A stretch of DNA of 64,000 nucleotides, taken from NCBI RefSeq assembly GCF_000797465.1, contig NZ_JSWG01000012.1, positions 248,001 to 312,000 of the forward strand, given 5' to 3'. This stretch comes from Psychroserpens jangbogonensis (GTDB taxonomy: Bacteria; Bacteroidota; Bacteroidia; Flavobacteriales; Flavobacteriaceae). The notes under the pieces are model-generated. The model was not told the DNA's origin and ran no database searches. It saw only the letters and a program-made list of their open reading frames with translations. The position numbers and the translations under genes were made by a program. Below, piece by piece: positions 1 to 64,000 of this stretch (position 1 is the stretch's first letter; each line of letters starts with the position of its first letter).

Positions 1-574
1 TAGTAACATCAACACCTAAACCTTCTACTACCATTGCTTTATCTGCTTCTGTTTGATGAAATAATTCATCAGTATACGCCCACAAATCATTGATAGCTTC
101 TTGCATTTTTTTATTACTTTCCTCAGTACCATCTCCTAAACGTCTTACCCAATCTGAAGAAAAACGTTCGTGATAACTTACTTCTTTGATACATTTATTA
201 GCAATTGCTGATAGTGTTAAATCTGCGCTTTTTTGTTGCTCTGCTAAAAATGCTAAATGATACACATCAAATAAAAACTGACGGCCAATTGAGTACGCGA
301 AATTTGTGTTTGGTTGTTCTACCAACAACACATTTTTATACTCACGCTCTTTTCGAAGCATAGCAATATCATCTTCATTTCTTCCATCACCAGCAATTTT
401 TGCTGCGTATTGAAAATAGCTGCGCACTTGTCCGAATAAATCCAGTGAAATATTAGTACAAGCGATATCTGTTTCTAAACTTGGTCCATGACCACAGAGT
501 TCTCCCATGCGTTGTCCTAGAATAAGGCTATTATCTGCGATACCAAGAATGTAATTATATAGATTCTCTTTCAT
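1..574 (-). CDS. paaC: Phenylacetyl-CoA epoxidase subunit PaaC (partial, 3' end outside window)
   Basis: About 191 codons are visible, reading leftward from ATG at 572-574 off the window edge. The start, MKENLYNYILGIADNSLILG, is typical of PaaC, the non-catalytic ferritin-like subunit that pairs with PaaA and holds the complex together. The text EDDIAMLRKEREYKN and KEVSYHERFSSDWVRRLGDG follows the family pattern. The start codon shares one base with the paaB stop (TAATG), so translation is probably coupled. In known paa clusters PaaABCE use oxygen and NADPH to epoxidise the ring of phenylacetyl-CoA in the cytoplasm. The C-terminal quarter or so lies outside the window. Confidence 0.93.
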   Translation of the reverse strand, partial: MKENLYNYILGIADNSLILGQRMGELCGHGPSLETDIACTNISLDLFGQVRSYFQYAAKIAGDGRNEDDIAMLRKEREYKNVLLVEQPNTNFAYSIGRQFLFDVYHLAFLAEQQKSADLTLSAIANKCIKEVSYHERFSSDWVRRLGDGTEESNKKMQEAINDLWAYTDELFHQTEADKAMVVEGLGVDVT

Positions 575-861
575 TACATGTGTTTTACTTCGTCTGGTAA
601 ATCATAAAAAGTTGGATGACGATACACCTTATCTTGAGCTGGTTCAAATAATTCGCCATTATGCTCAGGGTTTGAAGCTGTAATATTTTTAGATTCTACA
701 ACCCAAATACTTACACCTTCATTACGTCTTGTATAGACATCACGAGCATTCTCTAGAGCCATTTCTGCATCTGCTGCATGGAGGCTACCAAAGTGCCTAT
801 GTTCTAATCCGTTTTTACTTCTTACGAAGATTTCCCAAAGTGGCCAGTGTTTTTTTGACAT
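574..861 (-). CDS. paaB: Phenylacetyl-CoA epoxidase subunit PaaB
   Basis: A 95-residue protein of the usual PaaB length, beginning MSKKHWPLWEIFVRSKNGLEH with the family-typical WEIFVRSKxGLxHxHxGSLHAxD pattern near the N terminus. PaaB is a small bridging subunit of the multicomponent phenylacetyl-CoA epoxidase, needed for the correct assembly of PaaA and PaaC. It lies 14 bp after paaA and overlaps paaC by one base, inside the leftward paaE-A-B-C unit. No unusual residues were noticed. Confidence 0.95.
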   Translation of the reverse strand: MSKKHWPLWEIFVRSKNGLEHRHFGSLHAADAEMALENARDVYTRRNEGVSIWVVESKNITASNPEHNGELFEPAQDKVYRHPTFYDLPDEVKHM

Positions 862-875
862 GACTTTATGTTTTT

Positions 876-1832
876 TTAAACTGCTTGTTTTTGTTTTCTT
901 TCTTGTTTCTTCTCGGCATAAGCCATTGCTGCATCACGAACCCATTCACCTTCTTCCCATGCACCAACTCTAGCTTTCATTCTTTCTTTGTTGCAAGGCC
1001 CATGACCTTTAACAACTTGCCAGAATTCGTCCCAATTAATATCGCCAAAATCGTAACTCTTGTTTTCTTCGTTCCATTTTAAATCTGGATCTGGAATTGT
1101 TAAGCCAATTAATTCTGCTTGAGGAACTGTTTGATCTATAAACTGCTGACGCAAATCATCATTTGATTTACGCTTTAATTTCCATTTCATTGATTGTTCG
1201 GTATGAACAGATTCAGCATCTGTTGGACCTAACATCATTAAACTTGGCCACCACCAACGGTTAAGTGCATCTTGAGCTAATTCCTTTTGTTCGGGTGTTC
1301 CATTAGCCAATTTCATCATGATTTCATAACCTTGACGTTGATGAAAACTTTCTTCTTTACATACGCGAATCATTGCTCTTGCATAAGGTCCGTAAGATGT
1401 ATTACACAATGGCACTTGATTAATAATGGCTGCTCCATCAACTAACCAACCGATTGCTCCCATATCTGCCCAGGTCACTGTTGGATAATTAAAGATACTA
1501 GAGTATTTAGCTTTCCCTGAATGCAGTTGATCGTACAACTCGTTTCTTGATACACCTAAAGTTTCACAGGCACTGTATAAGTATAAACCATGTCCTGCTT
1601 CATCTTGAATTTTTGCTAACAAAGCAACTTTACGTCTTAACGAAGGCGCTCTTGTAATCCAGTTACCTTCAGGAAGCATACCTACTACCTCTGAATGGGC
1701 ATGTTGTGACATTTGTCTGATATGCGTTTGGCGATACTTTTCTGGCATCCAATCTTTAGGTTCGATTTTTTCATCCCTTAGGATGCGTTCTTCGAACTGC
1801 TTCTCAAGATTTTTAATTTGTTCTTCACTCAT
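876..1832 (-). CDS. paaA: Phenylacetyl-CoA epoxidase catalytic subunit PaaA
   Basis: A 318-residue ferritin-like di-iron protein. The two half-sites for iron are visible as DEAGH (about residues 77-81) and EESFH (about 160-164), each giving Glu/Asp and His ligands. PaaA is the catalytic subunit that inserts one oxygen atom into the aromatic ring of phenylacetyl-CoA to give the 1,2-epoxide. Length and motifs agree with the family. It lies 71 bp after paaE and 14 bp before paaB in the same direction, so it is probably in the same transcript. The C terminus is Lys/Gln rich. Confidence 0.96.
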
Positions 1833-1903
1833 AACTTCTGTTTATTGTGACTCAATTCTCCTTTTTCAATATGTTGTGGTTTTGATATTATTTTTCCGAA
1901 GAA

Positions 1904-2977
1904 TTATACATCAAAATTGACTACTACTTTCTCAGTTGTTGGCACAGCTTGACAACTTAATACCAAATTTTGTGATACTTCTTTTTCATCTAGAGCATAA
2001 TTAATTTTCATTTCTACAGCACCTTCAATGACCTCACACTTACATGTGCTACAGACACCTCCTTTGCAAGCAAAAGGCAAATCGGCTCCTGCTCCTAAAG
2101 CTGCATCAAGAATGTTATCATATTCTTTGGTCATAGTAAACTCAAATTCTTTCCCACCATCAACAATAATGACTTCAATTCCTTCAACGTTTTGTTGTGC
2201 CAAGCGCTCTGCTCTTTTTATATCCTCATCAGAAAGTCCAGTTACGAACAATTCATAATGCACTAGTTCTTTTTGTAATCCTTCATTTATTAAATACTCA
2301 CTAACATAGTTTACCATTTTTTCTGGACCACAAAGAAATACTTCGCTTGTGTCTGGAATATCGATAAATGTTTTTGTTAGGACTTTCATTTTTTCATCAT
2401 CAAAACGACCATTAAACAAATCGATATCTCTACGTTCTTTAGTTAAGAAATAATAAATTTCTAATCTTCCAAAATAGGTGTTTCTAAGCTGTTCTAGTTC
2501 TTCCTTAAAGATAATGGATTTTGCTGTTTTATTTACATAAAACAACTTACATGTTGAATTTGGCTCAGCTTTAAGATGCGTTTTAATCATGGAAAGTACT
2601 GGTGTAATTCCACTTCCAGCAGCAAAGAACAAATAGTTTTTTTGCTCTTCCGGTTTTACAGAAACGCCAAATGTTCCACTTGGAGCCATGACTTCAAGCT
2701 GATCACCCGTTTTTAATTCTTCATTTATATAGGTTGAAAACTTTCCGCCTGGAATTAGCTTTACAGCTACTTTCCATTGGCGCTCAATTGGACTTGAATA
2801 CAAAGAATAAGATCGACGAACATCTTCTCCATCGATATCAGCTTTAAGAGTCAAATGTTGCCCTTGTCTAAATTTAAATGTCTCTTGCAATTCTGATGGA
2901 ATTTCAAAAGATACTACTGAAGTATCCTCTGTTTCCTTATAAATATCTTCAACTTTCAAGTTGTGAAATTCTGCCAT
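1904..2977 (-). CDS. paaE: Phenylacetyl-CoA epoxidase reductase PaaE
   Basis: A 357-residue reductase that passes electrons from NAD(P)H through FAD and a [2Fe-2S] cluster to the PaaA di-iron site. It has an FAD-binding domain with the RRSYSLYSSP motif (about residues 74-83), an NAD-binding domain with FFAAGSGITP, and a C-terminal plant-type ferredoxin domain with Cys 304, 309, 312 and 342 in the C-x4-C-x2-C...C pattern. Here paaE is the first gene of the unit, whereas in E. coli it follows paaABCD; no paaD is seen between the visible genes. The promoter and a palindromic operator lie just upstream (2997-3030). Confidence 0.94.
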   Translation of the reverse strand: MAEFHNLKVEDIYKETEDTSVVSFEIPSELQETFKFRQGQHLTLKADIDGEDVRRSYSLYSSPIERQWKVAVKLIPGGKFSTYINEELKTGDQLEVMAPSGTFGVSVKPEEQKNYLFFAAGSGITPVLSMIKTHLKAEPNSTCKLFYVNKTAKSIIFKEELEQLRNTYFGRLEIYYFLTKERRDIDLFNGRFDDEKMKVLTKTFIDIPDTSEVFLCGPEKMVNYVSEYLINEGLQKELVHYELFVTGLSDEDIKRAERLAQQNVEGIEVIIVDGGKEFEFTMTKEYDNILDAALGAGADLPFACKGGVCSTCKCEVIEGAVEMKINYALDEKEVSQNLVLSCQAVPTTEKVVVNFDV

Positions 2978-2996
2978 ATGAAATCCTTAAAATATT

Positions 2997-3016
2997 AAAC
3001 TAACGCTTGTTAGTTT
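2997..3016. promoter_or_regulatory. Palindromic operator at the paa promoter (probable TetR site)
   Basis: A perfect inverted repeat with 8-bp arms, AAACTAAC and GTTAGTTT, separated by four bases. It lies between paaE and the adjacent TetR gene, just downstream of the -7 box at 3023-3030, about where transcription should start. TetR repressors usually bind palindromes of this size placed over the start site, so occupancy would block paa transcription. The binding protein (the 189-residue regulator next door) and the ligand (probably phenylacetyl-CoA) are inferred. Confidence 0.75.
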
Positions 3017-3022
3017 GGTGAA

Positions 3023-3030
3023 CAAAGATA
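3023..3030 (-). promoter_or_regulatory. -7 box of the paa operon promoter
   Basis: Read on the minus strand this is TATCTTTG, a perfect match to the Bacteroidota -7 consensus TAnnTTTG. A start point would fall at about 3016, inside or at the edge of the palindrome, about 40 bases before the paaE ATG. I found no convincing -33 TTG at the right distance. Confidence 0.55.
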
Positions 3031-3047
3031 CAAAATTTTATTCTTAA

Positions 3048-3617
3048 TTAGTTGTTAATTCCTTCAATGAGAACTTCACTCAAGCTATTCGATAAATCGT
3101 TTGCGTTAAGGTCTTCTTTTTTAGGAATCCACAAATACAATGACCGTAAAGTGGTTAGCATTGAAAACATGATGATTTCGGGATTGCTGTTTTTGAGTTC
3201 TGAAGACAAAATACCTTCTTTTATGATGTTCAAAAAATTAGCTTCATATTCATTTCGAAGTTGCAAATAGTAGCCTAGTTGATCTTCAAGATGCATCCAA
3301 TCATTATTTAAAGATGCCATTCCATTCGTATTATGAGATGTAATGTTAACATGTAAATCTACTATCTTTTCCAGTTTGTCAATATTAGATGCATCGGAGT
3401 GTATAATTGCATTCATTCCGCTCGTAAATTCTTCTGCAATAGAAATAATAATAGCTTTTAATATGTCTTGTTTCGAATTGATGTGATTATAAAGGCTAGC
3501 TGCCTTTATTCCCATAGCTGTGGCGAGATCACGCATGGTAACTGCACTGTATCCTTTTTCTTTAAAAAGCTTAGAAGCTGTAACGATAATTTCGTCTTTA
3601 CGTGTTTCTTGCTTCAT
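3048..3617 (-). CDS. TetR/AcrR family transcriptional regulator (probable paa repressor)
   Basis: A 189-residue protein with an N-terminal TetR helix-turn-helix: DEIIVTASKLFKEKGYSAVTMRDLATAMGI, then ASLYNHINSKQDIL, which is the classical recognition-helix region (residues about 8-50). The rest is a helical ligand-binding domain. It lies 70 bp upstream of paaE in the same direction, with a perfect palindrome in the gap, so it most likely senses a phenylacetate-pathway acyl-CoA and represses paaE-A-B-C, as PaaR does elsewhere. Its ATG directly follows the stop codon of the DUF4230 gene with no spacer, so the two are probably co-transcribed. The ligand is inference. Confidence 0.85.
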   Translation of the reverse strand: MKQETRKDEIIVTASKLFKEKGYSAVTMRDLATAMGIKAASLYNHINSKQDILKAIIISIAEEFTSGMNAIIHSDASNIDKLEKIVDLHVNITSHNTNGMASLNNDWMHLEDQLGYYLQLRNEYEANFLNIIKEGILSSELKNSNPEIIMFSMLTTLRSLYLWIPKKEDLNANDLSNSLSEVLIEGINN

Positions 3618-4229
3618 CTAAAAATTGATATTTTCGAGCGTCTCAACATCTGTGATATACAATTCGTTATACTCAAGTGTCCATCCTAAAGAATTTGTAA
3701 GAATATAAAATTTAGCTAGCTCACTTATGAGCCGATTTTGAGCATTTGATTTTAAATCAGAAGCTTCCATTTTTTTCATCAATGATGCATTGACAGTCTC
3801 TTTTATATCGTTAAAATCTTTAGCCTCAAATTTATTAATTAATCCATCTTCAATATCATAATATTCGAAATCTGTACTAATTTTAATTTCTTCTTTCGGA
3901 ATACTAACAATACGAAGTGTTTTAGTGAGGTCGTCAATTTCATATTCAATCAAGCTTAAATCATACCCAATAGTCACATCAGCATTGACAACAACAATCG
4001 CTTTCTTTTCCGAATCAAATCCAAAAAACACTTCTTCAGAATCTTTATGTGTATATACTTGGCTAAAATGACCTTCGGTAACAACAAGTTTACCAACATT
4101 TTCGACTTGCTCTCTTATCAATGCAGAATTCTCCTGAAGAGTAATTCTACTTTCCTTTTGATCTCCACAATATTTAAATGTGAATAGAATAATTAATGTA
4201 ACAACAACTCCGAACAGTATTTTTCGCAT
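3618..4229 (-). CDS. DUF4230 domain membrane-anchored protein
   Basis: A 203-residue protein with one N-terminal hydrophobic segment (about residues 4-17) and an extracytoplasmic remainder that fits the DUF4230 family: VGKLVVTEGHFSQVYTH, then VVVNADVTIGYDLSLIEYEI, and a C-terminal Leu/Ala-rich helix. The family has no settled biochemical role that I know of. Its stop codon touches the ATG of the TetR gene, so it heads a short two-gene unit. Whether this has anything to do with phenylacetate is unknown. Confidence 0.75.
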   Translation of the reverse strand: MRKILFGVVVTLIILFTFKYCGDQKESRITLQENSALIREQVENVGKLVVTEGHFSQVYTHKDSEEVFFGFDSEKKAIVVVNADVTIGYDLSLIEYEIDDLTKTLRIVSIPKEEIKISTDFEYYDIEDGLINKFEAKDFNDIKETVNASLMKKMEASDLKSNAQNRLISELAKFYILTNSLGWTLEYNELYITDVETLENINF

Positions 4230-4379
4230 AGGCTAATTTAAATATTAAAAAAAGAACTATTGCTCATGACCTATAATTTTACATAAAATATTCAATTAAA
4301 CATTTACTAATTGTGACCTAACTGAAGTGTGAGTGTCTAAATACTCCCAGACTTGACCATATTGAATAAAACAAACGTA

Positions 4380-5096
4380 ATGAACAAAAGATTGCCCATA
4401 TTATTATTATTATTGATTTCCTCCTTTTTCATGCAAGGTCAGCAAATAACCTTTCAAAAGAATGTAAATTATAAAGCTAGGGCATTACAACAAAACCTGA
4501 ATAAAGATAGAGATAGCCTTATACTAGAGAGTAAAAGCGAACAAATACTCTATGTAGATATATTTAACAAAGACTTTTCAAAAAGCATTAATGTTCACAA
4601 CATTAAGACCAAGATTGACCTTAAAACATTACCTACAGGCAATTTTGTAATTCAAGCTAGATTTGACAAAAAAATGATTATAATGTCTTTAGACAAAAAT
4701 GAGAATGTGACAATTGCTTCTTCTGAACTATTGGAGAAAAATATAGACCATAATGGTTTAGCAGCTAAGGATAAATCTAACAAAATAGCACAAAAAAATA
4801 GTTCTTCCTACTACTGGGTCGTATCTGAAAGTAATTCTAATTTTGGATCGAGTAAAACTATGAGGCTAGAGTATAAGGGAGACTTGGATAAATTGATAAC
4901 TAAAATTAAGCTAGAATTAAATTCAGACGTAGGAAAAAATAATAAGTTACTCGTTTATGAGATCTATAACAGGTCAAAGTTTATGACCAAGCAATTAAGG
5001 AATCCTGGATATTATAAATCTGAAGCGTCAGAACTCTTCAATGTAGTCCCTTTTTACAAGTCATTAAATAAAAAAGAGAGAAAATCCAACTCTTAA
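4380..5096 (+). CDS. Exported protein of unknown function (paralogue of the gene at 5344)
   Basis: I take ATG 4380 as the start because it gives a clean signal peptide (MNKRLPILLLLLISSFFMQG, then QQ); a TTG nine codons earlier would add a polar extension. The mature part of about 217 residues is lysine-rich. It shares whole blocks with the next gene: QQITF, KNVN, RDSLILESKS, KTKIDLKTLP, GNFVIQA, AYYWVVSESNS-like, FGSSK, MRLEYK, and KNNKLLVYEIYNRS near the C terminus. It carries one copy (SSELLEK...NKIA) of the 24-residue unit that is present three times in the paralogue. I do not recognise a family. No T9SS C-terminal signal is seen. Confidence 0.75.
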   Translation: MNKRLPILLLLLISSFFMQGQQITFQKNVNYKARALQQNLNKDRDSLILESKSEQILYVDIFNKDFSKSINVHNIKTKIDLKTLPTGNFVIQARFDKKMIIMSLDKNENVTIASSELLEKNIDHNGLAAKDKSNKIAQKNSSSYYWVVSESNSNFGSSKTMRLEYKGDLDKLITKIKLELNSDVGKNNKLLVYEIYNRSKFMTKQLRNPGYYKSEASELFNVVPFYKSLNKKERKSNS

Positions 5097-5267
5097 ATTT
5101 TTAAAAGACATTTAATATCATATTTATCTTCATAATACTTAAAAAAAATAGTATGATTACCCAAATAAAATCTCTTGCGCAGTCTAATTAATATTTGTTA
5201 AAACATGTTTTGTTTTAGTTCGATATTTGAATAAAATCACCACTAAATACACTTATTTACAGATAAA

Positions 5268-5300
5268 TTGAAAATATATGTAAGCTAAAACGTACATTTG
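5268..5300 (+). promoter_or_regulatory. Promoter of the 5344 gene
   Basis: TTG at 5268-5270 and TACATTTG at 5293-5300 are separated by 22 bases, a good match to the flavobacterial pattern TTG-N17-23-TAnnTTTG. Transcription would begin about 5307, some 37 bases before the ATG at 5344. The paralogue at 4380 has no similar box at the same distance. Confidence 0.6.
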
Positions 5301-5343
5301 TAAATATTTTTAGTTATATTAGTTTAATCATTGCCCCAAAACT

Positions 5344-6201
5344 ATGATCAAAAACACCTACTTTGTAGCATTCTTGCTATGCACCATTCTCAGCTATGGT
5401 CAGCAAATAACTTTTCATAAAAACGTAAACCACAGAGCTAGTTTATTAGAACAAAGTCTTAATACAGACAGAGATAGCCTCATTTTGGAAAGTAAAAGTA
5501 AACAAATCCAAAAAGTAGAAATCTTTAACAAGGACTATTCGGAACGCATTGATGTTTATAGTAATAAAACCAAGATTGACCTTAAAACATTACCTGAAGG
5601 AAATTTTGTTATTCAGGCCAAATTAGGCGAAAAATGGATTGTTATGTATCTTGAAAAGAATGAAGATTTAAAAATGACTTCTTCAAATCAGAAAAAGCAA
5701 GATTTAAATTATGGAGGTTTAGCATCTAAACATAAACCTCATGAAATTTTATTTTCAGACCAAAAAGAGCAAGAATTAAACTATGAAGGTTTAACATCTA
5801 AACGTAAGTCTTATGAAATTGCATCTTCAGACCAAAACGAGCTAGATATAGGCTTTGAGGGTTTAACATCTAAGCATACGTCAAATAAAATTGCGAAACA
5901 AAATAACTCCGCTTATTACTGGGTTGTGTCTGAAAGTAATTCTAGTTTTGGATCGAGTAAGTCAATGAGGTTAGAATATAAGCGCGACTTAGCTAAATTG
6001 ATTTTAAAAAATAAGTTAGAATTAAAATCAAACATAGGAAAGAATAATAAGCTACTTGTTTATGAAATTTATAATAGATCACAGTTTATGACCAAGCAGA
6101 CTAAAAATCCGAAATATTATGAATTAAAAAAATCGGAGCTCTTTAATGTTGTACCAATTTATGCATCTGTAGGTACAGAAGAGAGTGATTCCGATTATTA
6201 A
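5344..6201 (+). CDS. Exported protein with a threefold internal repeat, paralogue of the 4380 gene
   Basis: A 285-residue protein with an N-terminal signal sequence ending near SYGQ (residue 20). It is collinear with the 247-bp-upstream paralogue at both ends but has an expanded centre: residues 113-136, 137-160 and 161-184 are three 24-residue units with the shared core GLxSKxxxxEI or NKI, against one unit in the paralogue. The C-terminal block (YYWVVSESNS, FGSSKSMRLEYK, KLLVYEIYNRS) is the most conserved between the two. I know no family or function. The pair looks like a tandem duplication followed by repeat growth. Confidence 0.8.
   Translation: MIKNTYFVAFLLCTILSYGQQITFHKNVNHRASLLEQSLNTDRDSLILESKSKQIQKVEIFNKDYSERIDVYSNKTKIDLKTLPEGNFVIQAKLGEKWIVMYLEKNEDLKMTSSNQKKQDLNYGGLASKHKPHEILFSDQKEQELNYEGLTSKRKSYEIASSDQNELDIGFEGLTSKHTSNKIAKQNNSAYYWVVSESNSSFGSSKSMRLEYKRDLAKLILKNKLELKSNIGKNNKLLVYEIYNRSQFMTKQTKNPKYYELKKSELFNVVPIYASVGTEESDSDY
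5680..5895 (+). repeat. Three in-frame 72-bp tandem repeats inside the 5344 gene
   Basis: Units at 5680-5751, 5752-5823 and 5824-5895 each encode 24 residues beginning S/F-S-N/D-Q and containing GLxSK. The second and third share most of the GFEGL/NYEGL-TSK core. Unit one pairs with the single copy in the neighbouring paralogue, so units two and three are probably later gains. The DNA copies have diverged, so this is an old rather than a recent expansion. Confidence 0.8.
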
Positions 6202-6284
6202 ATTCATAATAAATATTTCAAATCACTTTAATACTACATTCAGTATAAAGTAACTCTATCTAAAAATTCATAGTCTTACAGAGA

Positions 6285-6626
6285 CTAATTCTTTTTAAGT
6301 TCTAATTTCTCAGCGAAGTAATCACAAAAATCCATCATGGTTGCAGACATCTTTTCATCTTGTGTTGCTCTATGAAAAGTCTTGCTCATTTCAACTAGAG
6401 TTTGATGAAAAAACAGTTTCATTTCATCAACAGGCATGTCTTTTGTCCAAAGATCGATTCTAAGTGTTTCTTGTGCTTTACTATCCCAAACAGATAACAT
6501 CATTGCCTTAGCTTCAGCATTTGAGATCCCTCCATCTTTAGCCGTCCAATGCAATTGTTCAGGTACTTTATTATCGTCAAGCTCTACGCTAAGTTCTATT
6601 TTTGATGTATGTTTTTTTTCCATCAT
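6285..6626 (-). CDS. gldC: Gliding motility protein GldC
   Basis: A 113-residue protein with the GldC features SKIELSVELDDNKVPEQLHWTAKDGG, then AKAMMLSVWDSKAQETLRIDLWTKDMPVDEMK. In Flavobacterium johnsoniae GldC is not essential but increases gliding efficiency, and is encoded next to gldB, as here. The start overlaps the gldB stop (ATGA; a second ATG follows directly), so translation is probably coupled. It has no signal peptide. Confidence 0.92.
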   Translation of the reverse strand: MMEKKHTSKIELSVELDDNKVPEQLHWTAKDGGISNAEAKAMMLSVWDSKAQETLRIDLWTKDMPVDEMKLFFHQTLVEMSKTFHRATQDEKMSATMMDFCDYFAEKLELKKN

Positions 6627-7582
6627 TTTGGTGGTTTGTAATTTGATTTATTAAAAATTTCAACGGCATCTCTCTTCATCATATCTAATAAAGACACATC
6701 GTTATTATTCATATACGCTCTAACAATTTGCCATCCTATATATTGACCAATTCGACCTGGTGATTCTCTATCTAATTGCAAATAAAATTTTGAAAAAGGT
6801 GCGTCAGCTATAAAACGTCCTGGCAAACTACTTTCTGTACTATATAAATATTCGTTCTCAATAAAGTTGGTCCAAATTTCACTTTCATTAAATTTTGCAA
6901 ACTCTAATTGAGACTGTGAATACCCTATTTTTTCTTCGTCAGCTTTAAAAGGAATCATTTTATCCTTAAAGTATAATTGCTTACCAAAATAGATCATATC
7001 ATCTAAAAGTGTTTTCTTTTGAGACTGAAATGTATAACGTTTAGCATAATCAGAAGCAATATTAGAAACAATCTGAGAAGGCTTCATGTTTTGGGTAATG
7101 TACTTTGGGATATTAGCATAATATTTATGTTCTTGTCCTAAATAATTATCGAGAGGAATAAGAACAATCGTATCGGTCACAATCACTTTATCTCTATACT
7201 TTACATCATTGGTTAAGGTCACCACACGAGGTTCAGAAAACGTTATATCGTAATATTTCAAATGCTGAAAAAGGCCAGTAATTTCGTCTTCAATAATTGA
7301 GAAGTCACTAAACTTTTGATTTACTTCTTCCAACAATTGATTCTGCAAAGTATCACTCATTCTAGCAATAAAAACTGAATCAGGAATATGTTTTGAAAAC
7401 AAAAAAGGGAATGCTTTTTTGAGTTGACTTAAATCTTTTGGGCCTGCCTCTGCATATGCACGATCAAAACGTTCAACCATAAGATTGACGTCAATTTTAG
7501 AAATCTCGTTTTCAATTTGGTCTTCTTTTTTACAAGAAAAAGTAATTAATAGTAAGAAGAGAATACAACAAATTTTTTTCAT
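6623..7582 (-). CDS. gldB: Gliding motility lipoprotein GldB
   Basis: I choose ATG 7580-7582; a TTG four codons upstream is possible but adds nothing to the signal. The N terminus MKKICCILFLLLITFSC is a lipoprotein signal with the lipid-carrying Cys at residue 17. The 319-residue protein has the GldB-type features DVNLMVERFDRAYAEAG, LDNYLG, and a C-terminal PGRIGQYIGWQIVRAYM block. GldB is essential for gliding in F. johnsoniae. It lies upstream of gldC with a 4-bp overlap and divergent from nadE. Confidence 0.92.
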   Translation of the reverse strand: MKKICCILFLLLITFSCKKEDQIENEISKIDVNLMVERFDRAYAEAGPKDLSQLKKAFPFLFSKHIPDSVFIARMSDTLQNQLLEEVNQKFSDFSIIEDEITGLFQHLKYYDITFSEPRVVTLTNDVKYRDKVIVTDTIVLIPLDNYLGQEHKYYANIPKYITQNMKPSQIVSNIASDYAKRYTFQSQKKTLLDDMIYFGKQLYFKDKMIPFKADEEKIGYSQSQLEFAKFNESEIWTNFIENEYLYSTESSLPGRFIADAPFSKFYLQLDRESPGRIGQYIGWQIVRAYMNNNDVSLLDMMKRDAVEIFNKSNYKPPK

Positions 7583-7650
7583 AACTATTTTCAAAAAACT
7601 TAAGCATTATTAATTTTTATAACTAACGCTATTCCTTTATTTTTGTTTTG

Positions 7651-7658
7651 CAAAGGTA
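7651..7658 (-). promoter_or_regulatory. -7 box upstream of gldB
   Basis: On the minus strand this reads TACCTTTG (TAnnTTTG). It is 69 bases before the gldB ATG, in the short divergent gap with nadE. The -33 element is not clear. Confidence 0.4.
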
Positions 7659-7685
7659 CTATTCTTTCATTTAAATTCTATAAAA

Positions 7686-8486
7686 ATGCAAACAGAAAAA
7701 GTTATTGATCATATTGTAAATTGGCTTAAAGATTATGCTACTAATGCAAAAGTTAATGGTTTTGTTATTGGTATTTCTGGAGGCATTGATTCTGCAGTAA
7801 CTTCCTTACTTTGTGCTAAAACAGGCTTAGATGTTTTATGTATTGAAATGCCTATTCACCAAGCCGCTAGCCATGTTAGTCGAGCTGAAGAACATATTCG
7901 TCAATTAAAACAACGATTTCCAAATGTTAAAGACACAAGAACTGATTTAACTCCTGTATTCGAAGAATTTAAAACTGAAGTCTCTCTTAAGGGTAAACAA
8001 AGTATCGTAGATATGGCTTTGGCCAATACTCGAGCGAGATTACGTATGACAACTTTATACTATCACGCAGGTCTTTTAGGGCTATTAGTTGCTGGAACAG
8101 GTAATAAAGTTGAAGATTTTGGCGTAGGGTTCTACACAAAATATGGTGATGGAGGCGTAGATTTAAGCCCGATTGCAGACTTACTGAAATCTGAAGTTTA
8201 TGCTATAGGAAAATCGCTAAACGTACCAGAGTCTATAATGAATGCAGCACCAAGCGACGGACTTTTTGGTGACGCAAGAAGTGACGAAGATCAAATTGGA
8301 GCATCCTATCCAGAATTAGAATGGGCAATGTTACAAAAAGATGACGGTAAAACTGCTGTTGATTTTGAAGGTCGAGAAAAGGAAGTATTTCAAATTTTTA
8401 TGAGATATAATAGAAATAATCAGCATAAAATGGTGCCAATACCAATTTGCGAAATTCCTAAAGATTTGAAACAAACAATGAATTAA
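7686..8486 (+). CDS. nadE: NH3-dependent NAD+ synthetase
   Basis: A 266-residue protein of the short, ammonia-dependent type (no glutaminase domain). It has the ATP-pyrophosphatase P-loop SGGIDSAV at residues 31-38, and GTGNKVEDFGVGFYTKYGDGGVD with the NAD-synthetase substrate-binding residues. It makes NAD+ from deamido-NAD+, ATP and ammonia, the last step of NAD synthesis, in the cytoplasm. It is divergent from gldB, an arrangement also known from Flavobacterium. Confidence 0.94.
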   Translation: MQTEKVIDHIVNWLKDYATNAKVNGFVIGISGGIDSAVTSLLCAKTGLDVLCIEMPIHQAASHVSRAEEHIRQLKQRFPNVKDTRTDLTPVFEEFKTEVSLKGKQSIVDMALANTRARLRMTTLYYHAGLLGLLVAGTGNKVEDFGVGFYTKYGDGGVDLSPIADLLKSEVYAIGKSLNVPESIMNAAPSDGLFGDARSDEDQIGASYPELEWAMLQKDDGKTAVDFEGREKEVFQIFMRYNRNNQHKMVPIPICEIPKDLKQTMN

Positions 8487-8604
8487 TCGTTGTAAAAAGT
8501 CGTACTTATTGATTTTTTTTCTATTTTTACACTTGAAGTCTCCACTTTCTAGAACTTAATGTGTATAAAGTTCTGGCACTTAGTAACCAACTAAATAGAA
8601 TATC

Positions 8605-9234
8605 ATGATCAAGGTATTAGTAGTAGACAGCCATCCTATAATCAGGACTGGTTTAGAACTCTTATTCAAAGAACATAGCGAGATAGAAGTAATAGGAACC
8701 GTTGGGAGTGGTGTTGAAATATTTGAGTTTGTAAGAAGACATCAAGTGGATGTCATTATTTCTGAAATTGATCTCCCAGAACTTAATGGAATAACTGCTT
8801 TAAGAGCTATAAAGAAAGAACATAGCAGCATTAATATTATCATGTTTAGTTACCATCCTGAAGAGATATATGCTATTAGCACTATAAAAGCTGGAGCCTC
8901 TGGGTATGTATCAAAGACTGAATCTACTGATACTATTGAAAAAGCAATTCTACTTGCTCATAAAGGTGATTTATATTTAAGTGAAAAAATGTCTAAACAC
9001 CTTAAGTATGATGACACGAAGAAATCTAAAAGTAGAATTTACAAACGATTATCTACTCGTGAAGTAGAAGTTTTGAAACTATTGTCTTCGGGTAAAAAGA
9101 ATAAGGAAATTGCTTTAGAACTTAGCATTAATGAAAAAACTGTTAGTACATACAAAGCTAGATTATTCAAAAAACTAAATGTCACAAATTTAATCGATCT
9201 TGTCAATCAAGGTAAGCATATGGAGATTACTTAA
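8605..9234 (+). CDS. LuxR/NarL-type response regulator with Glu at the phospho-acceptor site
   Basis: A 209-residue two-domain regulator. The receiver domain (about residues 1-120) keeps Asp8, Ser86 and Lys in GYVSK, but the usual phospho-acceptor Asp is Glu54 (IISEIDLPELNG instead of xxxDIxMPxxNG), and the second acidic residue beside Asp8 is Ser9. The C-terminal LuxR helix-turn-helix (STREVEVLKLLSSGKKNKEIALEL...KTVSTYKARLFKKLNV, about 148-200) is intact. It should therefore bind DNA but may not be switched by phosphorylation. It stands alone without a kinase, and its stop overlaps that of the convergent dnaG by four bases. Confidence 0.88.
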   Translation: MIKVLVVDSHPIIRTGLELLFKEHSEIEVIGTVGSGVEIFEFVRRHQVDVIISEIDLPELNGITALRAIKKEHSSINIIMFSYHPEEIYAISTIKAGASGYVSKTESTDTIEKAILLAHKGDLYLSEKMSKHLKYDDTKKSKSRIYKRLSTREVEVLKLLSSGKKNKEIALELSINEKTVSTYKARLFKKLNVTNLIDLVNQGKHMEIT

Positions 9235-11198
9235 ACCTTTCCTCCTATAACTTTTCCAAGCTTTCGTGAAAGCAACATTTTAAGTCCTAAATAATCTTTT
9301 ACATCTTCTAAAATACTTCTGGAGTTGGCATCTTCTCTAAGTGTATCATTTTGATATTCAGCAACTTTTTTATCAATTAAGTAACATCTCAAAGTTAAAA
9401 TAGTTTGATTTACCAACTGTGAAACACTATTATGCTTCTCTTTTGGAATAATATGATTGCGTTCCCAATCGTGCAAATTATATCGCTCATCATTCATTAA
9501 GATAGTCGTCACTTCTCCTGCTAAATCCTGGTCCAATTTATTTACAAAATTACGTGTAGAAAATTCAGGTTCCTGATGCAGTGTATCAATTATAGTATAA
9601 TACAAGCTTTTAAAAGTAGTGTTAGTAAATTGCATTTCATCTTCTTGTAAATCCAAGTAGACTTTTTCAAATACTCTTGCATTATGAACTACAGGTTCTA
9701 ATTGTAATTCACCATCATCTCCTTCTTTTAAAACTAAATCTTCAAAATCTTCAGTTTTGTTTCCATAGAGCAATAAGATTTCAATAATTTTGCGTTCTAA
9801 CTCATATTGTAAATCTATTTTTGGAGCTTTTACTTCTGGCCTTACAACATCAAACGCTTTCTGTTGTGTTTTGTAGGCTTTATTTGCTTCTTGATTATCT
9901 TTCTTGTTGATTTGAGCCAAGGTACTAAACAACACCTCTTCACTAATATCCATGATTCGTGAACACTCTTGAATATAGATTTCCTTTTTTATTTGATCTG
10001 GAATTTTAGAGATACTATTGACAATTTCTCTAATAGTTTCCGCCTTTTTAATAGGATCATTATTAGCTTCTTTTACTAACAAAGAGGCTTTAAACTGAAT
10101 AAAATCTTTAGCATTACCATCTAAGTATTCAGATAATTCTTCTAATGTATTTTGCTTAGCAAAACTGTCTGGATCTTCACCTTCGGGGAAAGTACAAACC
10201 TTAACATTCATACCTTGTTCCAGTATGAGATCAATTCCTCTTATTGAAGCTCTAATTCCAGCGGCATCACCATCAAAAAGAACTGTTATGTTTTTTGTTA
10301 GTCTATTGACAAGTCGAATTTGCTCAGGAGTAAGTGCAGTTCCTGAAGATGCGACAACATTCTTTATTCCAGTTTGATGAAACTGAATGACATCTGTATA
10401 ACCTTCTACCAAATAGCAATTATCTTCTTTGGCAATACTTTGCTTGGCATGGAACAAACCATACAAGATTTTACTTTTATGATACACTTCACTCTCTGGT
10501 GAGTTCAAATATTTAGCAGCCTTTTTATCCGTTTTTAAAATTCGTCCACCAAATCCTAAAATACGACCACTCATACTATGAATAGGAAACATAACTCGAC
10601 CTTTGAAACGATCAAACTTTTTATCCTCTTTTATAATAGTAAGTCCTGTTTTACCTAAAAACTCTAACTGATATCCTTTTTTTATTGCTTCATCTGTAAA
10701 CGCCTGCCACTCGTCTAGAGAATATCCTAAATTAAAGGTTTTTATAGTCTCATTAGTAAAACCACGTTCTTTAAAATAACTCAAACCAATTGCCTGACCT
10801 TGATCCGTTTTGAACATGACTTTTTGAAAATAGTCATTAGCAAATTCATTTACCAAATACAGACTCTCACGCTCATTAGCTTCTAGCTTTTGCTCGTCGG
10901 TTTGTTCGGTTTCCTCAATTTCAATATTATATTTTTTGGCTAAATACTTAATAGCTTCTGGATAAGTAAAGTGCTCATGCTCCATCAAAAAAGTGACAGC
11001 ATTCCCTCCCTTTCCACTTGAGAAATCTTTCCAAATCTGCTTTACAGGTGACACCATAAAGCTAGGTGAGCGCTCATCACTAAATGGACTTAAACCTTTA
11101 AAGTTGCTTCCTGCTTTCTTTAATTGCACAAAATCACCAATAACCTCTTCAACTCGAGAGGTTTCAAATACTTGTTCTATGGTGCTTTGTGATATCAT
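9231..11198 (-). CDS. dnaG: DNA primase DnaG with a zinc-less N-terminal domain
   Basis: A 655-residue primase. The N-terminal CHC2-type fold is present by sequence (GLSPFSDERSPSFMVSPVKQ...KGGNAVTFLM), but the four zinc ligands are Ser37, Ser40, Asp58 and Ser61 in place of Cys, His, Cys, Cys. The Toprim core is intact, with VEGYTDV around residues 264-270 and FDGDAAG around 308-314. The C-terminal third should bind DnaB helicase. It makes RNA primers for replication. The four replacements are clustered and conservative with respect to the fold, so I read them as lineage evolution, not damage. It is convergent with the 8605 regulator. Confidence 0.95.
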   Translation of the reverse strand: MISQSTIEQVFETSRVEEVIGDFVQLKKAGSNFKGLSPFSDERSPSFMVSPVKQIWKDFSSGKGGNAVTFLMEHEHFTYPEAIKYLAKKYNIEIEETEQTDEQKLEANERESLYLVNEFANDYFQKVMFKTDQGQAIGLSYFKERGFTNETIKTFNLGYSLDEWQAFTDEAIKKGYQLEFLGKTGLTIIKEDKKFDRFKGRVMFPIHSMSGRILGFGGRILKTDKKAAKYLNSPESEVYHKSKILYGLFHAKQSIAKEDNCYLVEGYTDVIQFHQTGIKNVVASSGTALTPEQIRLVNRLTKNITVLFDGDAAGIRASIRGIDLILEQGMNVKVCTFPEGEDPDSFAKQNTLEELSEYLDGNAKDFIQFKASLLVKEANNDPIKKAETIREIVNSISKIPDQIKKEIYIQECSRIMDISEEVLFSTLAQINKKDNQEANKAYKTQQKAFDVVRPEVKAPKIDLQYELERKIIEILLLYGNKTEDFEDLVLKEGDDGELQLEPVVHNARVFEKVYLDLQEDEMQFTNTTFKSLYYTIIDTLHQEPEFSTRNFVNKLDQDLAGEVTTILMNDERYNLHDWERNHIIPKEKHNSVSQLVNQTILTLRCYLIDKKVAEYQNDTLREDANSRSILEDVKDYLGLKMLLSRKLGKVIGGKV

Positions 11199-11309
11199 TT
11201 ATAAACTTTGATTACTAAATACTATAAAAAAATTAATGATCTTGGTTCACTTAAAAAGTAAGGGTAAATTTAAGATAAAGAATTTGTATTAAAAATTAAC
11301 TGAGTGAAT

Positions 11310-11317
11310 TAACTTTG
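11310..11317 (+). promoter_or_regulatory. Possible -7 box upstream of the 11439 gene
   Basis: TAACTTTG fits TAnnTTTG, with TTTG 23 bases upstream at 11283-11286. It would give a long leader of about 115 bases before ATG 11439. This is weak evidence taken alone. Confidence 0.3.
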
Positions 11318-11438
11318 TATTATTATTTATCATCATTTATTTAAATTAACATCAAGACAAAAAACGTCTTTCAGCTATTAATTTAAGTAGTTGCGATTTT
11401 GGCATAATACTGAAAAAAATAATACACTAAAAAAAACT

Positions 11439-12719
11439 ATGAGAATTTTAAGACCTATCTGCTATTTAATCTTAAGTGCTTTAATTTTCAATTGTCAGAA
11501 TGATGACGACAACACCAATGAGAATATTGACCCAATACTAACACCTAATATTGAAGTTTACAACGGCAATTTAATAGACAATAGTTACACATTGGCTGTA
11601 GAAAATGGAGGAACAAAATCTTATTTGTTAGATAAAGCAGGGAATAGAATTAAAGAATGGCAGTTTGATGATAATCTTGGTAATGACTTAGAGTTATTAC
11701 CTGGAGGAAAGTTTCTAGGCATTTTCAAATCAGAGAACCCTTCTATTTCATTTGGTGGCTATGGAGGAATTGTTAAAATTATAAATCCGGATGGCAGCAT
11801 CGATTGGGAATATGAATATTCTTCAGAAAATTACATCTCACATCACGACGTTGAACTTTTACCAAATGGCAATGTACTATTTATAGTCTGGGAAAAAATT
11901 GACACCATTGAAGCTCAGGCAAATGGCTTCGTTACTACTATTCCTATCTATCCAGAAACATTAATTGAAATCAACCCATTAAACAACGAAGTCGTTTGGC
12001 AATGGAGAAGTTTTGATCACCTTATTCAAGATATAGACAATACCCTTTTAAATTTTGGAAGTGTTAGTGATAATCCTCAATTAATAGATTGCAATTATGT
12101 TATTGTTAATAATGGAGATATTATGCATGCAAATGGAATTGATTATGACCAAGAAAAAGATGTTATTTATCTGAGTGTAAATTTTTATAATGAAATTTGG
12201 GTAATTGATCATAGTACAACTACTGAACAAGCTTCCACTAACATTGGAGGAAACTACAATAAAGGTGGCAATTTGCTTTATAGATTCGGCAACCCTTCAG
12301 CTTACAAAAACACTGAAGGCACAAGACTCTTTTACAGCAACCATTTTCCAAATCTTTTAGAGGATAATGAACCTGGAGAGGGTAATATTTTAGTTTATAA
12401 CAATGGCACTAATAATTTACAGTCTATTGTTTATGAATTAGATCTCCCAAATAATTTTAATCTCATTCCAAATACAAACAATGAACCGAATATTGTCTGG
12501 AGTTTTACAGATCCCGATTTATTTCATGGAAGAGTATCTGGCGCTGTACGTCTCAAAAACGGCAACACCTTGATTGCAGAAGGTGATTATGGATTTTGGG
12601 AAGTAACGACTGACGGAACTGTAGCTTGGAAATTTAACGGACTTGGAGTGAATTTTTGGAGGTGTTATAATTATGACCTAGATGATCAAGAAATTCTTGA
12701 TTTAAATCTTGAAGAATAA
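11439..12719 (+). CDS. Arylsulfotransferase (ASST)-like lipoprotein, copy 1
   Basis: ATG 11439 is the start because it gives a lipoprotein signal with Cys19 (SALIFNC followed by Q); a TTG 16 codons upstream adds only a polar stretch. The 426-residue product resembles the arylsulfotransferase/aryl-sulfate sulfotransferase beta-propeller family. HHDVELLPNGNVLFI, DIMHANGIDYD and SNHFPN carry the histidines expected at the active site, and WEV/WQW blade motifs recur. These enzymes move sulfate between phenols, but many homologues are untested, so the substrate is unknown. It is 58% or so similar by eye to the gene at 16440 (estimate by reading, not alignment). The product is an envelope protein facing the periplasm or the cell surface. 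Confidence 0.72.
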   Translation: MRILRPICYLILSALIFNCQNDDDNTNENIDPILTPNIEVYNGNLIDNSYTLAVENGGTKSYLLDKAGNRIKEWQFDDNLGNDLELLPGGKFLGIFKSENPSISFGGYGGIVKIINPDGSIDWEYEYSSENYISHHDVELLPNGNVLFIVWEKIDTIEAQANGFVTTIPIYPETLIEINPLNNEVVWQWRSFDHLIQDIDNTLLNFGSVSDNPQLIDCNYVIVNNGDIMHANGIDYDQEKDVIYLSVNFYNEIWVIDHSTTTEQASTNIGGNYNKGGNLLYRFGNPSAYKNTEGTRLFYSNHFPNLLEDNEPGEGNILVYNNGTNNLQSIVYELDLPNNFNLIPNTNNEPNIVWSFTDPDLFHGRVSGAVRLKNGNTLIAEGDYGFWEVTTDGTVAWKFNGLGVNFWRCYNYDLDDQEILDLNLEE

Positions 12720-12727
12720 CCTAAAAC

Positions 12728-12787
12728 GATTACAGAATAAAAAACCCGATTCACATTTAATTGAATCGGGTTTTTTATTCTGTAATC
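12728..12787. terminator. Bidirectional terminator with a perfect 26-bp inverted repeat
   Basis: Arms 12728-12753 and 12762-12787 are exact reverse complements around an 8-base loop. The GC core CCCGATTCA/TGAATCGGG is flanked by A6 and T6 runs, so it can stop transcription from both sides. It sits between two convergent genes ending at 12719 and 12796. The perfect pairing extends well beyond what a terminator needs. Confidence 0.85.
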
Positions 12788-12795
12788 ATATTAGA

Positions 12796-13893
12796 CTACT
12801 GCAAATCAAATCTTAATCCTAAAGAAATATTATGCTGATCTACAACTTGATCTTTAAATAATGGATTTAAATCATACTTAGCATAAAGTGAAACCTGACC
12901 AACACCAACGTAAGCACTTAATCCATAAACAAAATTAGAAGCATTAAAATTACGTCTAGACTTATCCTTTACAGAATCTCCATCTTCTTTATATCTTAAT
13001 TTAGTTTGTGTAGCAATTCTCACACCTGCATAACCACCAAGACCAACTTTAAACTTATTATAGTTAGAGTAGCGTATTCTATTTCCATAATCCTTGAATT
13101 TAGAAGGACCAAACTCAAAATGAACAGGCAATACTAAATTAGTCACTCTAATTTGTGATTTTCTTAGGCTTACTGGAAATTCTTCAAGTGTAGTTTTATC
13201 TCCATCTTGAACAAAATACATCTCATCTTTCACATTTAGTTTGTTCCATTGAAATGAGAAACCATAGTTAATTCTCGCGAAATTAGAATTCTTAGACAAA
13301 CGTGTTTCCCAAATCCAACCAAGCTCTACAAATCCAGAACCAGCTAACTCATAAGGCGTATTACTCAAATCTTGTCCATCACCTATGGCATTATTAAATC
13401 CTATGGCAAACAATAATTTGTTTGTCGTACGAATATCATACTTTGGTGGTTTCCTTTTTCCATTTGCAAAGTCTATTAAAAACCCTTTAGAACCTATATT
13501 AATGGACATAGAATTATCCTCATCATCTGCGATATGTTCTGTCCCAGGGTTTCGTTTTAGAAGGTTAATTTTTGCGTCAATAATTGCGATGCGATCTTCA
13601 ATATTTGCTGCATGTTTCATGGCAGCTTCCTTTTTAAGGTTTTCGGCTTGAGTGCTCGTAATTTCACCTCTATCTAAACGTTGATTAATCGTTTCGACTT
13701 CTTGCTTTAAAAAATCACGCTCCTCCTCGGCAATTGTTTTTTTTGTTTCTTCTAGTCTATCGATTTTTAAACCGTTTTCGTGATAAGAAATGGTGTCATT
13801 TACAATAGGATCTTTTTGTTGCTCTTGAGCTGTAATTGTGCTTGCAATTAGACATAGGACTAGCAGCACTACATGTTTAGTAATAGTGTTCAT
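12796..13893 (-). CDS. Outer-membrane beta-barrel protein with N-terminal coiled coil
   Basis: A 365-residue exported protein with a signal peptide ending near ITAQ (residue 23). A charged helical segment (about residues 45-115, rich in Glu/Lys with heptad-like spacing, e.g. EEERDFLKQEVETINQRL) probably forms a coiled coil. The C-terminal two thirds have alternating hydrophobic/polar strands (VELGWIWETRL, FKVGLGGYAGVRI, FVYGLSAYVGVGQVSLYAKYDL) ending in LGLRFDLQ, typical of a barrel. I do not recognise a named family. It is last in a leftward set with an ECF sigma factor and anti-sigma-like protein, which suggests it is their target. Confidence 0.7.
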   Translation of the reverse strand: MNTITKHVVLLVLCLIASTITAQEQQKDPIVNDTISYHENGLKIDRLEETKKTIAEEERDFLKQEVETINQRLDRGEITSTQAENLKKEAAMKHAANIEDRIAIIDAKINLLKRNPGTEHIADDEDNSMSINIGSKGFLIDFANGKRKPPKYDIRTTNKLLFAIGFNNAIGDGQDLSNTPYELAGSGFVELGWIWETRLSKNSNFARINYGFSFQWNKLNVKDEMYFVQDGDKTTLEEFPVSLRKSQIRVTNLVLPVHFEFGPSKFKDYGNRIRYSNYNKFKVGLGGYAGVRIATQTKLRYKEDGDSVKDKSRRNFNASNFVYGLSAYVGVGQVSLYAKYDLNPLFKDQVVDQHNISLGLRFDLQ

Positions 13894-13951
13894 AATGTTA
13901 ATAATTTAATTGATGATGGGTTAAACTTTTCGTTTTTTGTTTGATGAAATT

Positions 13952-14746
13952 TTAGTTACGACGTTCGACAACTGCAGTTTTTACCGAATTATAACTTGAT
14001 TTTAAAGCTTCAAATACCTTAGTTCTAAATGTTTGTTCCAATTCTACTTCAACGTCTTGAAGTAAAGCATCGGCATTTACCGTTCTGGTAGTTTCATTAT
14101 ATATTCGTTGCTTTAAAATTTCTCTTTGAGCCTGTTTTAAAAGTGAATCTATTTCCTTATCAGACACTGAATTCTCACTCGCTTGAAGTTGTTTTATTTC
14201 GGCCACAACTTCTATGATTTTTAATTCTTCCGGACTCATTATCACTTTTACAGGAATGTTGTCATTTATTTCGTCTTTAGATTTCTCTAAAGAAGCAACA
14301 ACATTTCTTGGTGTCTCTAATTGCAGTTTTGCTTTTTCTTTTTCAACTGACTCTTGAGTTTCTGTAGTTTGACTATTTGTTACTGAAGCTACTTCTGTAG
14401 AAGTTGTAATTTTAATATTTTCTTTCTCCACTTCCGAATTTGAAACAATTTCATCACGTGTAATAGGTTCTGTAATTAATTTCGACTCATTTTGAGTACT
14501 TGTTTTTGTTTCAACTACAATTGGTAAGTTTTCTACTGTAGACGTGTTTTTATAAAACTGAGTAGTTACAAGAATTACACCTAAAATACTAGCTGCAATA
14601 CCAAGCCACCAGAATCTAGTGCTACTGTTCTTTTTTTCCTCTTTATCTAGTCTATTAGCCAAATCATTCCAAGCATCTGGTGATGGTTGCAAAGTTCGAT
14701 TTTCGAGCTTTTCTTTTAGTTTGTCCTCAAATTTAATTGGTGCCAT
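13952..14746 (-). CDS. Single-pass membrane protein, probable anti-sigma factor
   Basis: A 264-residue protein with a short cytoplasmic N terminus (PIKFEDKLKEKLENRTLQPSPDAWNDL is split by positions about 3-29), one membrane segment at about 47-64 (WWLGIAASILGVILVTTQF), and a Ser/Thr/Glu-rich periplasmic part with predicted helices. Overlap of 14 bp with the ECF sigma gene ahead of it is the arrangement of a sigma/anti-sigma pair. There is no zinc anti-sigma motif, so the role is inferred from context and topology. The 58-bp gap to the outer-membrane gene suggests one operon. Confidence 0.6.
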   Translation of the reverse strand: MAPIKFEDKLKEKLENRTLQPSPDAWNDLANRLDKEEKKNSSTRFWWLGIAASILGVILVTTQFYKNTSTVENLPIVVETKTSTQNESKLITEPITRDEIVSNSEVEKENIKITTSTEVASVTNSQTTETQESVEKEKAKLQLETPRNVVASLEKSKDEINDNIPVKVIMSPEELKIIEVVAEIKQLQASENSVSDKEIDSLLKQAQREILKQRIYNETTRTVNADALLQDVEVELEQTFRTKVFEALKSSYNSVKTAVVERRN

Positions 14747-15296
14747 AACTCGTTTTGTTTAATTCTTTAATTTTTTTCTGAAGCATTTGTCGTGCTTTAA
14801 ATAATTGTGACTTAGAAGTTCCTTCTGAAATATTAAGCATTTTGGCTATTTCAAAATGTTTATAGCCTTCAATAGCATACATGACAAATACCATTTTATA
14901 ACCTTCAGGAAGCTCATCGATTAATTGCTGAATTTGTGCAACTTCAATCTCAGTATTAATATTATTAGAATGATCATGAGGTATAGATACGTCTTCAATT
15001 GAAAACTCAATTTTTTTCTCTTGTCTTAAAAAAGAAATAGATTCTCTAACCATTATTTTTCGCAACCATCCTTCAAAGCTTCCTTGATGCTTAAAATTTT
15101 TTAAGTTTGTAAACGCTTTAAAAAAACCGTTAAGCATTACAGACTCGGCATTTTGGATATCCTTTATATAATACCTGCAAACATTTAACATTTTTGGTGC
15201 ATGCGCCTTATACAGGTCGTGTTGTGCTTCACGATTGTTTTTGGCTGCTTTTTTTAAAAGTGCAGTGTTATTATTATGTAATTGAATAACTTTCAA
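14733..15296 (-). CDS. ECF-type RNA polymerase sigma factor
   Basis: A 187-residue sigma-70 family protein of group IV. Region 2 is seen in LYKAHAPKMLNVCRYYI, then GFFKAFTNLKNFKHQGSFEGWLRKIMVRESISFLR; region 4 in LPEGYKMVFVMYAIEGYKHFEIAKMLNIS, with the helix-turn-helix followed by GTSKSQLFKARQML. It is encoded upstream of and overlapping the anti-sigma-like gene, then an outer-membrane protein. It probably directs RNA polymerase to envelope genes in response to a signal relayed by its partner. Confidence 0.9.
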   Translation of the reverse strand: MKVIQLHNNNTALLKKAAKNNREAQHDLYKAHAPKMLNVCRYYIKDIQNAESVMLNGFFKAFTNLKNFKHQGSFEGWLRKIMVRESISFLRQEKKIEFSIEDVSIPHDHSNNINTEIEVAQIQQLIDELPEGYKMVFVMYAIEGYKHFEIAKMLNISEGTSKSQLFKARQMLQKKIKELNKTSYGTN

Positions 15297-15369
15297 ATGT
15301 GCTTATTTAAGTCTCCTATTTATATAGACGCAAGTATTGTGCAAATGGTTGCCTGACTAAGAAAAAAAA

Positions 15370-16347
15370 TTATTTTTTTCTATCAATAACGTAATTCACC
15401 ATGAGTCGTAAAGCAGATTTATATTCAGATTCTGGGTAAGTATTAAGTAATTGTAATGCTTCATTTTGAAAGGATTTCATTTTGCTCACGGCATATTCCA
15501 ATCCGTTGTTTTGTTTTACAAAAGCAATAACTTCCTTTACTCTCTTTTTATTTTTATTATGATTCTTGATAGAATTAATCAACCACTTCTTTTCTTTTTT
15601 AGTGCAGTGATTCAATACGTGAATTAATGGCAAAGTCATTTTTTGCTCTTTGATATCAATTCCTGTAGGCTTACCAATAGCTTCTTCACCATAATCAAAC
15701 AAATCATCTTTAATTTGAAAAGCCATTCCTATGAGTTCCCCAAACTTACGCATGGTATCAACATCTTGAGAGTTTGGTTTTACTGAAGCTGCTCCAAGGC
15801 TGCAACATGCTGCAATTAAAGTTGCTGTCTTTTGTCGGATAATTTCATAATAGATATCTTCAGTAATATCGAGTTGTCTTGCCTTTTCTATTTGAAGTAA
15901 TTCACCTTCGCTCATTTCTCTAACGGCAACCGAAATAATTTTCAGTAAATCAAAATCGTTATTATCAATAGAAAGCAACAACCCTTTGGATAATAAATAA
16001 TCACCAATTAGGACGGCAATTTTATTTTTCCAAAGTGCATTTATTGAGAAAAAACCACGTCTTCTATTACTATCATCTACAACATCATCGTGAACTAAAG
16101 TAGCTGTATGAATCAACTCAATTACAGAGGCTCCTCTATAAGTTCGTTCACTAACTTGACCATTATCGACCATTTTCGCCACTAAAAAGACGAACATTGG
16201 ACGCATTTGTTTCCCTTTTCGGTTCACAATATAATGCGTGATTCGATTTAATAATGCAACCTTACTAGCCATAGAAAGCAAGAACTTTTGTTCAAAAAGC
16301 TCCATTTCATAGGCAATTGGTTGTTTTATTTGTTCAGTTATTTTCAA
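15370..16347 (-). CDS. ispB: Polyprenyl (octaprenyl-type) diphosphate synthase
   Basis: A 325-residue trans-prenyltransferase with both aspartate-rich motifs: HDDVVDDSNRRRG (first) and KDDLFDYGEE (second), plus GKQMRPMFVFL near the N terminus. It builds the C35-C40 side chain of menaquinone by adding isopentenyl units to a shorter allylic diphosphate. Bacteroidota use menaquinone, so the product length is inferred. The gene is followed closely by the ECF sigma unit in the same direction, with 73 bp between them. Confidence 0.88.
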   Translation of the reverse strand: MKITEQIKQPIAYEMELFEQKFLLSMASKVALLNRITHYIVNRKGKQMRPMFVFLVAKMVDNGQVSERTYRGASVIELIHTATLVHDDVVDDSNRRRGFFSINALWKNKIAVLIGDYLLSKGLLLSIDNNDFDLLKIISVAVREMSEGELLQIEKARQLDITEDIYYEIIRQKTATLIAACCSLGAASVKPNSQDVDTMRKFGELIGMAFQIKDDLFDYGEEAIGKPTGIDIKEQKMTLPLIHVLNHCTKKEKKWLINSIKNHNKNKKRVKEVIAFVKQNNGLEYAVSKMKSFQNEALQLLNTYPESEYKSALRLMVNYVIDRKK

Positions 16348-16439
16348 GTGAAGTTAACTTTTAACAAACCTAGTAAAAAAAAGAATAGTCACTTGATTTA
16401 GAATGCAAAAAATGTATATATTTAAGTTAAAATTTTCTT

Positions 16440-17708
16440 ATGAAAAAAATAGTATTGTTTATACTTATCCTTTGCTTTTTTGGCTGCAGTGATGATGATG
16501 ATTCAGGATCAATAATTCAACCCAATCTAACAGAAAACGTTGAAGTATATGAAGAAGATTTATTAGAAAACAGTTTAGTTTTGGCTGTTGAAAATGGTGG
16601 TAATACTTCATATTTATTAAATAAACAAGGGCATCGTGTTTATCAGTGGGATTTCGACACCAACTTAGGGAATGACTTAGAAATATTACCTGATGGAAAA
16701 TTAATTGGCATGTTTAAAGTGTTTGGTCCAGAAATAAGTTTTGGTGGTGCTGGAGGAACCGTAAAAATATTAAACCTTAATTCTGGAGTAGACTGGCAAT
16801 ATACATATGCAACAAATAATCATATTGCGCATCACGATGTAGAATTATTACCAAATGGTAACGTATTATTTATTGCCTGGGAACGTGTTGAAGGTTTAAT
16901 TGCTCAAATAAACGGTGTTAATGTTACTGATGATATTTTTCCTGAAACTTTAGTCGAAGTGAATCCAACAACAAATCAAATTGTTTGGAAATGGAATAGT
17001 TTCGATCATATCATTCAAGATTTTGAATCTAGTGATTTAAATTTCGGAATAATAAGTGAAAACCCGCAGTTAATAGACATTAATTATAATAGTAGTGCAA
17101 ATGGTGGAGACATTATGCATGCCAATGGTATAGATTATGATGACACAAATGATGTTATTTATTTAAGTGTAAATAATTATAGTGAAATTTGGGTAATAGA
17201 TCATAGCACCACAACTACTGAGGCAAGTTCAAATTCTGGAGGCAATTATAACAAGGGAGGTGATTTAGTGTATCGATTTGGTAATCCGGAAACTTATAAC
17301 AACATTGGAAATCGATTATTTTACAACAACCATTTTCCGAATTTGATTGAAAAAGATGTACCTGGCAAAGACAACATGCTTGTTTTTGTCAATAAAGACA
17401 ATGACGAAGAACAATCTGCAGTTTATGAATTAGACTTGCCAGATACTTTCAATTTACTTCCTAATACTAATAATGAGCCAAACGTTGTATGGGAATTCAC
17501 AGATCCAACCATGTATTCTAGAATTATTTCAGGAGCTGTGAGGCTTAAAAACGGGAATACTTTAATTTGTGAAGGTGCCTATGGTTTCTGGGAAATAACT
17601 CAGGATGGATTAGTTGCATGGAAGTATAATAGTCAAAATACAAATATGTGGCGTGCTTACAATTATTACTTAGATGATAATGCTTTGTCCGACTTCGATT
17701 TACAATAA
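16440..17708 (+). CDS. Arylsulfotransferase (ASST)-like lipoprotein, copy 2
   Basis: A 422-residue lipoprotein with signal MKKIVLFILILCFFGC (Cys16) followed by an Asp/Ser-rich tether. It is collinear with the gene at 11439 along its whole length: LAVENGG, LGNDLE, HHDVELLPNGNVLFI, ETLVEVNP, GGDIMHANGIDYD, IDHSTTT, GGNYNKGG, NHFPN, VVWEFTDP and RLKNGNTLI. Both keep the same conserved histidines, so both are probably active. The two copies flank a leftward block of four unrelated genes. The biological acceptor is not known. Confidence 0.72.
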   Translation: MKKIVLFILILCFFGCSDDDDSGSIIQPNLTENVEVYEEDLLENSLVLAVENGGNTSYLLNKQGHRVYQWDFDTNLGNDLEILPDGKLIGMFKVFGPEISFGGAGGTVKILNLNSGVDWQYTYATNNHIAHHDVELLPNGNVLFIAWERVEGLIAQINGVNVTDDIFPETLVEVNPTTNQIVWKWNSFDHIIQDFESSDLNFGIISENPQLIDINYNSSANGGDIMHANGIDYDDTNDVIYLSVNNYSEIWVIDHSTTTTEASSNSGGNYNKGGDLVYRFGNPETYNNIGNRLFYNNHFPNLIEKDVPGKDNMLVFVNKDNDEEQSAVYELDLPDTFNLLPNTNNEPNVVWEFTDPTMYSRIISGAVRLKNGNTLICEGAYGFWEITQDGLVAWKYNSQNTNMWRAYNYYLDDNALSDFDLQ

Positions 17709-17731
17709 ATCGGTAAAAGGCTAAAAATTAC

Positions 17732-17739
17732 TATATTTG
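17732..17739 (+). promoter_or_regulatory. -7 box upstream of the T9SS cargo gene
   Basis: TATATTTG matches TAnnTTTG exactly; transcription would begin about 17746, some 23 bases before ATG 17769. It lies just after the stop of the lipoprotein gene, so the cargo gene has its own promoter. Confidence 0.5.
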
Positions 17740-17768
17740 TTTTATAATCAATTTAAAATTCGAAAATT

Positions 17769-19034
17769 ATGAAAAAAATTACTTTATTACTTTTGTTTTG
17801 TTTAACAGCTGTGTCTTGGTCTTATAGCCAATGTACTAACCCAGTGTATCAGTTCCCAACAACAACGGTTACTATTGCTGCTGTACCTGGTCTGCAACAA
17901 ATTGCTGCAAATAACTGGGCTCAAAGTGAGTTTTCAGTTGTTGATGGACTAGTTCCTGGTGAGTCTTACACTGTTACAACTGACATATCAACGTTTATTA
18001 CTGTAACTACAGATGGTACAACCGTTGTAGTTTTTGGACAGGATTCTGTGTCTTTTGTTGCCTCTACTGCTGAGATTACAATTTATTGGACTTTAAATGC
18101 TGCATGTGCAGATGGTCCAGATACTGATATCCTTACTCAAATTGAGTGTACAACTTGTACTTGTAGTGCAACAGCTGCTCCAGATGCAGTAACAAATCCT
18201 ACACCAGCTGATTTATCTGATGTTGTATTAACTCTAGCCGGAGGAACTACATTCGCATGGGAAAACTTGACAGGTGAGCCTGCAGATAGCTATACTATTT
18301 TCATTGGTACAACAACATCAGGCGATGACATTGGAAATTTACCAGGTTTTGCAAGTGGTGGTGGTGTTAACTTTGGTGGCGTTGCTAACACAACTTATTA
18401 TTGGAAAATTGATGCGATAAATTGTTTTGGAACTACAACAAGTCCTGTATGGAGTTTTAACACAATAGACTGTCCTGAAGTTGCTGCACCAGCATGTACA
18501 ACACTTCTAGCTCCAACAGATACCCAAACTGGTGTCGCTACAGCTGAAGCTGCTGATATGAGTAGAGAAGTTAATTTATCATGGGATCCAATTACAGGTG
18601 CTGATGCTTATCAAATAACATTTGATGGAAATATATTAGGGGCAACTCCAAATACAGATATCGATCTTTTTGGTTTAGCATATGATACAACTTACACTTG
18701 GTCTATTGAACCAACAAATTGTTTTGGTGCTGCTACTCTTTGTACGTCATTCACTTTTACTACAGAAGAAGATCCTGCGTTAAGTGTTGCTCAATTTGAA
18801 AGCCAATCACTTTCTGTGTACCCTAACCCAGTTAAGGACCAACTTACAATTAAAACAGAATTATCAATTGAGTCTGTTGAGATTTTCAACATCCTTGGAA
18901 AACAAGTTAAAAGTATTTCAGGTGATTCTATCTTAAACAATAGAGTTGATATGACATCTTTACTTGATGGTATGTATTTCTTAAATATTACTGCTGAAGG
19001 TAAAAAACAAACGATAAAAGTTATTAAACAATAA
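17769..19034 (+). CDS. Secreted protein with T9SS C-terminal sorting domain
   Basis: A 421-residue protein with an N-terminal signal peptide (ends near WSYSQ, residue 21). The body is Thr/Ala/Cys rich with two fibronectin-type-III-like repeats, each ending in a TTYYWKIDAINCFG or TTYTWSIEPTNCFG motif followed by a Cys-containing strand. The last 75 or so residues (LSVYPNPVKDQLTIKT...MYFLNITAEGKKQTIKVIKQ) are the type A Por/type IX secretion signal, so the protein should cross the outer membrane and be anchored or released. No enzyme motif is seen; adhesion is a guess. GC content is higher than in the neighbours. Confidence 0.85.
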   Translation: MKKITLLLLFCLTAVSWSYSQCTNPVYQFPTTTVTIAAVPGLQQIAANNWAQSEFSVVDGLVPGESYTVTTDISTFITVTTDGTTVVVFGQDSVSFVASTAEITIYWTLNAACADGPDTDILTQIECTTCTCSATAAPDAVTNPTPADLSDVVLTLAGGTTFAWENLTGEPADSYTIFIGTTTSGDDIGNLPGFASGGGVNFGGVANTTYYWKIDAINCFGTTTSPVWSFNTIDCPEVAAPACTTLLAPTDTQTGVATAEAADMSREVNLSWDPITGADAYQITFDGNILGATPNTDIDLFGLAYDTTYTWSIEPTNCFGAATLCTSFTFTTEEDPALSVAQFESQSLSVYPNPVKDQLTIKTELSIESVEIFNILGKQVKSISGDSILNNRVDMTSLLDGMYFLNITAEGKKQTIKVIKQ

Positions 19035-19051
19035 TTTTTATTTCATTCAAT

Positions 19052-19082
19052 AAAAAAGAGCTACAATATGTAGCTCTTTTTT
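19052..19082. terminator. Bidirectional terminator between the 17769 gene and rlmN
   Basis: A 14-bp stem, AGAGCTACA with TGTAGCTCT plus flanking A/T runs, around a 3-base loop. T-runs on both strands let it serve both convergent genes. The rlmN stop codon is directly next to it. Confidence 0.85.
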
Positions 19083-20123
19083 TTATGATTTATTTGCCAA
19101 CTGTCCGCAAGCAGCATCAATATCTTTTCCTCTTGATCGCCTTACGGTAACTGTAATATTGTTAGCTTCCAAAACAGACACATACATATCTAAAGCTTTA
19201 GAATTAGCTTGCTGAAACTCTCCATCATCAATTGGATTGTATTCAATAATATTTACTTTACTTGGTGCAAACTTGCAGAATTCGACTAAAGCATCTACGT
19301 CTTTTTTTTTGTCATTAATTCCATCCCACACAACATACTCATAAGTAATTCTATTTTTAGTTTTGGCATACCAATATACCAATGCTTCTCTAAGATCTTT
19401 AAGAGGAAACGTTTCATTAAACGGCATAATTGATGTGCGAATTTCATCAATTGCAGAATGCAGAGATACAGCTAACTTAAACTTTACCTCATCGTCTGCC
19501 ATTTTCTTTATCATCTTTGGAACACCTGAAGTAGATACTACAATTCGTTTTGGTGACATCCCTAAGCCATCAGAAGATGTTATCTTATCAATTGCCTTGA
19601 GTACGTTATTATAATTCATAAGAGGCTCTCCCATTCCCATAAATACGATATTACTTAAAGGTCTATTATGATATAATCTGCTTTCTCTATCAATAGCAAC
19701 CACTTGGTCATATATTTCGTCTGGATTAAGATTACGCATACGTTTAAGTCTTGATGTTGCACAAAATCTACAATCTAAACTACATCCAACTTGACTTGAC
19801 ACACATGCAGTTGTACGATTTTTAGCAGGAATCAAGACCGATTCTACTATTAAACCATCATGTAACCGAACAGCATTTTTTATGGTTCCATCAGAGCTTC
19901 GTTGCATCTGATCTACTTTAATATGGTTAATAGTAAAGCTAGTCTCCATCATTTCTCTGGTTTCTAAAGAGATGTTAGTCATATCCTCAAAACTATGAGC
20001 ACCTTTACTCCATAACCATTCATAAACCTGATTACCTCTAAATGCTTTATCACCTTGACTTACAAAAAAGTCACGCAATTGCTCTTTAGTTAATGCTCGT
20101 ATGTCTTTCTTTTTTATTTCCAT
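19083..20123 (-). CDS. rlmN: 23S rRNA/tRNA adenine-C2 methyltransferase RlmN
   Basis: I start at ATG 20121-20123 (MEIKKKDIRALTKEQ), giving 346 residues; the open frame extends upstream, but that stretch overlaps the terminator of queA. It has the radical-SAM cluster motif C114-x3-C118-x2-C121, the GMGEP motif (MGMGEPLMNY), and the conserved C-terminal Cys in DAACGQL that takes part in methyl transfer. RlmN makes 2-methyladenosine at A2503 of 23S rRNA and A37 of some tRNAs. It follows queA in the same direction but behind a terminator. Confidence 0.95.
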   Translation of the reverse strand: MEIKKKDIRALTKEQLRDFFVSQGDKAFRGNQVYEWLWSKGAHSFEDMTNISLETREMMETSFTINHIKVDQMQRSSDGTIKNAVRLHDGLIVESVLIPAKNRTTACVSSQVGCSLDCRFCATSRLKRMRNLNPDEIYDQVVAIDRESRLYHNRPLSNIVFMGMGEPLMNYNNVLKAIDKITSSDGLGMSPKRIVVSTSGVPKMIKKMADDEVKFKLAVSLHSAIDEIRTSIMPFNETFPLKDLREALVYWYAKTKNRITYEYVVWDGINDKKKDVDALVEFCKFAPSKVNIIEYNPIDDGEFQQANSKALDMYVSVLEANNITVTVRRSRGKDIDAACGQLANKS

Positions 20124-20131
20124 CTGTTTTG

Positions 20132-20139
20132 CAAAAGTA
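20132..20139 (-). promoter_or_regulatory. Possible -7 box of rlmN
   Basis: Minus-strand TACTTTTG fits TAnnTTTG, nine bases before the chosen ATG, so the leader would be only a few bases long. It supports the downstream start, but weakly. Confidence 0.35.
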
Positions 20140-20189
20140 AGCAAAGGTTTTTTGATTAGCTTTTTAATAGATGAACTCCTATTTAGCAA

Positions 20190-20225
20190 AAACAAAGCCT
20201 TATCTTTTTAGACAAGGCTTTGTTT
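20190..20225 (-). terminator. Terminator after queA
   Basis: A 12-bp stem (CAAAGCCTT paired with AAGGCTTTG plus flanks) and a 12-base loop, followed on the minus strand by a run of five T. It lies 25 bases after the queA stop and before the rlmN start, so rlmN probably needs its own promoter. Confidence 0.8.
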
Positions 20226-20250
20226 GATATTGTAAATAAAAATGCTCTAT

Positions 20251-21300
20251 TTATATAATTAACATCGCGTCACCATAAGTGTAAAAACGATATTTTTCTT
20301 TTACTGCTTCTTCATAAGCTTCCTTAGCAAAGTCATGCCCAGCAAATGCAGAAACCATCATCAATAATGTAGATTTTGGTGTATGAAAATTAGTAATCAT
20401 ACTATTTGCAATACTAAACTCATATGGAGGAAAAATAAACTTGTTCGTCCATCCAGAGTATTCATTTAATGAACCACTCGAAGACACTGAACTCTCAACA
20501 GTTCGCATTGCAGTAGTACCTACAGCACAAACACGTCTTTTTTCAGATATTCCTCTATTAATAACTTCTGCAGCACCTGGTAAGATTTCTATTTCTTCAC
20601 TATCCATTTTATGTTTAGATAAATCTTCAACTTCAACTGGATTAAAAGTTCCTAAACCAACATGAAGGGTTACTTCTGGTAAATGAACACCTTTAATTTC
20701 TAAACGCTTCAACAAATGTTTTGAAAAATGCAAACCTGCAGTTGGAGCAGCAACAGCACCTTCCTTTTTAGCAAAAATAGTCTGGTAGCGCTCTTCATCT
20801 TCTGGCTCTACATCTCTTTTAATGTATTTAGGTAATGGTGTTTCTCCAAGTTCAGTTAATTTTCTTCTAAACTCTCTATAAGATCCATCATAAAGGAAAC
20901 GTAATGTTCTTCCTCTTGATGTTGTATTATCTATAACTTCAGCAACTAAAGTATCATCATCTCCAAAATACAGCTTATTACCAATTCTAATCTTTCTTGC
21001 TGGATCAACTAAAACATCCCAAAGACGTTGTTCTTCATTAAGCTCTCTAAGTAAAAACACTTCAATTCTTGCTCCTGTTTTCTCTTTATTACCATATAAA
21101 CGTGCAGGAAACACTTTTGTATTGTTTAATATCATCACATCATCTTCTTGAAAATAGTCGATAATATCTTTGAAAAGCTTGTGCTCAATGGTTTTATTTT
21201 TTCTATCTAAAACCATTAACCTCGCTTCATCTCTAATGTCTGAAGGGTGTTCGGCTAATAATTCTTCTGGTAATGTAAAATTGAAGTGAGATAATTTCAT
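20251..21300 (-). CDS. queA: S-adenosylmethionine:tRNA ribosyltransferase-isomerase QueA
   Basis: A 349-residue protein starting at ATG 21298-21300 ([19 protein letters not shown]); upstream in-frame codons overlap the promoter. Family features include [30 protein letters not shown] and VGLGTFNPV. QueA moves the ribose part of SAM to the 7-aminomethyl-7-deazaguanine base in tRNA to give epoxyqueuosine at position 34. It stands alone between aroA and rlmN, with its own promoter and terminator. Confidence 0.95.
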
Positions 21301-21324
21301 ATGTTGTTTGTTTTTTGCAAGTCG

Positions 21325-21356
21325 CAAATATACAATCTCAAAGTAGGCCTTGTCAA
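21325..21356 (-). promoter_or_regulatory. Promoter of queA
   Basis: On the minus strand, TTG (21354-21356) and TATATTTG (21325-21332) are 21 bases apart. Transcription would begin about 21318, leaving a leader of about 18 bases before the chosen ATG. This excludes the longer start. Confidence 0.55.
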
Positions 21357-21371
21357 GTAAATGGACAGATA

Positions 21372-22595
21372 TTATTCAGAAATTTTAAATCCGATGGTTT
21401 TAAGGTCTTCCCAAAATGTTGGAAATGACTTTGAAACTACATTAGCATCATTAATTTTTATTGAAGATTTTAACGCTAAAGGCGCAAATGCCATTGCCAT
21501 TCTATGGTCATTATAAGTGTCAATTGAAACGTTTTCATTCAAGGTTTTATTTGACATTAAATGAAGTGAATCTTTAGTGATATCAACTTGTCCTCCTAAC
21601 TTTTCTATTTCAGTTTTTAAGGCCTCTAAACGATCTGTTTCTTTAATCTTTAAAGTATGTAATCCTGAAAGTTGACATTCAATCCCTAATCCGAGACAAG
21701 TGACAGCTATGGTTTGCGCTATATCTGGTGAATTATTAAGGTTATAAATTTTAGGATTGAAGTTTTCAGTCGTTTTTTTCAATACAATTGCATGATCCTT
21801 AAAATTTGTTTCAATTCCGAAATCTTTATAAATACTAACTAAAGCGGAATCCCCTTGCAGACTATCCTGCTTATAAGAAGCTAATGTAATCTGAGTTCCA
21901 ATAGGACTCAAAGCAACAATACTATAAAAATACGACGCAGACGACCAATCTGATTCTACAACAAGTGTTTGGGATTCACTTTTTGATGTTTTAGGAAACA
22001 CGGTAATTACATTATCTGTGAAGTCAGTTTTAACGTCGATTTGGTTAAGTAAATCTAAGGTCATATTAATATACGGAACAGACGTTATTTCTCCCTCGAG
22101 AGTTACTTCTAATCCATTTTTAAGCTTTGGAGCAATAAGCAATAATGCTGAAATGTATTGGCTACTTACATTTGCCTTTAGAGTGACCTTTTCATTGACT
22201 AATTTTTGACCTTTAATTTGAATAGGCGGACAATTTTTACTTTCTAAATACGATATATCTGCTCCAAGGTAATTTAATGCATCAACTAAAACTTTTATTG
22301 GTCGCTCTTTCATACGAGTAGAACCTGTCAAAACTATATTTCTATTTTCCTGAGTAGCAAAATAAGCAGTAAGGAAACGCATTGCAGTTCCTGCGTGATG
22401 AATATCTATACAATCTTCTGAAGTCTGCAGAGCATATTGCATCACCTTTGTGTCATCACTATTGGAAAGATTCTCAATCTTGATTTCAGGAAATAGTGCT
22501 TGAAGCAATAACAATCTGTTAGATTCACTTTTAGAACCTGTAATCGTGATGCTTGAAGCGGATGCTATAGAAGACTGATGAAGTTTGATGTTCAT
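21372..22595 (-). CDS. aroA: 3-phosphoshikimate 1-carboxyvinyltransferase (EPSP synthase)
   Basis: A 407-residue EPSP synthase, starting at ATG 22593-22595 ([11 protein letters not shown]). It has [12 protein letters not shown], the phosphoenolpyruvate-site motif [37 protein letters not shown] and the C-terminal [12 protein letters not shown] and [13 protein letters not shown]. It joins shikimate-3-phosphate to phosphoenolpyruvate in the aromatic amino-acid pathway. The motif layout (with AGTAMR) is that of the divergent Bacteroidota type. It is separate from the other aromatic genes 8-12 kb away. Confidence 0.94.
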
Positions 22596-22647
22596 TGTAT
22601 TGTTATGAAACAATTTGACTATGCTAGATGTGACCTTTTAAGAATTA

Positions 22648-22974
22648 TTATTTTAACTTCTCGTTATTGTGATGTCTATCGTGATCCCGCTTTGTTTTTT
22701 TTTCTAATTTCTTATCAAAAGCAGCCTGAAGATCAATACCTGTTTGATTTGCAAGGCATAATACTACAAACATAACATCTGCCAACTCTTCACCCAAATC
22801 TTTATCTTTATCACTCTCTTTCTCACTCTGTTCACCATATCTACGAGCAATAATTCGGGCTACTTCTCCAACTTCTTCCGTAAGTTGAGCCATATTGGTC
22901 AATTCGTTAAAATACCGAACTCCATGTTCGTTAATCCAGTTATCAACTTCTATTTGAGCGTCTTTGATATCCAT
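22648..22974 (-). CDS. MazG-like nucleotide pyrophosphohydrolase
   Basis: A 108-residue all-helical protein with the MazG metal-binding pattern: LTEEVGEVARIIARRYGE (E33, E34, E37) and LGEELADVMFVVLCLANQTGID (Glu and Asp in the EExxD form). The family cleaves (d)NTPs or damaged nucleotides to monophosphates and pyrophosphate. The end is basic (KKTKRDHDRHHNNEK). It follows the DUF3857 pair at a spacing of only 2 bp, so it is probably in the same transcript; the role there is unclear. Confidence 0.85.
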   Translation of the reverse strand: MDIKDAQIEVDNWINEHGVRYFNELTNMAQLTEEVGEVARIIARRYGEQSEKESDKDKDLGEELADVMFVVLCLANQTGIDLQAAFDKKLEKKTKRDHDRHHNNEKLK

Positions 22975-22976
22975 TT

Positions 22977-25013
22977 TTATATCTTTTTAAGAACAACTTG
23001 TTCTGTCTGTTTTTCAATCATTAATTGATAAAACTCTTTAAATTGCTCGTATTCTGTTGGTAAAATTAAGGTTTTGTTCAAGTCTAAAGAAACAATAAAC
23101 TGAATAAAATTACCATTCAATTTTGCTAAGTAGGTAAACTCTCCATCTTTTCCATTAAATTGATACTTAACACTCTCAGGTAAAGATTCTACTGCATAGC
23201 CTTCAGGAATCATCATATTAACCATATACTTATCTGCTACTGGATATACGAAATCTATTGGATACACACGTGTATCTTCCTTAAAAGGGTTCTCCTCATC
23301 TGCCAAAAATAATAAAGGGGTCACATATAAATTACCTCCAATATCTTCCATCGCATTATTAAGAACATAGCTATAAGATTCATTAATTGGTTTATTGACA
23401 TCATTCATGTTGTCTAGTTTCAACTCTGAAATCTCTATTTCCCCTTTATCCTTTTCCAAACTTTCAATAAGCTCATCATCATTAAAATTTTCAAACTTGT
23501 TTCTAATATTTTTTGCTTGATAGTTCGTATACTGATGTCTTACCTTTCCACTAGCTGTTAAATCTGAGCTAAGCTTAACATTAAAGGTTATCGATTCTTT
23601 TGAAGATGTTTTTGGAATTAAATCAATCATGGCTGAACTTCCATCTTCCTTGATTAAACGACCTAACCAATTGAGAGTATTTGTCGGCAAAATATTAGCT
23701 GTAGTAAACTTGCGAGTTGCATCTAAAAGTATAATAGTACCATCTACATTTATAGCAGAAATCACATAATTGTAACCTGTTCGAGTTGGAATTAATGGAA
23801 TTCCATTGCTTTTCGTACTTATTAACACGGGATTAGCATCTAACCCAGCATAACGCAACATTGATGTCAACATTAAATTAATATCACCACTGTTTCCTGA
23901 CCCTTGTTTGTACGCCTTAGCAACTCCTTCATCTGCTGAGTAACCGTAATACTCATTCCATTTTACCTTAGATTTTACGTGATTAAAAATCAAACTTGCC
24001 CTTTGTTGAATATCATTTTCTGGAACTCCAGATAACAATGCATCAAGATCATCTTTATAGTAGTTCTTTTTCTTTAATTGATCTCCAAAATCTGAATCAT
24101 CATAAATTGTTTTAGTTACTTTTTCCCATGTAGTCGATAAATATTTTATTGGTTCGCTAGGATAAGCAATTTGTTCTAACTCCATGATTAGTTTTGCTTG
24201 ATAGTTACTCAAATTATCGACATAATCCTCATCTTTTAATGGAGGAATATTGTCAATATTAGCCATAATTACATCTGCTTGATAATCTGTAGTTCTTGAA
24301 TTATTTGAAGTTGAAACACCACCACCACCTTGAGCAACACCACCAATTGATCTTGTTTTTGAAGTTATTGTAATTTGACCTCTTTCTTTTGTCTCTTCCA
24401 GGGTTGGAATAAAACTTGCTCTAGGGTTTAAAACCTTAGAATACTTAAAGTATTCTGGAGTCGCTATTTTAAACTCCATTCGGTTAATTGGTATCAATTG
24501 TTGGAATGTAATATCATCAATTCCTAATAATTGGGACTGAACAGTATACACAAATTCAATAACGCAGCCCTCTTTAATGTTTGGCATTGTAAATTTAGTA
24601 GTCGAACGGAATTTATTGGTTTCTTCTTCAAAAATGCCATCATTCTTTAGCTTGTCTTTTACTATTTTGCCTCCTTCAATATTGTATGTATAGGCCTTTA
24701 AACCCATTACCTCTTCCCTAGAAGTACTTCTCACTCCTACATATAAACTAATTGCCTTAGTAGCATAGTCAAATCCTTCTTTTGTGTAAATTTTTATTCT
24801 TTGATGAATCTCGTTATTTTGGATAAATCCTTTTCCTTGTTGATAATCAAATGCAATTTTTTGTTTGCTATATAATATTGCTGCATTAGCTTCTGGATAA
24901 TCTGGATGAGATTTTTCTAAAAGCTCTGCTTCGCTAACTTTACCAAATTTATAGTTCTGAGCAGTAACTGTTTGAGCTATAATTAGAATAGCAATGATTA
25001 CTAATTTTTTCAT
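22977..25013 (-). CDS. Exported DUF3857/transglutaminase-like protein, copy 2
   Basis: A 678-residue protein with signal peptide MKKLVIIAILIIAQTVTAQ. The N-terminal half has a DUF3857 beta domain (IHQRIKIYTKEGFDYA, EGCVIEFVYTVQSQ). The middle has a transglutaminase-like domain: SGNSGDINLMLTSMLRYAGLDANPVLISTKSNG, where the usual catalytic Cys position (GDCxD) reads NSGDIN, so it may be inactive. The His/Asp region is near NYVISAINVDG. It lies 3 bp after copy 1 in the same direction. The likely location is the periplasm; the function is unknown. Confidence 0.8.
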   Translation of the reverse strand: MKKLVIIAILIIAQTVTAQNYKFGKVSEAELLEKSHPDYPEANAAILYSKQKIAFDYQQGKGFIQNNEIHQRIKIYTKEGFDYATKAISLYVGVRSTSREEVMGLKAYTYNIEGGKIVKDKLKNDGIFEEETNKFRSTTKFTMPNIKEGCVIEFVYTVQSQLLGIDDITFQQLIPINRMEFKIATPEYFKYSKVLNPRASFIPTLEETKERGQITITSKTRSIGGVAQGGGGVSTSNNSRTTDYQADVIMANIDNIPPLKDEDYVDNLSNYQAKLIMELEQIAYPSEPIKYLSTTWEKVTKTIYDDSDFGDQLKKKNYYKDDLDALLSGVPENDIQQRASLIFNHVKSKVKWNEYYGYSADEGVAKAYKQGSGNSGDINLMLTSMLRYAGLDANPVLISTKSNGIPLIPTRTGYNYVISAINVDGTIILLDATRKFTTANILPTNTLNWLGRLIKEDGSSAMIDLIPKTSSKESITFNVKLSSDLTASGKVRHQYTNYQAKNIRNKFENFNDDELIESLEKDKGEIEISELKLDNMNDVNKPINESYSYVLNNAMEDIGGNLYVTPLLFLADEENPFKEDTRVYPIDFVYPVADKYMVNMMIPEGYAVESLPESVKYQFNGKDGEFTYLAKLNGNFIQFIVSLDLNKTLILPTEYEQFKEFYQLMIEKQTEQVVLKKI

Positions 25014-25016
25014 TAT

Positions 25017-26921
25017 TTAGGATTTAGGTTTTAATACTATTTTAGATTTATCATTTTTAACAACTTCGAGCCAAAACTCTCTGAAGGCATCATATTCTTC
25101 TTTTTCATAAGTTCCTTTATTCATTATCAATTCTCGTTGATATAAAAGCGTGTCTTCTGAAGTTTGTGTAACTGAAGCCTGATATGTTCCAAACTTGTTT
25201 TCTATAGAAACAGGATTCATTAAAGCCTCGACCTGCAGAGTACTTGGAATCTTAATCTCGTAGCTATCTGTATCTACAAACCCTCTATCAATTTCGAATG
25301 GAAGCGTACGTTCAGCATAACGCTTTGGTGCAGAATCCAATCGGTTAAAAAGATTGGGCTGTAATAAAAGTCTGTTACCCGCTTTTGCTGCATAACGTTC
25401 AGCTGTAACTTTTACTGATTCTGTAAACACAATACTATCTTTGTCATTATTGTAATTCATTTCAGAAACATCTAAACCATTGATATGACTCCAATAGTCT
25501 TTATACAACAATACTTGATCTTTTAAGGATTGACTTTCTTTCCCTTCGTGATGACTATACTGTGTACCATATGATTTTGATACAACTTCTGCTTCTATAT
25601 TTCCAGCAGCATCAAAATTAATTTTAGCATTTGTATCTAGCAAATTATCTCCTGTTTTATAGACCTTAGTATGTACAATTTTACCACCTTCAGGAGTAAT
25701 AATAAGGGCATCTCTATCATCGGTAAAATTAGCATTATAAGCAAATGGAGACGTTTGACTTGTACATTCTAGCCAAACATAATCAGATTCAATTGGCAGG
25801 CATAAAATAGCATGATTACCTTGTGCAGATGAAAAAGAATCATCTATATTTCTAATATCTCTTCCTCCATATATTAGCGTGTAATAACTTTCAACACCCA
25901 ACTCATCAAGCATGGCCTTTGTATAATTAGTTAAGCCTTTACAGTCACCATAACCCAGTCTATCCACATCACTTGCTAACATAGGTTTCCAACCACCAAT
26001 ACCAACTTGAACACTTATATATCGTGTTTTATTTTGCATGTATTTATATACTATTTTAGCTTTTTCTAAATCTGTATCAGCATTTGCAGTTAGGGCTTTT
26101 ATTTCTTTAATAACAGCTTCAGGTAATTCTTGAGTATCTTGAATTAGTTTATCATTTACCCATTTCCCAAAGTCACTCCAATTATTATTGACACCTTCTA
26201 CACCTTCCATATCAAATTGAGTTAATGACGCTTTTAAAACAGGTGCGAAATAATTAAATGGAGGACTGTAAGTTTCATATTTTAATGCCTTCAGATTCTC
26301 TGCGGAGTAATGTGTATCACTATGCTTTTTAATTTCGTAATCTTCAAAATTAAATGCTTTGGTTTTTAAATCAATTCCTGAAAGATTTGATATTTTGAAG
26401 CTTACGTTCTGGGAGCTAATATAATATCCATCTATAGGTCTCCAATATGGAATAAATGCAGTTGAACTGAATTCAACTTCAGTTTCAAAAACGACGGTGT
26501 ATGGATAACTAATTGGTGTATAATCTAAGAATTTTACTCGACTATCTGAATATAAGGTTCCTCCATCTACGGCAGATTGATCTTTGAAATCATTTTTACG
26601 TATTTTCTTGATTTCTTTACCGTGTTCATTATAAATTCTTGCTTCCAACTTTTTAACATTGGTATTATCATTGTAACTCACGTAAGCACGATGTTTAGAA
26701 TCGCCAGAAGAATTCAAAACGGTAACAATGCGCTTGTTTTTGTAAATCATTTTGTCGAATGCAACAATTTCTATTCGCTTGTCTTCCATTCTAATAACGG
26801 CATTGGCATTTTCGCGAAGTTCTGAAGGAATTAAAAGCGACTGTAACAAGAGTTCCTCTTGTGCCATTGAGGGTAATGACAACAAAATAAAGCTAATTAA
26901 AAGTAGTGTTTTTTTTAGCAT
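25017..26921 (-). CDS. Exported DUF3857/transglutaminase-like protein, copy 1
   Basis: A 634-residue protein with a signal peptide ending near SMAQ (residue 21). DUF3857 is followed by a transglutaminase-like core with an intact motif YGDCKGLTNYTKAMLDELGV, giving a Cys nucleophile, and then GNHAILCLPIESDYVWLECTSQ with the His and Asp/Glu positions. Such proteins are common in Bacteroidota and presumed to act on envelope or exported peptides. It heads a three-gene leftward unit (this gene, copy 2, MazG-like) with a very good promoter. Confidence 0.82.
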   Translation of the reverse strand: MLKKTLLLISFILLSLPSMAQEELLLQSLLIPSELRENANAVIRMEDKRIEIVAFDKMIYKNKRIVTVLNSSGDSKHRAYVSYNDNTNVKKLEARIYNEHGKEIKKIRKNDFKDQSAVDGGTLYSDSRVKFLDYTPISYPYTVVFETEVEFSSTAFIPYWRPIDGYYISSQNVSFKISNLSGIDLKTKAFNFEDYEIKKHSDTHYSAENLKALKYETYSPPFNYFAPVLKASLTQFDMEGVEGVNNNWSDFGKWVNDKLIQDTQELPEAVIKEIKALTANADTDLEKAKIVYKYMQNKTRYISVQVGIGGWKPMLASDVDRLGYGDCKGLTNYTKAMLDELGVESYYTLIYGGRDIRNIDDSFSSAQGNHAILCLPIESDYVWLECTSQTSPFAYNANFTDDRDALIITPEGGKIVHTKVYKTGDNLLDTNAKINFDAAGNIEAEVVSKSYGTQYSHHEGKESQSLKDQVLLYKDYWSHINGLDVSEMNYNNDKDSIVFTESVKVTAERYAAKAGNRLLLQPNLFNRLDSAPKRYAERTLPFEIDRGFVDTDSYEIKIPSTLQVEALMNPVSIENKFGTYQASVTQTSEDTLLYQRELIMNKGTYEKEEYDAFREFWLEVVKNDKSKIVLKPKS

Positions 26922-26946
26922 TCTAATGGTATGTTAGTTCACATAT

Positions 26947-26977
26947 CAAAGGTAAAAATACATTAAATAAGAACAAA
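26947..26977 (-). promoter_or_regulatory. Promoter of the DUF3857 operon
   Basis: Read on the minus strand: TTTG (26974-26977), 19 bases, TACCTTTG (26947-26954). This is the full Bacteroidota consensus TTTG-N19-TAnnTTTG, the clearest protein-gene promoter in the window. The start point is about 26941, 20 bases before the ATG. Confidence 0.7.
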
Positions 26978-26986
26978 ATTTTACGA

Positions 26987-27505
26987 CTATTTTCTATACT
27001 TATTTCTCAAAAAAACTAAAAATAAAACTAAAAAACAGGGTATAACAATATACTTAAACTCACTTATCAAGACCTGTTTACCCCATTCTGAAAAGAACTT
27101 TTCAATACCAATTGGAGAAACCTTAATTCCTCTAAAATGGAAAAAATAGCGATCATCGCTAAACGGAATTAAAAAACCTACGCCTTTTCCACCTGAAGTC
27201 ATGGCATCTAAAATTCCGTGAGATACTGTTGCCAAAAACAGCACACTAAAAAAGACTAATCGTTTTGTTTTAGAAAAGATAAAAGTTAACAGGGTCGACC
27301 AAAGTAATGCAAATACTATTGAATGTGTAAAACCACGATGACCAAACATATGTTCATATGGAATTCCAAAACTAAAAGCCAAAACATCTGCATCAGGAAT
27401 TATAGAAGAAACAATGGCTAAAATCATTAAGATTTTTAAATCTTGTTTATCAATAACTTTTGAAATTGTAAAAGCTAAAATGCCATGTCCAAAAAGGGAT
27501 GCCAT
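26987..27505 (-). CDS. YdjM-type membrane-bound metal-dependent hydrolase
   Basis: A 172-residue protein with four or so membrane segments and the family metal-site features SIIPDADVLAFSFGIPYEHMFGHRGFTHSI (His/Asp cluster in residues about 37-66) and HGILDAMTSGGKG. These match the DUF457/YdjM 'inner membrane metal-dependent hydrolase' family, whose substrate is mostly unknown. The start shares one base with the dtd stop, so the two are probably co-translated. It is last of a three-gene set with rsgA and dtd. Confidence 0.85.
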   Translation of the reverse strand: MASLFGHGILAFTISKVIDKQDLKILMILAIVSSIIPDADVLAFSFGIPYEHMFGHRGFTHSIVFALLWSTLLTFIFSKTKRLVFFSVLFLATVSHGILDAMTSGGKGVGFLIPFSDDRYFFHFRGIKVSPIGIEKFFSEWGKQVLISEFKYIVIPCFLVLFLVFLRNKYRK

Positions 27506-27957
27506 TATATTTTGTTTTTAGTATCAATAATAATAGTTACAGGTCCATCATTTAATAACTCAACTTTCATATCTGCTCCAAATTTTCCTGTCCCAACGGA
27601 TTTACCTAAGTCAAATTCCAATTGTTCAATAAAAGATTCATAAAGAGGGATTGCTCTATCAGGTTTAGCAGCTTTAATATAACTAGGTCTGTTCCCTTTT
27701 TTAATACTGGCTTGTAGTGTGAATTGACTAACTACAATTGCGTCACCTTGAGTTTCAATAAGTGAACGATTCATCACATTATCATCATCAGAAAATATAC
27801 GAAGATTCGTTATTTTGTTTGACAGCCATTTAATGTCTTCAGGAGTATCTTCATCTACTATACCCAATAGGATAAGCATTCCGTTTGTGATAGAAGCTAC
27901 AATTTCTCCATCAATGGTTACACTGGCTTTTGATACACGTTGGATTACTGCTTTCAT
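27505..27957 (-). CDS. dtd: D-aminoacyl-tRNA deacylase
   Basis: A 150-residue protein of the usual DTD length. It starts MKAVIQRVSKASVTIDG and carries the SQFTL motif (VVSQFTLQAS) and the family GPVTI motif (NDGPVTIIIDT), which together form the chiral proofreading pocket. It hydrolyses D-aminoacyl-tRNAs and glycyl-tRNA(Ala). It follows rsgA by 18 bp and overlaps the next gene by 1 bp. Confidence 0.96.
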   Translation of the reverse strand: MKAVIQRVSKASVTIDGEIVASITNGMLILLGIVDEDTPEDIKWLSNKITNLRIFSDDDNVMNRSLIETQGDAIVVSQFTLQASIKKGNRPSYIKAAKPDRAIPLYESFIEQLEFDLGKSVGTGKFGADMKVELLNDGPVTIIIDTKNKI

Positions 27958-27975
27958 AACTTGAAGATCTTCATA

Positions 27976-28923
27976 TTATTCTTCCCAAACATCAGTTCTA
28001 TAATGCTCATCATCACCTTCTAAAATTTGAAGATAACTTCTGTATCTAGAATACGAAACCTCATCTTTATCTAAAGCTGCTTTTACAGCGCACTTGGGCT
28101 CTTCTTTATGTAAACAATTATTGAATTTACAATCTTGTTTGAGTTCAAAAAATTCTGGAAAATAATCGCCTATTTCCTCTCTGTCCATATCAACAATTCC
28201 GAACCCCTTAATACCTGGTGTATCAATAATTTTGGCTCCAAAACTCAAATCGAACATTTCTGCAAATGTTGTTGTATGCTGACCTTGACTATGCTGAGTT
28301 GAAATTGCTTTTGTCTTCAAATCTAAATCTGGTTCTATAGCATTTACTAATGTAGATTTCCCAACTCCAGAATGACCAGCAAACATACTTACCTTATTGG
28401 TCATAAGAGATTTTACCTTATCTATATTTTTTCCTGTAGTGGCTGAAATACCTATGCATTCGTATCCAATTTTTCTATACACATGAGCTAAATATCTAAC
28501 CTCATCTAAAGTAGCTTCATCGTAGGTATCAACTTTATTAAATAGTAATACGGTTTTTATGGAATAGGCTTCAGCTGTTACTAAAAAACGATCTATAAAA
28601 CTGGTAAAGGTTGGAGGATTATCAATAGTAATTAATAAAAACACCTGATCAATATTTGAAGCAATTACATGTGTTTGTTTAGATAAATTAACCGATTTAC
28701 GAACGATGTAATTTTTACGATCATGAATACGATCAATAACACCTGTAATTGTGTCGTTATTGGTTTCCAATTCAAAATTTACAATATCTCCAACTGCAAT
28801 AGGATTGGTACTTTTAATGCCTTTTAATCTGAATTTACCTTTTATTCTACATTGATAAACGGCACCAAGATTTGTCTTCAAGGTATACCAACTTCCAGTA
28901 GATTTATAAACGGTTCCTGTCAT
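27976..28923 (-). CDS. rsgA: Ribosome small-subunit-dependent GTPase RsgA
   Basis: A 315-residue circularly permuted GTPase: an OB fold first (TGTVYKSTGSWYTLKT), then G4 (LFNKVD), G5 (ISATTGKN), G1 (GHSGVGKSTLVN), G3 (DTPGIKGFG), and a C-terminal zinc site with CKFNNCLH...CAVK. It checks late maturation of the 30S subunit by releasing assembly factors. It opens the rsgA-dtd-hydrolase unit. Confidence 0.96.
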   Translation of the reverse strand: MTGTVYKSTGSWYTLKTNLGAVYQCRIKGKFRLKGIKSTNPIAVGDIVNFELETNNDTITGVIDRIHDRKNYIVRKSVNLSKQTHVIASNIDQVFLLITIDNPPTFTSFIDRFLVTAEAYSIKTVLLFNKVDTYDEATLDEVRYLAHVYRKIGYECIGISATTGKNIDKVKSLMTNKVSMFAGHSGVGKSTLVNAIEPDLDLKTKAISTQHSQGQHTTTFAEMFDLSFGAKIIDTPGIKGFGIVDMDREEIGDYFPEFFELKQDCKFNNCLHKEEPKCAVKAALDKDEVSYSRYRSYLQILEGDDEHYRTDVWEE

Positions 28924-29017
28924 TTAAAATAATATTAAGCAAAGTAACAATTTTAATTTCTATTAACCTGCCGGAAGTCTCTTTGAATCAAAAAATTAAA
29001 ATCAATAACAAGCATCC

Positions 29018-29025
29018 TATATTTG
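29018..29025 (+). promoter_or_regulatory. -7 box upstream of the 29096 gene
   Basis: TATATTTG matches TAnnTTTG; the start point would be near 29032, about 64 bases before ATG 29096. There is no clear -33 element. Confidence 0.45.
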
Positions 29026-29095
29026 TCTTCTTAATCTTTTTGTAGATAAAACATATAGCATTATATTAGTGGTTTATTAATAAAAACTCTACAAC

Positions 29096-29551
29096 ATGAA
29101 AAAATTAGTGCTATTTATTGCTATTGGTTTCTTAACTTTTACTGATGTTTTTGCGCAAGTAGAATACAAAATCATCACCAGTGTAGAATCTATTGTTCCT
29201 AATGGATTAGGTAGATCTAGAATTGTATCTGCAGATGAAGAAAGAGATTACAAAGATTACACTTCAGTACGATCTGATGACAAAAAAGAAGATAAAAGAA
29301 ACAAATCTGACAGAAGCGAGATTAGAGTGAAGAATTTTGAAGAAACAAAATTGTTAAACTTTTATAACATAGGCGGTATTCGTTTTCAAAATATTGCAGC
29401 GAATGACGCTGTTTTAACTTCTAAAGTTAATACAATGATTGAAGAAGGTTGGGAATTGGCTTTTGTTACTAGTGCTGTTGAAAGCGCTGGTAAAGGCGAT
29501 AACAACGGGATTTTTATTACACGTTTTATTTTCAAACGAAACAAACAATAG
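29096..29551 (+). CDS. Small exported protein with DUF4177-like C terminus
   Basis: A 151-residue protein with a signal peptide ending near DVFAQ (residue 21). The middle (residues about 55-80) is very rich in charged residues (DDKKEDKRNKSDRSE), and the C-terminal 50 or so residues, VNTMIEEGWELAFVTSA then FITRFIFKR, fit the small DUF4177-type fold (LN-x-GWELv, then a last strand). This is by pattern only. The next gene is 26 bp downstream and also exported, so a two-gene unit is likely. Confidence 0.65.
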   Translation: MKKLVLFIAIGFLTFTDVFAQVEYKIITSVESIVPNGLGRSRIVSADEERDYKDYTSVRSDDKKEDKRNKSDRSEIRVKNFEETKLLNFYNIGGIRFQNIAANDAVLTSKVNTMIEEGWELAFVTSAVESAGKGDNNGIFITRFIFKRNKQ

Positions 29552-29577
29552 TACATATATAATTTAAAAAAAAAATC

Positions 29578-30018
29578 ATGAAAACTATCAAATTAATTGT
29601 TATTGGAATCTGTGTTTTATCATTTATGAATGTTAATTCACAAAATTTAACTCCTCAGCAAATAGAAAGAGAAAATAATAGAATTGATTTATTTAATACA
29701 CAAGAATTTGCAAATCTTCACATCTGGTACAATAATAAGGTTTTGGAATTAAGATTAAGCGAAGAACAAGAAGTACAATATAGTTTTGTTATAACCAAAT
29801 ACACATACAGAATGTCGCGTTTAGACGATAAAGATTCTGATTATTCTTATGAAGAAATGGTAGAAGAAGTTCATTCTTTAGTTGCTAAAATTGATAAAGA
29901 TACTAAACCCGTTCTTACTGATACACAGTATGAGGATCATCTAAAAATTACTAAAGAATTTAAACAAACTGTTTTAAATAAACTTGAATTAAATCATTCA
30001 AAAATTAAAAAAGGATAA
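29578..30018 (+). CDS. Small exported helical protein of unknown function
   Basis: A 146-residue protein with a signal peptide ending near VNSQ (residue 22), then a mostly helical, highly charged body (LSEEQEVQYSFVITKYTYRM, YEDHLKITKEFKQTVLNKLE). The pattern slightly recalls CpxP/Spy-like periplasmic chaperones, but I see no LTxxQ motif pair beyond LTPQQ at residue 25, so the resemblance is weak. It shares a unit and a terminator with the 29096 gene. Confidence 0.6.
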   Translation: MKTIKLIVIGICVLSFMNVNSQNLTPQQIERENNRIDLFNTQEFANLHIWYNNKVLELRLSEEQEVQYSFVITKYTYRMSRLDDKDSDYSYEEMVEEVHSLVAKIDKDTKPVLTDTQYEDHLKITKEFKQTVLNKLELNHSKIKKG

Positions 30019-30031
30019 ACATAAATAAATT

Positions 30032-30063
30032 AAAAAAAGCCTCATTTTCATGAGGCTTTTTTT
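30032..30063. terminator. Bidirectional terminator between the 29578 gene and the aromatic operon
   Basis: A 14-bp stem with core AGCCTCAT/ATGAGGCT and a 4-base loop (TTTC), with an A-run on the left and a T-run on the right. It serves the rightward pair at 29096-30018 and the leftward operon ending at 30068. Confidence 0.88.
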
Positions 30064-30067
30064 TTGT

Positions 30068-31150
30068 TTAATGATTAATAATCTTCTCTTGATGATTAAT
30101 TGATTCTTGGTGAATGGCCTTAAACATGCGTAAGATAAACTCTTCACTAAGTCCTTTTTCATCACCTTCCATAACCATTTTTCCTAAAATCTCATTCCAA
30201 CGTTTACTTTGTAATACAGCAACGTTCTTTTGTTTTTTAAGTTCACCTATTCCATCGGCTACTTTCATTCGCTTTCCTAATAACTCAATAAGCTGATTAT
30301 CTACAACATCAATTTGAGCTCTTAAATTATTAAGTTCGTTATTATATTCTGCCTCAGGATCCGTTTCTTTTCTAATTCTTAAATCATTCATGATATGCAC
30401 CAATCGATTTGGAGTCACTTGTTGTGCAGCATCACTCCATGCATTATCAGGATCGAAATGAGTTTCAATCATTAATCCGTCAAAATTTAGATCTAATGCC
30501 GTTTGAGACACATCAAAAATCATATCACGTTTACCAGTAATATGTGAAGGATCATTTATTAATGGCAAATCTGGAAATTTAGTTTGTAATTCAATAGCAA
30601 TCTGCCATTCTGGATTGTTACGATATTTAGATTTTTCATAAGTTGAAAACCCTCTATGAATTACGCCTAAGTTTTTAATGTTAGCAGACGCTAAACGTTC
30701 AATAGCTCCTAACCATAATGCTAAATCTGGATTTACTGGATTTTTAACCAATACAATTTTATCTGTCCCTTTTAATGCATCTGCAATTTCTTGTACAATA
30801 AACGGACTTACAGTTGATCGTGCACCAATCCACAATAAATCGATATCATGTTCTAATGCAAGTTCTACATGGTTTCTATTGGCAACTTCTGTTGCTGTTT
30901 TTAAGCCAGTTTCTTCTTTTACTTTTTGTAGCCATTTTAAACCCAAAGCTCCAACGCCTTCGAAGTTTCCTGGACGTGTTCTAGGTTTCCAGATACCAGC
31001 TCTATAATAATTTACATCTGTATCTTTAAGCTCATGAGCTATTTTTAAAACTTGTTCTTCTGTCTCTGCACTGCATGGTCCTGCAATTACTAAAGGATGA
31101 TTTAAACCTAAATCATCCAACCATGTTCTCATTTCTTTTTTATTCTCCAT
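30068..31150 (-). CDS. Bifunctional DAHP synthase/chorismate mutase
   Basis: A 360-residue fusion. Residues about 1-260 are a class I beta (KDO8P-like) DAHP synthase with AGPCSAET, YRAGIWKPRTRPG and HFDPDNAWSDAAQQ. Residues about 275-355 are an AroQ chorismate mutase (LNNLRAQIDVVDNQLIELLGKRM...ELKKQKNVAVLQSKRW). The first joins phosphoenolpyruvate and erythrose-4-phosphate at the head of the shikimate pathway, the second turns chorismate to prephenate. The mutase domain probably gives feedback control. It is last in the attenuated aromatic operon, 8 bp after tyrA. Confidence 0.93.
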   Translation of the reverse strand: MENKKEMRTWLDDLGLNHPLVIAGPCSAETEEQVLKIAHELKDTDVNYYRAGIWKPRTRPGNFEGVGALGLKWLQKVKEETGLKTATEVANRNHVELALEHDIDLLWIGARSTVSPFIVQEIADALKGTDKIVLVKNPVNPDLALWLGAIERLASANIKNLGVIHRGFSTYEKSKYRNNPEWQIAIELQTKFPDLPLINDPSHITGKRDMIFDVSQTALDLNFDGLMIETHFDPDNAWSDAAQQVTPNRLVHIMNDLRIRKETDPEAEYNNELNNLRAQIDVVDNQLIELLGKRMKVADGIGELKKQKNVAVLQSKRWNEILGKMVMEGDEKGLSEEFILRMFKAIHQESINHQEKIINH

Positions 31151-31158
31151 AATCTTTA

Positions 31159-32010
31159 TTATGCAATACCGTTTAATATGTCTTTTATATGATTTGTACT
31201 TTGCATTTCTTTATATATCTCGTCGAAATCATTAGATTCCATTAACGCTTTGAACTGTTTTAAATTATTGATGTATTCATCAAGTGTTTCTATGACGTTC
31301 TCTCTATTTTGTTTAAAAATTGGTGTCCACATTGCTGGAGAACTTTTTGCCAATCGCACAGTACTTTCAAAACCACTGCCTGCCATATCGAAAATATCGC
31401 GTTCATTTTTTTCCTTTTCAATTACTGTTTTTCCTAACATAAAAGAACTTATATGCGACAAATGCGACACATAAGCGATGTGTTTATCATGTGCTTCAGG
31501 ATTCATATACCTAATACGCATTCCTAAGTCTGAAAATAACTGCAAAGCTTTCTCTTGAAGTTTAAAAGTTGTCTTTTCAACTTCACAGATAATATTTGTT
31601 TTCTTCTGAAACAGTCCGTGAATAGCTGCTTTGGGTCCTGAAAACTCTGTACCAGCAATAGGATGCGTTGCTAAGAAATTACGTCGCATTTTATGATTTT
31701 CAATTGCTTTACAAACAGGATCCTTAGTCGAACCAACGTCAATGACAAGTGCTCTATCTGAAATAGCATCTAACACTTTTGGCAATTCTAATACGGCTTT
31801 ATCCACAGGAATAGAAAGCACAACTAAATCGGCTTCTTTTAAATCACCATAGCTTGCTTTTTCATCAATAACATTGAGTTTTAAAGCATCATCTAAATGG
31901 GAATCGTTAGTATCTATTCCGAAGACTTTAGCATGTTTATTATTAGACTTTATATCTAATGCTATACTTCCTCCAATTAAACCAACTCCTATGATGTATA
32001 TCTTATTCAT
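31159..32010 (-). CDS. tyrA: Prephenate dehydrogenase
   Basis: A 283-residue NAD(P)-dependent enzyme with a Rossmann start (IYIIGVGLIGGSIALDIK), VLSIPVDKAVLELP, DVGSTKD, and THPIAGTEFSGPKAA with the prephenate-site His. It converts prephenate to 4-hydroxyphenylpyruvate for tyrosine. No ACT domain is seen. It lies 3 bp after the aminotransferase gene and directly before the DAHP synthase fusion. Confidence 0.92.
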   Translation of the reverse strand: MNKIYIIGVGLIGGSIALDIKSNNKHAKVFGIDTNDSHLDDALKLNVIDEKASYGDLKEADLVVLSIPVDKAVLELPKVLDAISDRALVIDVGSTKDPVCKAIENHKMRRNFLATHPIAGTEFSGPKAAIHGLFQKKTNIICEVEKTTFKLQEKALQLFSDLGMRIRYMNPEAHDKHIAYVSHLSHISSFMLGKTVIEKEKNERDIFDMAGSGFESTVRLAKSSPAMWTPIFKQNRENVIETLDEYINNLKQFKALMESNDFDEIYKEMQSTNHIKDILNGIA

Positions 32011-32013
32011 TCT

Positions 32014-33159
32014 TTATTTCAATCTTTCTAAGGCTTCTTCCAAATCATCTTGAGATGCACAAAGCGATATTCTTATATATCCTTTTCCGTTAGTACCAAA
32101 AATTGTTCCTGGTGCAATAAATACTCCTTTTTCTTTTAGAATTAAATCAATGTATTCTTCAGCATCTAAATAATCTGGAAGTTTACACCACACAAATAAT
32201 CCAGTAGCATTTGAATCGTACGTGCACTTAAGTGCTTCTGCAATTTTCCAAACGATTTGTCGTCGTTGCTCATAAACACTATTAAGGCTTAAGTACCACA
32301 TATCTGAGCAATTCAATGCTTCGATGGCTCCTTTTTGAATGCCTAGAAACATCCCAGAATCCATATTGCTTTTTACACGTAATACTGCAGCAATATATTC
32401 GGTTTTACCCAATAACATTCCTACTCGCCAACCCGCCATATTGAAGGTCTTACTTAACGAATTTAACTCCAAACACACGTCTTTAGCATCTCGATATTTC
32501 AAAATACTTCTTGGGTAACGGTTTAAAACAAAACTGTAAGGATTATCGTTAACAATTAATATATTATTACGCTTAGCGAAGGTTATTAAATCTTCAAATA
32601 GTTTATTTGTTGCTTGAGCACCAGTTGGCATATGCGGATAATTTACCCACATTATTTTCACCTTTTCAAGACCTCTTTTTTCTAAAGCGATAAAATCTGG
32701 AAACCAATGATTCTCTTCGGTTAAATCGTAAAAAACTGGCTTTGCTCCAACCAATTTAGTTACAGATTGATATGTTGGATAACCAGGATTAGGAATCAAT
32801 ACCTCATCACCTTCATTTAAAAATGCTAAAGAAATGTGCAAAATCCCTTCTTTACTTCCAGCAAGAGGTAACACTTCTGTTAACGGACTTAAAGGCACAT
32901 TAAAATGTCGTTTATAAAATCCTGCCATGGCTTCTCTCAATTCTAGAATACCTTGGTAACTTTGATATTTATGTGCACCATCTTCATTAAAAACTTCAAC
33001 CATTGCGTTAAGAACACGTTCTGGTGGATTCAAATCAGGACTCCCAATTCCTAAATTAAGGATGGGTTTCCCTTGAGCCTTTAGTAAGTTTACTTCTCTA
33101 AGTTTTTTTGAAAAGTAATACTCTTCAACATTTTTTAATCGGTCAGCAATCTGTATCAT
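32014..33159 (-). CDS. Class I/II aminotransferase, probable aromatic
   Basis: A 381-residue PLP enzyme: GIGSPDLNPP, GSKEGI, NPGYPTY, WVNYPHMPTG, NDNPYSFVL and the PLP-binding Lys in SLSKTFNMAGWRVG. It overlaps the pheA stop by four bases and sits before tyrA, so it most probably transaminates phenylpyruvate and hydroxyphenylpyruvate to Phe and Tyr. The class also includes aspartate and diaminopimelate enzymes, and specificity rests on context. Confidence 0.85.
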   Translation of the reverse strand: MIQIADRLKNVEEYYFSKKLREVNLLKAQGKPILNLGIGSPDLNPPERVLNAMVEVFNEDGAHKYQSYQGILELREAMAGFYKRHFNVPLSPLTEVLPLAGSKEGILHISLAFLNEGDEVLIPNPGYPTYQSVTKLVGAKPVFYDLTEENHWFPDFIALEKRGLEKVKIMWVNYPHMPTGAQATNKLFEDLITFAKRNNILIVNDNPYSFVLNRYPRSILKYRDAKDVCLELNSLSKTFNMAGWRVGMLLGKTEYIAAVLRVKSNMDSGMFLGIQKGAIEALNCSDMWYLSLNSVYEQRRQIVWKIAEALKCTYDSNATGLFVWCKLPDYLDAEEYIDLILKEKGVFIAPGTIFGTNGKGYIRISLCASQDDLEEALERLK

Positions 33160-33983
33160 AGTCTTGCATTTTTATATTCGCCCAAAACTTTAAAATCTTG
33201 TGCCATGATTTCCATAATGGACTTCGCTTTCTTATAATCATTATAGGTATCAAATGTTACATCAACGAAAAAAGCATATTTCCAAGGTGTTTCAATTTTT
33301 GGGAGTGATTGTATCTTTGTTAAATTTAACTTACAATCACTTAATACATTCAAAATAGTCGCTAAACTTCCTCTTTTATGGTCTAATTCAAATTTTATTG
33401 ACGCTTTATTGATTTCTACCTCTGGTATTTCAGAGTTTTTAGTCTTTACAATAAAAAATCGTGTTTCATTATGCTTTATCGTTTGTATACTTTCTGCTAA
33501 AATTTCGAGTTCAAATAATTCTGCAGCCAATCGAGATGCAATTGCTGCAACGTGTTTTGATTGATTGGCTTGAATCCTTTGCGCAACTTCAGCAGTATCT
33601 TTATCTTCAATTAACTTGATATGTGGATATTGCTTAAAGAATGCTTTACACTGCAATAATGCCATTGGATGAGAATATACTTCTTTAATATCATCTATAG
33701 TTTGGTTTGGCAAGGCCATTAAATGATGTTGAATATCTAAATAATGCTCTCCAACAATATGTAAACCAAAATTATCGATTAGTGCATAATTAGGAATTAT
33801 AGAACCTGCTATAGAATTTTCAATAGCCATGATAGCCGCATCATCTTTAGCATTCAGTATGCTATCAACCACACCATCAAATGTTAGGTATTCTGATACA
33901 CTAATCGTTTCATCAAAAAATTGCTGTGACACAATGTGATGAAAAGACCCTTTAACTCCTTGTATGGCTACTGATTTAATCAT
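33156..33983 (-). CDS. pheA: Prephenate dehydratase
   Basis: I choose ATG 33981-33983 (MIKSVAIQGVKGSFHH, 275 residues); an earlier in-frame ATG lies inside the terminator stem and is excluded by it. It has GVKGSFHHIVSQQFF, IENSIAGSI, YSHPMALLQCKAF and ETRFFIV with the catalytic Thr, and a C-terminal ACT domain (about residues 190-270, KRGSLATILNVLSD, LTKIQSLP) that binds phenylalanine. It decarboxylates and dehydrates prephenate to phenylpyruvate. There is no chorismate mutase domain here; that is on the DAHP synthase. It is the first gene of the attenuated operon. Confidence 0.94.
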   Translation of the reverse strand: MIKSVAIQGVKGSFHHIVSQQFFDETISVSEYLTFDGVVDSILNAKDDAAIMAIENSIAGSIIPNYALIDNFGLHIVGEHYLDIQHHLMALPNQTIDDIKEVYSHPMALLQCKAFFKQYPHIKLIEDKDTAEVAQRIQANQSKHVAAIASRLAAELFELEILAESIQTIKHNETRFFIVKTKNSEIPEVEINKASIKFELDHKRGSLATILNVLSDCKLNLTKIQSLPKIETPWKYAFFVDVTFDTYNDYKKAKSIMEIMAQDFKVLGEYKNARL

Positions 33984-34011
33984 AAAAAAAGTCTCGATTT
34001 TCATCGAGACT
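33984..34011 (-). terminator. Attenuator terminator abutting the pheA start
   Basis: On the minus strand: AGTCTCGAT, loop GAAA, ATCGAGACT, then T7 (33984-33990), which is directly followed by the pheA ATG. The 9-bp stem and U-run make an intrinsic terminator between leader and structural gene. Full termination would silence the whole aromatic operon. Confidence 0.85.
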
Positions 34012-34052
34012 CATATTATATTTATTAGAATAAATTATACATATAACGTCTC
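34006..34052 (-). promoter_or_regulatory. Antiterminator pairing in the pheA leader
   Basis: The arm GAGACGTTATAT (34041-34052) starts 7 bases after the leader stop codon. It can pair with ATATAAT and GTCTC (34015-34021 and 34006-34010, with a 4-base bulge) at the foot of the terminator, using GTCTC that belongs to the terminator 5' arm. The two structures are mutually exclusive, as needed for ribosome-mediated attenuation. Confidence 0.65.
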
Positions 34053-34058
34053 TCTCTT

Positions 34059-34112
34059 TTAGCTAAAAAAGAAATAAAACCAGCTATAATATGTATTATT
34101 TATTGTGTTCAT
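34059..34112 (-). CDS. pheL: pheA leader peptide (Phe/Tyr/Trp codons), 17 residues
   Basis: A short frame on the minus strand, ATG 34110-34112 to TAA 34059-34061, encodes MNTINNTYYSWFYFFFS. Residues 8-16 hold three Tyr, one Trp and four Phe, so it senses the supply of charged aromatic tRNAs. It is followed by an antiterminator and a terminator just before pheA. A ribosome stalled at the Phe codons would leave the antiterminator arm free; one reaching the stop codon would cover it and let the terminator form. The symbol follows the E. coli name for the same function; homology is not implied. Confidence 0.85.
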   Translation of the reverse strand: MNTINNTYYSWFYFFFS

Positions 34113-34237
34113 ATCGTAATTAAGTTGCTAATGTAATTATTATTTTAAGAAATCAAAATTGTTATAACATATTTTTGAGTTTTACGTTTCAGTTTTAAAG
34201 AATTCATAATTTGAAGGTAGGCATTCGTTATAATTAC

Positions 34238-34245
34238 TATTTTTG
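34238..34245 (+). promoter_or_regulatory. -7 box of gldA
   Basis: TATTTTTG fits TAnnTTTG, 17 bases before ATG 34263, with TTTG at 34210-34213 (spacing 24). The gap also carries the divergent aromatic leader. Confidence 0.4.
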
Positions 34246-34262
34246 AATAAACTAATTGGTAT

Positions 34263-35159
34263 ATGTCTATTGAAGTTGAAAATATTTCTAAAGTTTATGG
34301 CGAACAAAAAGCGCTTAATAACATTTCGTTTTCAGTTAACAAAGGTGAAATTGTCGGTTTCTTAGGTCCAAATGGCGCTGGAAAATCAACGCTTATGAAA
34401 ATACTTACTACATATATCAGTGCTACTGAAGGTAAAGCAAAAGTTAACAATTTTGATGTTTTAGAAAGTAAACAAAATGTTCAAAATAGTGTTGGATATC
34501 TTCCAGAACACAATCCTTTATATCTCGATATGTATGTAAGAGAGTATTTGATGTTTAATGCTAATGTTTATAATACGCCTAAGACACGTGTAAATGATGT
34601 TATTGAACTTACTGGATTAACACCTGAAGCTCATAAAAAAATCGGACAGCTTTCAAAGGGATATCGTCAACGAGTCGGATTAGCAAATGCCTTATTGCAT
34701 GAACCAGAAGTTTTAATACTTGATGAACCAACAACTGGTCTTGATCCTAATCAATTAGTGGATATTAGACATTTAATTAAATCTGTAGGCAAAGACAAAA
34801 CTGTGTTTTTATCTACTCACATCATGCAAGAAGTTGAAGCTATTTGTGATCGTGTTATTATTATAAATAAAGGAAAGATTGTTGCCGATAAAAAACTTAA
34901 AGAACTCCGTGACGATAAAGAGCAAACTGTTATTGTGGAATTTGATTATCGTGTAGAAGATGCTTTTTTACTAAAATTACCTAATGCTAAAACAGTAAAA
35001 AACATACATGACTTTGTTTATGAAATCACTTTTTCAACTAGTGAAGATATGCGTTCTCATGTTTTTGATTTTGCTCATGATAACGAACTGAAAATTCTTC
35101 AATTGAATCAAAAAAATGCAAGTCTGGAAAGTTTGTTTAGAGAACTAACTTCAGACTAA
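34263..35159 (+). CDS. gldA: Gliding-associated ABC transporter ATP-binding protein GldA
   Basis: A 298-residue ABC ATPase with Walker A GPNGAGKS (35-42), Q-loop region VGYLPEHNPLY, signature LSKGYRQ (130-136), Walker B VLILDE (150-155) and H-loop LSTH (183-186). The sequence is of the GldA type, which with GldF and GldG forms an exporter needed for gliding in F. johnsoniae. gldF and gldG are not in this window. It is convergent with the lipoprotein at 35163, with 3 bp between their stops. Confidence 0.9.
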   Translation: MSIEVENISKVYGEQKALNNISFSVNKGEIVGFLGPNGAGKSTLMKILTTYISATEGKAKVNNFDVLESKQNVQNSVGYLPEHNPLYLDMYVREYLMFNANVYNTPKTRVNDVIELTGLTPEAHKKIGQLSKGYRQRVGLANALLHEPEVLILDEPTTGLDPNQLVDIRHLIKSVGKDKTVFLSTHIMQEVEAICDRVIIINKGKIVADKKLKELRDDKEQTVIVEFDYRVEDAFLLKLPNAKTVKNIHDFVYEITFSTSEDMRSHVFDFAHDNELKILQLNQKNASLESLFRELTSD

Positions 35160-35162
35160 TAA

Positions 35163-35912
35163 TTATTCAAAAATTAATTTACCAGTGTAGAATTGTTCTA
35201 CATCAATTGTTGGAGGAGTATTCACAACAATTACATCACCTGTACTTCTAATTTCGCCCGTTAACATTAGTTGTGGATTAATAATCAAATCGTTACTACT
35301 ACGTTGAAAAATGTCGATGTTTTGCGCTATAAGATTTCTACCTTCAAAACGTGAATCACCTGAGTAATACCTAACAAACAAGTCATCTACCTCTCCACTT
35401 ACAAAAATTGTAGATAAGTTATTTACTATGCAATCGAGCTTTATACAATCTACTTTTACATTAAAATCTCCATCACTATTTACATCACCTTCAGAATTAA
35501 AATCTTCAGAAACTAATTTTAAATTATCATAACTTAATATACCATCACTACTCACTGTTAACCCTGAACCATTTCTAATTTCGATTAGATTAGGAGCACT
35601 TACATATACTTTAGTAATGCCATAGTCTCTACTAAAATTGCAAGCGTTATTGTTAGTAATTAACAATGTATTGTTTTCAACTTTTACTTCAATATCATTC
35701 AGTAAATACTCTCCTGTTTCAACAACAACCTTTTGAGTAGCTTCTTGTTTCACAATAAGTTCGACTCTAGCAAAAGCTGTTATTTTAGTAAAGTCATTTA
35801 CTATAAATTCTTCTTGAATAGTATCTCCAGAATTCTGAAAACAGTCTGGTGCGTCTTCACTATTACAAGAAAAAACGACAATCGCTAAAATTATATATAG
35901 TATCTTTTTCAT
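35163..35912 (-). CDS. DUF2807 (GIN-domain) lipoprotein
   Basis: A 249-residue protein with lipoprotein signal MKKILYIILAIVVFSC (Cys16) and a beta-rich repeat fold of the DUF2807 'head GIN' type: FTKITAFARVELIVKQ, VVETGEYLLNDIEVKVENNTLLI, NLIEIRNGSGLTV. Such proteins are likely surface or periplasmic beta-solenoids of unknown function. It overlaps the upstream barrel gene by 4 bp, so the two are translated together. Confidence 0.82.
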   Translation of the reverse strand: MKKILYIILAIVVFSCNSEDAPDCFQNSGDTIQEEFIVNDFTKITAFARVELIVKQEATQKVVVETGEYLLNDIEVKVENNTLLITNNNACNFSRDYGITKVYVSAPNLIEIRNGSGLTVSSDGILSYDNLKLVSEDFNSEGDVNSDGDFNVKVDCIKLDCIVNNLSTIFVSGEVDDLFVRYYSGDSRFEGRNLIAQNIDIFQRSSNDLIINPQLMLTGEIRSTGDVIVVNTPPTIDVEQFYTGKLIFE

Positions 35913-37006
35913 AATCTAACACCTATTCCAAATTCTACACCTTCTGCTTTGGCTCCATGAGATTTTAGAGTGATCGCTCCAAAAAACTTATCTCCAAAAT
36001 AGCGTTTCAAACCTACTCTATTATAAACACGTCCTTCAAAATCGTAAGGGTAATAAATATAGTAACCCAACTGAGTAATGATAGACATTTTATTAATAAA
36101 CAACTCATGACCAACAAAAACACCAACACGCTTCCAATCTTCATCACCACTAACGTCTAACTCAGGAAAGGCAACAGAATAAAAATAAATAAGTTCTTCT
36201 AAAAATTTAGAAAAGAATACATCTGTACCAACTTGTATTGCACTTTTTCGATTCAATCGTTTATCTGCATATGCTGAAACAATATAAAATGGAAATTGAC
36301 CAACACCAATAATATCACTTTCATTTACACCTGATCTAAACGCAAAATTATATTTGACCTTTTCTTTGAATTTTTTATCTTCTGTAGATGGTATATATTC
36401 AGGTTCATTTTCATAATCAAACAAATAATTTGTACCAACATTAAAAACGAATGTATTTGTAGACGTATTTGGCGCTTTAAAATTGGCATTTGAATAATGT
36501 ATAACTGAAATACCTGCTTGCAATCCAAAACCTATAAATATGTTTTCTTTTTTATAATTCAACATCAAATAAGTTGTACTCAATAAATGCGAACCGTAAG
36601 CATTGTTTTTAAAGTTTGTTTCTTTATCGTAGGGGTTTGTATTGTAAGCCAGACCTTGGCCGATTCTTAGATTAATATTCCTTTTAAGAAAATAGAAGTT
36701 GTAATGCGCATACAAACTATAGTTTTCACCCAAATTATAGTTTTTCATGTCCTGGTAAACAAATGAAAATCCCCAATCTGGATAATTAAATCTGCTTTCC
36801 CAATCTTTAAAACCGTAGGTTTTTTTGTTATAACTTAAAATTAAACCTGTTGGATGATCTGTAATTAAATGTGCGATGTCTGGATTATGCTCTAAAATAG
36901 TCCCATAAAACAAGTTTGCATCTAAAGTAAATATATTGTCTTTTTTGTCCTGTGAAAACAAGATTCCACAACAAAGCGTAAGAAAGATAGTTAAGTAAAA
37001 CTTCAT
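35909..37006 (-). CDS. Acyloxyacyl hydrolase (PagL-like outer-membrane lipid A deacylase)
   Basis: I start at ATG 37004-37006 (MKFYLTIFLTLCCGILFSQ, a signal peptide), giving 365 residues; the longer frame adds a hydrophobic leader without sense. Many amphipathic strands indicate a barrel, and HYSNANFKAP keeps the His-x-Ser of the PagL active site. PagL enzymes remove the 3-O acyl chain of lipid A in the outer membrane. The Bacteroidota homologues are longer and mostly untested. It overlaps the DUF2807 gene by four bases. Confidence 0.75.
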   Translation of the reverse strand: MKFYLTIFLTLCCGILFSQDKKDNIFTLDANLFYGTILEHNPDIAHLITDHPTGLILSYNKKTYGFKDWESRFNYPDWGFSFVYQDMKNYNLGENYSLYAHYNFYFLKRNINLRIGQGLAYNTNPYDKETNFKNNAYGSHLLSTTYLMLNYKKENIFIGFGLQAGISVIHYSNANFKAPNTSTNTFVFNVGTNYLFDYENEPEYIPSTEDKKFKEKVKYNFAFRSGVNESDIIGVGQFPFYIVSAYADKRLNRKSAIQVGTDVFFSKFLEELIYFYSVAFPELDVSGDEDWKRVGVFVGHELFINKMSIITQLGYYIYYPYDFEGRVYNRVGLKRYFGDKFFGAITLKSHGAKAEGVEFGIGVRL

Positions 37007-37051
37007 GAATTTTATTCTGAAACAAAAGTAACAGAATAATTGAAATAACAC

Positions 37052-38311
37052 TTATGATAAATCTGTTAGTGCTTGCTTTAATAATTCAAAAACTGTTGAA
37101 ATCTCTTCTTTTTTTGAAGTTCCAACCGATAGTCTAAACCAATTAGAATCTTTTGACGTTCCAAATGCATAAAAAGGTACTATCGCAAGTTTAGCATCTG
37201 TAAGCAAATAGCTTGTCACTTCTTGTATTGTAGATAATGTTTTGCCAGTAGACGTTGTTTTACCGATAAGATCAAACTGAACTGTTAAATACAAAGCTGC
37301 TTCTGGCTCAATCGCATTAACAGGGAAACCTTCAGATTTAAGTTTTTTAAAGCCGTCGTAAAAACGATTCAATCTAAAATCTAATTCACTTTTTATATGG
37401 TCCAAATAAGTTGATACAGCTTCCGTTTGATTTAAATATGATGCGGTTGCCATCTGTTCTGCCTTTGGTGCCCAAGCTCCAATATGACTTAACATCGCTT
37501 TCATTTTATTGATGAGATGACTAGGTCCAAATGCCCAACCTACACGAACTCCTGTAGCCGCAAAAGCTTTTGAAATACCATCAACAAAAATGGTATACTC
37601 TCGCATTTCTGGAACTAAATCAACAGGATTGTAATGCACTGTAGAACCATAAGTTAATTGCCAATATATTTGATCGTAAAGCACATATAAAGGTTTCATA
37701 TTTACTTCCGCTCTACGTTTGTTTTCATCAACAACCAACTGAGAAATCTCAGTTAAGGTTTGTTTGTCAAAGGTTGTTCCGGTAGGATTTAATGGAGAAC
37801 ACAATGCTATTAAATTCACATTTTGAATATGAGGTTTAATATCGTCAACAGAAGGCATGAATTTATTCTCAGGCTTAGTTTCAATAATCACAGCATTGTT
37901 TCTAGCCAAGTATGTATATGCATCATTATTCCAAGAAGGCACAGGATACAATACAGTATCTTCAAGATCTAAAATCGTTTGGTAGATAGCATAAATTAAT
38001 GGTCTTGCGCCTCCTGAAATTAAGATTTCATTTTTAGAATAGTCAAGTCCTAGGTTCTGTGACAAATAAGAAGAAACACTTTCTCGAAGCACTTCCATTC
38101 CATTTGCAGCAGGATAATTTGTTTGATTGTTATTGTATGCAGAAACAATTTCTGATTTTAATTCTTGAGGAATAGGAAAAATACTAGCATCAAAATCTCC
38201 AATAGTTTGGTTATAAATAATCTCTCCTTGCGCTTTCAGAGCATTGACTTCTCCTGCAATTTTTATAATTTCTGAACCTTTTAAACCTTTGGCTAATTTT
38301 GATGTTTGCAT
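37052..38311 (-). CDS. Class I/II aminotransferase (aspartate aminotransferase family)
   Basis: ATG 38309-38311 is the start (MQTSKLAKGLKGSEIIKIAGE), 419 residues. PLP-enzyme motifs include GDFDAS, NYPAANGMEVLRE, LISGGARPLIYA, PVPSWNND, CSPLNPTGTTFD, and the PLP Lys in DGISKAFAATGVRVGWA. This subgroup transaminates aspartate or related acids, but the substrate cannot be read from the sequence. It lies 74 bp after metF on the same strand but has its own -7 box, so its link with the methionine operon is uncertain. Confidence 0.85.
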   Translation of the reverse strand: MQTSKLAKGLKGSEIIKIAGEVNALKAQGEIIYNQTIGDFDASIFPIPQELKSEIVSAYNNNQTNYPAANGMEVLRESVSSYLSQNLGLDYSKNEILISGGARPLIYAIYQTILDLEDTVLYPVPSWNNDAYTYLARNNAVIIETKPENKFMPSVDDIKPHIQNVNLIALCSPLNPTGTTFDKQTLTEISQLVVDENKRRAEVNMKPLYVLYDQIYWQLTYGSTVHYNPVDLVPEMREYTIFVDGISKAFAATGVRVGWAFGPSHLINKMKAMLSHIGAWAPKAEQMATASYLNQTEAVSTYLDHIKSELDFRLNRFYDGFKKLKSEGFPVNAIEPEAALYLTVQFDLIGKTTSTGKTLSTIQEVTSYLLTDAKLAIVPFYAFGTSKDSNWFRLSVGTSKKEEISTVFELLKQALTDLS

Positions 38312-38339
38312 AACTTTCAACTATATCGTTTTCGTTTTG

Positions 38340-38347
38340 CAAAAGTA
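38340..38347 (-). promoter_or_regulatory. -7 box upstream of the 37052 aminotransferase
   Basis: Minus-strand TACTTTTG matches TAnnTTTG, with an expected start point near 38334, 23 bases before the chosen ATG. It supports separate transcription from metF. Confidence 0.45.
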
Positions 38348-38385
38348 AGGCATAATTAACGAATTTAGAAATGGCTTTTTCCTTA

Positions 38386-39342
38386 CTAAAAGAGCTGACT
38401 GGCCACAGCTTGAATATTATCACTCTTACCCATAGAATAGTAATGCAGCACAGGAATTCCAGCCTTTTGTAATGCTTTAGATTGTTCAATGCACCATTCA
38501 ATTCCGACTTGCCTTACCTGACTATTATCTTTACATTTAACAATTTCAACAATTAAATCTTCTGGTAAATCAACGTGAAAACGATGCGGAATCATATTCA
38601 ATTGCTTTTTAGTTGCTATTGGTTTTAAACCTGGAATAATTGGAACAGTAATCCCTTCGTTTCGGCACTTGTCTACAAACTTGAAAAATTTATCATTATC
38701 ATAGAACATTTGAGTTACAATATACTCAGCTCCTTTTTTAATTTTCTTTTTTAAGAAGTGGATATCACTATCCAAGCTTGGTGCTTCGGCATGTTTTTCG
38801 GGATAAGCAGCAACGCCAATACAGAAATTAGTTGGTGATGAATTCAGCAACTCATCATCTAAATATTGACCATTATTTAATTCTGAAATCTGAGTCACTA
38901 AACCACTAGCATAATCATGACCTTCTTTTTCAGGTTTGAAATAGGTTTCCGTTTTTACAGCATCACCGCGAAGTGCCATCACATTATTAATTCCTAAAAA
39001 GTCAAGATCGATTAAGAAATTTTCGGTGTCTTCTTTTGTAAATCCACCACATAAAATATGAGGAATGGCATCTACACCGTATTTGTTTTGAATGGCAGCA
39101 CAAATACCAACTGTACCTGGTCTCTTTTTCACAATTTGTTTTTTTAACAAGCCATTACCAACATCCTTAAAGGTATACTCTTCACGATGATAGGTTACAT
39201 CAATAAAAGGTGGTTTAAACTCCATTAACGGATCTATATTATCAAAAATAGATTGGATATGCTGTCCTTTTAATGGTGGTAAAATTTCGAATGAAAACTG
39301 TGTGTTTCCATTGGCATTTTTTATATGTTCTGTTACTTTCAT
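38386..39342 (-). CDS. metF: 5,10-methylenetetrahydrofolate reductase
   Basis: A 318-residue TIM-barrel flavoprotein: FSFEILPPLKG with the catalytic Glu, ALRGD, GVAAYPEKH, EYIVTQMFYDN, VPIIPGLKPI and a C-terminal Gly-Ile-Pro-Val-Leu-His motif. It makes 5-methyltetrahydrofolate, the methyl donor for MetH, from methylene-THF. It follows the large MetH part by 3 bp, downstream of a SAM-I riboswitch, which makes the control coherent. Confidence 0.95.
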   Translation of the reverse strand: MKVTEHIKNANGNTQFSFEILPPLKGQHIQSIFDNIDPLMEFKPPFIDVTYHREEYTFKDVGNGLLKKQIVKKRPGTVGICAAIQNKYGVDAIPHILCGGFTKEDTENFLIDLDFLGINNVMALRGDAVKTETYFKPEKEGHDYASGLVTQISELNNGQYLDDELLNSSPTNFCIGVAAYPEKHAEAPSLDSDIHFLKKKIKKGAEYIVTQMFYDNDKFFKFVDKCRNEGITVPIIPGLKPIATKKQLNMIPHRFHVDLPEDLIVEIVKCKDNSQVRQVGIEWCIEQSKALQKAGIPVLHYYSMGKSDNIQAVASQLF

Positions 39343-39345
39343 ATT

Positions 39346-42027
39346 TTAATCTGCTAAATTAGGGTTTAACCATTTTCTGGCTTCATCTTCACTTATATGT
39401 CTGCGCTTAGCGTAATCTTTTAATTGATCTTCGGTAATTTTTCCTAATCCAAAATACTTAGCTTCTGGATTGCCAAAATAGTAACCGCTCACACTTGCAG
39501 CTGGCCACATGGCTAAGCTTTCAGTTAGTGTTACTCCTATTCGGTTTTCAACATCCAACAAACGCCATATTGTTGCTTTTTCTAAATGATCTGGACATGC
39601 TGGATAACCTGGAGCTGGACGAATACCTTTATAAGTTTCTTTAATTAATTCGTCATTAGTTAAATCCTCATTTTTGGTATAGCTCCAATGTTTTGTTCTC
39701 ACTTCTTTATGCAAGTATTCTGCAAAAGCCTCAGCCAATCGATCGGCTAATGCCTTTATCATGATTGAATTATAATCATCATTATCCGCTTCAAATTGTT
39801 GAGCTAATTCTTGTGTTCCAAAACCTGTGGACACACAAAATGATCCAATATAATCTTGTTTACCTGAATCTTTCGGTGCAATAAAATCTGATAAAGCATG
39901 ATTTGGAATCCCCTCTCTTTTGCTCAACTGTTGTCTTAGCGTTAAAAATGTTACTTTAAGGTTTTCATTTTCATCATACACTTCAATATCATCATCATTG
40001 ACTGAATTCGCAGGAAACAATCCGAAAACAGCCTTTGCTTTCAATAGTTGTTCATCAAAAATACGCTTCAAAAGTTCTTGAGCGTCCTTGAATAATTCTT
40101 GTGCTTGTGGTCCAACAATGGCATCAGTTAAAATGTCTGGATATCTTCCATGGAGATCCCAACTTCTGAAAAACGGACTCCAATCAATGAAACTCTCCAA
40201 TTTGGTGATATCGAAATCATCTATAATTTGAATTCCTAGTTGTACTGGTTTTACAATTTCTGAAGACTTCCAATCTATCGGATATTTATTTTTTCGAGCG
40301 TCTTCAATAGAAATATATTCCTTCCGTTTTCCGCGTATTAAAAATTGCTCACGAAATTTATCATATTCTTCACGTATTTGCTCTTTATACGTATTATTAT
40401 CTTTTTTCAATAAATTTCCAACAACCGTTACAGCTCTGGAGGCATCATTAACATGAACCACAGTATGATTATAATTAGGTGCGATTTTTACTGAAGTATG
40501 AGCTTTTGATGTTGTAGCGCCTCCAATGATTAATGGAATCGTTAAATTTTCTTTGGTCATAGCCTTGGAAAGGTATACCATCTCATCTAATGATGGCGTA
40601 ATTAAACCGCTTAAGCCAATAACATCAACCTGTTCTTTTATGGCAGCTTCAATAATTCGTTCTGGAGGAACCATGACTCCTAAATCGATGATTTCATAGT
40701 TATTACAACCCAAAACAACACTCACAATATTTTTACCAATATCATGGACATCGCCTTTAACAGTAGCCATTAGAATTTTACCAGCAAATTCTTGCTTACC
40801 ATCTTTTTCGGCTTCTATGTATGGTTGTAAATAGGCAACTGCTTTTTTCATAACACGAGCTGACTTTACAACTTGTGGCAAAAACATTTTTCCGCTTCCA
40901 AAGAAATCTCCAACGACATTCATTCCAATCATAAGGTGACCTTCAATCACATCTATTGGTTTGCTAGAGGCTAATCGAGCTTCTTCTACATCTTCAATAA
41001 TAAAGGCATCGATTCCTTTAACAAGACTATGTGTAATTCGGTCTTGAATTGATTCACTTCGCCATTCTAAAACCTTAGTAGCATCTTCTTTTTTGTTTCC
41101 TTTTACAGTTTCAGCAAACTCCAATAAACGCTCAGTAGCATCTTCACCTCTATTAAATAAAACATCTTCAACATGTTTTAGTAAGTCTTTCGGAATTTCA
41201 TCATATACTTCTAACATGGTAGGATTTACGATTCCTAAATTCATTCCGTGTTGAATAGCATGATAGAGAAAAGCAGAATTAATTGCTTCTCTAACCGTTG
41301 TATTCCCTCTAAATGAAAATGACACATTACTCACACCTCCTGAAACGTTAGCATAGGGTAGGTTTTCTCGAATCCATTTGGTGGCATTAAAAAAGTCTAG
41401 AGCATTTAGGCGATGTTCTTCCATTCCTGTAGCGACTGGAAAAATATTTGGATCGAAAATAATGTCTTGTGGTTTAAAGTGAACTACATGGACTAAAATG
41501 TCATAAGAACGTTTGCAAATCTCAATCCGTCGTTCGAAGGAATCAGCTTGTCCAGTTTCATCAAAAGCCATAACAATTACGGCTGCTCCATAGCGTTTTA
41601 CAAGTTTTGCTTGACGAATAAATTCGGCTTCACCTTCTTTTAAGCTTATAGAGTTGACTACACATTTTCCTTGAGCTACTTGCAAGCCAGCTTCAATGAT
41701 TTCCCATTTTGAGCTATCAATCATTAATGGAATACGAGCTATATCAGGTTCTGATGCGATAAGGTTTAAAAACTTAACCATCGCATATTTACCATCTAGC
41801 ATTCCTTCGTCCATATTGACGTCTAGGATCTGTGCTCCACCTTCAACTTGATCTCTTGCAACACATAGGGCTTCATCGTATTTTTCATCTTTTATTAATC
41901 TTAAGAACTTTCTTGAACCTGTGACGTTGGTGCGTTCTCCAACGTTAATAAAGTTACTTTCTGGCGTTACCACTAAAGGCTCAAGACCAGATAAGGTTAG
42001 ATATTTTTTATAATCACTGTCTGCCAT
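39346..42027 (-). CDS. metH: Methionine synthase, folate/cobalamin/activation part
   Basis: An 893-residue protein corresponding to the last three modules of E. coli MetH. In order: the methyl-folate domain ([16 protein letters not shown], about 25-40), the cap and cobalamin domain with [10 protein letters not shown] (about 427-436) carrying the axial His, and the AdoMet activation domain at the end ([30 protein letters not shown]). It uses methylcobalamin to methylate homocysteine together with the separate N-terminal module. Its ATG overlaps the stop of the latter (TAATG). Confidence 0.93.
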
Positions 42028-43028
42028 TATACTTGAACTTTAATTGATCTAGGTTTATAATTTTGAGCTACTTCTGCGATGGCTTTGATATGATCTGGAT
42101 TTGTTCCGCAGCAACCTCCAATAATATTTATTAATCCATCTTGAAGGTAATCTTCTATTAATACTTGCATTTGAAGTGCTGACTGGTCATATTCGCCAAA
42201 AGCATTTGGTAAACCTGCATTAGGATGTGCAGAAGTATAAAACTCTGTTTCGTGTGATAGTCGTTGTAAATATGGCTTCAATTGCTCTGCTCCTAAAGCA
42301 CAATTAAAACCAACACTTAATAAAGGTATATGAGAAATAGAAGTTAAAAATGCTTCTACTGTTTGGCCAGATAATGTACGACCTGAAGCATCAGTTATCG
42401 TTCCAGACACCATAATAGGAATATCTATTTGACGTTCTTCTTTCACTTCTTCAATTGCAAATAATGCTGCTTTTGCATTGAGCGTGTCAAAAATAGTTTC
42501 TACTAGGAGAACATCTACTCCACCATCCAACAAACCTTCAACTTGCTGTTTATATGCAACGCGTAATTCTTCAAAAGTAATGGCTCTGTATTCTGGTTTA
42601 TTAACATCTGGAGACATGCTTGCTGTCTTATTTGTTGGTCCAATGCTACCAGCCACAAATCGAGGTTTCTCAGGATTTGCTTTGGTAAATTCATCGGCAA
42701 CTTGTTTGGCTATTTTCGCAGATTCGTAATTTAGTTCATAGACCAAATCTTCCATGTTATAATCTGACATAGCGATTGTTGTTCCTGAAAAGGTATTGGT
42801 TTCAACAATATCTGCTCCTGCTTCAAAATATTTTCGATGCACCTCAGCAATTGCAATTGGCTGTGTCAATGACAACAAATCATTGTTCCCTTTTAAAGAT
42901 GTTGGATAGTCCTTAAAGCGTTCTCCTCTAAAATCTTCTTCGGAAAAGTTATAGCGCTGCAACATCGTTCCCATAGCTCCATCTAGAACTAAAATTCGTT
43001 GTTGTATTTCTTCTTTTATTGTACTCAT
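42027..43028 (-). CDS. metH: Methionine synthase, homocysteine-binding part
   Basis: A 333-residue protein counted from the ATG at 43026-43028 (another ATG lies two codons earlier). It is a homocysteine S-methyltransferase barrel with [15 protein letters not shown] and the zinc ligands Cys242, Cys306 and Cys307 (GFNCALG, GGCCGTN). It corresponds to the first module of MetH, made as a separate chain, as is common in Flavobacteriia. It is the first gene after the SAM-I riboswitch. Confidence 0.92.
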
Positions 43029-43192
43029 GAGCATTTTTCTTATACATCAAAAATTTATCAAGGTCCTCAAAATAAATCTCGCTTTATAGGTAGCGTAATT
43101 AAACCAAAAGTCAAATAGACTTTTTGTCGAGTGTACTTAATAGAAAATGTTAAAAAGAAAATGCGTAAAAACAGGTGAGTAATTACGTTTGG

Positions 43193-43314
43193 GTTATCTA
43201 TCCAGTTTTCGATTAATGAATCGAAAGTCTAAGTAGAATTTAGCACCTTCTTTGATAAATTCAAAGGGTTGCTAAGGTTTCATAGGGTCTAATCCCTCCA
43301 CCTTTCTTGATAAC
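43193..43314 (-). promoter_or_regulatory. SAM-I (S-box) riboswitch controlling metH-metH-metF
   Basis: On the minus strand, P1 pairs GTTATC (43309-43314) with GATAAC (43193-43198). Between them are the S-box motifs in order: AAGAAAGGTGGAGGGA, GACCCTATGAAACCT, TAGCAACCC, AAGGTGCTAAATTC, and a last hairpin (TTTCGATTCATTAATCGAAA). These are the conserved SAM-I core and kink-turn sequences. The aptamer lies 165 bases upstream of metH. The gap 43029-43192 holds a weak 7-bp hairpin (43106-43124) with a poor U-run, so the output may be at translation or by an unclear terminator. Confidence 0.93.
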
Positions 43315-43344
43315 ATTTCAGTAAGTTCTTGAACTTTGTGAACA

Positions 43345-43352
43345 CAAATATA
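43345..43352 (-). promoter_or_regulatory. -7 box of the met operon
   Basis: Minus-strand TATATTTG gives a start near 43338, about 24 bases before the SAM-I aptamer begins, so the riboswitch would be at the transcript 5' end. The rest of the 43029-43499 gap (43353-43499) shows nothing further. Confidence 0.55.
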
Positions 43353-43499
43353 GCAACAGAAAAATTAGAATGCCTAATTTATTATACAATTTTGGTCTTT
43401 TTTTATGAGATTCTTAATTTGAAGTCATATCATTGGAGTATATACAATATAAAACTTTCAATTCATGTATAGCACAACAAAACTGAAAGTTAGACCAGC

Positions 43500-45041
43500 T
43501 TATTTTTCTAAATATTTTTGACGAATAATATCTCCAATTGGCACATTTTGAATTTTGCATTCTAACCAAGAAATAACATCCAAATATAAAAATGCTCTAC
43601 GTTCGTAAGGATGATCTTCATATTTTTTTAGACTATCTCGTAAGGTTTCAAAAGCTTTTTTTATGTCTTGAGGATAAATATATTGAAGGCCTCTTAAGAA
43701 TTTAATCATTTCTTTTTGAACTTCGTACAGATCATTGGTCTTTATTAAAAATTTATAAGTGCTTTTCAATAAAGGCTCAATATTAGTATCTAAACCTGCC
43801 TCATAATGTGCAACTAGATTCAATATACGAGCAAAACATTGCAAATCTTCACGTATCAAAAATGACTTATTACTAATGATCTTATCTAAATAAAAAATGC
43901 ATTCTTTATTATTGCCATAACCAAAATGAATATTAGCAAATTTGTAATAAAAAATCATGACATGGTGATCATCTAATCTATCTTTAAATGTATCAAGTTC
44001 ATTTTCGATTTTTGGTATTATACGAACACCTTCTTGGAAACTACCATCAATAAAATACAGATTAATAGAATTGAGATTTAGATAAAGGAAGGTTAAAGCT
44101 TCAACGTTTTCATCCTTAGGGAATTTTTTTTCTGAACTGATATTTTGAAATTTCAATAAATGATATTGAAACTTTTCTTTATTACCCACAAAAAATAAAG
44201 CCTCCAATAAATAGTTGTTTCCTTTTAAAAAAAAAACTGGATTGACAGTAATCATCTGAGGTTGCTCATAAAATAAATCCACCCATTTTAGTGCATATCT
44301 ATAACAATTTCTAAAATCTTGTAATAAGAAACTGTACCATAAATACGCATTAAATAACCATAATTTTTCTCGAAATCCGAGATTTTTTATATTGAATTCT
44401 GGAAGTCTATCGTTAAAATAATTGATAATATCTTTGCTTTCATTTTCATTTTTCGCATAACCAGTTTTAAGAATTATACTATATAGCTGCAGTGATAAAT
44501 TAGATAATTTACTGGCAATTTCATTTAAAGAACTCAACTCTTCTGCCTGTATTATCAGTTCGTCAGTCCTTGCGTTAATTCTTCTGGTAATATATTGAGA
44601 CTCAATTATTTTTTCGAGTTCTACAATTTCGTAAGCCAAGGTTTTTTCTTCATTTTGAATTGCAACTTCCTTTGATTTATCTAATATTTTCAGGCTTTGT
44701 TTATACAATCCCTTATGATACAATATTGACGCAAAATCCAATTGCTCTCTAATCTGGGATCTTATATTTTGATGTGAAGGGTTAAGTTTAAGGCTTATTA
44801 AAATTTGCTTGTACAAATGTGCTTTTACATTAGCCAATTGTTGTTTTTTAACTATGCCTCGTTTTAGGATAGCAGCCTCATCATAGGTTTTTGATTTATC
44901 TAAAAAATTAAAAAGATTTAAAAACTTTGAGTCTTGGTTTACATCTAAGCGACCAACATACAATTTAAATTGTCGTTTTTCAGATTTGGTTAAGGATTTA
45001 ACCAATAAAAATAAATTGTCTTTTTGGTCTTTGGTCATCAA
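43500..45041 (-). CDS. Cytoplasmic helical-repeat (TPR-like) protein of unknown function
   Basis: A 513-residue protein without a signal peptide or membrane segment. It is almost wholly alpha-helical with repeated 30-40 residue helix pairs (e.g. LYHKGLYKQSLKILDKSKEVA, FANIHFGYGNNKECIFYLDKI), which resembles TPR repeats. The N terminus MMTKDQKDNLFLLVKSLTKSEKRQFKLY looks like a conserved lead domain of this flavobacterial group. It is Lys/Asn/Leu/Ile rich. Function is unknown; a scaffold role is a guess. It stands between the met operon and metK and is divergent from metK. Confidence 0.7.
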   Translation of the reverse strand: MMTKDQKDNLFLLVKSLTKSEKRQFKLYVGRLDVNQDSKFLNLFNFLDKSKTYDEAAILKRGIVKKQQLANVKAHLYKQILISLKLNPSHQNIRSQIREQLDFASILYHKGLYKQSLKILDKSKEVAIQNEEKTLAYEIVELEKIIESQYITRRINARTDELIIQAEELSSLNEIASKLSNLSLQLYSIILKTGYAKNENESKDIINYFNDRLPEFNIKNLGFREKLWLFNAYLWYSFLLQDFRNCYRYALKWVDLFYEQPQMITVNPVFFLKGNNYLLEALFFVGNKEKFQYHLLKFQNISSEKKFPKDENVEALTFLYLNLNSINLYFIDGSFQEGVRIIPKIENELDTFKDRLDDHHVMIFYYKFANIHFGYGNNKECIFYLDKIISNKSFLIREDLQCFARILNLVAHYEAGLDTNIEPLLKSTYKFLIKTNDLYEVQKEMIKFLRGLQYIYPQDIKKAFETLRDSLKKYEDHPYERRAFLYLDVISWLECKIQNVPIGDIIRQKYLEK

Positions 45042-45234
45042 ATAAAATTTGATTTATAATGTCAAGTTAAACAAAAACAGTAATAAATAACCAAAGTATA
45101 AATTCATAAGACAACAGAAAAATATATTTTGATAAATGTCTAATAATAGAGTCAAGATTAAGAGCGTCTTAATACTTATCTTATTAGCTTTTAATTTCCT
45201 TTTAGTTTTGCGTTTTTAGTTTCAATATTATATG

Positions 45235-45242
45235 TACTTTTG
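45235..45242 (+). promoter_or_regulatory. -7 box of metK
   Basis: TACTTTTG matches TAnnTTTG, with TTTTG ending at 45210. The start point near 45249 is just before the riboswitch at 45256. Nothing else was found in 45042-45234. Confidence 0.5.
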
Positions 45243-45255
45243 TCATCAATAAAAA

Positions 45256-45325
45256 AAGAGGAAAAATTTGTTCTGATTGCAACCTCTTATACTGAAAACT
45301 CAGTATACTAAAAATGCTAATGCAG
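45256..45325 (+). promoter_or_regulatory. SAM-II-type riboswitch, long-loop variant, upstream of metK
   Basis: P1 pairs AAGAGG (45256-45261) with CCTCTT (45283-45288). Its loop has AAAAATTTG then CTGATTGCAA, as in SAM-II (AUUU, then AUUGCAA before the P1 3' arm). After P1 an extra hairpin is inserted (ATACTGA, AAAC, TCAGTAT, 45289-45306), then AAAATGCTAATGCAG, where GCTAA matches the SAM-II core and CAG pairs with CTG of the loop to close the pseudoknot. The match is to motifs I know from SAM-II; the hairpin makes it a long-loop form. It lies 68 bases before the metK ATG. Confidence 0.72.
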
Positions 45326-45393
45326 TTAGTTTATAACTTCTCTAGCGACCAAGCAATCTCAACAAAAATATAGAAACAAATATTTAAGAGATT

Positions 45394-46647
45394 ATGGCAT
45401 ATTTATTTACTTCAGAAAGTGTTTCTGAAGGACATCCAGATAAAGTAGCAGATCAAATTAGTGATGCTTTAATAGACAATTTTTTAGCTTTTGATAGTGA
45501 ATCAAAAGTTGCTTGCGAAACCTTAGTGACTACTGGTCAAGTAGTTCTTGCTGGTGAAGTAAAATCGAAAACCTATTTAGATGTTCAAAAAATTGCTCGT
45601 GATACCATTAACAAGATTGGTTATACAAAGAGTGAATATATGTTTGACGGAAATTCTTGTGGTGTCTTTTCTGCCATTCACGAGCAGTCTGAAGACATTA
45701 ATCGTGGTGTAGATAGAGCTAGTAAAGAAGAACAAGGTGCAGGAGATCAAGGAATGATGTTTGGTTACGCAACTCGCGAAACTGAAAACTATATGCCTTT
45801 AGCTTTAGATTTATCTCACAGAATCTTAAAAGAGCTTGCTGATCTTAGACGCGAAAACAAAGAAATTACATACTTACGACCAGATTCTAAAAGTCAGGTT
45901 ACAATTGAGTATAGTGATGACAATTTACCTCAACGTATAGATGCAATTGTGGTGTCTACGCAACATGATGATTTTGATAATGATGAAGATATGTTATCAA
46001 AAATCAGAAAAGATATTGTTGACATTTTGATTCCAAGAGTGGTTGCAAAATTACCAGAAAACATACAAGTATTATTCAATAATGATATCACCTATCATAT
46101 TAATCCTACTGGTAAATTTGTAATTGGTGGACCTCATGGAGACACAGGATTAACCGGTCGTAAAATTATTGTAGACACTTATGGAGGTAAAGGCGCTCAT
46201 GGTGGTGGAGCTTTCTCAGGTAAAGATCCAAGTAAAGTAGATCGTAGTGCTGCATATGCAACTAGACATATTGCTAAAAACATGGTAGCTGCAGGAATTT
46301 GCGAAGAAATTTTAGTTCAAGTAAGTTATGCTATTGGTGTTGTTGAACCGACATCAATATTTGTTGAAACATATGGAACTTGTCCTTTTAATGTCACTGA
46401 TGGAGAAATTGCTGAAAAAATATCTGAGATTTTTGATATGCGACCATCAGCAATTGAAACTCGTTTAAAACTGCGTAAGCCTATTTATAGTGAAACCGCA
46501 GCATATGGCCATATGGGAAGGGATCCAGAAACAGTTAGCAAAACTTTTGAGCAACCAAATGGAGAACCTATTACTCTTGATGTAGAATTATTTACATGGG
46601 AAAAACTAGATTATGTAGATAAAGTTAAGACTGCATTTGGCATATAG
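45394..46647 (+). CDS. metK: S-adenosylmethionine synthetase
   Basis: A 417-residue enzyme: [33 protein letters not shown], the phosphate-binding [19 protein letters not shown], and the C-terminal GHMGRD. It makes SAM from methionine and ATP, in the cytoplasm. It is monocistronic between its riboswitch and a terminator. Together with metH/metF it forms the methionine-SAM cycle of this region, but under a different riboswitch class. Confidence 0.97.
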
Positions 46648-46665
46648 ACTTTAAAAAATAGAATT

Positions 46666-46702
46666 AAAAAAACCTCTAAGTATAAAATTTAGAGGTTTTT
46701 TT
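46666..46702. terminator. Bidirectional terminator between metK and the M28 peptidase
   Basis: A 14-bp stem (core ACCTCTAA/TTAGAGGT) with a 9-base loop, an A7 run on the left and a T7 run on the right. It serves convergent genes ending at 46647 and 46709. Confidence 0.85.
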
Positions 46703-46708
46703 ATGTTT

Positions 46709-48265
46709 TTAATTTTGATTTCCTTTTCGATTTGGAGTTCTAGGTTTAGGCCATTTTTCTTGTTTGCCTGTTCTTGGATTAATTGGTAAAACTATTTTTT
46801 CTGTCGGAGTTTTATCTGGATCTTCAGAAGCCATATAAACTAAAATTGCTGTTAAAATAGCATTACTACGCACGTCATCAAACACTATTTTATCATAAGT
46901 GTCTCTATTGGTATGCCAAGTATAATCGTGATACGACCAACCTAAAGCACTTAGATCAAAGGCTGGAGCTCCAGCTGCTAAAAAAGAAACATTATCAGAG
47001 CCACTGGATTTAGGTGAACCTGGAAATTCTGTTTTAATATGTTGTGTGATATCATTAGGTACAGCAGCAAGCCATCGCGTTAAATATTTATATGAATGTA
47101 AAAAACCAGCTCCAGAGATATTTACAACACGACCAGTACCATCATCTTGGTTAAAAAGTGCTTGAATATTATTTACAATTTCTGGATGATCTTCAACGAA
47201 TGCACTCGAGCCATTCAAACCTTGTTCTTCGCTATCCCAATGACCAACTAAAATGGTGCGTTTTGGATTGGGATAAAACTTTTTAAGTAAACGCATAGCC
47301 TCCATCATTACTATTGTCCCTGTGCCATTATCTGTAGCTCCTGTAGCACCATCCCAAGTATCTAAATGCGCAGATAAAATAACATACTCTTCTGGTTTTT
47401 CAGAACCTCTTATTTCTCCAAGCGTATTAAATGCAGGAGCAATGCCTAAATCTTTAGATTCAGCAACTATCTTTAATTTTGGAATATTTCCAGATTCAGT
47501 CAATCTATAAAGCATTGTATAATCTTCAAGTTCTAAATCTACATGCGGAATACTCTTTGTTTTCGCGTTAAAAATTCTGTTAACCCCAAAACCTTTAGAC
47601 CAATATGAATCTATGATTCCTGCTGCTCCTGCATTTTCAAATACTGAAACAATACTTCTTGAATTATATCCAGCCCTTCTAAAATTAGCATACCATCCTG
47701 AAACCTGATCATTTCGTTCATCCTTCATTTTTTTGTAAGATGCTTCAGTCGCAAATGCTTTCCAGTTGTCATCAGGTCTTCCTGTAGGTTGCTTCATGGA
47801 CAGCAAAACAAATTTGCCTTTAACATTAGGCAACCAATTAGCAAACTGCAAAGAATCGATCACTTTTGGCATTACAATAGTTTCTGCTGTAACACCTTTT
47901 GAACCTGTACTAGGATTCCATGCCAATTGCATTCCTGTCAATGTTTCTAATCTAGGTGACAACATATCAATATGTGTAACACCTCGTTCCCAAGCCTTCC
48001 ATGTTCCCCATTGTTCTGTTTTAGCTGAAATTCCCCAACCTTGATATGTTTCAACAATCCAGTCGCCAGCTTCCTTCATTTGCGGTGTTCCTACCAAACG
48101 AGGTCCAATAACATCCATAAGTTGATGAGCAAGTATTTCGAGTTGTGAATTCACAACAGCTCCTTGAATCATATTATCAATAACCTTCTGCTGCTCTTGA
48201 TTTTGTGAAAATGAAACTAATGAGACTAAACATAAAATAGAACATAATACAGTTAACTTTTTCAT
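46709..48265 (-). CDS. Exported M28-family zinc aminopeptidase
   Basis: A 518-residue protein with a signal peptide ending near VSFSQ (residue 21). A PA-type insert comes first, then the M28 core: ILSAHLDTWDGATGATDNGTG with zinc ligands His and Asp, GHWDSEEQGLNGS with Glu-Glu, FNQDDGTGR with Asp, and the final His in YTWHTNRDT. It removes N-terminal residues from peptides in the periplasm or outside. The C-terminal tail is basic (KWPKPRTPNRKGNQN). It is convergent with metK. Confidence 0.88.
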   Translation of the reverse strand: MKKLTVLCSILCLVSLVSFSQNQEQQKVIDNMIQGAVVNSQLEILAHQLMDVIGPRLVGTPQMKEAGDWIVETYQGWGISAKTEQWGTWKAWERGVTHIDMLSPRLETLTGMQLAWNPSTGSKGVTAETIVMPKVIDSLQFANWLPNVKGKFVLLSMKQPTGRPDDNWKAFATEASYKKMKDERNDQVSGWYANFRRAGYNSRSIVSVFENAGAAGIIDSYWSKGFGVNRIFNAKTKSIPHVDLELEDYTMLYRLTESGNIPKLKIVAESKDLGIAPAFNTLGEIRGSEKPEEYVILSAHLDTWDGATGATDNGTGTIVMMEAMRLLKKFYPNPKRTILVGHWDSEEQGLNGSSAFVEDHPEIVNNIQALFNQDDGTGRVVNISGAGFLHSYKYLTRWLAAVPNDITQHIKTEFPGSPKSSGSDNVSFLAAGAPAFDLSALGWSYHDYTWHTNRDTYDKIVFDDVRSNAILTAILVYMASEDPDKTPTEKIVLPINPRTGKQEKWPKPRTPNRKGNQN

Positions 48266-48470
48266 AGGCTATAACAAACTAATAAATGAATTTGTGTGAA
48301 TTTGAATAGCACTAATTTACGGAATGTTACCTAATTCTCAATATATTAAAGAGAACACACGCAACCATTTTAAATGTTTTGCATCTAATAAACAAAAACG
48401 AAGTTGTTTAAAACATTTTTAGGGGTAACGGTGTTTTAAAAGATTGATCCACATATATATATTTCATAAT

Positions 48471-48503
48471 AAAAAAAGCCTTCTCAGTTGAGAAGGCTTT
48501 TTT
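48471..48503 (-). terminator. Terminator after the 48528 GLPGLI gene
   Basis: A stem with core GCCTTCTCA/TGAGAAGGC, with A7 and T6 flanks. The stem is identical to the one at 49473, which lies just upstream of the same gene. Confidence 0.8.
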
Positions 48504-48527
48504 ATAAATTAGTTGAAATTAAAACCA

Positions 48528-49361
48528 TTATCCTCGACTTCGTCCCATTCGGTTATCACGAAATTCTTTCATCTTCTTAATAAGGGTTGCTTGGTAGTCT
48601 TCTTTTGTTATTTCTTTCCCTTTATCTGGTGCTTCAATTTCTAAAGTCTCTTTTGGATTTAAAACAAGTTTAGAACACAACATTGTTGTATCTCCTGCAC
48701 TCACTTCTAATATTAATCCAGGAAGCCCCCAAAATTCTGATGGTCCATGACCTACAGGAATTTGTGGTGCATACCACGTTTCTACTTCAGTCATAGGAAT
48801 CTCTGGCTCTATCGTTTCTCCTTCTGCAGTTTCAGTAGTATTATCTCTTCGAATTTTATTCCAAGAAAATGAATACCAAGTTAACTCATCTGATGGAATA
48901 GAAGCCGTAGCTTTAAAGCAGGTATAGTTTCCTATTTGTTTGGTTTCGGTTCCCATGACCCATTCGATAGGCTGTAATTTATCTTTAACCAAAAAGCGTT
49001 TTCCGTAGAATTCTTGATCTTGGATTTGCGTATTGGTCTTCACATTTTTGTATTGATCTCCTGCAGCAAAATTTTTGCCCCAAGAATCTGTTGCGCCAGA
49101 CATGGCATCTAGTTTATCATTTTCTTTAAAGAAAGATTCTTCTTTATTAAAGTTTAAAACATAGGTTTTTTCTAATCTGTTTTTCAGATTTGCCATGACT
49201 TGCTTTTTTTGAGCTTCACTAAGTCGTTTTCCCCAATTACCTAAGTCCATTGTAGATTTAGAGATATAAATGGCTTGTCCTTGAAAGTTTTGAGCATTTA
49301 AATTAAATGTCATTAAAAATATAAATGCAATAAAGGTCAATTTTGAAATTAGTACTCTCAT
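48528..49361 (-). CDS. GLPGLI family exported protein, copy 1
   Basis: A 277-residue protein with a signal peptide ending near NLNAQ. It has the family name motif FWGLPGLILEV and the following CSKLVLNPKE, plus YTCFKAT and AWYTPQIPV-type strands (TWYAPQIPVGHGP). The N-terminal part holds KTYVLNFNKEES. GLPGLI proteins are Bacteroidota envelope proteins without a known biochemical role. It ends in an Arg/Gly/Ser tail (RDNRMGRSRG). It has its own promoter box (49392) and is bracketed by two identical-stem terminators. Confidence 0.88.
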   Translation of the reverse strand: MRVLISKLTFIAFIFLMTFNLNAQNFQGQAIYISKSTMDLGNWGKRLSEAQKKQVMANLKNRLEKTYVLNFNKEESFFKENDKLDAMSGATDSWGKNFAAGDQYKNVKTNTQIQDQEFYGKRFLVKDKLQPIEWVMGTETKQIGNYTCFKATASIPSDELTWYSFSWNKIRRDNTTETAEGETIEPEIPMTEVETWYAPQIPVGHGPSEFWGLPGLILEVSAGDTTMLCSKLVLNPKETLEIEAPDKGKEITKEDYQATLIKKMKEFRDNRMGRSRG

Positions 49362-49391
49362 AATATGGTAAACTGTTGGTTAATTGTTTAA

Positions 49392-49399
49392 CAAATTTA
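49392..49399 (-). promoter_or_regulatory. -7 box of GLPGLI copy 1
   Basis: Minus-strand TAAATTTG lies in the 15-base block at 49385-49399, which is identical to the block in front of GLPGLI copy 2 (53331-53345). Start expected near 49386, 25 bases before the ATG. Confidence 0.5.
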
Positions 49400-49472
49400 A
49401 CAAAAAGCTAAACAATACATGTGTCTTTACCATAAAATTAACAACAAGCATCTATTATAGAGGTTACTAAAG

Positions 49473-49504
49473 AAAAAGCCTTCTCAAATGAGAAGGCTTT
49501 TTTA
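49473..49504 (-). terminator. Terminator after the outer-membrane receptor gene
   Basis: Stem core GCCTTCTCA/TGAGAAGGC with A5 and T6 flanks, the same stem as at 48471. It follows the repeat element at 49506-49598, so the receptor transcript would carry the element in its 3' end. Confidence 0.8.
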
Positions 49505-49505
49505 T

Positions 49506-49598
49506 GCGTTAAGGATAGAGGCTTTGTTGAAGCTCCTCGAAGAGAGCGACTGCCGAGAGCCTGACCAACTGAAGCATAAGCGTAAGTTGGTAACGCCC
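49506..49598 (-). repeat. GC-richer structured intergenic element (flavobacterial type)
   Basis: A 93-base stretch bounded by GCGTTA (49506-49511) and TAACGC (49591-49596), which pair. Inside are CCAACT/AGTTGG (49565-49590) and smaller hairpins. On the minus strand it reads GGGCGTTACC..., GGTCAGGCTCTCGG..., ending CCTTAACGC. From memory this resembles a family of dispersed intergenic elements in Flavobacteriaceae genomes that begin GGGCGT and end CCCTAACGC. No frame crosses it. I see one copy here. Confidence 0.6.
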
Positions 49599-49603
49599 AA
49601 ATA

Positions 49604-52354
49604 TTATAAGGTATAAATCATCCTAAACGTTATAAATCTTGGCTGAATAAATGTTTCTGAACTAAATACAGAAATATTACTTGAACTATTACTCACCTTA
49701 GAATCAATATCTAATAAGTTTGATGCTTTAACTTCAAATTCCCAATTGGCATCTTTATCTTTTCTATAGGCTAAACTCGCATCCCAAGTCTGGAAAGATT
49801 GAGAAGGTCTAACACCATCATCTTGATTAGTATATGTGTAATCTGTTCTAAATGTTACAGATTTCCATAGGTATGCATCAAATTCTACTGAAGGTGAATT
49901 TGTTATAAACTTTGTAGATGTAGAACCTTGATCGTTGTTTGTTATTGAATACGCATATCTCAATCTCACATTTGGTGCTTCTCTAAAATTTGTACGTAAT
50001 TCTGGTGTGTATCTTTGCGTGAAATTCTCACTTACTGTTCGTCTATCCTCAACAATTTGGTTTTGTTTAGAATACGATAAATTAACACCTAATCGCGCTC
50101 TAATCTTTTTAAACGTTCGCTCAACTCGTCCAAACACACTAGCAGATTCGTCTGCAAAATTTGAGTTGAAATAAGAGCTTGTTCTAATCACATTTTCAAA
50201 ATTTGTTGTACTTCTTATTTGATCAATATTCTTACTATAATTAGCAATAGCAAATACGTTGGTATAATTAAAAAGGTTAAAACTGAAATATCGCAAACTC
50301 AAATTGTGAGATAATGAATTTTGTAATTCAGGATTTCCATAACTAATATTGCTAAAGCTATTTAAAACTAGTCCTTCGGCTAAATTTGTAACATCAGTAA
50401 AAGAGTTACTCATATTATAACGGAAAGTTAAACTTTCGCTCTTTTTAAATTGAATGAGCGTTTCTAGCTCTGGCATTACTCTAAAGAAGTTATCTTTATT
50501 TTCTACACCATACTGTGTGTTCTTGTTTCCGTAGGAGTGCAATGAAAGTCCAGGCGTAATAGTAAATTTCCCTGTTTTAACTCTATAACGAAATCCTAAA
50601 TACACATCACTAAAATTATACTCAGTATCATTTTCATTTCTCAAGAGATCTCCTTCACCATCTGTTAAAGTTGCTACTGGATCAAAATATGAACCATTAT
50701 CTAAAAACTGAAAAATATTAGAGTTGAACTTTTGGTTACTTAAAATAGTACCTAAGGTTAGATTAATATTACTCTTGTTATTCAAGATATAGTAGTAATC
50801 TACTTTAGCGTCCAATTGATTAGACTTGATGCGTCTATCTTGGTTTAGGTTATATCCAAATTGATCTCTATCAAATCCTAACGCTAATGCGGTATTATCA
50901 AAAGCATCCTGAGCTTGAGGAGGATCATCATTATTTGTTGGGTCATTTACTAGTAAAGCATTATAAAATGGATCTTCGTCTTTTATTAAATGTTGCGCTT
51001 CAAGCGCAAAAATATTTTTCTCATTTAACGTATAATAATAGTTTAGGTTTTGATTGATGCTAAATGGTTTTACTTCGTCTAATTCTTTTGTAATTCCTAC
51101 AACAGAAGAGGCTTGAATTTGTTTTTCTGAATCACTAGAAAGACGACCAAGTAGATCATAATCTAATTGATTATTGAAGTTTGGTTTATAAGACGCGCTT
51201 AACTTTGCAATTCCTTGATTAGTTGCTTCTTTTCCTATTTCAACTGTTTCTTCGTCAGGGATTCCTAAATCAGAATCTGTATAAGTAACAAAATTTTGTT
51301 CTCGAGTTCTTAAACGTGTGCTATTATAGATTAAGAATCCGCTGAGATCAAGTGCTTTATTAGGAGAATAACTAAAATTACCTGCCGCAAGTTTTGTTTC
51401 AATCTCTTGAGCATTACCAAGATTCGTTAATCCACCAAGTCCGTTATCTCCTAAATTAATACTTGTCCCACTGCTTTGGCTAGGTCGTCTAAATCCACCA
51501 CCAAAGTTTCTAATGTCACGATTTGTTAAGGCAACTTCTCCAATATTGTTTAAATCTCCTATGACGTTAATACTATATTTTGGACTGTAATAAAACAACT
51601 TGGGTTGCACTAGGTATAATTCTTTATCTGGAGCGGTTCCCGCTCCTGCAGTAATATCACCAAACCAGAAATTTTCTTTTCCTTCTTTAAGTTTGATATT
51701 AATTGCAACATTATCTTGATTATTTTGAACACCCCTTAACTGACCAACTTCTGAATAATTACGAAGAACTTGAATCTTATCAACGGCATTAGATGGAATA
51801 TTTTTTGTTGCCAATTTTGAATCACCATCAAAAAAATCTTTTCCATTAACCATTAATTTATTGACGACTTTACCTTCGACTTCTATTTGTCCGTCGTCAT
51901 TAATTTCGACACCAGGTAATTTCTTGAGAACGTCCTCTAGTTTACGTTCGGAACCATCCTTAAAAGAGTCTGCATTATAAATTAGGGTATCTCCTTTGAT
52001 GGTTACGGGCATTTCGTAGGTTAATTCTACTGCAGCAAGTGCATTATCATATTCAAGATTAAAGTCTTTATTAATGTTTTCTTCTTTGGTTGCTACCTCA
52101 ACAGAAAGTGTTTTCATACCTATATAACTGACTTGTATCGTATAGGTAGTATTCTTATCTAAATCAAGCTTAAATCGACCTTTATCATTGGATATGGCAT
52201 AAGAAGCCATAGACTTTGTTGCTTTATTAATTGCAATAATATTTGCCAATTCTAAAGGGCCACCAATACTATCTTTTACAACTCCTTGAACTGTAATTTG
52301 TGCACTAGTTATGCTAGTTACAAGCAGTAACGCTAGTAATATAAAATTTCTCAT
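49604..52354 (-). CDS. TonB-dependent-receptor-like outer-membrane protein with carboxypeptidase-regulatory domain
   Basis: A 916-residue protein: signal peptide (about 1-18), a carboxypeptidase-regulatory-like beta domain (ITVQGVVKDSIGGPLELANI, about 19-100), a plug (RKLEDVLKKLPGVEINDDGQIEVEGK, VNKLMVNGKDFFDGD, IPSNAVDKIQVL, about 130-215), and a long barrel ending in RFITFRMIYTL. It belongs to the outer-membrane beta-barrel family found beside GLPGLI genes. The substrate is unknown. It lies between GLPGLI copies 1 and 2 on the same strand, suggesting one locus. Confidence 0.85.
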   Translation of the reverse strand: MRNFILLALLLVTSITSAQITVQGVVKDSIGGPLELANIIAINKATKSMASYAISNDKGRFKLDLDKNTTYTIQVSYIGMKTLSVEVATKEENINKDFNLEYDNALAAVELTYEMPVTIKGDTLIYNADSFKDGSERKLEDVLKKLPGVEINDDGQIEVEGKVVNKLMVNGKDFFDGDSKLATKNIPSNAVDKIQVLRNYSEVGQLRGVQNNQDNVAINIKLKEGKENFWFGDITAGAGTAPDKELYLVQPKLFYYSPKYSINVIGDLNNIGEVALTNRDIRNFGGGFRRPSQSSGTSINLGDNGLGGLTNLGNAQEIETKLAAGNFSYSPNKALDLSGFLIYNSTRLRTREQNFVTYTDSDLGIPDEETVEIGKEATNQGIAKLSASYKPNFNNQLDYDLLGRLSSDSEKQIQASSVVGITKELDEVKPFSINQNLNYYYTLNEKNIFALEAQHLIKDEDPFYNALLVNDPTNNDDPPQAQDAFDNTALALGFDRDQFGYNLNQDRRIKSNQLDAKVDYYYILNNKSNINLTLGTILSNQKFNSNIFQFLDNGSYFDPVATLTDGEGDLLRNENDTEYNFSDVYLGFRYRVKTGKFTITPGLSLHSYGNKNTQYGVENKDNFFRVMPELETLIQFKKSESLTFRYNMSNSFTDVTNLAEGLVLNSFSNISYGNPELQNSLSHNLSLRYFSFNLFNYTNVFAIANYSKNIDQIRSTTNFENVIRTSSYFNSNFADESASVFGRVERTFKKIRARLGVNLSYSKQNQIVEDRRTVSENFTQRYTPELRTNFREAPNVRLRYAYSITNNDQGSTSTKFITNSPSVEFDAYLWKSVTFRTDYTYTNQDDGVRPSQSFQTWDASLAYRKDKDANWEFEVKASNLLDIDSKVSNSSSNISVFSSETFIQPRFITFRMIYTL

Positions 52355-52415
52355 TTGTTGGATTATGTTTCTTTGATTATTTCTCTTTGGAAAATTGAAA
52401 CTTTAAAAGTTAGTA

Positions 52416-53312
52416 TTAATGTCTTGGGCCTCTTCCGCCTCTTCCGCCACCATACATTTGTCTCATTTCTTCAATCTTCTCTTTCATAATGGTATTGTAT
52501 GCTTCACGAGTAACGACTTCACCTGTATCTGGTTTATTTATCTCCTCTTTTTCCTGCGGATTCATCACTATTTTAGTACAAAGAATAACGGTTCTATCTG
52601 CTTGAATTTCTAAAATCAAGCCTGGAAGTCCGTGATATTCACCTGGTCCAGTACTTACTGGAATTTGAGGTGTATACCAAGCTGTAACTATTACAAACTT
52701 GGGAACTTCAAGCTCATCTAGAGGATTGTCAAATTCAGTTTTTGTCGTATCTGTCGTTTCTTCACCTTCTTTCTTTTCATCATTATCTTTTCTACCTCTT
52801 CTACGCATGCTCATAAAATCCATTTCATCAACAGGCTTTGTTGTGGTCGCTTTGAAACAAGTGTATTGTCCAATTTTCTTTGTTTCACTGCCAAGTTTCC
52901 ACTCTAATGTTGGCAGAGAATCCTTTACTAAAAACTGTTTTCCGAAAAACTCTTGCTCTTGCAAAATCACATTATCTTTAACATTTTTATATTGAGGACC
53001 ACCAGTGAAGCTACTCATCATTCCTCTCCAAGGGCTACTTCCAGAACCTGGAGCATCAAGTTTTTCTTCTTCTTTGTATGTCGATTCACTACGATTAAAA
53101 TTGAGCACATAGGTTTTTTCTAACATACTTTTCATTCGCTCAGCGATTTGCTTTTTTTGCTGATCACTCATTTGACCTCCTCCAAAATCACCCATATCCA
53201 TAGTGGTTTTAGTATGGTAAGTGGCCTGACCTTGAAATTCTTGAGCATTAAGGCTTAGGGATACAAATAGCATTAATACGATACTACTTAGTCTTGAGAA
53301 TAATGTTTTCAT
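52416..53312 (-). CDS. GLPGLI family exported protein, copy 2
   Basis: A 298-residue protein with signal peptide ending near SLNAQ. It has KTYVLNFNRSES, YTCFKATTTKPVDEM, AWYTPQIPV, YHGLPGLILEI and CTKIVMNPQ. A Glu/Asp/Lys-rich insertion (about residues 175-200) is not in copy 1. The tail is a short Gly-Arg run (GGGRGGRGPRH). It lies 61 bp before the receptor gene and could be co-transcribed with it. Promoter box at 53338. Confidence 0.88.
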   Translation of the reverse strand: MKTLFSRLSSIVLMLFVSLSLNAQEFQGQATYHTKTTMDMGDFGGGQMSDQQKKQIAERMKSMLEKTYVLNFNRSESTYKEEEKLDAPGSGSSPWRGMMSSFTGGPQYKNVKDNVILQEQEFFGKQFLVKDSLPTLEWKLGSETKKIGQYTCFKATTTKPVDEMDFMSMRRRGRKDNDEKKEGEETTDTTKTEFDNPLDELEVPKFVIVTAWYTPQIPVSTGPGEYHGLPGLILEIQADRTVILCTKIVMNPQEKEEINKPDTGEVVTREAYNTIMKEKIEEMRQMYGGGRGGRGPRH

Positions 53313-53337
53313 GTTAACTGAAGTTTGATGTGTTTAA

Positions 53338-53345
53338 CAAATTTA
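53338..53345 (-). promoter_or_regulatory. -7 box of GLPGLI copy 2
   Basis: Minus-strand TAAATTTG within the same 15-base block (53331-53345) as in front of copy 1. Start near 53332, 20 bases before the ATG. Confidence 0.5.
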
Positions 53346-53483
53346 TAAAAGTATTAAACAGAAATTATTTTATTTATAATATAATTAACATTCAAAAATA
53401 CTTTAATTAAACACATATGACTTCAAAAACAAATAATAGTTAAATTCGAAAAGGTTAAAATTTTCTTAAACTTTTACAGATAA

Positions 53484-54335
53484 TTAACCTCCAATTCTAA
53501 TCTCAATATTCTCACCATCTCTGCCTCTATCATTCGATCTATAACGCTCTTCCATTTCTTTCATCTTCTTCTCCATAATTTTATCATAAGCTTCTTGGGT
53601 TAATTCTTTGCCGTTTTCAGGCACAACAATTTCAGATGCATTTTTAGGGTTGAGAACAATTTTACTACATATAACGGTTTCGGTACCATCATTAACTTCT
53701 AAAATCAATCCTGGCAATCCATGATAATTTCCTGGCCCTACACTAACTGGAATTTGAGGTGTATACCAAGCTGTAATGGTTATTTCCTTCATTTTCGGTT
53801 CCTTATTAGCAGTATTCAAATCTTTATCGCCATTAAAACTAATTCCGCTTTCAATATCTTCAATCTCTCGTGTTGTTGTTGCTTTAAAACAAGTATAATC
53901 TCCTATATTTCTGGTTTCAGATTCTAACTTCCATTCAATATCTTCTAAATCATCTTTTATTAAAAACACCTTACTGAATGATTCATTTTGATTGACAAAA
54001 CGTTTCTCTTTTATGTTTTTATACAATATATCAGAACCGCCAGACATAATCATTACCATATTCATGCCTTGTGGATTTGGAGCCGACAATGCTTCTTCTT
54101 CCTCATAAATGGATTCTGTTTTATTGAAGTTTAATATATAGGTTTTCTCAAACTGCTTTTTTAGCATTTCCATCATTTGGTCTGCCATACCAGAAGCCAT
54201 TTGAGTGCTATCTAGTTTAATATCGATTTTACGCTTTGATTTGTAAGTTGCTTCCCCTTGGAAATCTTGTGCACTAATACTTGATGAAATTAGTAGTGTT
54301 ATACCTACAACTATAATTTTAATTAATGAGTTCAT
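53484..54335 (-). CDS. GLPGLI family exported protein, copy 3
   Basis: A 283-residue protein with signal peptide ending near SISAQ. It has KTYILNFNKTES, YTCFKATTTREIEDI, AWYTPQIPV, YHGLPGLILEV and CSKIVLNPK. The C-terminal end is Arg/Asp/Gly rich (RSNDRGRDGENIE) then EIRIGG. It follows the small exported gene at 54338 by 2 bp, so those two form an operon, with the promoter at 54739 and the box array at 54769. Confidence 0.88.
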   Translation of the reverse strand: MNSLIKIIVVGITLLISSSISAQDFQGEATYKSKRKIDIKLDSTQMASGMADQMMEMLKKQFEKTYILNFNKTESIYEEEEALSAPNPQGMNMVMIMSGGSDILYKNIKEKRFVNQNESFSKVFLIKDDLEDIEWKLESETRNIGDYTCFKATTTREIEDIESGISFNGDKDLNTANKEPKMKEITITAWYTPQIPVSVGPGNYHGLPGLILEVNDGTETVICSKIVLNPKNASEIVVPENGKELTQEAYDKIMEKKMKEMEERYRSNDRGRDGENIEIRIGG

Positions 54336-54337
54336 GG

Positions 54338-54709
54338 TTATTGTTTGTTTTTATAATATTTAATTGCTGCTTTTCTTATTGTCTTTACACTTTTTAGAAA
54401 GCCTTTTGTATCATTCGTATTTCCTTTTACTTTATAAGACAATGTAGTACTTTCACCGTTAGACATCTCATCTCCATTACATATAATTTCAAATGACAAG
54501 GGTTCATTTCGTTCTGATAAACCGATGATCTCTTTGATGTCTTTAACAACAAATGTAGACTCAATATCTTCGGCAGAATCAACTGTTACAGACACATCAA
54601 TATTACTAACTCTAACATCATCTGTAGTCACTTCTCCTGTAACTCTATTGGTTTGACCAAAACTAACTGTTACAAGAAATAGCATTAAGATTTTAAATAC
54701 ATTTTTCAT
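54338..54709 (-). CDS. Small exported protein of unknown function, GLPGLI-linked
   Basis: A 123-residue protein with signal peptide ending near VSFGQ (residue 19). The mature part is about 104 residues, predicted beta then a C-terminal basic helix (KGFLKSVKTIRKAAIKYYKNKQ is split here by positions about 102-123). I do not recognise a family. It opens the leftward GLPGLI copy 3 operon, beside the kinase pair, which makes it a candidate accessory or sensor partner. Confidence 0.7.
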   Translation of the reverse strand: MKNVFKILMLFLVTVSFGQTNRVTGEVTTDDVRVSNIDVSVTVDSAEDIESTFVVKDIKEIIGLSERNEPLSFEIICNGDEMSNGESTTLSYKVKGNTNDTKGFLKSVKTIRKAAIKYYKNKQ

Positions 54710-54738
54710 TTTATAATTGTTTTATGATTAATACACTA

Positions 54739-54746
54739 CAAATATA
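54739..54746 (-). promoter_or_regulatory. -7 box of the GLPGLI copy 3 operon
   Basis: Minus-strand TATATTTG gives a start near 54733, about 24 bases before ATG 54709. The GTTAAC array lies at about -36 to -61, a place used by activators. Confidence 0.55.
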
Positions 54747-54768
54747 TAAGTCACTACTAGCACAATTA

Positions 54769-54794
54769 GTTAACCAGTGTTAACGTGTGTTAAC
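54769..54794. promoter_or_regulatory. Three GTTAAC boxes spaced 10 bp (probable OmpR-type regulator site)
   Basis: GTTAAC occurs at 54769, 54779 and 54789, exactly one helical turn apart, in the 124-bp divergent gap. OmpR/PhoB-class regulators bind direct repeats of 10-11 bp. Because each box is also a palindrome, the array reads the same from both strands and suits a bidirectional site. The neighbouring regulator at 56356 is OmpR-type. Confidence 0.7.
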
Positions 54795-54821
54795 CGATTA
54801 GCTTTTATAGGTTTTAACATT

Positions 54822-54829
54822 TACATTTG
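54822..54829 (+). promoter_or_regulatory. -7 box of the kinase/regulator operon
   Basis: TACATTTG lies only four bases before the kinase ATG (54834). The start point would fall on or next to the ATG, so the message may be leaderless or nearly so. Confidence 0.45.
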
Positions 54830-54833
54830 AATC

Positions 54834-56363
54834 ATGAACGATTCGAAATTCAGATACATATTATATATTATCATCGTTGTAATTCTATCTACGATTGCAA
54901 TACAAACCTATTGGAATTACAAAAACTACTTGTCTAGTAAGCAGCAATTAATTTCTGATGTTCAATCAAGTTTAGATAAAGCTGTTGATGATTATTATAC
55001 AGATCTAGCACACCAAACTACTCTTGCTCTAAAATTTGAAGGTAATGCACAACAAGAGGTCTTTAGAAAGAATGGTGTTTTAGAGCAAATAACAAAAACA
55101 ATTGACGAAAGCAAAAACCAGCTAGATGGATTAGATTCAATTAGTATTAGCGAAATAAATGGTGTTACTATACTAAGAGGACTAGATGCCGACTCTCTAA
55201 TGAATCATAAAAACCATAAAAGAAATGTTTGGATTGGTGGAGATTTAGATGATCCGTTTAGGGAATTAAGAAAAAATAATGACAGTACGAACCTCACAAA
55301 TTTTGAAATGCTAACTTCTAAAGTTATGATTTCAATCACAAGTGACACATTAAATCTTAATACTATTGACAGTTTAATCACTAAAGATTTAGGTCTAAAA
55401 AAGATGAATTTTGATTTTAGCTTAGATTATCTAGAGTCTGTTGAAAATAAACTATTTGATAATCGTCAAATCATCAAATATGACAAAGAAGAATTGATAG
55501 ATAAAAATCAACTAAGGGCAGTTTCTAATTCTGCGTTTTTACCGAAAAACAGTGAATTACATATCTATTTTAAAAATATAACATGGCTTGTTTTTAAACG
55601 CATTTTAAGCGGCATGATCATTTCGCTTTTAATTGTTCTTGCAGTTATAAGTTGCTTATTTTATTTGCTAAAGATTATCAAATATCAAAAGCAATTGTCT
55701 GAAGTTAAAAACGATTTAATTAGCAATATTACACACGAGTTTAAAACACCAATTGCTACCATTGGTGTTGCTTTAGAAAGCATTAAGAGTTTTAATGCTA
55801 TTGACGATAAAGAAAAAACAAAAACTTACTTAGATATGTCTAGCACACAATTATCTAAACTAAATACTATGGTTGAGAAACTTCTAGAAACAGCCACACT
55901 AGACAGTGAGAATTTAGAACTTAATAAAGACCGTTATAATATTTCAGAAGTCATAACTACTGTAGTTGAAAAGCATAAAATGCAAAATGACAAATCGATA
56001 ACTTATGATCTCGATGACAACGTATTTATTAATGTAGATGTGTTTCATTTTGAAAATGCTATTAATAATATTATCGATAATGCATTTAAGTATGGAGGCG
56101 ATGAGATTGAGGTTTTGCTAAAAAGTAAATCATCACAAATAGAAATAACAGTTTCAGATACTGGAACATCACTATCAAAAGCGAATAAAGATCGGGTCTT
56201 TGAACAATTTTACCGTGTTCCAAAAGGCAACACACATGATATTAAAGGATTTGGAATAGGATTATATTACACCAAAAAAATCATTGAAAAGCACAGCGGT
56301 ACAATTCAAATTCAACTAGACAAAAATAAAACGACGTTTAAAATCGTCTTGCCATATGCATAA
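54834..56363 (+). CDS. Membrane sensor histidine kinase (RprX-like)
   Basis: A 509-residue kinase. Membrane segments at about 8-25 and 258-280 enclose a periplasmic sensor of about 230 residues. The H box is ISNITHEFKTP with His301; N box NNIIDNAFKYG (411-421); G2 GFGIGLYYTKKI (from 472). In the G1 box the second Gly is Ser (DTGTSL, 442-447). It phosphorylates the regulator that follows with an 8-bp overlap. The divergent GLPGLI operon and the GTTAAC array suggest it monitors the cell envelope. The signal is unknown. Confidence 0.93.
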   Translation: MNDSKFRYILYIIIVVILSTIAIQTYWNYKNYLSSKQQLISDVQSSLDKAVDDYYTDLAHQTTLALKFEGNAQQEVFRKNGVLEQITKTIDESKNQLDGLDSISISEINGVTILRGLDADSLMNHKNHKRNVWIGGDLDDPFRELRKNNDSTNLTNFEMLTSKVMISITSDTLNLNTIDSLITKDLGLKKMNFDFSLDYLESVENKLFDNRQIIKYDKEELIDKNQLRAVSNSAFLPKNSELHIYFKNITWLVFKRILSGMIISLLIVLAVISCLFYLLKIIKYQKQLSEVKNDLISNITHEFKTPIATIGVALESIKSFNAIDDKEKTKTYLDMSSTQLSKLNTMVEKLLETATLDSENLELNKDRYNISEVITTVVEKHKMQNDKSITYDLDDNVFINVDVFHFENAINNIIDNAFKYGGDEIEVLLKSKSSQIEITVSDTGTSLSKANKDRVFEQFYRVPKGNTHDIKGFGIGLYYTKKIIEKHSGTIQIQLDKNKTTFKIVLPYA

Positions 56364-57036
56364 AACAACCATTTTACTTGCTGAAGACGAACCAGCTTTA
56401 GGACAAATTATTAAAGAAAGTTTAGAGACTAGAGACTTTAATGTGTTGTTATGTGATAATGGAGAAAAAGCATTAGAAACCTATCAAACAAAAAGTCCAG
56501 AGCTCCTCGTTCTAGATGTAATGATGCCAAAAAAAGACGGCTTCACTTTAGCTAAAGACATTAGGGCTATTGACGATGCTATTCCCATTATTTTTTTAAC
56601 TGCAAAATCACAAACTCAAGATGTAGTTGAAGGATTCACAATTGGTGGTAATGATTATCTCAAAAAACCGTTCAGTATGGAAGAACTTATTGTTCGAATC
56701 AACAATTTGCTCAACCGAACTAAAGTTCAAAAGACATCAGAAATACTACAGTTAAGCGAATACACTTTTGATTTCCCTAAGCAAATTCTGCAATTTCAAA
56801 AGGAGGAACCTATACAACTCACACATCGTGAAGCACATTTGCTATTTCATTTGGTGAAAAATAAAAATAGTGTTCTTGAACGTTCTTTAATCCTTATTAA
56901 ACTTTGGGGAAGTGATGATTTTTTTAATGCCAGAAGCATGGATGTCTTTATTACCAAGCTTCGTAAAAAGCTAAGCAAAGACAATTCAATTCAAATTTTA
57001 AACGTTAGAGGTTTTGGGTACAAATTAATATGCTAA
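56356..57036 (+). CDS. OmpR-family response regulator (RprY-like)
   Basis: A 226-residue regulator with receiver (residues 1-120; Glu10, Asp11, phospho-Asp54 in LVLDVMMP, Thr in FLTAKS, Lys in YLKKPF) and a C-terminal winged helix (THREAHLLFHLVKNKN, RSMDVFITKLRKKLSKD, NVRGFGYKL). All switch residues are normal. It overlaps the kinase by 8 bp. It is the natural ligand for the GTTAAC boxes at 54769-54794. Confidence 0.94.
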   Translation: MHKTTILLAEDEPALGQIIKESLETRDFNVLLCDNGEKALETYQTKSPELLVLDVMMPKKDGFTLAKDIRAIDDAIPIIFLTAKSQTQDVVEGFTIGGNDYLKKPFSMEELIVRINNLLNRTKVQKTSEILQLSEYTFDFPKQILQFQKEEPIQLTHREAHLLFHLVKNKNSVLERSLILIKLWGSDDFFNARSMDVFITKLRKKLSKDNSIQILNVRGFGYKLIC

Positions 57037-57069
57037 AAGTGGTTTGATTTTTGTACTTTTCAAATCATT

Positions 57070-57852
57070 ATGCGATACTTTATTTACATCTTCTTTTTTC
57101 TTTCAATTTCAACCAATAGTCAGGAAATTATTGATGCTACATTGACAAGTTCTACAGATCTTGAAATAGATCAGATTGTTTCCATAGATAATTTTGAAAC
57201 GTTTTATTACTTACAAAATAACATCCTTTATAAAGAAAGTAAGGATGGTACTTCAATAAATTACAGTAATTATCAATTAGGTGAAATCTCAACAGCCAAC
57301 GCCTTCAATCCTTTAAAAATTAATTTATTTTATCAGGATTTTAATTTGGTTGTTATTCTAGATAATCGACTTGCTGAAATTTTTAAAGTTGATTTCAATA
57401 CTGTCCAACCTTATAAAAATGTGAATTTTGTTTCCACTGGATTTGACAATACGCTTTGGGTATTTAATGTCGATTTTCAGCAGTTAGAATTATACGATTA
57501 CAAAACAAACAAAACACGTTTTTCTGCAGTTCCTGTGCAATCTTTAGTATTAGATTTAGAAAGTGATTACAACTATTGCTGGCTACTTACCGAAAACTAT
57601 TTGTATCAATATAATTATTTTGGAAGTATGATTTCTAAAATTGAAAACACAGGCTTTACCGAATTATCTAAAAGTAATGGGCATCTTATTTTAAAAAAAG
57701 AAGACACTTTATACTTTAAACACAAGAAAAAAGAAGACATCACACCTATAAATCTTCCAAAATTGTTAATAAATCAGTTTTTATTGACCAATGAAACCTT
57801 GTATATTTACGATCTTGAAAAACTCCATAAATACCAACTAAAAACCAATTAG
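57070..57852 (+). CDS. Exported beta-propeller-like protein, unknown function
   Basis: A 260-residue protein with signal peptide ending near STNSQ (residue 18). The mature part is rich in Tyr, Asn and Phe, with repeated short strands ending in Asp/Asn turns (FYYLQNNILYKESKDG, NTLWVFNVDFQQLELYDYKTN, NYLYQYNYFGSMI), which suggests propeller blades. It lies 34 bp after the regulator and 2 bp before the deoxynucleoside kinase. No family recognised. Confidence 0.65.
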   Translation: MRYFIYIFFFLSISTNSQEIIDATLTSSTDLEIDQIVSIDNFETFYYLQNNILYKESKDGTSINYSNYQLGEISTANAFNPLKINLFYQDFNLVVILDNRLAEIFKVDFNTVQPYKNVNFVSTGFDNTLWVFNVDFQQLELYDYKTNKTRFSAVPVQSLVLDLESDYNYCWLLTENYLYQYNYFGSMISKIENTGFTELSKSNGHLILKKEDTLYFKHKKKEDITPINLPKLLINQFLLTNETLYIYDLEKLHKYQLKTN

Positions 57853-57854
57853 AT

Positions 57855-58469
57855 ATGCACGTTGCAGTTGCTGGAAATATAGGTGCTGGTAAAACAACAC
57901 TTACAAAATTACTCGCTAAACATTTCAAATGGGAGCCTCAACTTGAAGATGTTGTGGACAATCCCTATCTCGATGATTTTTACAACCAGATGGAACGATG
58001 GAGTTTTAATCTACAGGTTTATTTCTTAAACAGTAGATTTCGTCAAGTCGCGCAAATTCGTAAGAGCGGTAAAGACATCATTCAAGATAGAACCATTTAT
58101 GAAGATGCGCATATTTTCGCACCTAACTTGCACGCAATGGGCTTAATGACCAATCGCGATTTTGAAAACTATCGTTCGCTTTTTGATTTGATGGAATCTT
58201 TTGTTGAAGGTCCAGATTTATTGATTTATTTACGTAGTTCTATTCCAAATTTAGTGGCTCAAATACATAAAAGGGGACGTGATTATGAAAATACAATTAG
58301 TATTGATTATCTAAGCCGATTAAATGAACGTTACGAAGCTTGGATCACTAAATATGATAAAGGCAACTTATTAATTATTGATGTTGACAATCTTGATTTT
58401 GTTGCAAATCCTGAAGATTTAGGAGATATCATCAACAGAATTGATGCACAAATTAACGGTTTGTTTTAA
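57855..58469 (+). CDS. Deoxynucleoside kinase
   Basis: A 204-residue P-loop kinase: VAGNIGAGKTTL (residues about 5-16), EDVVDNPYLDDFY with the substrate-binding Glu, QDRTIYEDAHIFA with the DR-type catalytic motif, and RGRDYENTISIDYLS lid. It phosphorylates a deoxynucleoside to the monophosphate in the salvage pathway. Which nucleoside cannot be read from the sequence. It is tightly spaced after the 57070 gene. Confidence 0.88.
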   Translation: MHVAVAGNIGAGKTTLTKLLAKHFKWEPQLEDVVDNPYLDDFYNQMERWSFNLQVYFLNSRFRQVAQIRKSGKDIIQDRTIYEDAHIFAPNLHAMGLMTNRDFENYRSLFDLMESFVEGPDLLIYLRSSIPNLVAQIHKRGRDYENTISIDYLSRLNERYEAWITKYDKGNLLIIDVDNLDFVANPEDLGDIINRIDAQINGLF

Positions 58470-58785
58470 AACTCAATTTCCGCTTATTTTCTTTAATTAC
58501 ACTTAAACTTGTTGGTTTCAAAACCATACATAAACTATACGCATACAATATAGTTGGCACTGCGTCTATGTTTTGTCACCCAAACGTTGTAACTTTAGTA
58601 ACAAACTAATTGACAACCGTTACTAGTCTTTTCAGTTCAAACTGAATTTTCTTATACCACCTTTTAATAATTTCTATAATTACTTTGAAAAAGAAACGTA
58701 CGTGTCGTATGAAGTAACTCTCAAAAAATTAATGTAATTCTAAAGCTGTTTAATTAGCTACATTTGATTTAATAACTATTCTTTT
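58470..58785. other. 316-bp intergenic region before the Crp/Fnr gene
   Basis: No gene is seen. It holds a near-perfect palindrome (58631-58646), TACATTTG (58759-58766, a TAnnTTTG box, with start expected near 58773), and ACGTACGT at 58697-58704 region. No terminator hairpin is clear after the kinase gene. Confidence 0.5.
58631..58646. promoter_or_regulatory. Palindrome upstream of the Crp/Fnr gene
   Basis: TTCAGTT and AACTGAA are exact reverse complements around CA. Size and symmetry fit a Crp/Fnr dimer site, so it may serve autoregulation or repression of the cluster. It does not match the TTGAT-N4-ATCAA Fnr consensus. A role is inferred from position only. Confidence 0.4.
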
Positions 58786-59457
58786 TTGAAAGCAATCACT
58801 AAATATTGGTTTTTAGAAGGGTTTAACCTTTTTAAAAAACTTGGAATTCATAATATGATGCGCATTTGTGAAATTCTAGAAATGGATAATTTCAATAAAG
58901 GGGATTTAGTATCACTTAAACATGAAAGTGACAGAAGTGTTTTCTTTTTAAAAAAAGGAAGTGTAAAGATTGTAAACACCGCAAATGACTCAGTAAAATA
59001 TATAGTGAAACGAGGTAATATTTTTGGCGAACTTTCCCTTTATAATAAAGAAGCTGCTAAAGAAGAAATAGCATACGCTTTAGAAGATAGCATAATCTGT
59101 TATATCGAAACTGATCAAATGGAGAAACTTATGGAAAAGCATAAATCTCTTAAAAATGGAGTTCTTAAAATTTATGGACTTCGCATCAAGAAACTCGAAA
59201 GACGATTAAGTGATTTATTATATAAAGACAGTGCAACACGAATAAAAGAATTCATTATTCAATTCATTAAAGAATTTGATGAAGGAAGCAAACCAGATCA
59301 GTTTGTAGCAAAAAACCTTTTATCACATAAAGAGATTGCTAACCTTACGAACACATCAAGACAAACTGTTAGCAATGTCTTAAGCTCAATGCGAAAAAAA
59401 GGGTTGATAGATTACAATACGCAAATCATTTCGTATACAGAAAAGGCAGATATATAA
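58786..59457 (+). CDS. Crp/Fnr family transcriptional regulator
   Basis: A 223-residue protein, read from TTG at 58786 because the extra N terminus (YWFLEGFNLFKKLGIHN) fits the start of a cyclic-nucleotide-type domain; the first ATG (58855) would remove it. Residues about 30-130 form the sensor barrel (FFLKKGSVKIVN, GNIFGELSLYNKEA), then a helical dimer stalk, and a C-terminal helix-turn-helix (HKEIANLTNTSRQTVSNVLSSMRKKGLI). No N-terminal cysteine cluster of the Fnr type is seen. It precedes the redox cluster by 93 bp before the small frame at 59551. Confidence 0.85.
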   Translation: MKAITKYWFLEGFNLFKKLGIHNMMRICEILEMDNFNKGDLVSLKHESDRSVFFLKKGSVKIVNTANDSVKYIVKRGNIFGELSLYNKEAAKEEIAYALEDSIICYIETDQMEKLMEKHKSLKNGVLKIYGLRIKKLERRLSDLLYKDSATRIKEFIIQFIKEFDEGSKPDQFVAKNLLSHKEIANLTNTSRQTVSNVLSSMRKKGLIDYNTQIISYTEKADI

Positions 59458-59550
59458 AAGGCTATAAACACATTGATCGTTGCCATAGTCTAAATTGAAA
59501 GTAATTTTAACATATTTCGACAAAATAAAAACTAACCGATTGACAACAAA

Positions 59551-59670
59551 ATGAAACTAACCAAAACTCTAGGCTCTTTAGACTTTCTTGCTTCTATTTT
59601 AGTTGGGTTAGGTACATGCTTTTTACAATATTCAATCACACTTCACATTAAATCAAAATCAAATACATGA
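59551..59670 (+). CDS. Possible 39-residue membrane peptide coupled to the Rieske fusion gene
   Basis: ATG 59551 to TGA 59668-59670 encodes 39 residues, with a hydrophobic stretch (FLASILVGLGTCFLQY) that could span a membrane and a basic C terminus. Its TGA overlaps the next ATG (ATGA), the spacing used for translational coupling. It may be a real small protein or a leader frame that regulates its neighbour. There is no homology evidence. Confidence 0.4.
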   Translation: MKLTKTLGSLDFLASILVGLGTCFLQYSITLHIKSKSNT

Positions 59671-61280
59671 AAAAACCAATTGTAATTGCTCAAGTAAGTG
59701 AATTAAAAAATAAACAACCAGAACATGCTCTTGTAAATGGATTAGATTTAGTTGTAGTAAAATTTGATAAAGACATATCTGTTCTTTACGGAAGATGCCT
59801 TCATAGAGGTGCTCTAATGTCTGATGGTCATGTCGATGGTCACAATCTAATTTGTGGTGTTCATGGTTGGGATTATAGAGTAGATTCTGGAGTTTCAGAA
59901 TACAATAACAAAGAAGTGCTTCATAAGTTTTCTACTAAAATTGAAGGCGATAATTTAATGGTAGATGCGTTTGAAGTTGATGCCTATGTCGCTAATCACC
60001 CACAACCATTTAATCGTGATGAATATTTAGGTGCATATGCAGATACACATCCAGAAGACACAGAACCTTATACTGGTTATATAAAAGAATTAGCAAAAAA
60101 TGGTTTGAAAAACATTGGTCATCATGGATTTTCAGCATCTATGGGAGTTGATAGAAATACATTACCTAAATGGAATGATATTCAATTTTTACCAGCACAA
60201 TTGGCAACTCGTCCGCTATTAGATCATGAAGCTGTAGCCACTAAAGTTATCATTGGACCAAATGCAAAAAAACCAATGGAATTAGAGATTCCTTTATTTG
60301 TGAGTGACATGAGTTTTGGCGCATTATCACGAGAAGCAAAAATTGCACTAAGTAAAGGCGCAGAACTAGCAGGAACAGGAATTTGTTCAGGCGAAGGAGG
60401 AATGCTTCCAGAAGAACAATCGAGCAATTCAAAATACTTTTATGAATTAGCTTCTGCTCAGTTTGGGTTTTCGTGGGATAAATTAGACCACGTTCAAGCC
60501 TTTCATTTTAAAGGTGGTCAAGGCGCTAAAACTGGAACAGGAGGTCATTTACCAGGAAGCAAAGTAAGTGCGGAAATAGCAAAAGTTCGTGGGTTAAAAG
60601 AAGGTGAAACAGCAATTTCACCAGCAGCAAATCCTAATTTTCATTCGGCTCAAGACTATAAAGATTTTGGAGATAAAGTAAGAGAACGTACAGGTGGAAT
60701 TCCTATCGGATTTAAAATTGCAGCAAGTCATATTGAAAAAGACATTCAGTTTGCTCTCGATTCTGGAGTAGATTACATCATACTTGATGGTCGCGGAGGA
60801 GGAACTGGTTCTGCTCCAACTATTTTAAGAGACCATATTAATGTGCCAACAATTCCAGCTCTAGCAAGAGCTCGACAATATTTGGATAAAGTTGGTGCTT
60901 CAGATATCACACTAGTAATTACTGGAGGCTTGCGTGTTGCTGAAGATTTCGCTAAAGCAATGATGCTTGGAGCAGATGCCATCGCAGTTTCTAATTCAGC
61001 TTTGCAAGCTATTGGATGTTTGGGAATGCGTGCTTGTGGCACAAATAATTGTCCTGTTGGAATTGCAACTCAAAAAGAATCTTTACGTAGTAGATTAATT
61101 ATAGAATCATCAGCGAAACAATTACATAATTATTTTGATGCAACTAACGACCTCATTAAGGTTGTAGCAAGGTCTTGTGGCTATGATGATATCACAAAGT
61201 TTAATCATAATGACTTATCTACATTTGATACAGACATGCATAAACTTACAGGGATTAACTACGCTGGAATTAAATTATAA
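59667..61280 (+). CDS. Rieske domain fused to glutamate-synthase-like FMN domain
   Basis: A 537-residue fusion. The N-terminal Rieske [2Fe-2S] site is CLHRG (Cys44, His46) and CGVHGW (Cys63, His66). Residues about 130-530 match the FMN-binding domain of glutamate synthase (FVSDMSFGALSREAKIALSKGA, GEGGM, GGQGAKTGTGGHLPG, GGGTGSAPT), with a Cys cluster (CLGMRACGTNNCPVG, near 451-463) for an [3Fe-4S] centre. There is no amidotransferase domain. An FMN/iron-sulfur redox role with an unknown partner is likely; the Rieske domain would carry electrons in or out. The cluster context is unusual. Confidence 0.85.
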   Translation: MKKPIVIAQVSELKNKQPEHALVNGLDLVVVKFDKDISVLYGRCLHRGALMSDGHVDGHNLICGVHGWDYRVDSGVSEYNNKEVLHKFSTKIEGDNLMVDAFEVDAYVANHPQPFNRDEYLGAYADTHPEDTEPYTGYIKELAKNGLKNIGHHGFSASMGVDRNTLPKWNDIQFLPAQLATRPLLDHEAVATKVIIGPNAKKPMELEIPLFVSDMSFGALSREAKIALSKGAELAGTGICSGEGGMLPEEQSSNSKYFYELASAQFGFSWDKLDHVQAFHFKGGQGAKTGTGGHLPGSKVSAEIAKVRGLKEGETAISPAANPNFHSAQDYKDFGDKVRERTGGIPIGFKIAASHIEKDIQFALDSGVDYIILDGRGGGTGSAPTILRDHINVPTIPALARARQYLDKVGASDITLVITGGLRVAEDFAKAMMLGADAIAVSNSALQAIGCLGMRACGTNNCPVGIATQKESLRSRLIIESSAKQLHNYFDATNDLIKVVARSCGYDDITKFNHNDLSTFDTDMHKLTGINYAGIKL

Positions 61281-61283
61281 GTG

Positions 61284-62030
61284 ATGAAAAAAACCATGCA
61301 CATAGCTGCTCAGTACCTAGCAACTGCAGCCATTAGTTTTATTGACCACAAAGACGATGATAGTCATACAAATTTGGGCTGGAGAAACCATACACTCGAA
61401 ACACATAAATTCCCTAATGGTGACACACTTGGTTTAAATTATGAGACCTTTTCTCTAGAATGGACACATCACAATGGTAACAAAGAATACCATATACTAA
61501 ATGAAACTACTCATTTAGAGGTTGTTGATTGGATCTCTGAAACAAGTAAAAATAACGGCATAAATAAAACATACAATTACAGTTTACATTATGACCTTCC
61601 ATATGATGAGATTACAAATACAATACGTTTTAAATTAACTAATCAAAAGGACCTTAATGTATTAATATCAAATAGAGATTTAGCACAAAATGTTATTTCT
61701 AGTGTATTAAAATCTAACAACTATAAATCGCTAATTAGGATTTGGCCTCATCATTTTGATACAGGAGCATTTATTAATATCAACCAAACGCTTTCTATTG
61801 GTTTAGGTATGTCTATTCCAGATTCATTAATTGATGACTTTTATTTTTATATAAGTGGCTATAACGGCCAAGACCCCATAGACATAGAATTATCAAACAG
61901 TATAAATAAAGAAACGTATTACAATAATGGTTGGCAAGGTTTTGCTAACTCTATAAGTGAGCTTGAAGAGCATGCGGCAATTGATTTTTGCCAAATTGCT
62001 ATTAATACATATCTAAATTCAATAAAATAA
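61284..62030 (+). CDS. Protein of unknown function in the Rieske cluster
   Basis: A 248-residue protein; GTG 61281 and ATG 61284 follow the stop of the Rieske fusion directly. No signal peptide or membrane segment. It reads as a mixed alpha/beta protein rich in His/Asn/Thr ([61 protein letters not shown]). The conserved-looking HHFDTGA and WQGF could be a metal or substrate site. I recognise no family. It overlaps the antiporter by one base (TAATG). Confidence 0.7.
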
Positions 62031-63259
62031 TGTTCGAAATATTTGTTGGTATTATTGCCCTTGCAGCTTTTTTAAGCTATTTAAATGCAAAGTTTTTAAA
62101 GCTACCAGAAACAATAGGCGTTATGATTCTTTCAATACTTGTATCACTATTGTTTGCAGCTAGTTATTTTATCAATCAAACTTATTTTGATCAAGTTACA
62201 GACTTTGCAAGAAGCATAGATTTTAAAACTATCTTATTCGATTTCTTATTAGGCATTCTACTTTTTGCTGGTGCTATTCACGTTAATTTAAAAGGATTAT
62301 TAAAAGAAAAATTTACTGTCTTTATCTATGCTACGTTTGGTGTTGTTGTATCAACGTTTATTATAGGTACGGCATTTTACTATGTCGCATCACTTATTGG
62401 ACTAAACATAAATTATCTATATAGCCTGGTCTTTGGTGCTTTAATTTCACCTACAGATCCTGTTGCTGTATTGGCATTACTGAAAAAAGCTGGTGCTCCA
62501 AAACATATGGAAATTAAAATTGTTGGAGAATCACTATTCAATGATGGCGTTGGTATTGTCGTATTTTTGTCGGTCCTCTCCATAGCTACAATGGCGCATG
62601 AGTTTGATTTCTCACATATTACTTCCGAATTTGGTAAAGAAGCAGGAGGAGGATTTTTAATGGGAATCGTTTTAGGGCATTTAGGAAAAAAATGTATTGT
62701 AAGCGTCAACAAACAATCGGTCATAGCAGTGCATATTTCTTTAGCCATTGTATTGGGTGGTTATGTGCTATCTAATATGCTTCACATATCAGGAGCAATT
62801 GCAATGGTTGTTGCTGGACTTATCATTGGTAACAGTTTACATGCTAAAGTTATTTCTGCAGATTTAAAAACCCACATGAATATCTTCTGGAAAGTATTAG
62901 ACGAAATATTTAATGCCGTTTTATTTGTGCTGATTGGTATTGTAATGATCACCTTAGACTTTAACATTTATCATTTAATATTGGGAATTGTTTCTATTGT
63001 ACTGGTCCTTCTAGCTAGGTTCATTTCCATTAAATTATCGAATTTGTTCCTTAAAAAATCACATCGAGTAAATAAAAATGAAGCTTTAATATTAACTTGG
63101 GCTGGACTACGTGGTGGAATTTCTATCGCACTTGCACTATCACTACCTGAAGGTGAAGTAAAAGACATTATAGTCTATGCAACCTACGTAGTTGTGGTAT
63201 TCTCAATTATTGCCCAAGGTCTAAGTATTGAAAAACTAGTTTCAAAACTATTAAAATAG
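62030..63259 (+). CDS. CPA1-type Na+(K+)/H+ antiporter
   Basis: A 409-residue protein with about 12 membrane segments and the CPA1 ion-site motifs [11 protein letters not shown] (Asp), [14 protein letters not shown] (Asn-Asp, the NhaP-type pair) and a conserved Arg near the end ([16 protein letters not shown]). It exchanges cations and protons across the inner membrane. It lies between the unknown protein and the second Rieske fusion with very tight spacing, so the antiport may be linked with the redox enzymes. Confidence 0.9.
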
Positions 63260-63264
63260 AACTA

Positions 63265-64000
63265 ATGGAAAAAAAAATCGTTTGGCATAAAGTATTGAGT
63301 AACAAAAATGAGCTACCTGAAGGTCGCGTAAAAACAGTTACTGCAAATCATAAAGGCATTTGTTTAACACATTACAAAGGGAAATTTTCAGCACTTGATA
63401 ATCGCTGTCCTCATCAAGGAGGTCCATTAGGAGAAGGTTCGATTGAAAACGGATTACTACGATGTCCTTGGCATGGTTGGGACTTTGATCCATGTTCAGG
63501 AAAACCGCCTGGAGGTTTCGACGATGGTATAGATACATTTCCGGTAAAAGAAGATGGTGATGCCATTTATGTTGGTGTTGAAGAAGAAGATGCACACGAA
63601 CCTACAGTATCAGATATCATGGTAGAAACCATGGTAAATTGGGGCGTAAATAAAGTCTTTGGAATGGTTGGTCATTCAAACCTTGGTTTTGCAGATGCCA
63701 TGAGACGTCAAGAAGAAAAAGGAAACCTTAATTTTTATGGTATTCGCCATGAAGGTGCAGCAGCTTTTGCAGCGTCAGCTTACGGGAAACTCACAGGTAA
63801 ACCAGCAGCATGCTTTTCTATTGCTGGTCCAGGAGCTACCAATATGTATACTGGACTTTGGGATGCCAAAGTAGATCGCGCTCCAATTCTAGCTTTAACT
63901 GGTCAAGTAAAAACTCAAGTTGTTGGTACTGGAAATTTTCAAGAAGTCGATTTAGTACAAGGTTTTAATACGGTTGCCGAATTTAATCAACGTGTGCAAA
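63265..64000 (+). CDS. Rieske domain fused to a thiamine-diphosphate enzyme (partial)
   Basis: The gene starts at ATG 63265, 5 bases after the antiporter, and runs past the window end (245 codons visible). Residues about 1-105 are a Rieske domain: CPHQG (Cys48, His50) and CPWHGW (Cys67, His70). From about residue 113 it reads as the N-terminal domain of a pyruvate-oxidase/acetolactate-synthase family enzyme: WGVNKVFGMVGHSNLGFADAM, YGIRHEGAAAFAASAYGKLTGKPA with the Glu164 that activates TPP, and FSIAGPGATNMYTGLWDA. The rest is missing, so the reaction cannot be told. Confidence 0.8.
   Translation, partial: MEKKIVWHKVLSNKNELPEGRVKTVTANHKGICLTHYKGKFSALDNRCPHQGGPLGEGSIENGLLRCPWHGWDFDPCSGKPPGGFDDGIDTFPVKEDGDAIYVGVEEEDAHEPTVSDIMVETMVNWGVNKVFGMVGHSNLGFADAMRRQEEKGNLNFYGIRHEGAAAFAASAYGKLTGKPAACFSIAGPGATNMYTGLWDAKVDRAPILALTGQVKTQVVGTGNFQEVDLVQGFNTVAEFNQRVQ

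Follow-up and report, generated by a model that had tools for sequence, protein, structure and literature searches.

A putative ribosome-mediated attenuator upstream of the pheA operon in Psychroserpens and other Flavobacteriaceae

Known pheA leaders and the Psychroserpens operon

The pheA operon is listed among attenuated operons, and its attenuation is established in Escherichia coli and Salmonella (PMC1183508). In these bacteria, the Phe-rich leader pheL precedes pheA and is followed by an antiterminator and a terminator that have an arm in common. The trpL leader follows the same logic, in which a ribosome at the stop codon covers arm 2 and a stalled ribosome frees it, but its regulatory codons and target operon differ from those of the leader described here. 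Candidate attenuators of amino-acid operons, some of them in Bacteroidetes/Chlorobi, were reportedly collected in a 2004 survey by Vitreschak et al. Leader-like sORFs in B. thetaiotaomicron have received a passing remark (PMC7366714).

One of the closest described elements comes from a 2021 transcriptome paper on F. psychrophilum, which reports an element upstream of pheA that is conserved in Flavobacteriaceae, transcribed, structured and absent from Rfam, along with clues to leader-peptide attenuation upstream of amino-acid operons (PMC9723704). Neither a leader sequence nor helices nor a mechanism is given for the element in the main text of that paper. The element and the leader studied here share gene, family and lack of an Rfam match, and the common gene and family suggest that they are the same. 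Attenuation before pheA is thus hinted at in that paper and is not wholly new; with the precedents in E. coli and Salmonella and the clues in F. psychrophilum, the mechanism is of a known kind. The preliminary description of this locus knew of no experimental work for the family. That statement overlooked the reported element, but it stands for regulation, as no functional test of a pheA leader in Flavobacteriaceae was found in the literature. The present analysis adds the anatomy, spacing and phylogenetic reach of the element; it establishes how the parts are laid out and conserved, how the switch is spaced and that both helices covary.

The window, that is, the whole stretch of 64,000 nucleotides of Psychroserpens jangbogonensis DNA analysed, contains the operon on the minus strand. 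The prephenate dehydratase gene pheA (33156-33983; PF00800, 1.4e-54, with a weak ACT domain match) overlaps by 4 nt with a class I/II aminotransferase gene (32014-33159; PF00155, 6.9e-58). The prephenate dehydrogenase gene tyrA (31159-32010; NF006307, 394.7 bits with a cut-off of 295; PF02153 and PF20463) lies 3 nt downstream of the aminotransferase gene. A DAHP synthase-chorismate mutase fusion gene (30068-31150; PF00793 and PF01817) lies 8 nt downstream of tyrA and is the last gene before a convergent plus-strand gene. The four genes, which presumably form one transcript, are the set named in the preliminary description, and their order is preserved in 79 of 80 named relatives. In relatives, gldA is usually divergent upstream and rsgA is often found downstream. 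Unlike the E. coli pheL operon, the Psychroserpens operon includes tyrA and DAHP synthase. E. coli controls these two functions separately from pheA.

Anatomy of the leader region

The leader peptide frame, MNTINNTYYSWFYFFFS followed by a stop codon, spans 34112-34059 on the minus strand. Its regulatory codons are codons 8-16, which include three Tyr, four Phe and one Trp codons among nine residues (8/9 aromatic). This aromatic density is far from chance. When the intergenic region was shuffled 5000 times with its dinucleotides preserved, the highest count per nine codons was 7, reached in four cases, versus 8 in the real frame, and no ATG-started frame of 8-45 codons elsewhere in the whole window has more than 6 aromatic codons in nine.

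The leader differs from pheL in its phylum, in the presence of Tyr and usually Trp codons beside Phe codons, in having no Shine-Dalgarno context and in the lack of an Rfam match. The search of 33984-34112 for amino-acid leaders, T-box elements and riboswitches returned no relevant Rfam match at gathering and permissive thresholds. Since flavobacteria are reported to begin translation without Shine-Dalgarno sequences (PMC9723704), translation of the leader frame is taken as an assumption and is presumed in what follows.

A putative Bacteroidota-type sigma-A promoter is located at 34156-34128 (minus strand). It is composed of TTG (34156-34154), an 18-nt spacer and TACATTAG (34135-34128), the last of which lies 15 nt upstream of the leader ATG and has one mismatch to TAnnTTTG, the sigma-A box placed at -12 to -5 in F. 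psychrophilum (PMC9723704). Transcription is expected to start at about 34123, giving an 11-nt 5' UTR. A TAnnTT[ATC]G element precedes 97 of 101 leader frames, mostly at 10-20 nt from the ATG, while 0.13 such elements are expected per 90 nt in the window. The conservation of this element suggests that transcription starts upstream of the leader frame.

The intrinsic terminator, AGTCTCGAT-GAAA-ATCGAGACT, folds as a hairpin at 34011-33990 (minus strand) and is followed by a U-run reaching 33984. The pheA ATG comes directly after, at 33983. Two terminator-like sites, representing a single hairpin counted on both strands, are found against 0.1 expected, and the complete leader folds with a z of -5.6 relative to shuffles. 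The antiterminator hairpin extends over 34052-34006 on the same strand and pairs the arm 2 core GAGAC (34052-34048) with the arm 3 core GTCTC (34010-34006). It is predicted to form 20 pairs with an energy of -11.5 kcal/mol. Because GTCTC is also part of the 5' arm of the terminator, the two helices are mutually exclusive. A hairpin between arms 1 and 2, of the kind that would promote termination in the absence of translation, is additionally predicted for the Psychroserpens leader. This protector hairpin is inconsistent across relatives and was therefore left out as a requirement of the mechanism. A second in-frame ATG lies upstream of pheA within the terminator loop (34004-33984, minus strand), where MKIETFF precedes MIKS; relatives favour the later ATG as the start.

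The preliminary description had identified the aromatic frame at 34059-34112 as well as the terminator and the antiterminator with common bases, all of which are recovered here. Its details need some revision. It gave 12 antiterminator pairs where 20 are predicted, and seven bases from the stop codon to the antiterminator arm where six are counted. The direct abutment of U-run and ATG is correct for this locus but is not general, as the gap between terminator hairpin and ATG in relatives is 5-108 nt with a median of 21. Likewise, the length of 17 codons is right here, but most relatives possess leaders of 23-27 codons whose stop lies 3' of the arm 2 core. The short frame is a local shortening through an early stop; the PheA tree implies about six origins of stops that precede arm 2.

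Conservation, covariation and ribosome spacing

The aromatic leader frame precedes pheA in 101 of 102 Flavobacteriaceae loci with upstream sequence, and a terminator lies 3' of the leader in all 101 loci that have one. Locus L026 is the one without a leader, and L086 is truncated where its contig ends. The leader is kept in 23/23 genomes of the genus. It is also present in 78 of 80 named loci, a set overlapping with the 102; one of the two misses had just 150 nt of upstream sequence. The leader of a named Flavobacterium reads MATNRFYFSNNFYFFFSRS. All 101 family leaders contain at least three Phe and at least two Tyr codons, and 75 of them contain Trp. Phe and Tyr are thus likely the signals, with Trp being optional.

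Both helices covary among the relatives. In the terminator core helix (arms 3:4), 100% of cells are paired and 20 are doubly changed, versus 0.2 in shuffled alignments. In the antiterminator core (arms 2:3), 85.7% of cells are paired versus 80.7% after shuffling, arm 2 having been picked as the best complement within a region, a choice that favours finding one. Two of the five arms 2:3 columns are unpaired in many sequences in the fixed alignment. The covariation in arms 2:3, where a single pair is A-U in 34 sequences and G-C in 20, exceeds that in slid controls. Arm 3 GTCTC occurs mostly with arm 2 GAGAC or GAGGC, and GTCCC with GGGAC or GGGGC. About two events on the PheA tree account for the A-U/G-C exchange; at the third terminator position, joint changes with the pairing partner occurred three times. 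These counts point to several independent compensations in the terminator and few in the antiterminator; the compensatory changes common to both stems, as placed on the tree, reflect few events. The preliminary description had named the aromatic frame and covarying stems as features whose absence from relatives would speak against it. Both checks speak for the attenuator: the frame is almost universal in the family and both stems covary, with the changes common to the two stems amounting to few events.

The antiterminator region folds more stably than its own shuffles, with a median z of -3.65 and a z below -2 in 94 of 97 relatives. Seventy-three loci have arm 2 in codon frame 0 and 23 have it in frame 2, and the frame differs between the two main clades. 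This variation argues that arm 2 is kept by selection as RNA rather than as the end of the peptide.

The position of a translating ribosome was modelled with a footprint extending to +15 from the P site, its length being assumed to equal that of the E. coli ribosome. A ribosome halted on the final aromatic codon leaves the whole arm 2 core exposed in 93 of 97 modelled loci. With the ribosome at the stop codon, at least four of the five core bases are covered in 97/97, in keeping with the earlier claim that a ribosome at the stop blocks this arm, given the E. coli-like footprint. According to the model, the antiterminator forms with a probability of 0.5 or more in 94/97 loci when the ribosome occupies the last aromatic codon and in 0/97 when it occupies the stop; without a ribosome, the probability ranges from 0 to 1 among relatives. 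The spacing from the aromatic run to arm 2 is nearly constant at 14-15 nt.

Mechanism, alternatives and distribution

The locus combines an aromatic leader, an intrinsic terminator, an antiterminator sharing an arm with it, a switch spacing under the assumed footprint and an upstream sigma-A-like element. Conservation, covariation, spacing and promoter support the earlier reading as ribosome-mediated attenuation. The region is very likely a transcription attenuator that responds to charged tRNA-Phe and tRNA-Tyr, often also tRNA-Trp, and controls pheA, the aminotransferase gene, tyrA and the DAHP synthase/chorismate mutase gene. Transcription would begin some 11 nt upstream of the leader frame, with a ribosome trailing the RNA polymerase. 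When the supply of charged tRNA-Phe, tRNA-Tyr or, in this leader, tRNA-Trp is low, the ribosome would stall within codons 8-16 and leave arm 2 free to pair with arm 3, and the polymerase would continue into the four genes. When the amino acids are ample, the ribosome would reach the stop codon and its leading edge would cover arm 2. Arm 3 would then pair with arm 4, and transcription would stop just upstream of pheA. Termination and the response to each amino acid are what this layout predicts.

It is very improbable that the region is a constitutive terminator close to the promoter, or a 5' UTR hairpin, that merely dampens pheA while the short frame is incidental. The terminator itself is real, and AT-rich intergenic DNA easily yields Phe, Tyr, Lys and Asn codons, but shuffles fall short of the actual codon density and the aromatic run recurs in all but one of the family loci. 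The near-fixed distance to arm 2 and the conservation of a second, mutually exclusive helix also have no place in such an account. The structured 5' region with its alternative terminator might instead belong to a riboswitch or T-box that senses an aromatic amino acid without leader translation, and the pheA 5' element has been reported among structured elements without an Rfam match (PMC9723704). The search at the locus, T-box and riboswitch families included, gave no match, and what is strongly conserved upstream of arm 2 is a coding frame rich in aromatic residues. Together with the shift of the arm 2 codon frame between clades, this makes a ligand- or tRNA-binding riboregulator extremely unlikely.

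The leader peptide could also sense free Phe or Tyr in the exit tunnel through stalling of the nascent chain, as TnaC does with tryptophan, rather than tRNA charging. Some peptide motifs recur inside Flavobacteriaceae, such as YYNWFYFFF, and are more uniform than codon counts alone would need. Across the class Bacteroidia, by contrast, leader peptides vary freely apart from their aromatic content. In addition, a stall on excess amino acid would cause readthrough at times of ample product, whereas a stall on scarce charged tRNA has the right sense for a biosynthetic operon. Nascent-chain sensing is accordingly given hardly any credence, and the attenuator responding to tRNA charging is preferred.

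Such leaders extend beyond the family. Within the order, they are present in families f2, f3 and f8 and absent from the sampled loci of f10 and of f14, a family with small genomes. The f4 genomes whose PheA is divergent (about 30-35% identity; L184-L195) have no aromatic leader, which suggests that the gene was replaced there together with loss of the attenuator; the picture at one further f4 locus and in f13 is ambiguous. Outside the order, 14 of the 20 Bacteroidia loci sampled carry such a leader before pheA, with at least six aromatic residues in nine, and most of these 14 have a terminator.

The same genome (G000, rated 99.97% complete) contains a second leader, MNTNLNNTWWWNSRNSYFVN followed by a stop codon, which includes WWW. 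It is followed by GGCTTGTCATTCACGACAAGCC and a U-run, about 135 nt before a Chorismate_bind gene of the trpE/pabB type (L225, contig C61), and is likely a tryptophan attenuator. This leader and the one before pheA open with nearly the same residues (MNT..NNT), a possible hint of shared ancestry. As regards other amino acids, hisG has no match in this genome and acetolactate synthase (ilvB) has just a weak one; the strain may be without its own synthesis of histidine or branched-chain amino acids. The window also contains two SAM sensors of unrelated types close to each other, a SAM (S-box) riboswitch at 43191-43316 (minus strand) and a SAM-II riboswitch at 45252-45330 (plus strand), on opposite strands about 2 kb apart.

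The aligned leader set is large enough to build an RNA family model, and the analysis offers an explanation for the structured pheA element whose mechanism is not set out in the main text of the earlier paper (PMC9723704). Production of these enzymes is very probably confined to times when Phe or Tyr is in short supply. It seems fairly probable that, across much of Bacteroidia, one attenuator reads the charging of tRNA-Phe, tRNA-Tyr and often tRNA-Trp jointly and sets the DAHP synthase entry together with the Phe and Tyr branches, without Shine-Dalgarno starts. The findings suggest that classical attenuation operates in bacteria whose promoters and translation starts are unusual, and they provide a complete, testable model of how aromatic amino-acid synthesis may be controlled in much of a bacterial class.
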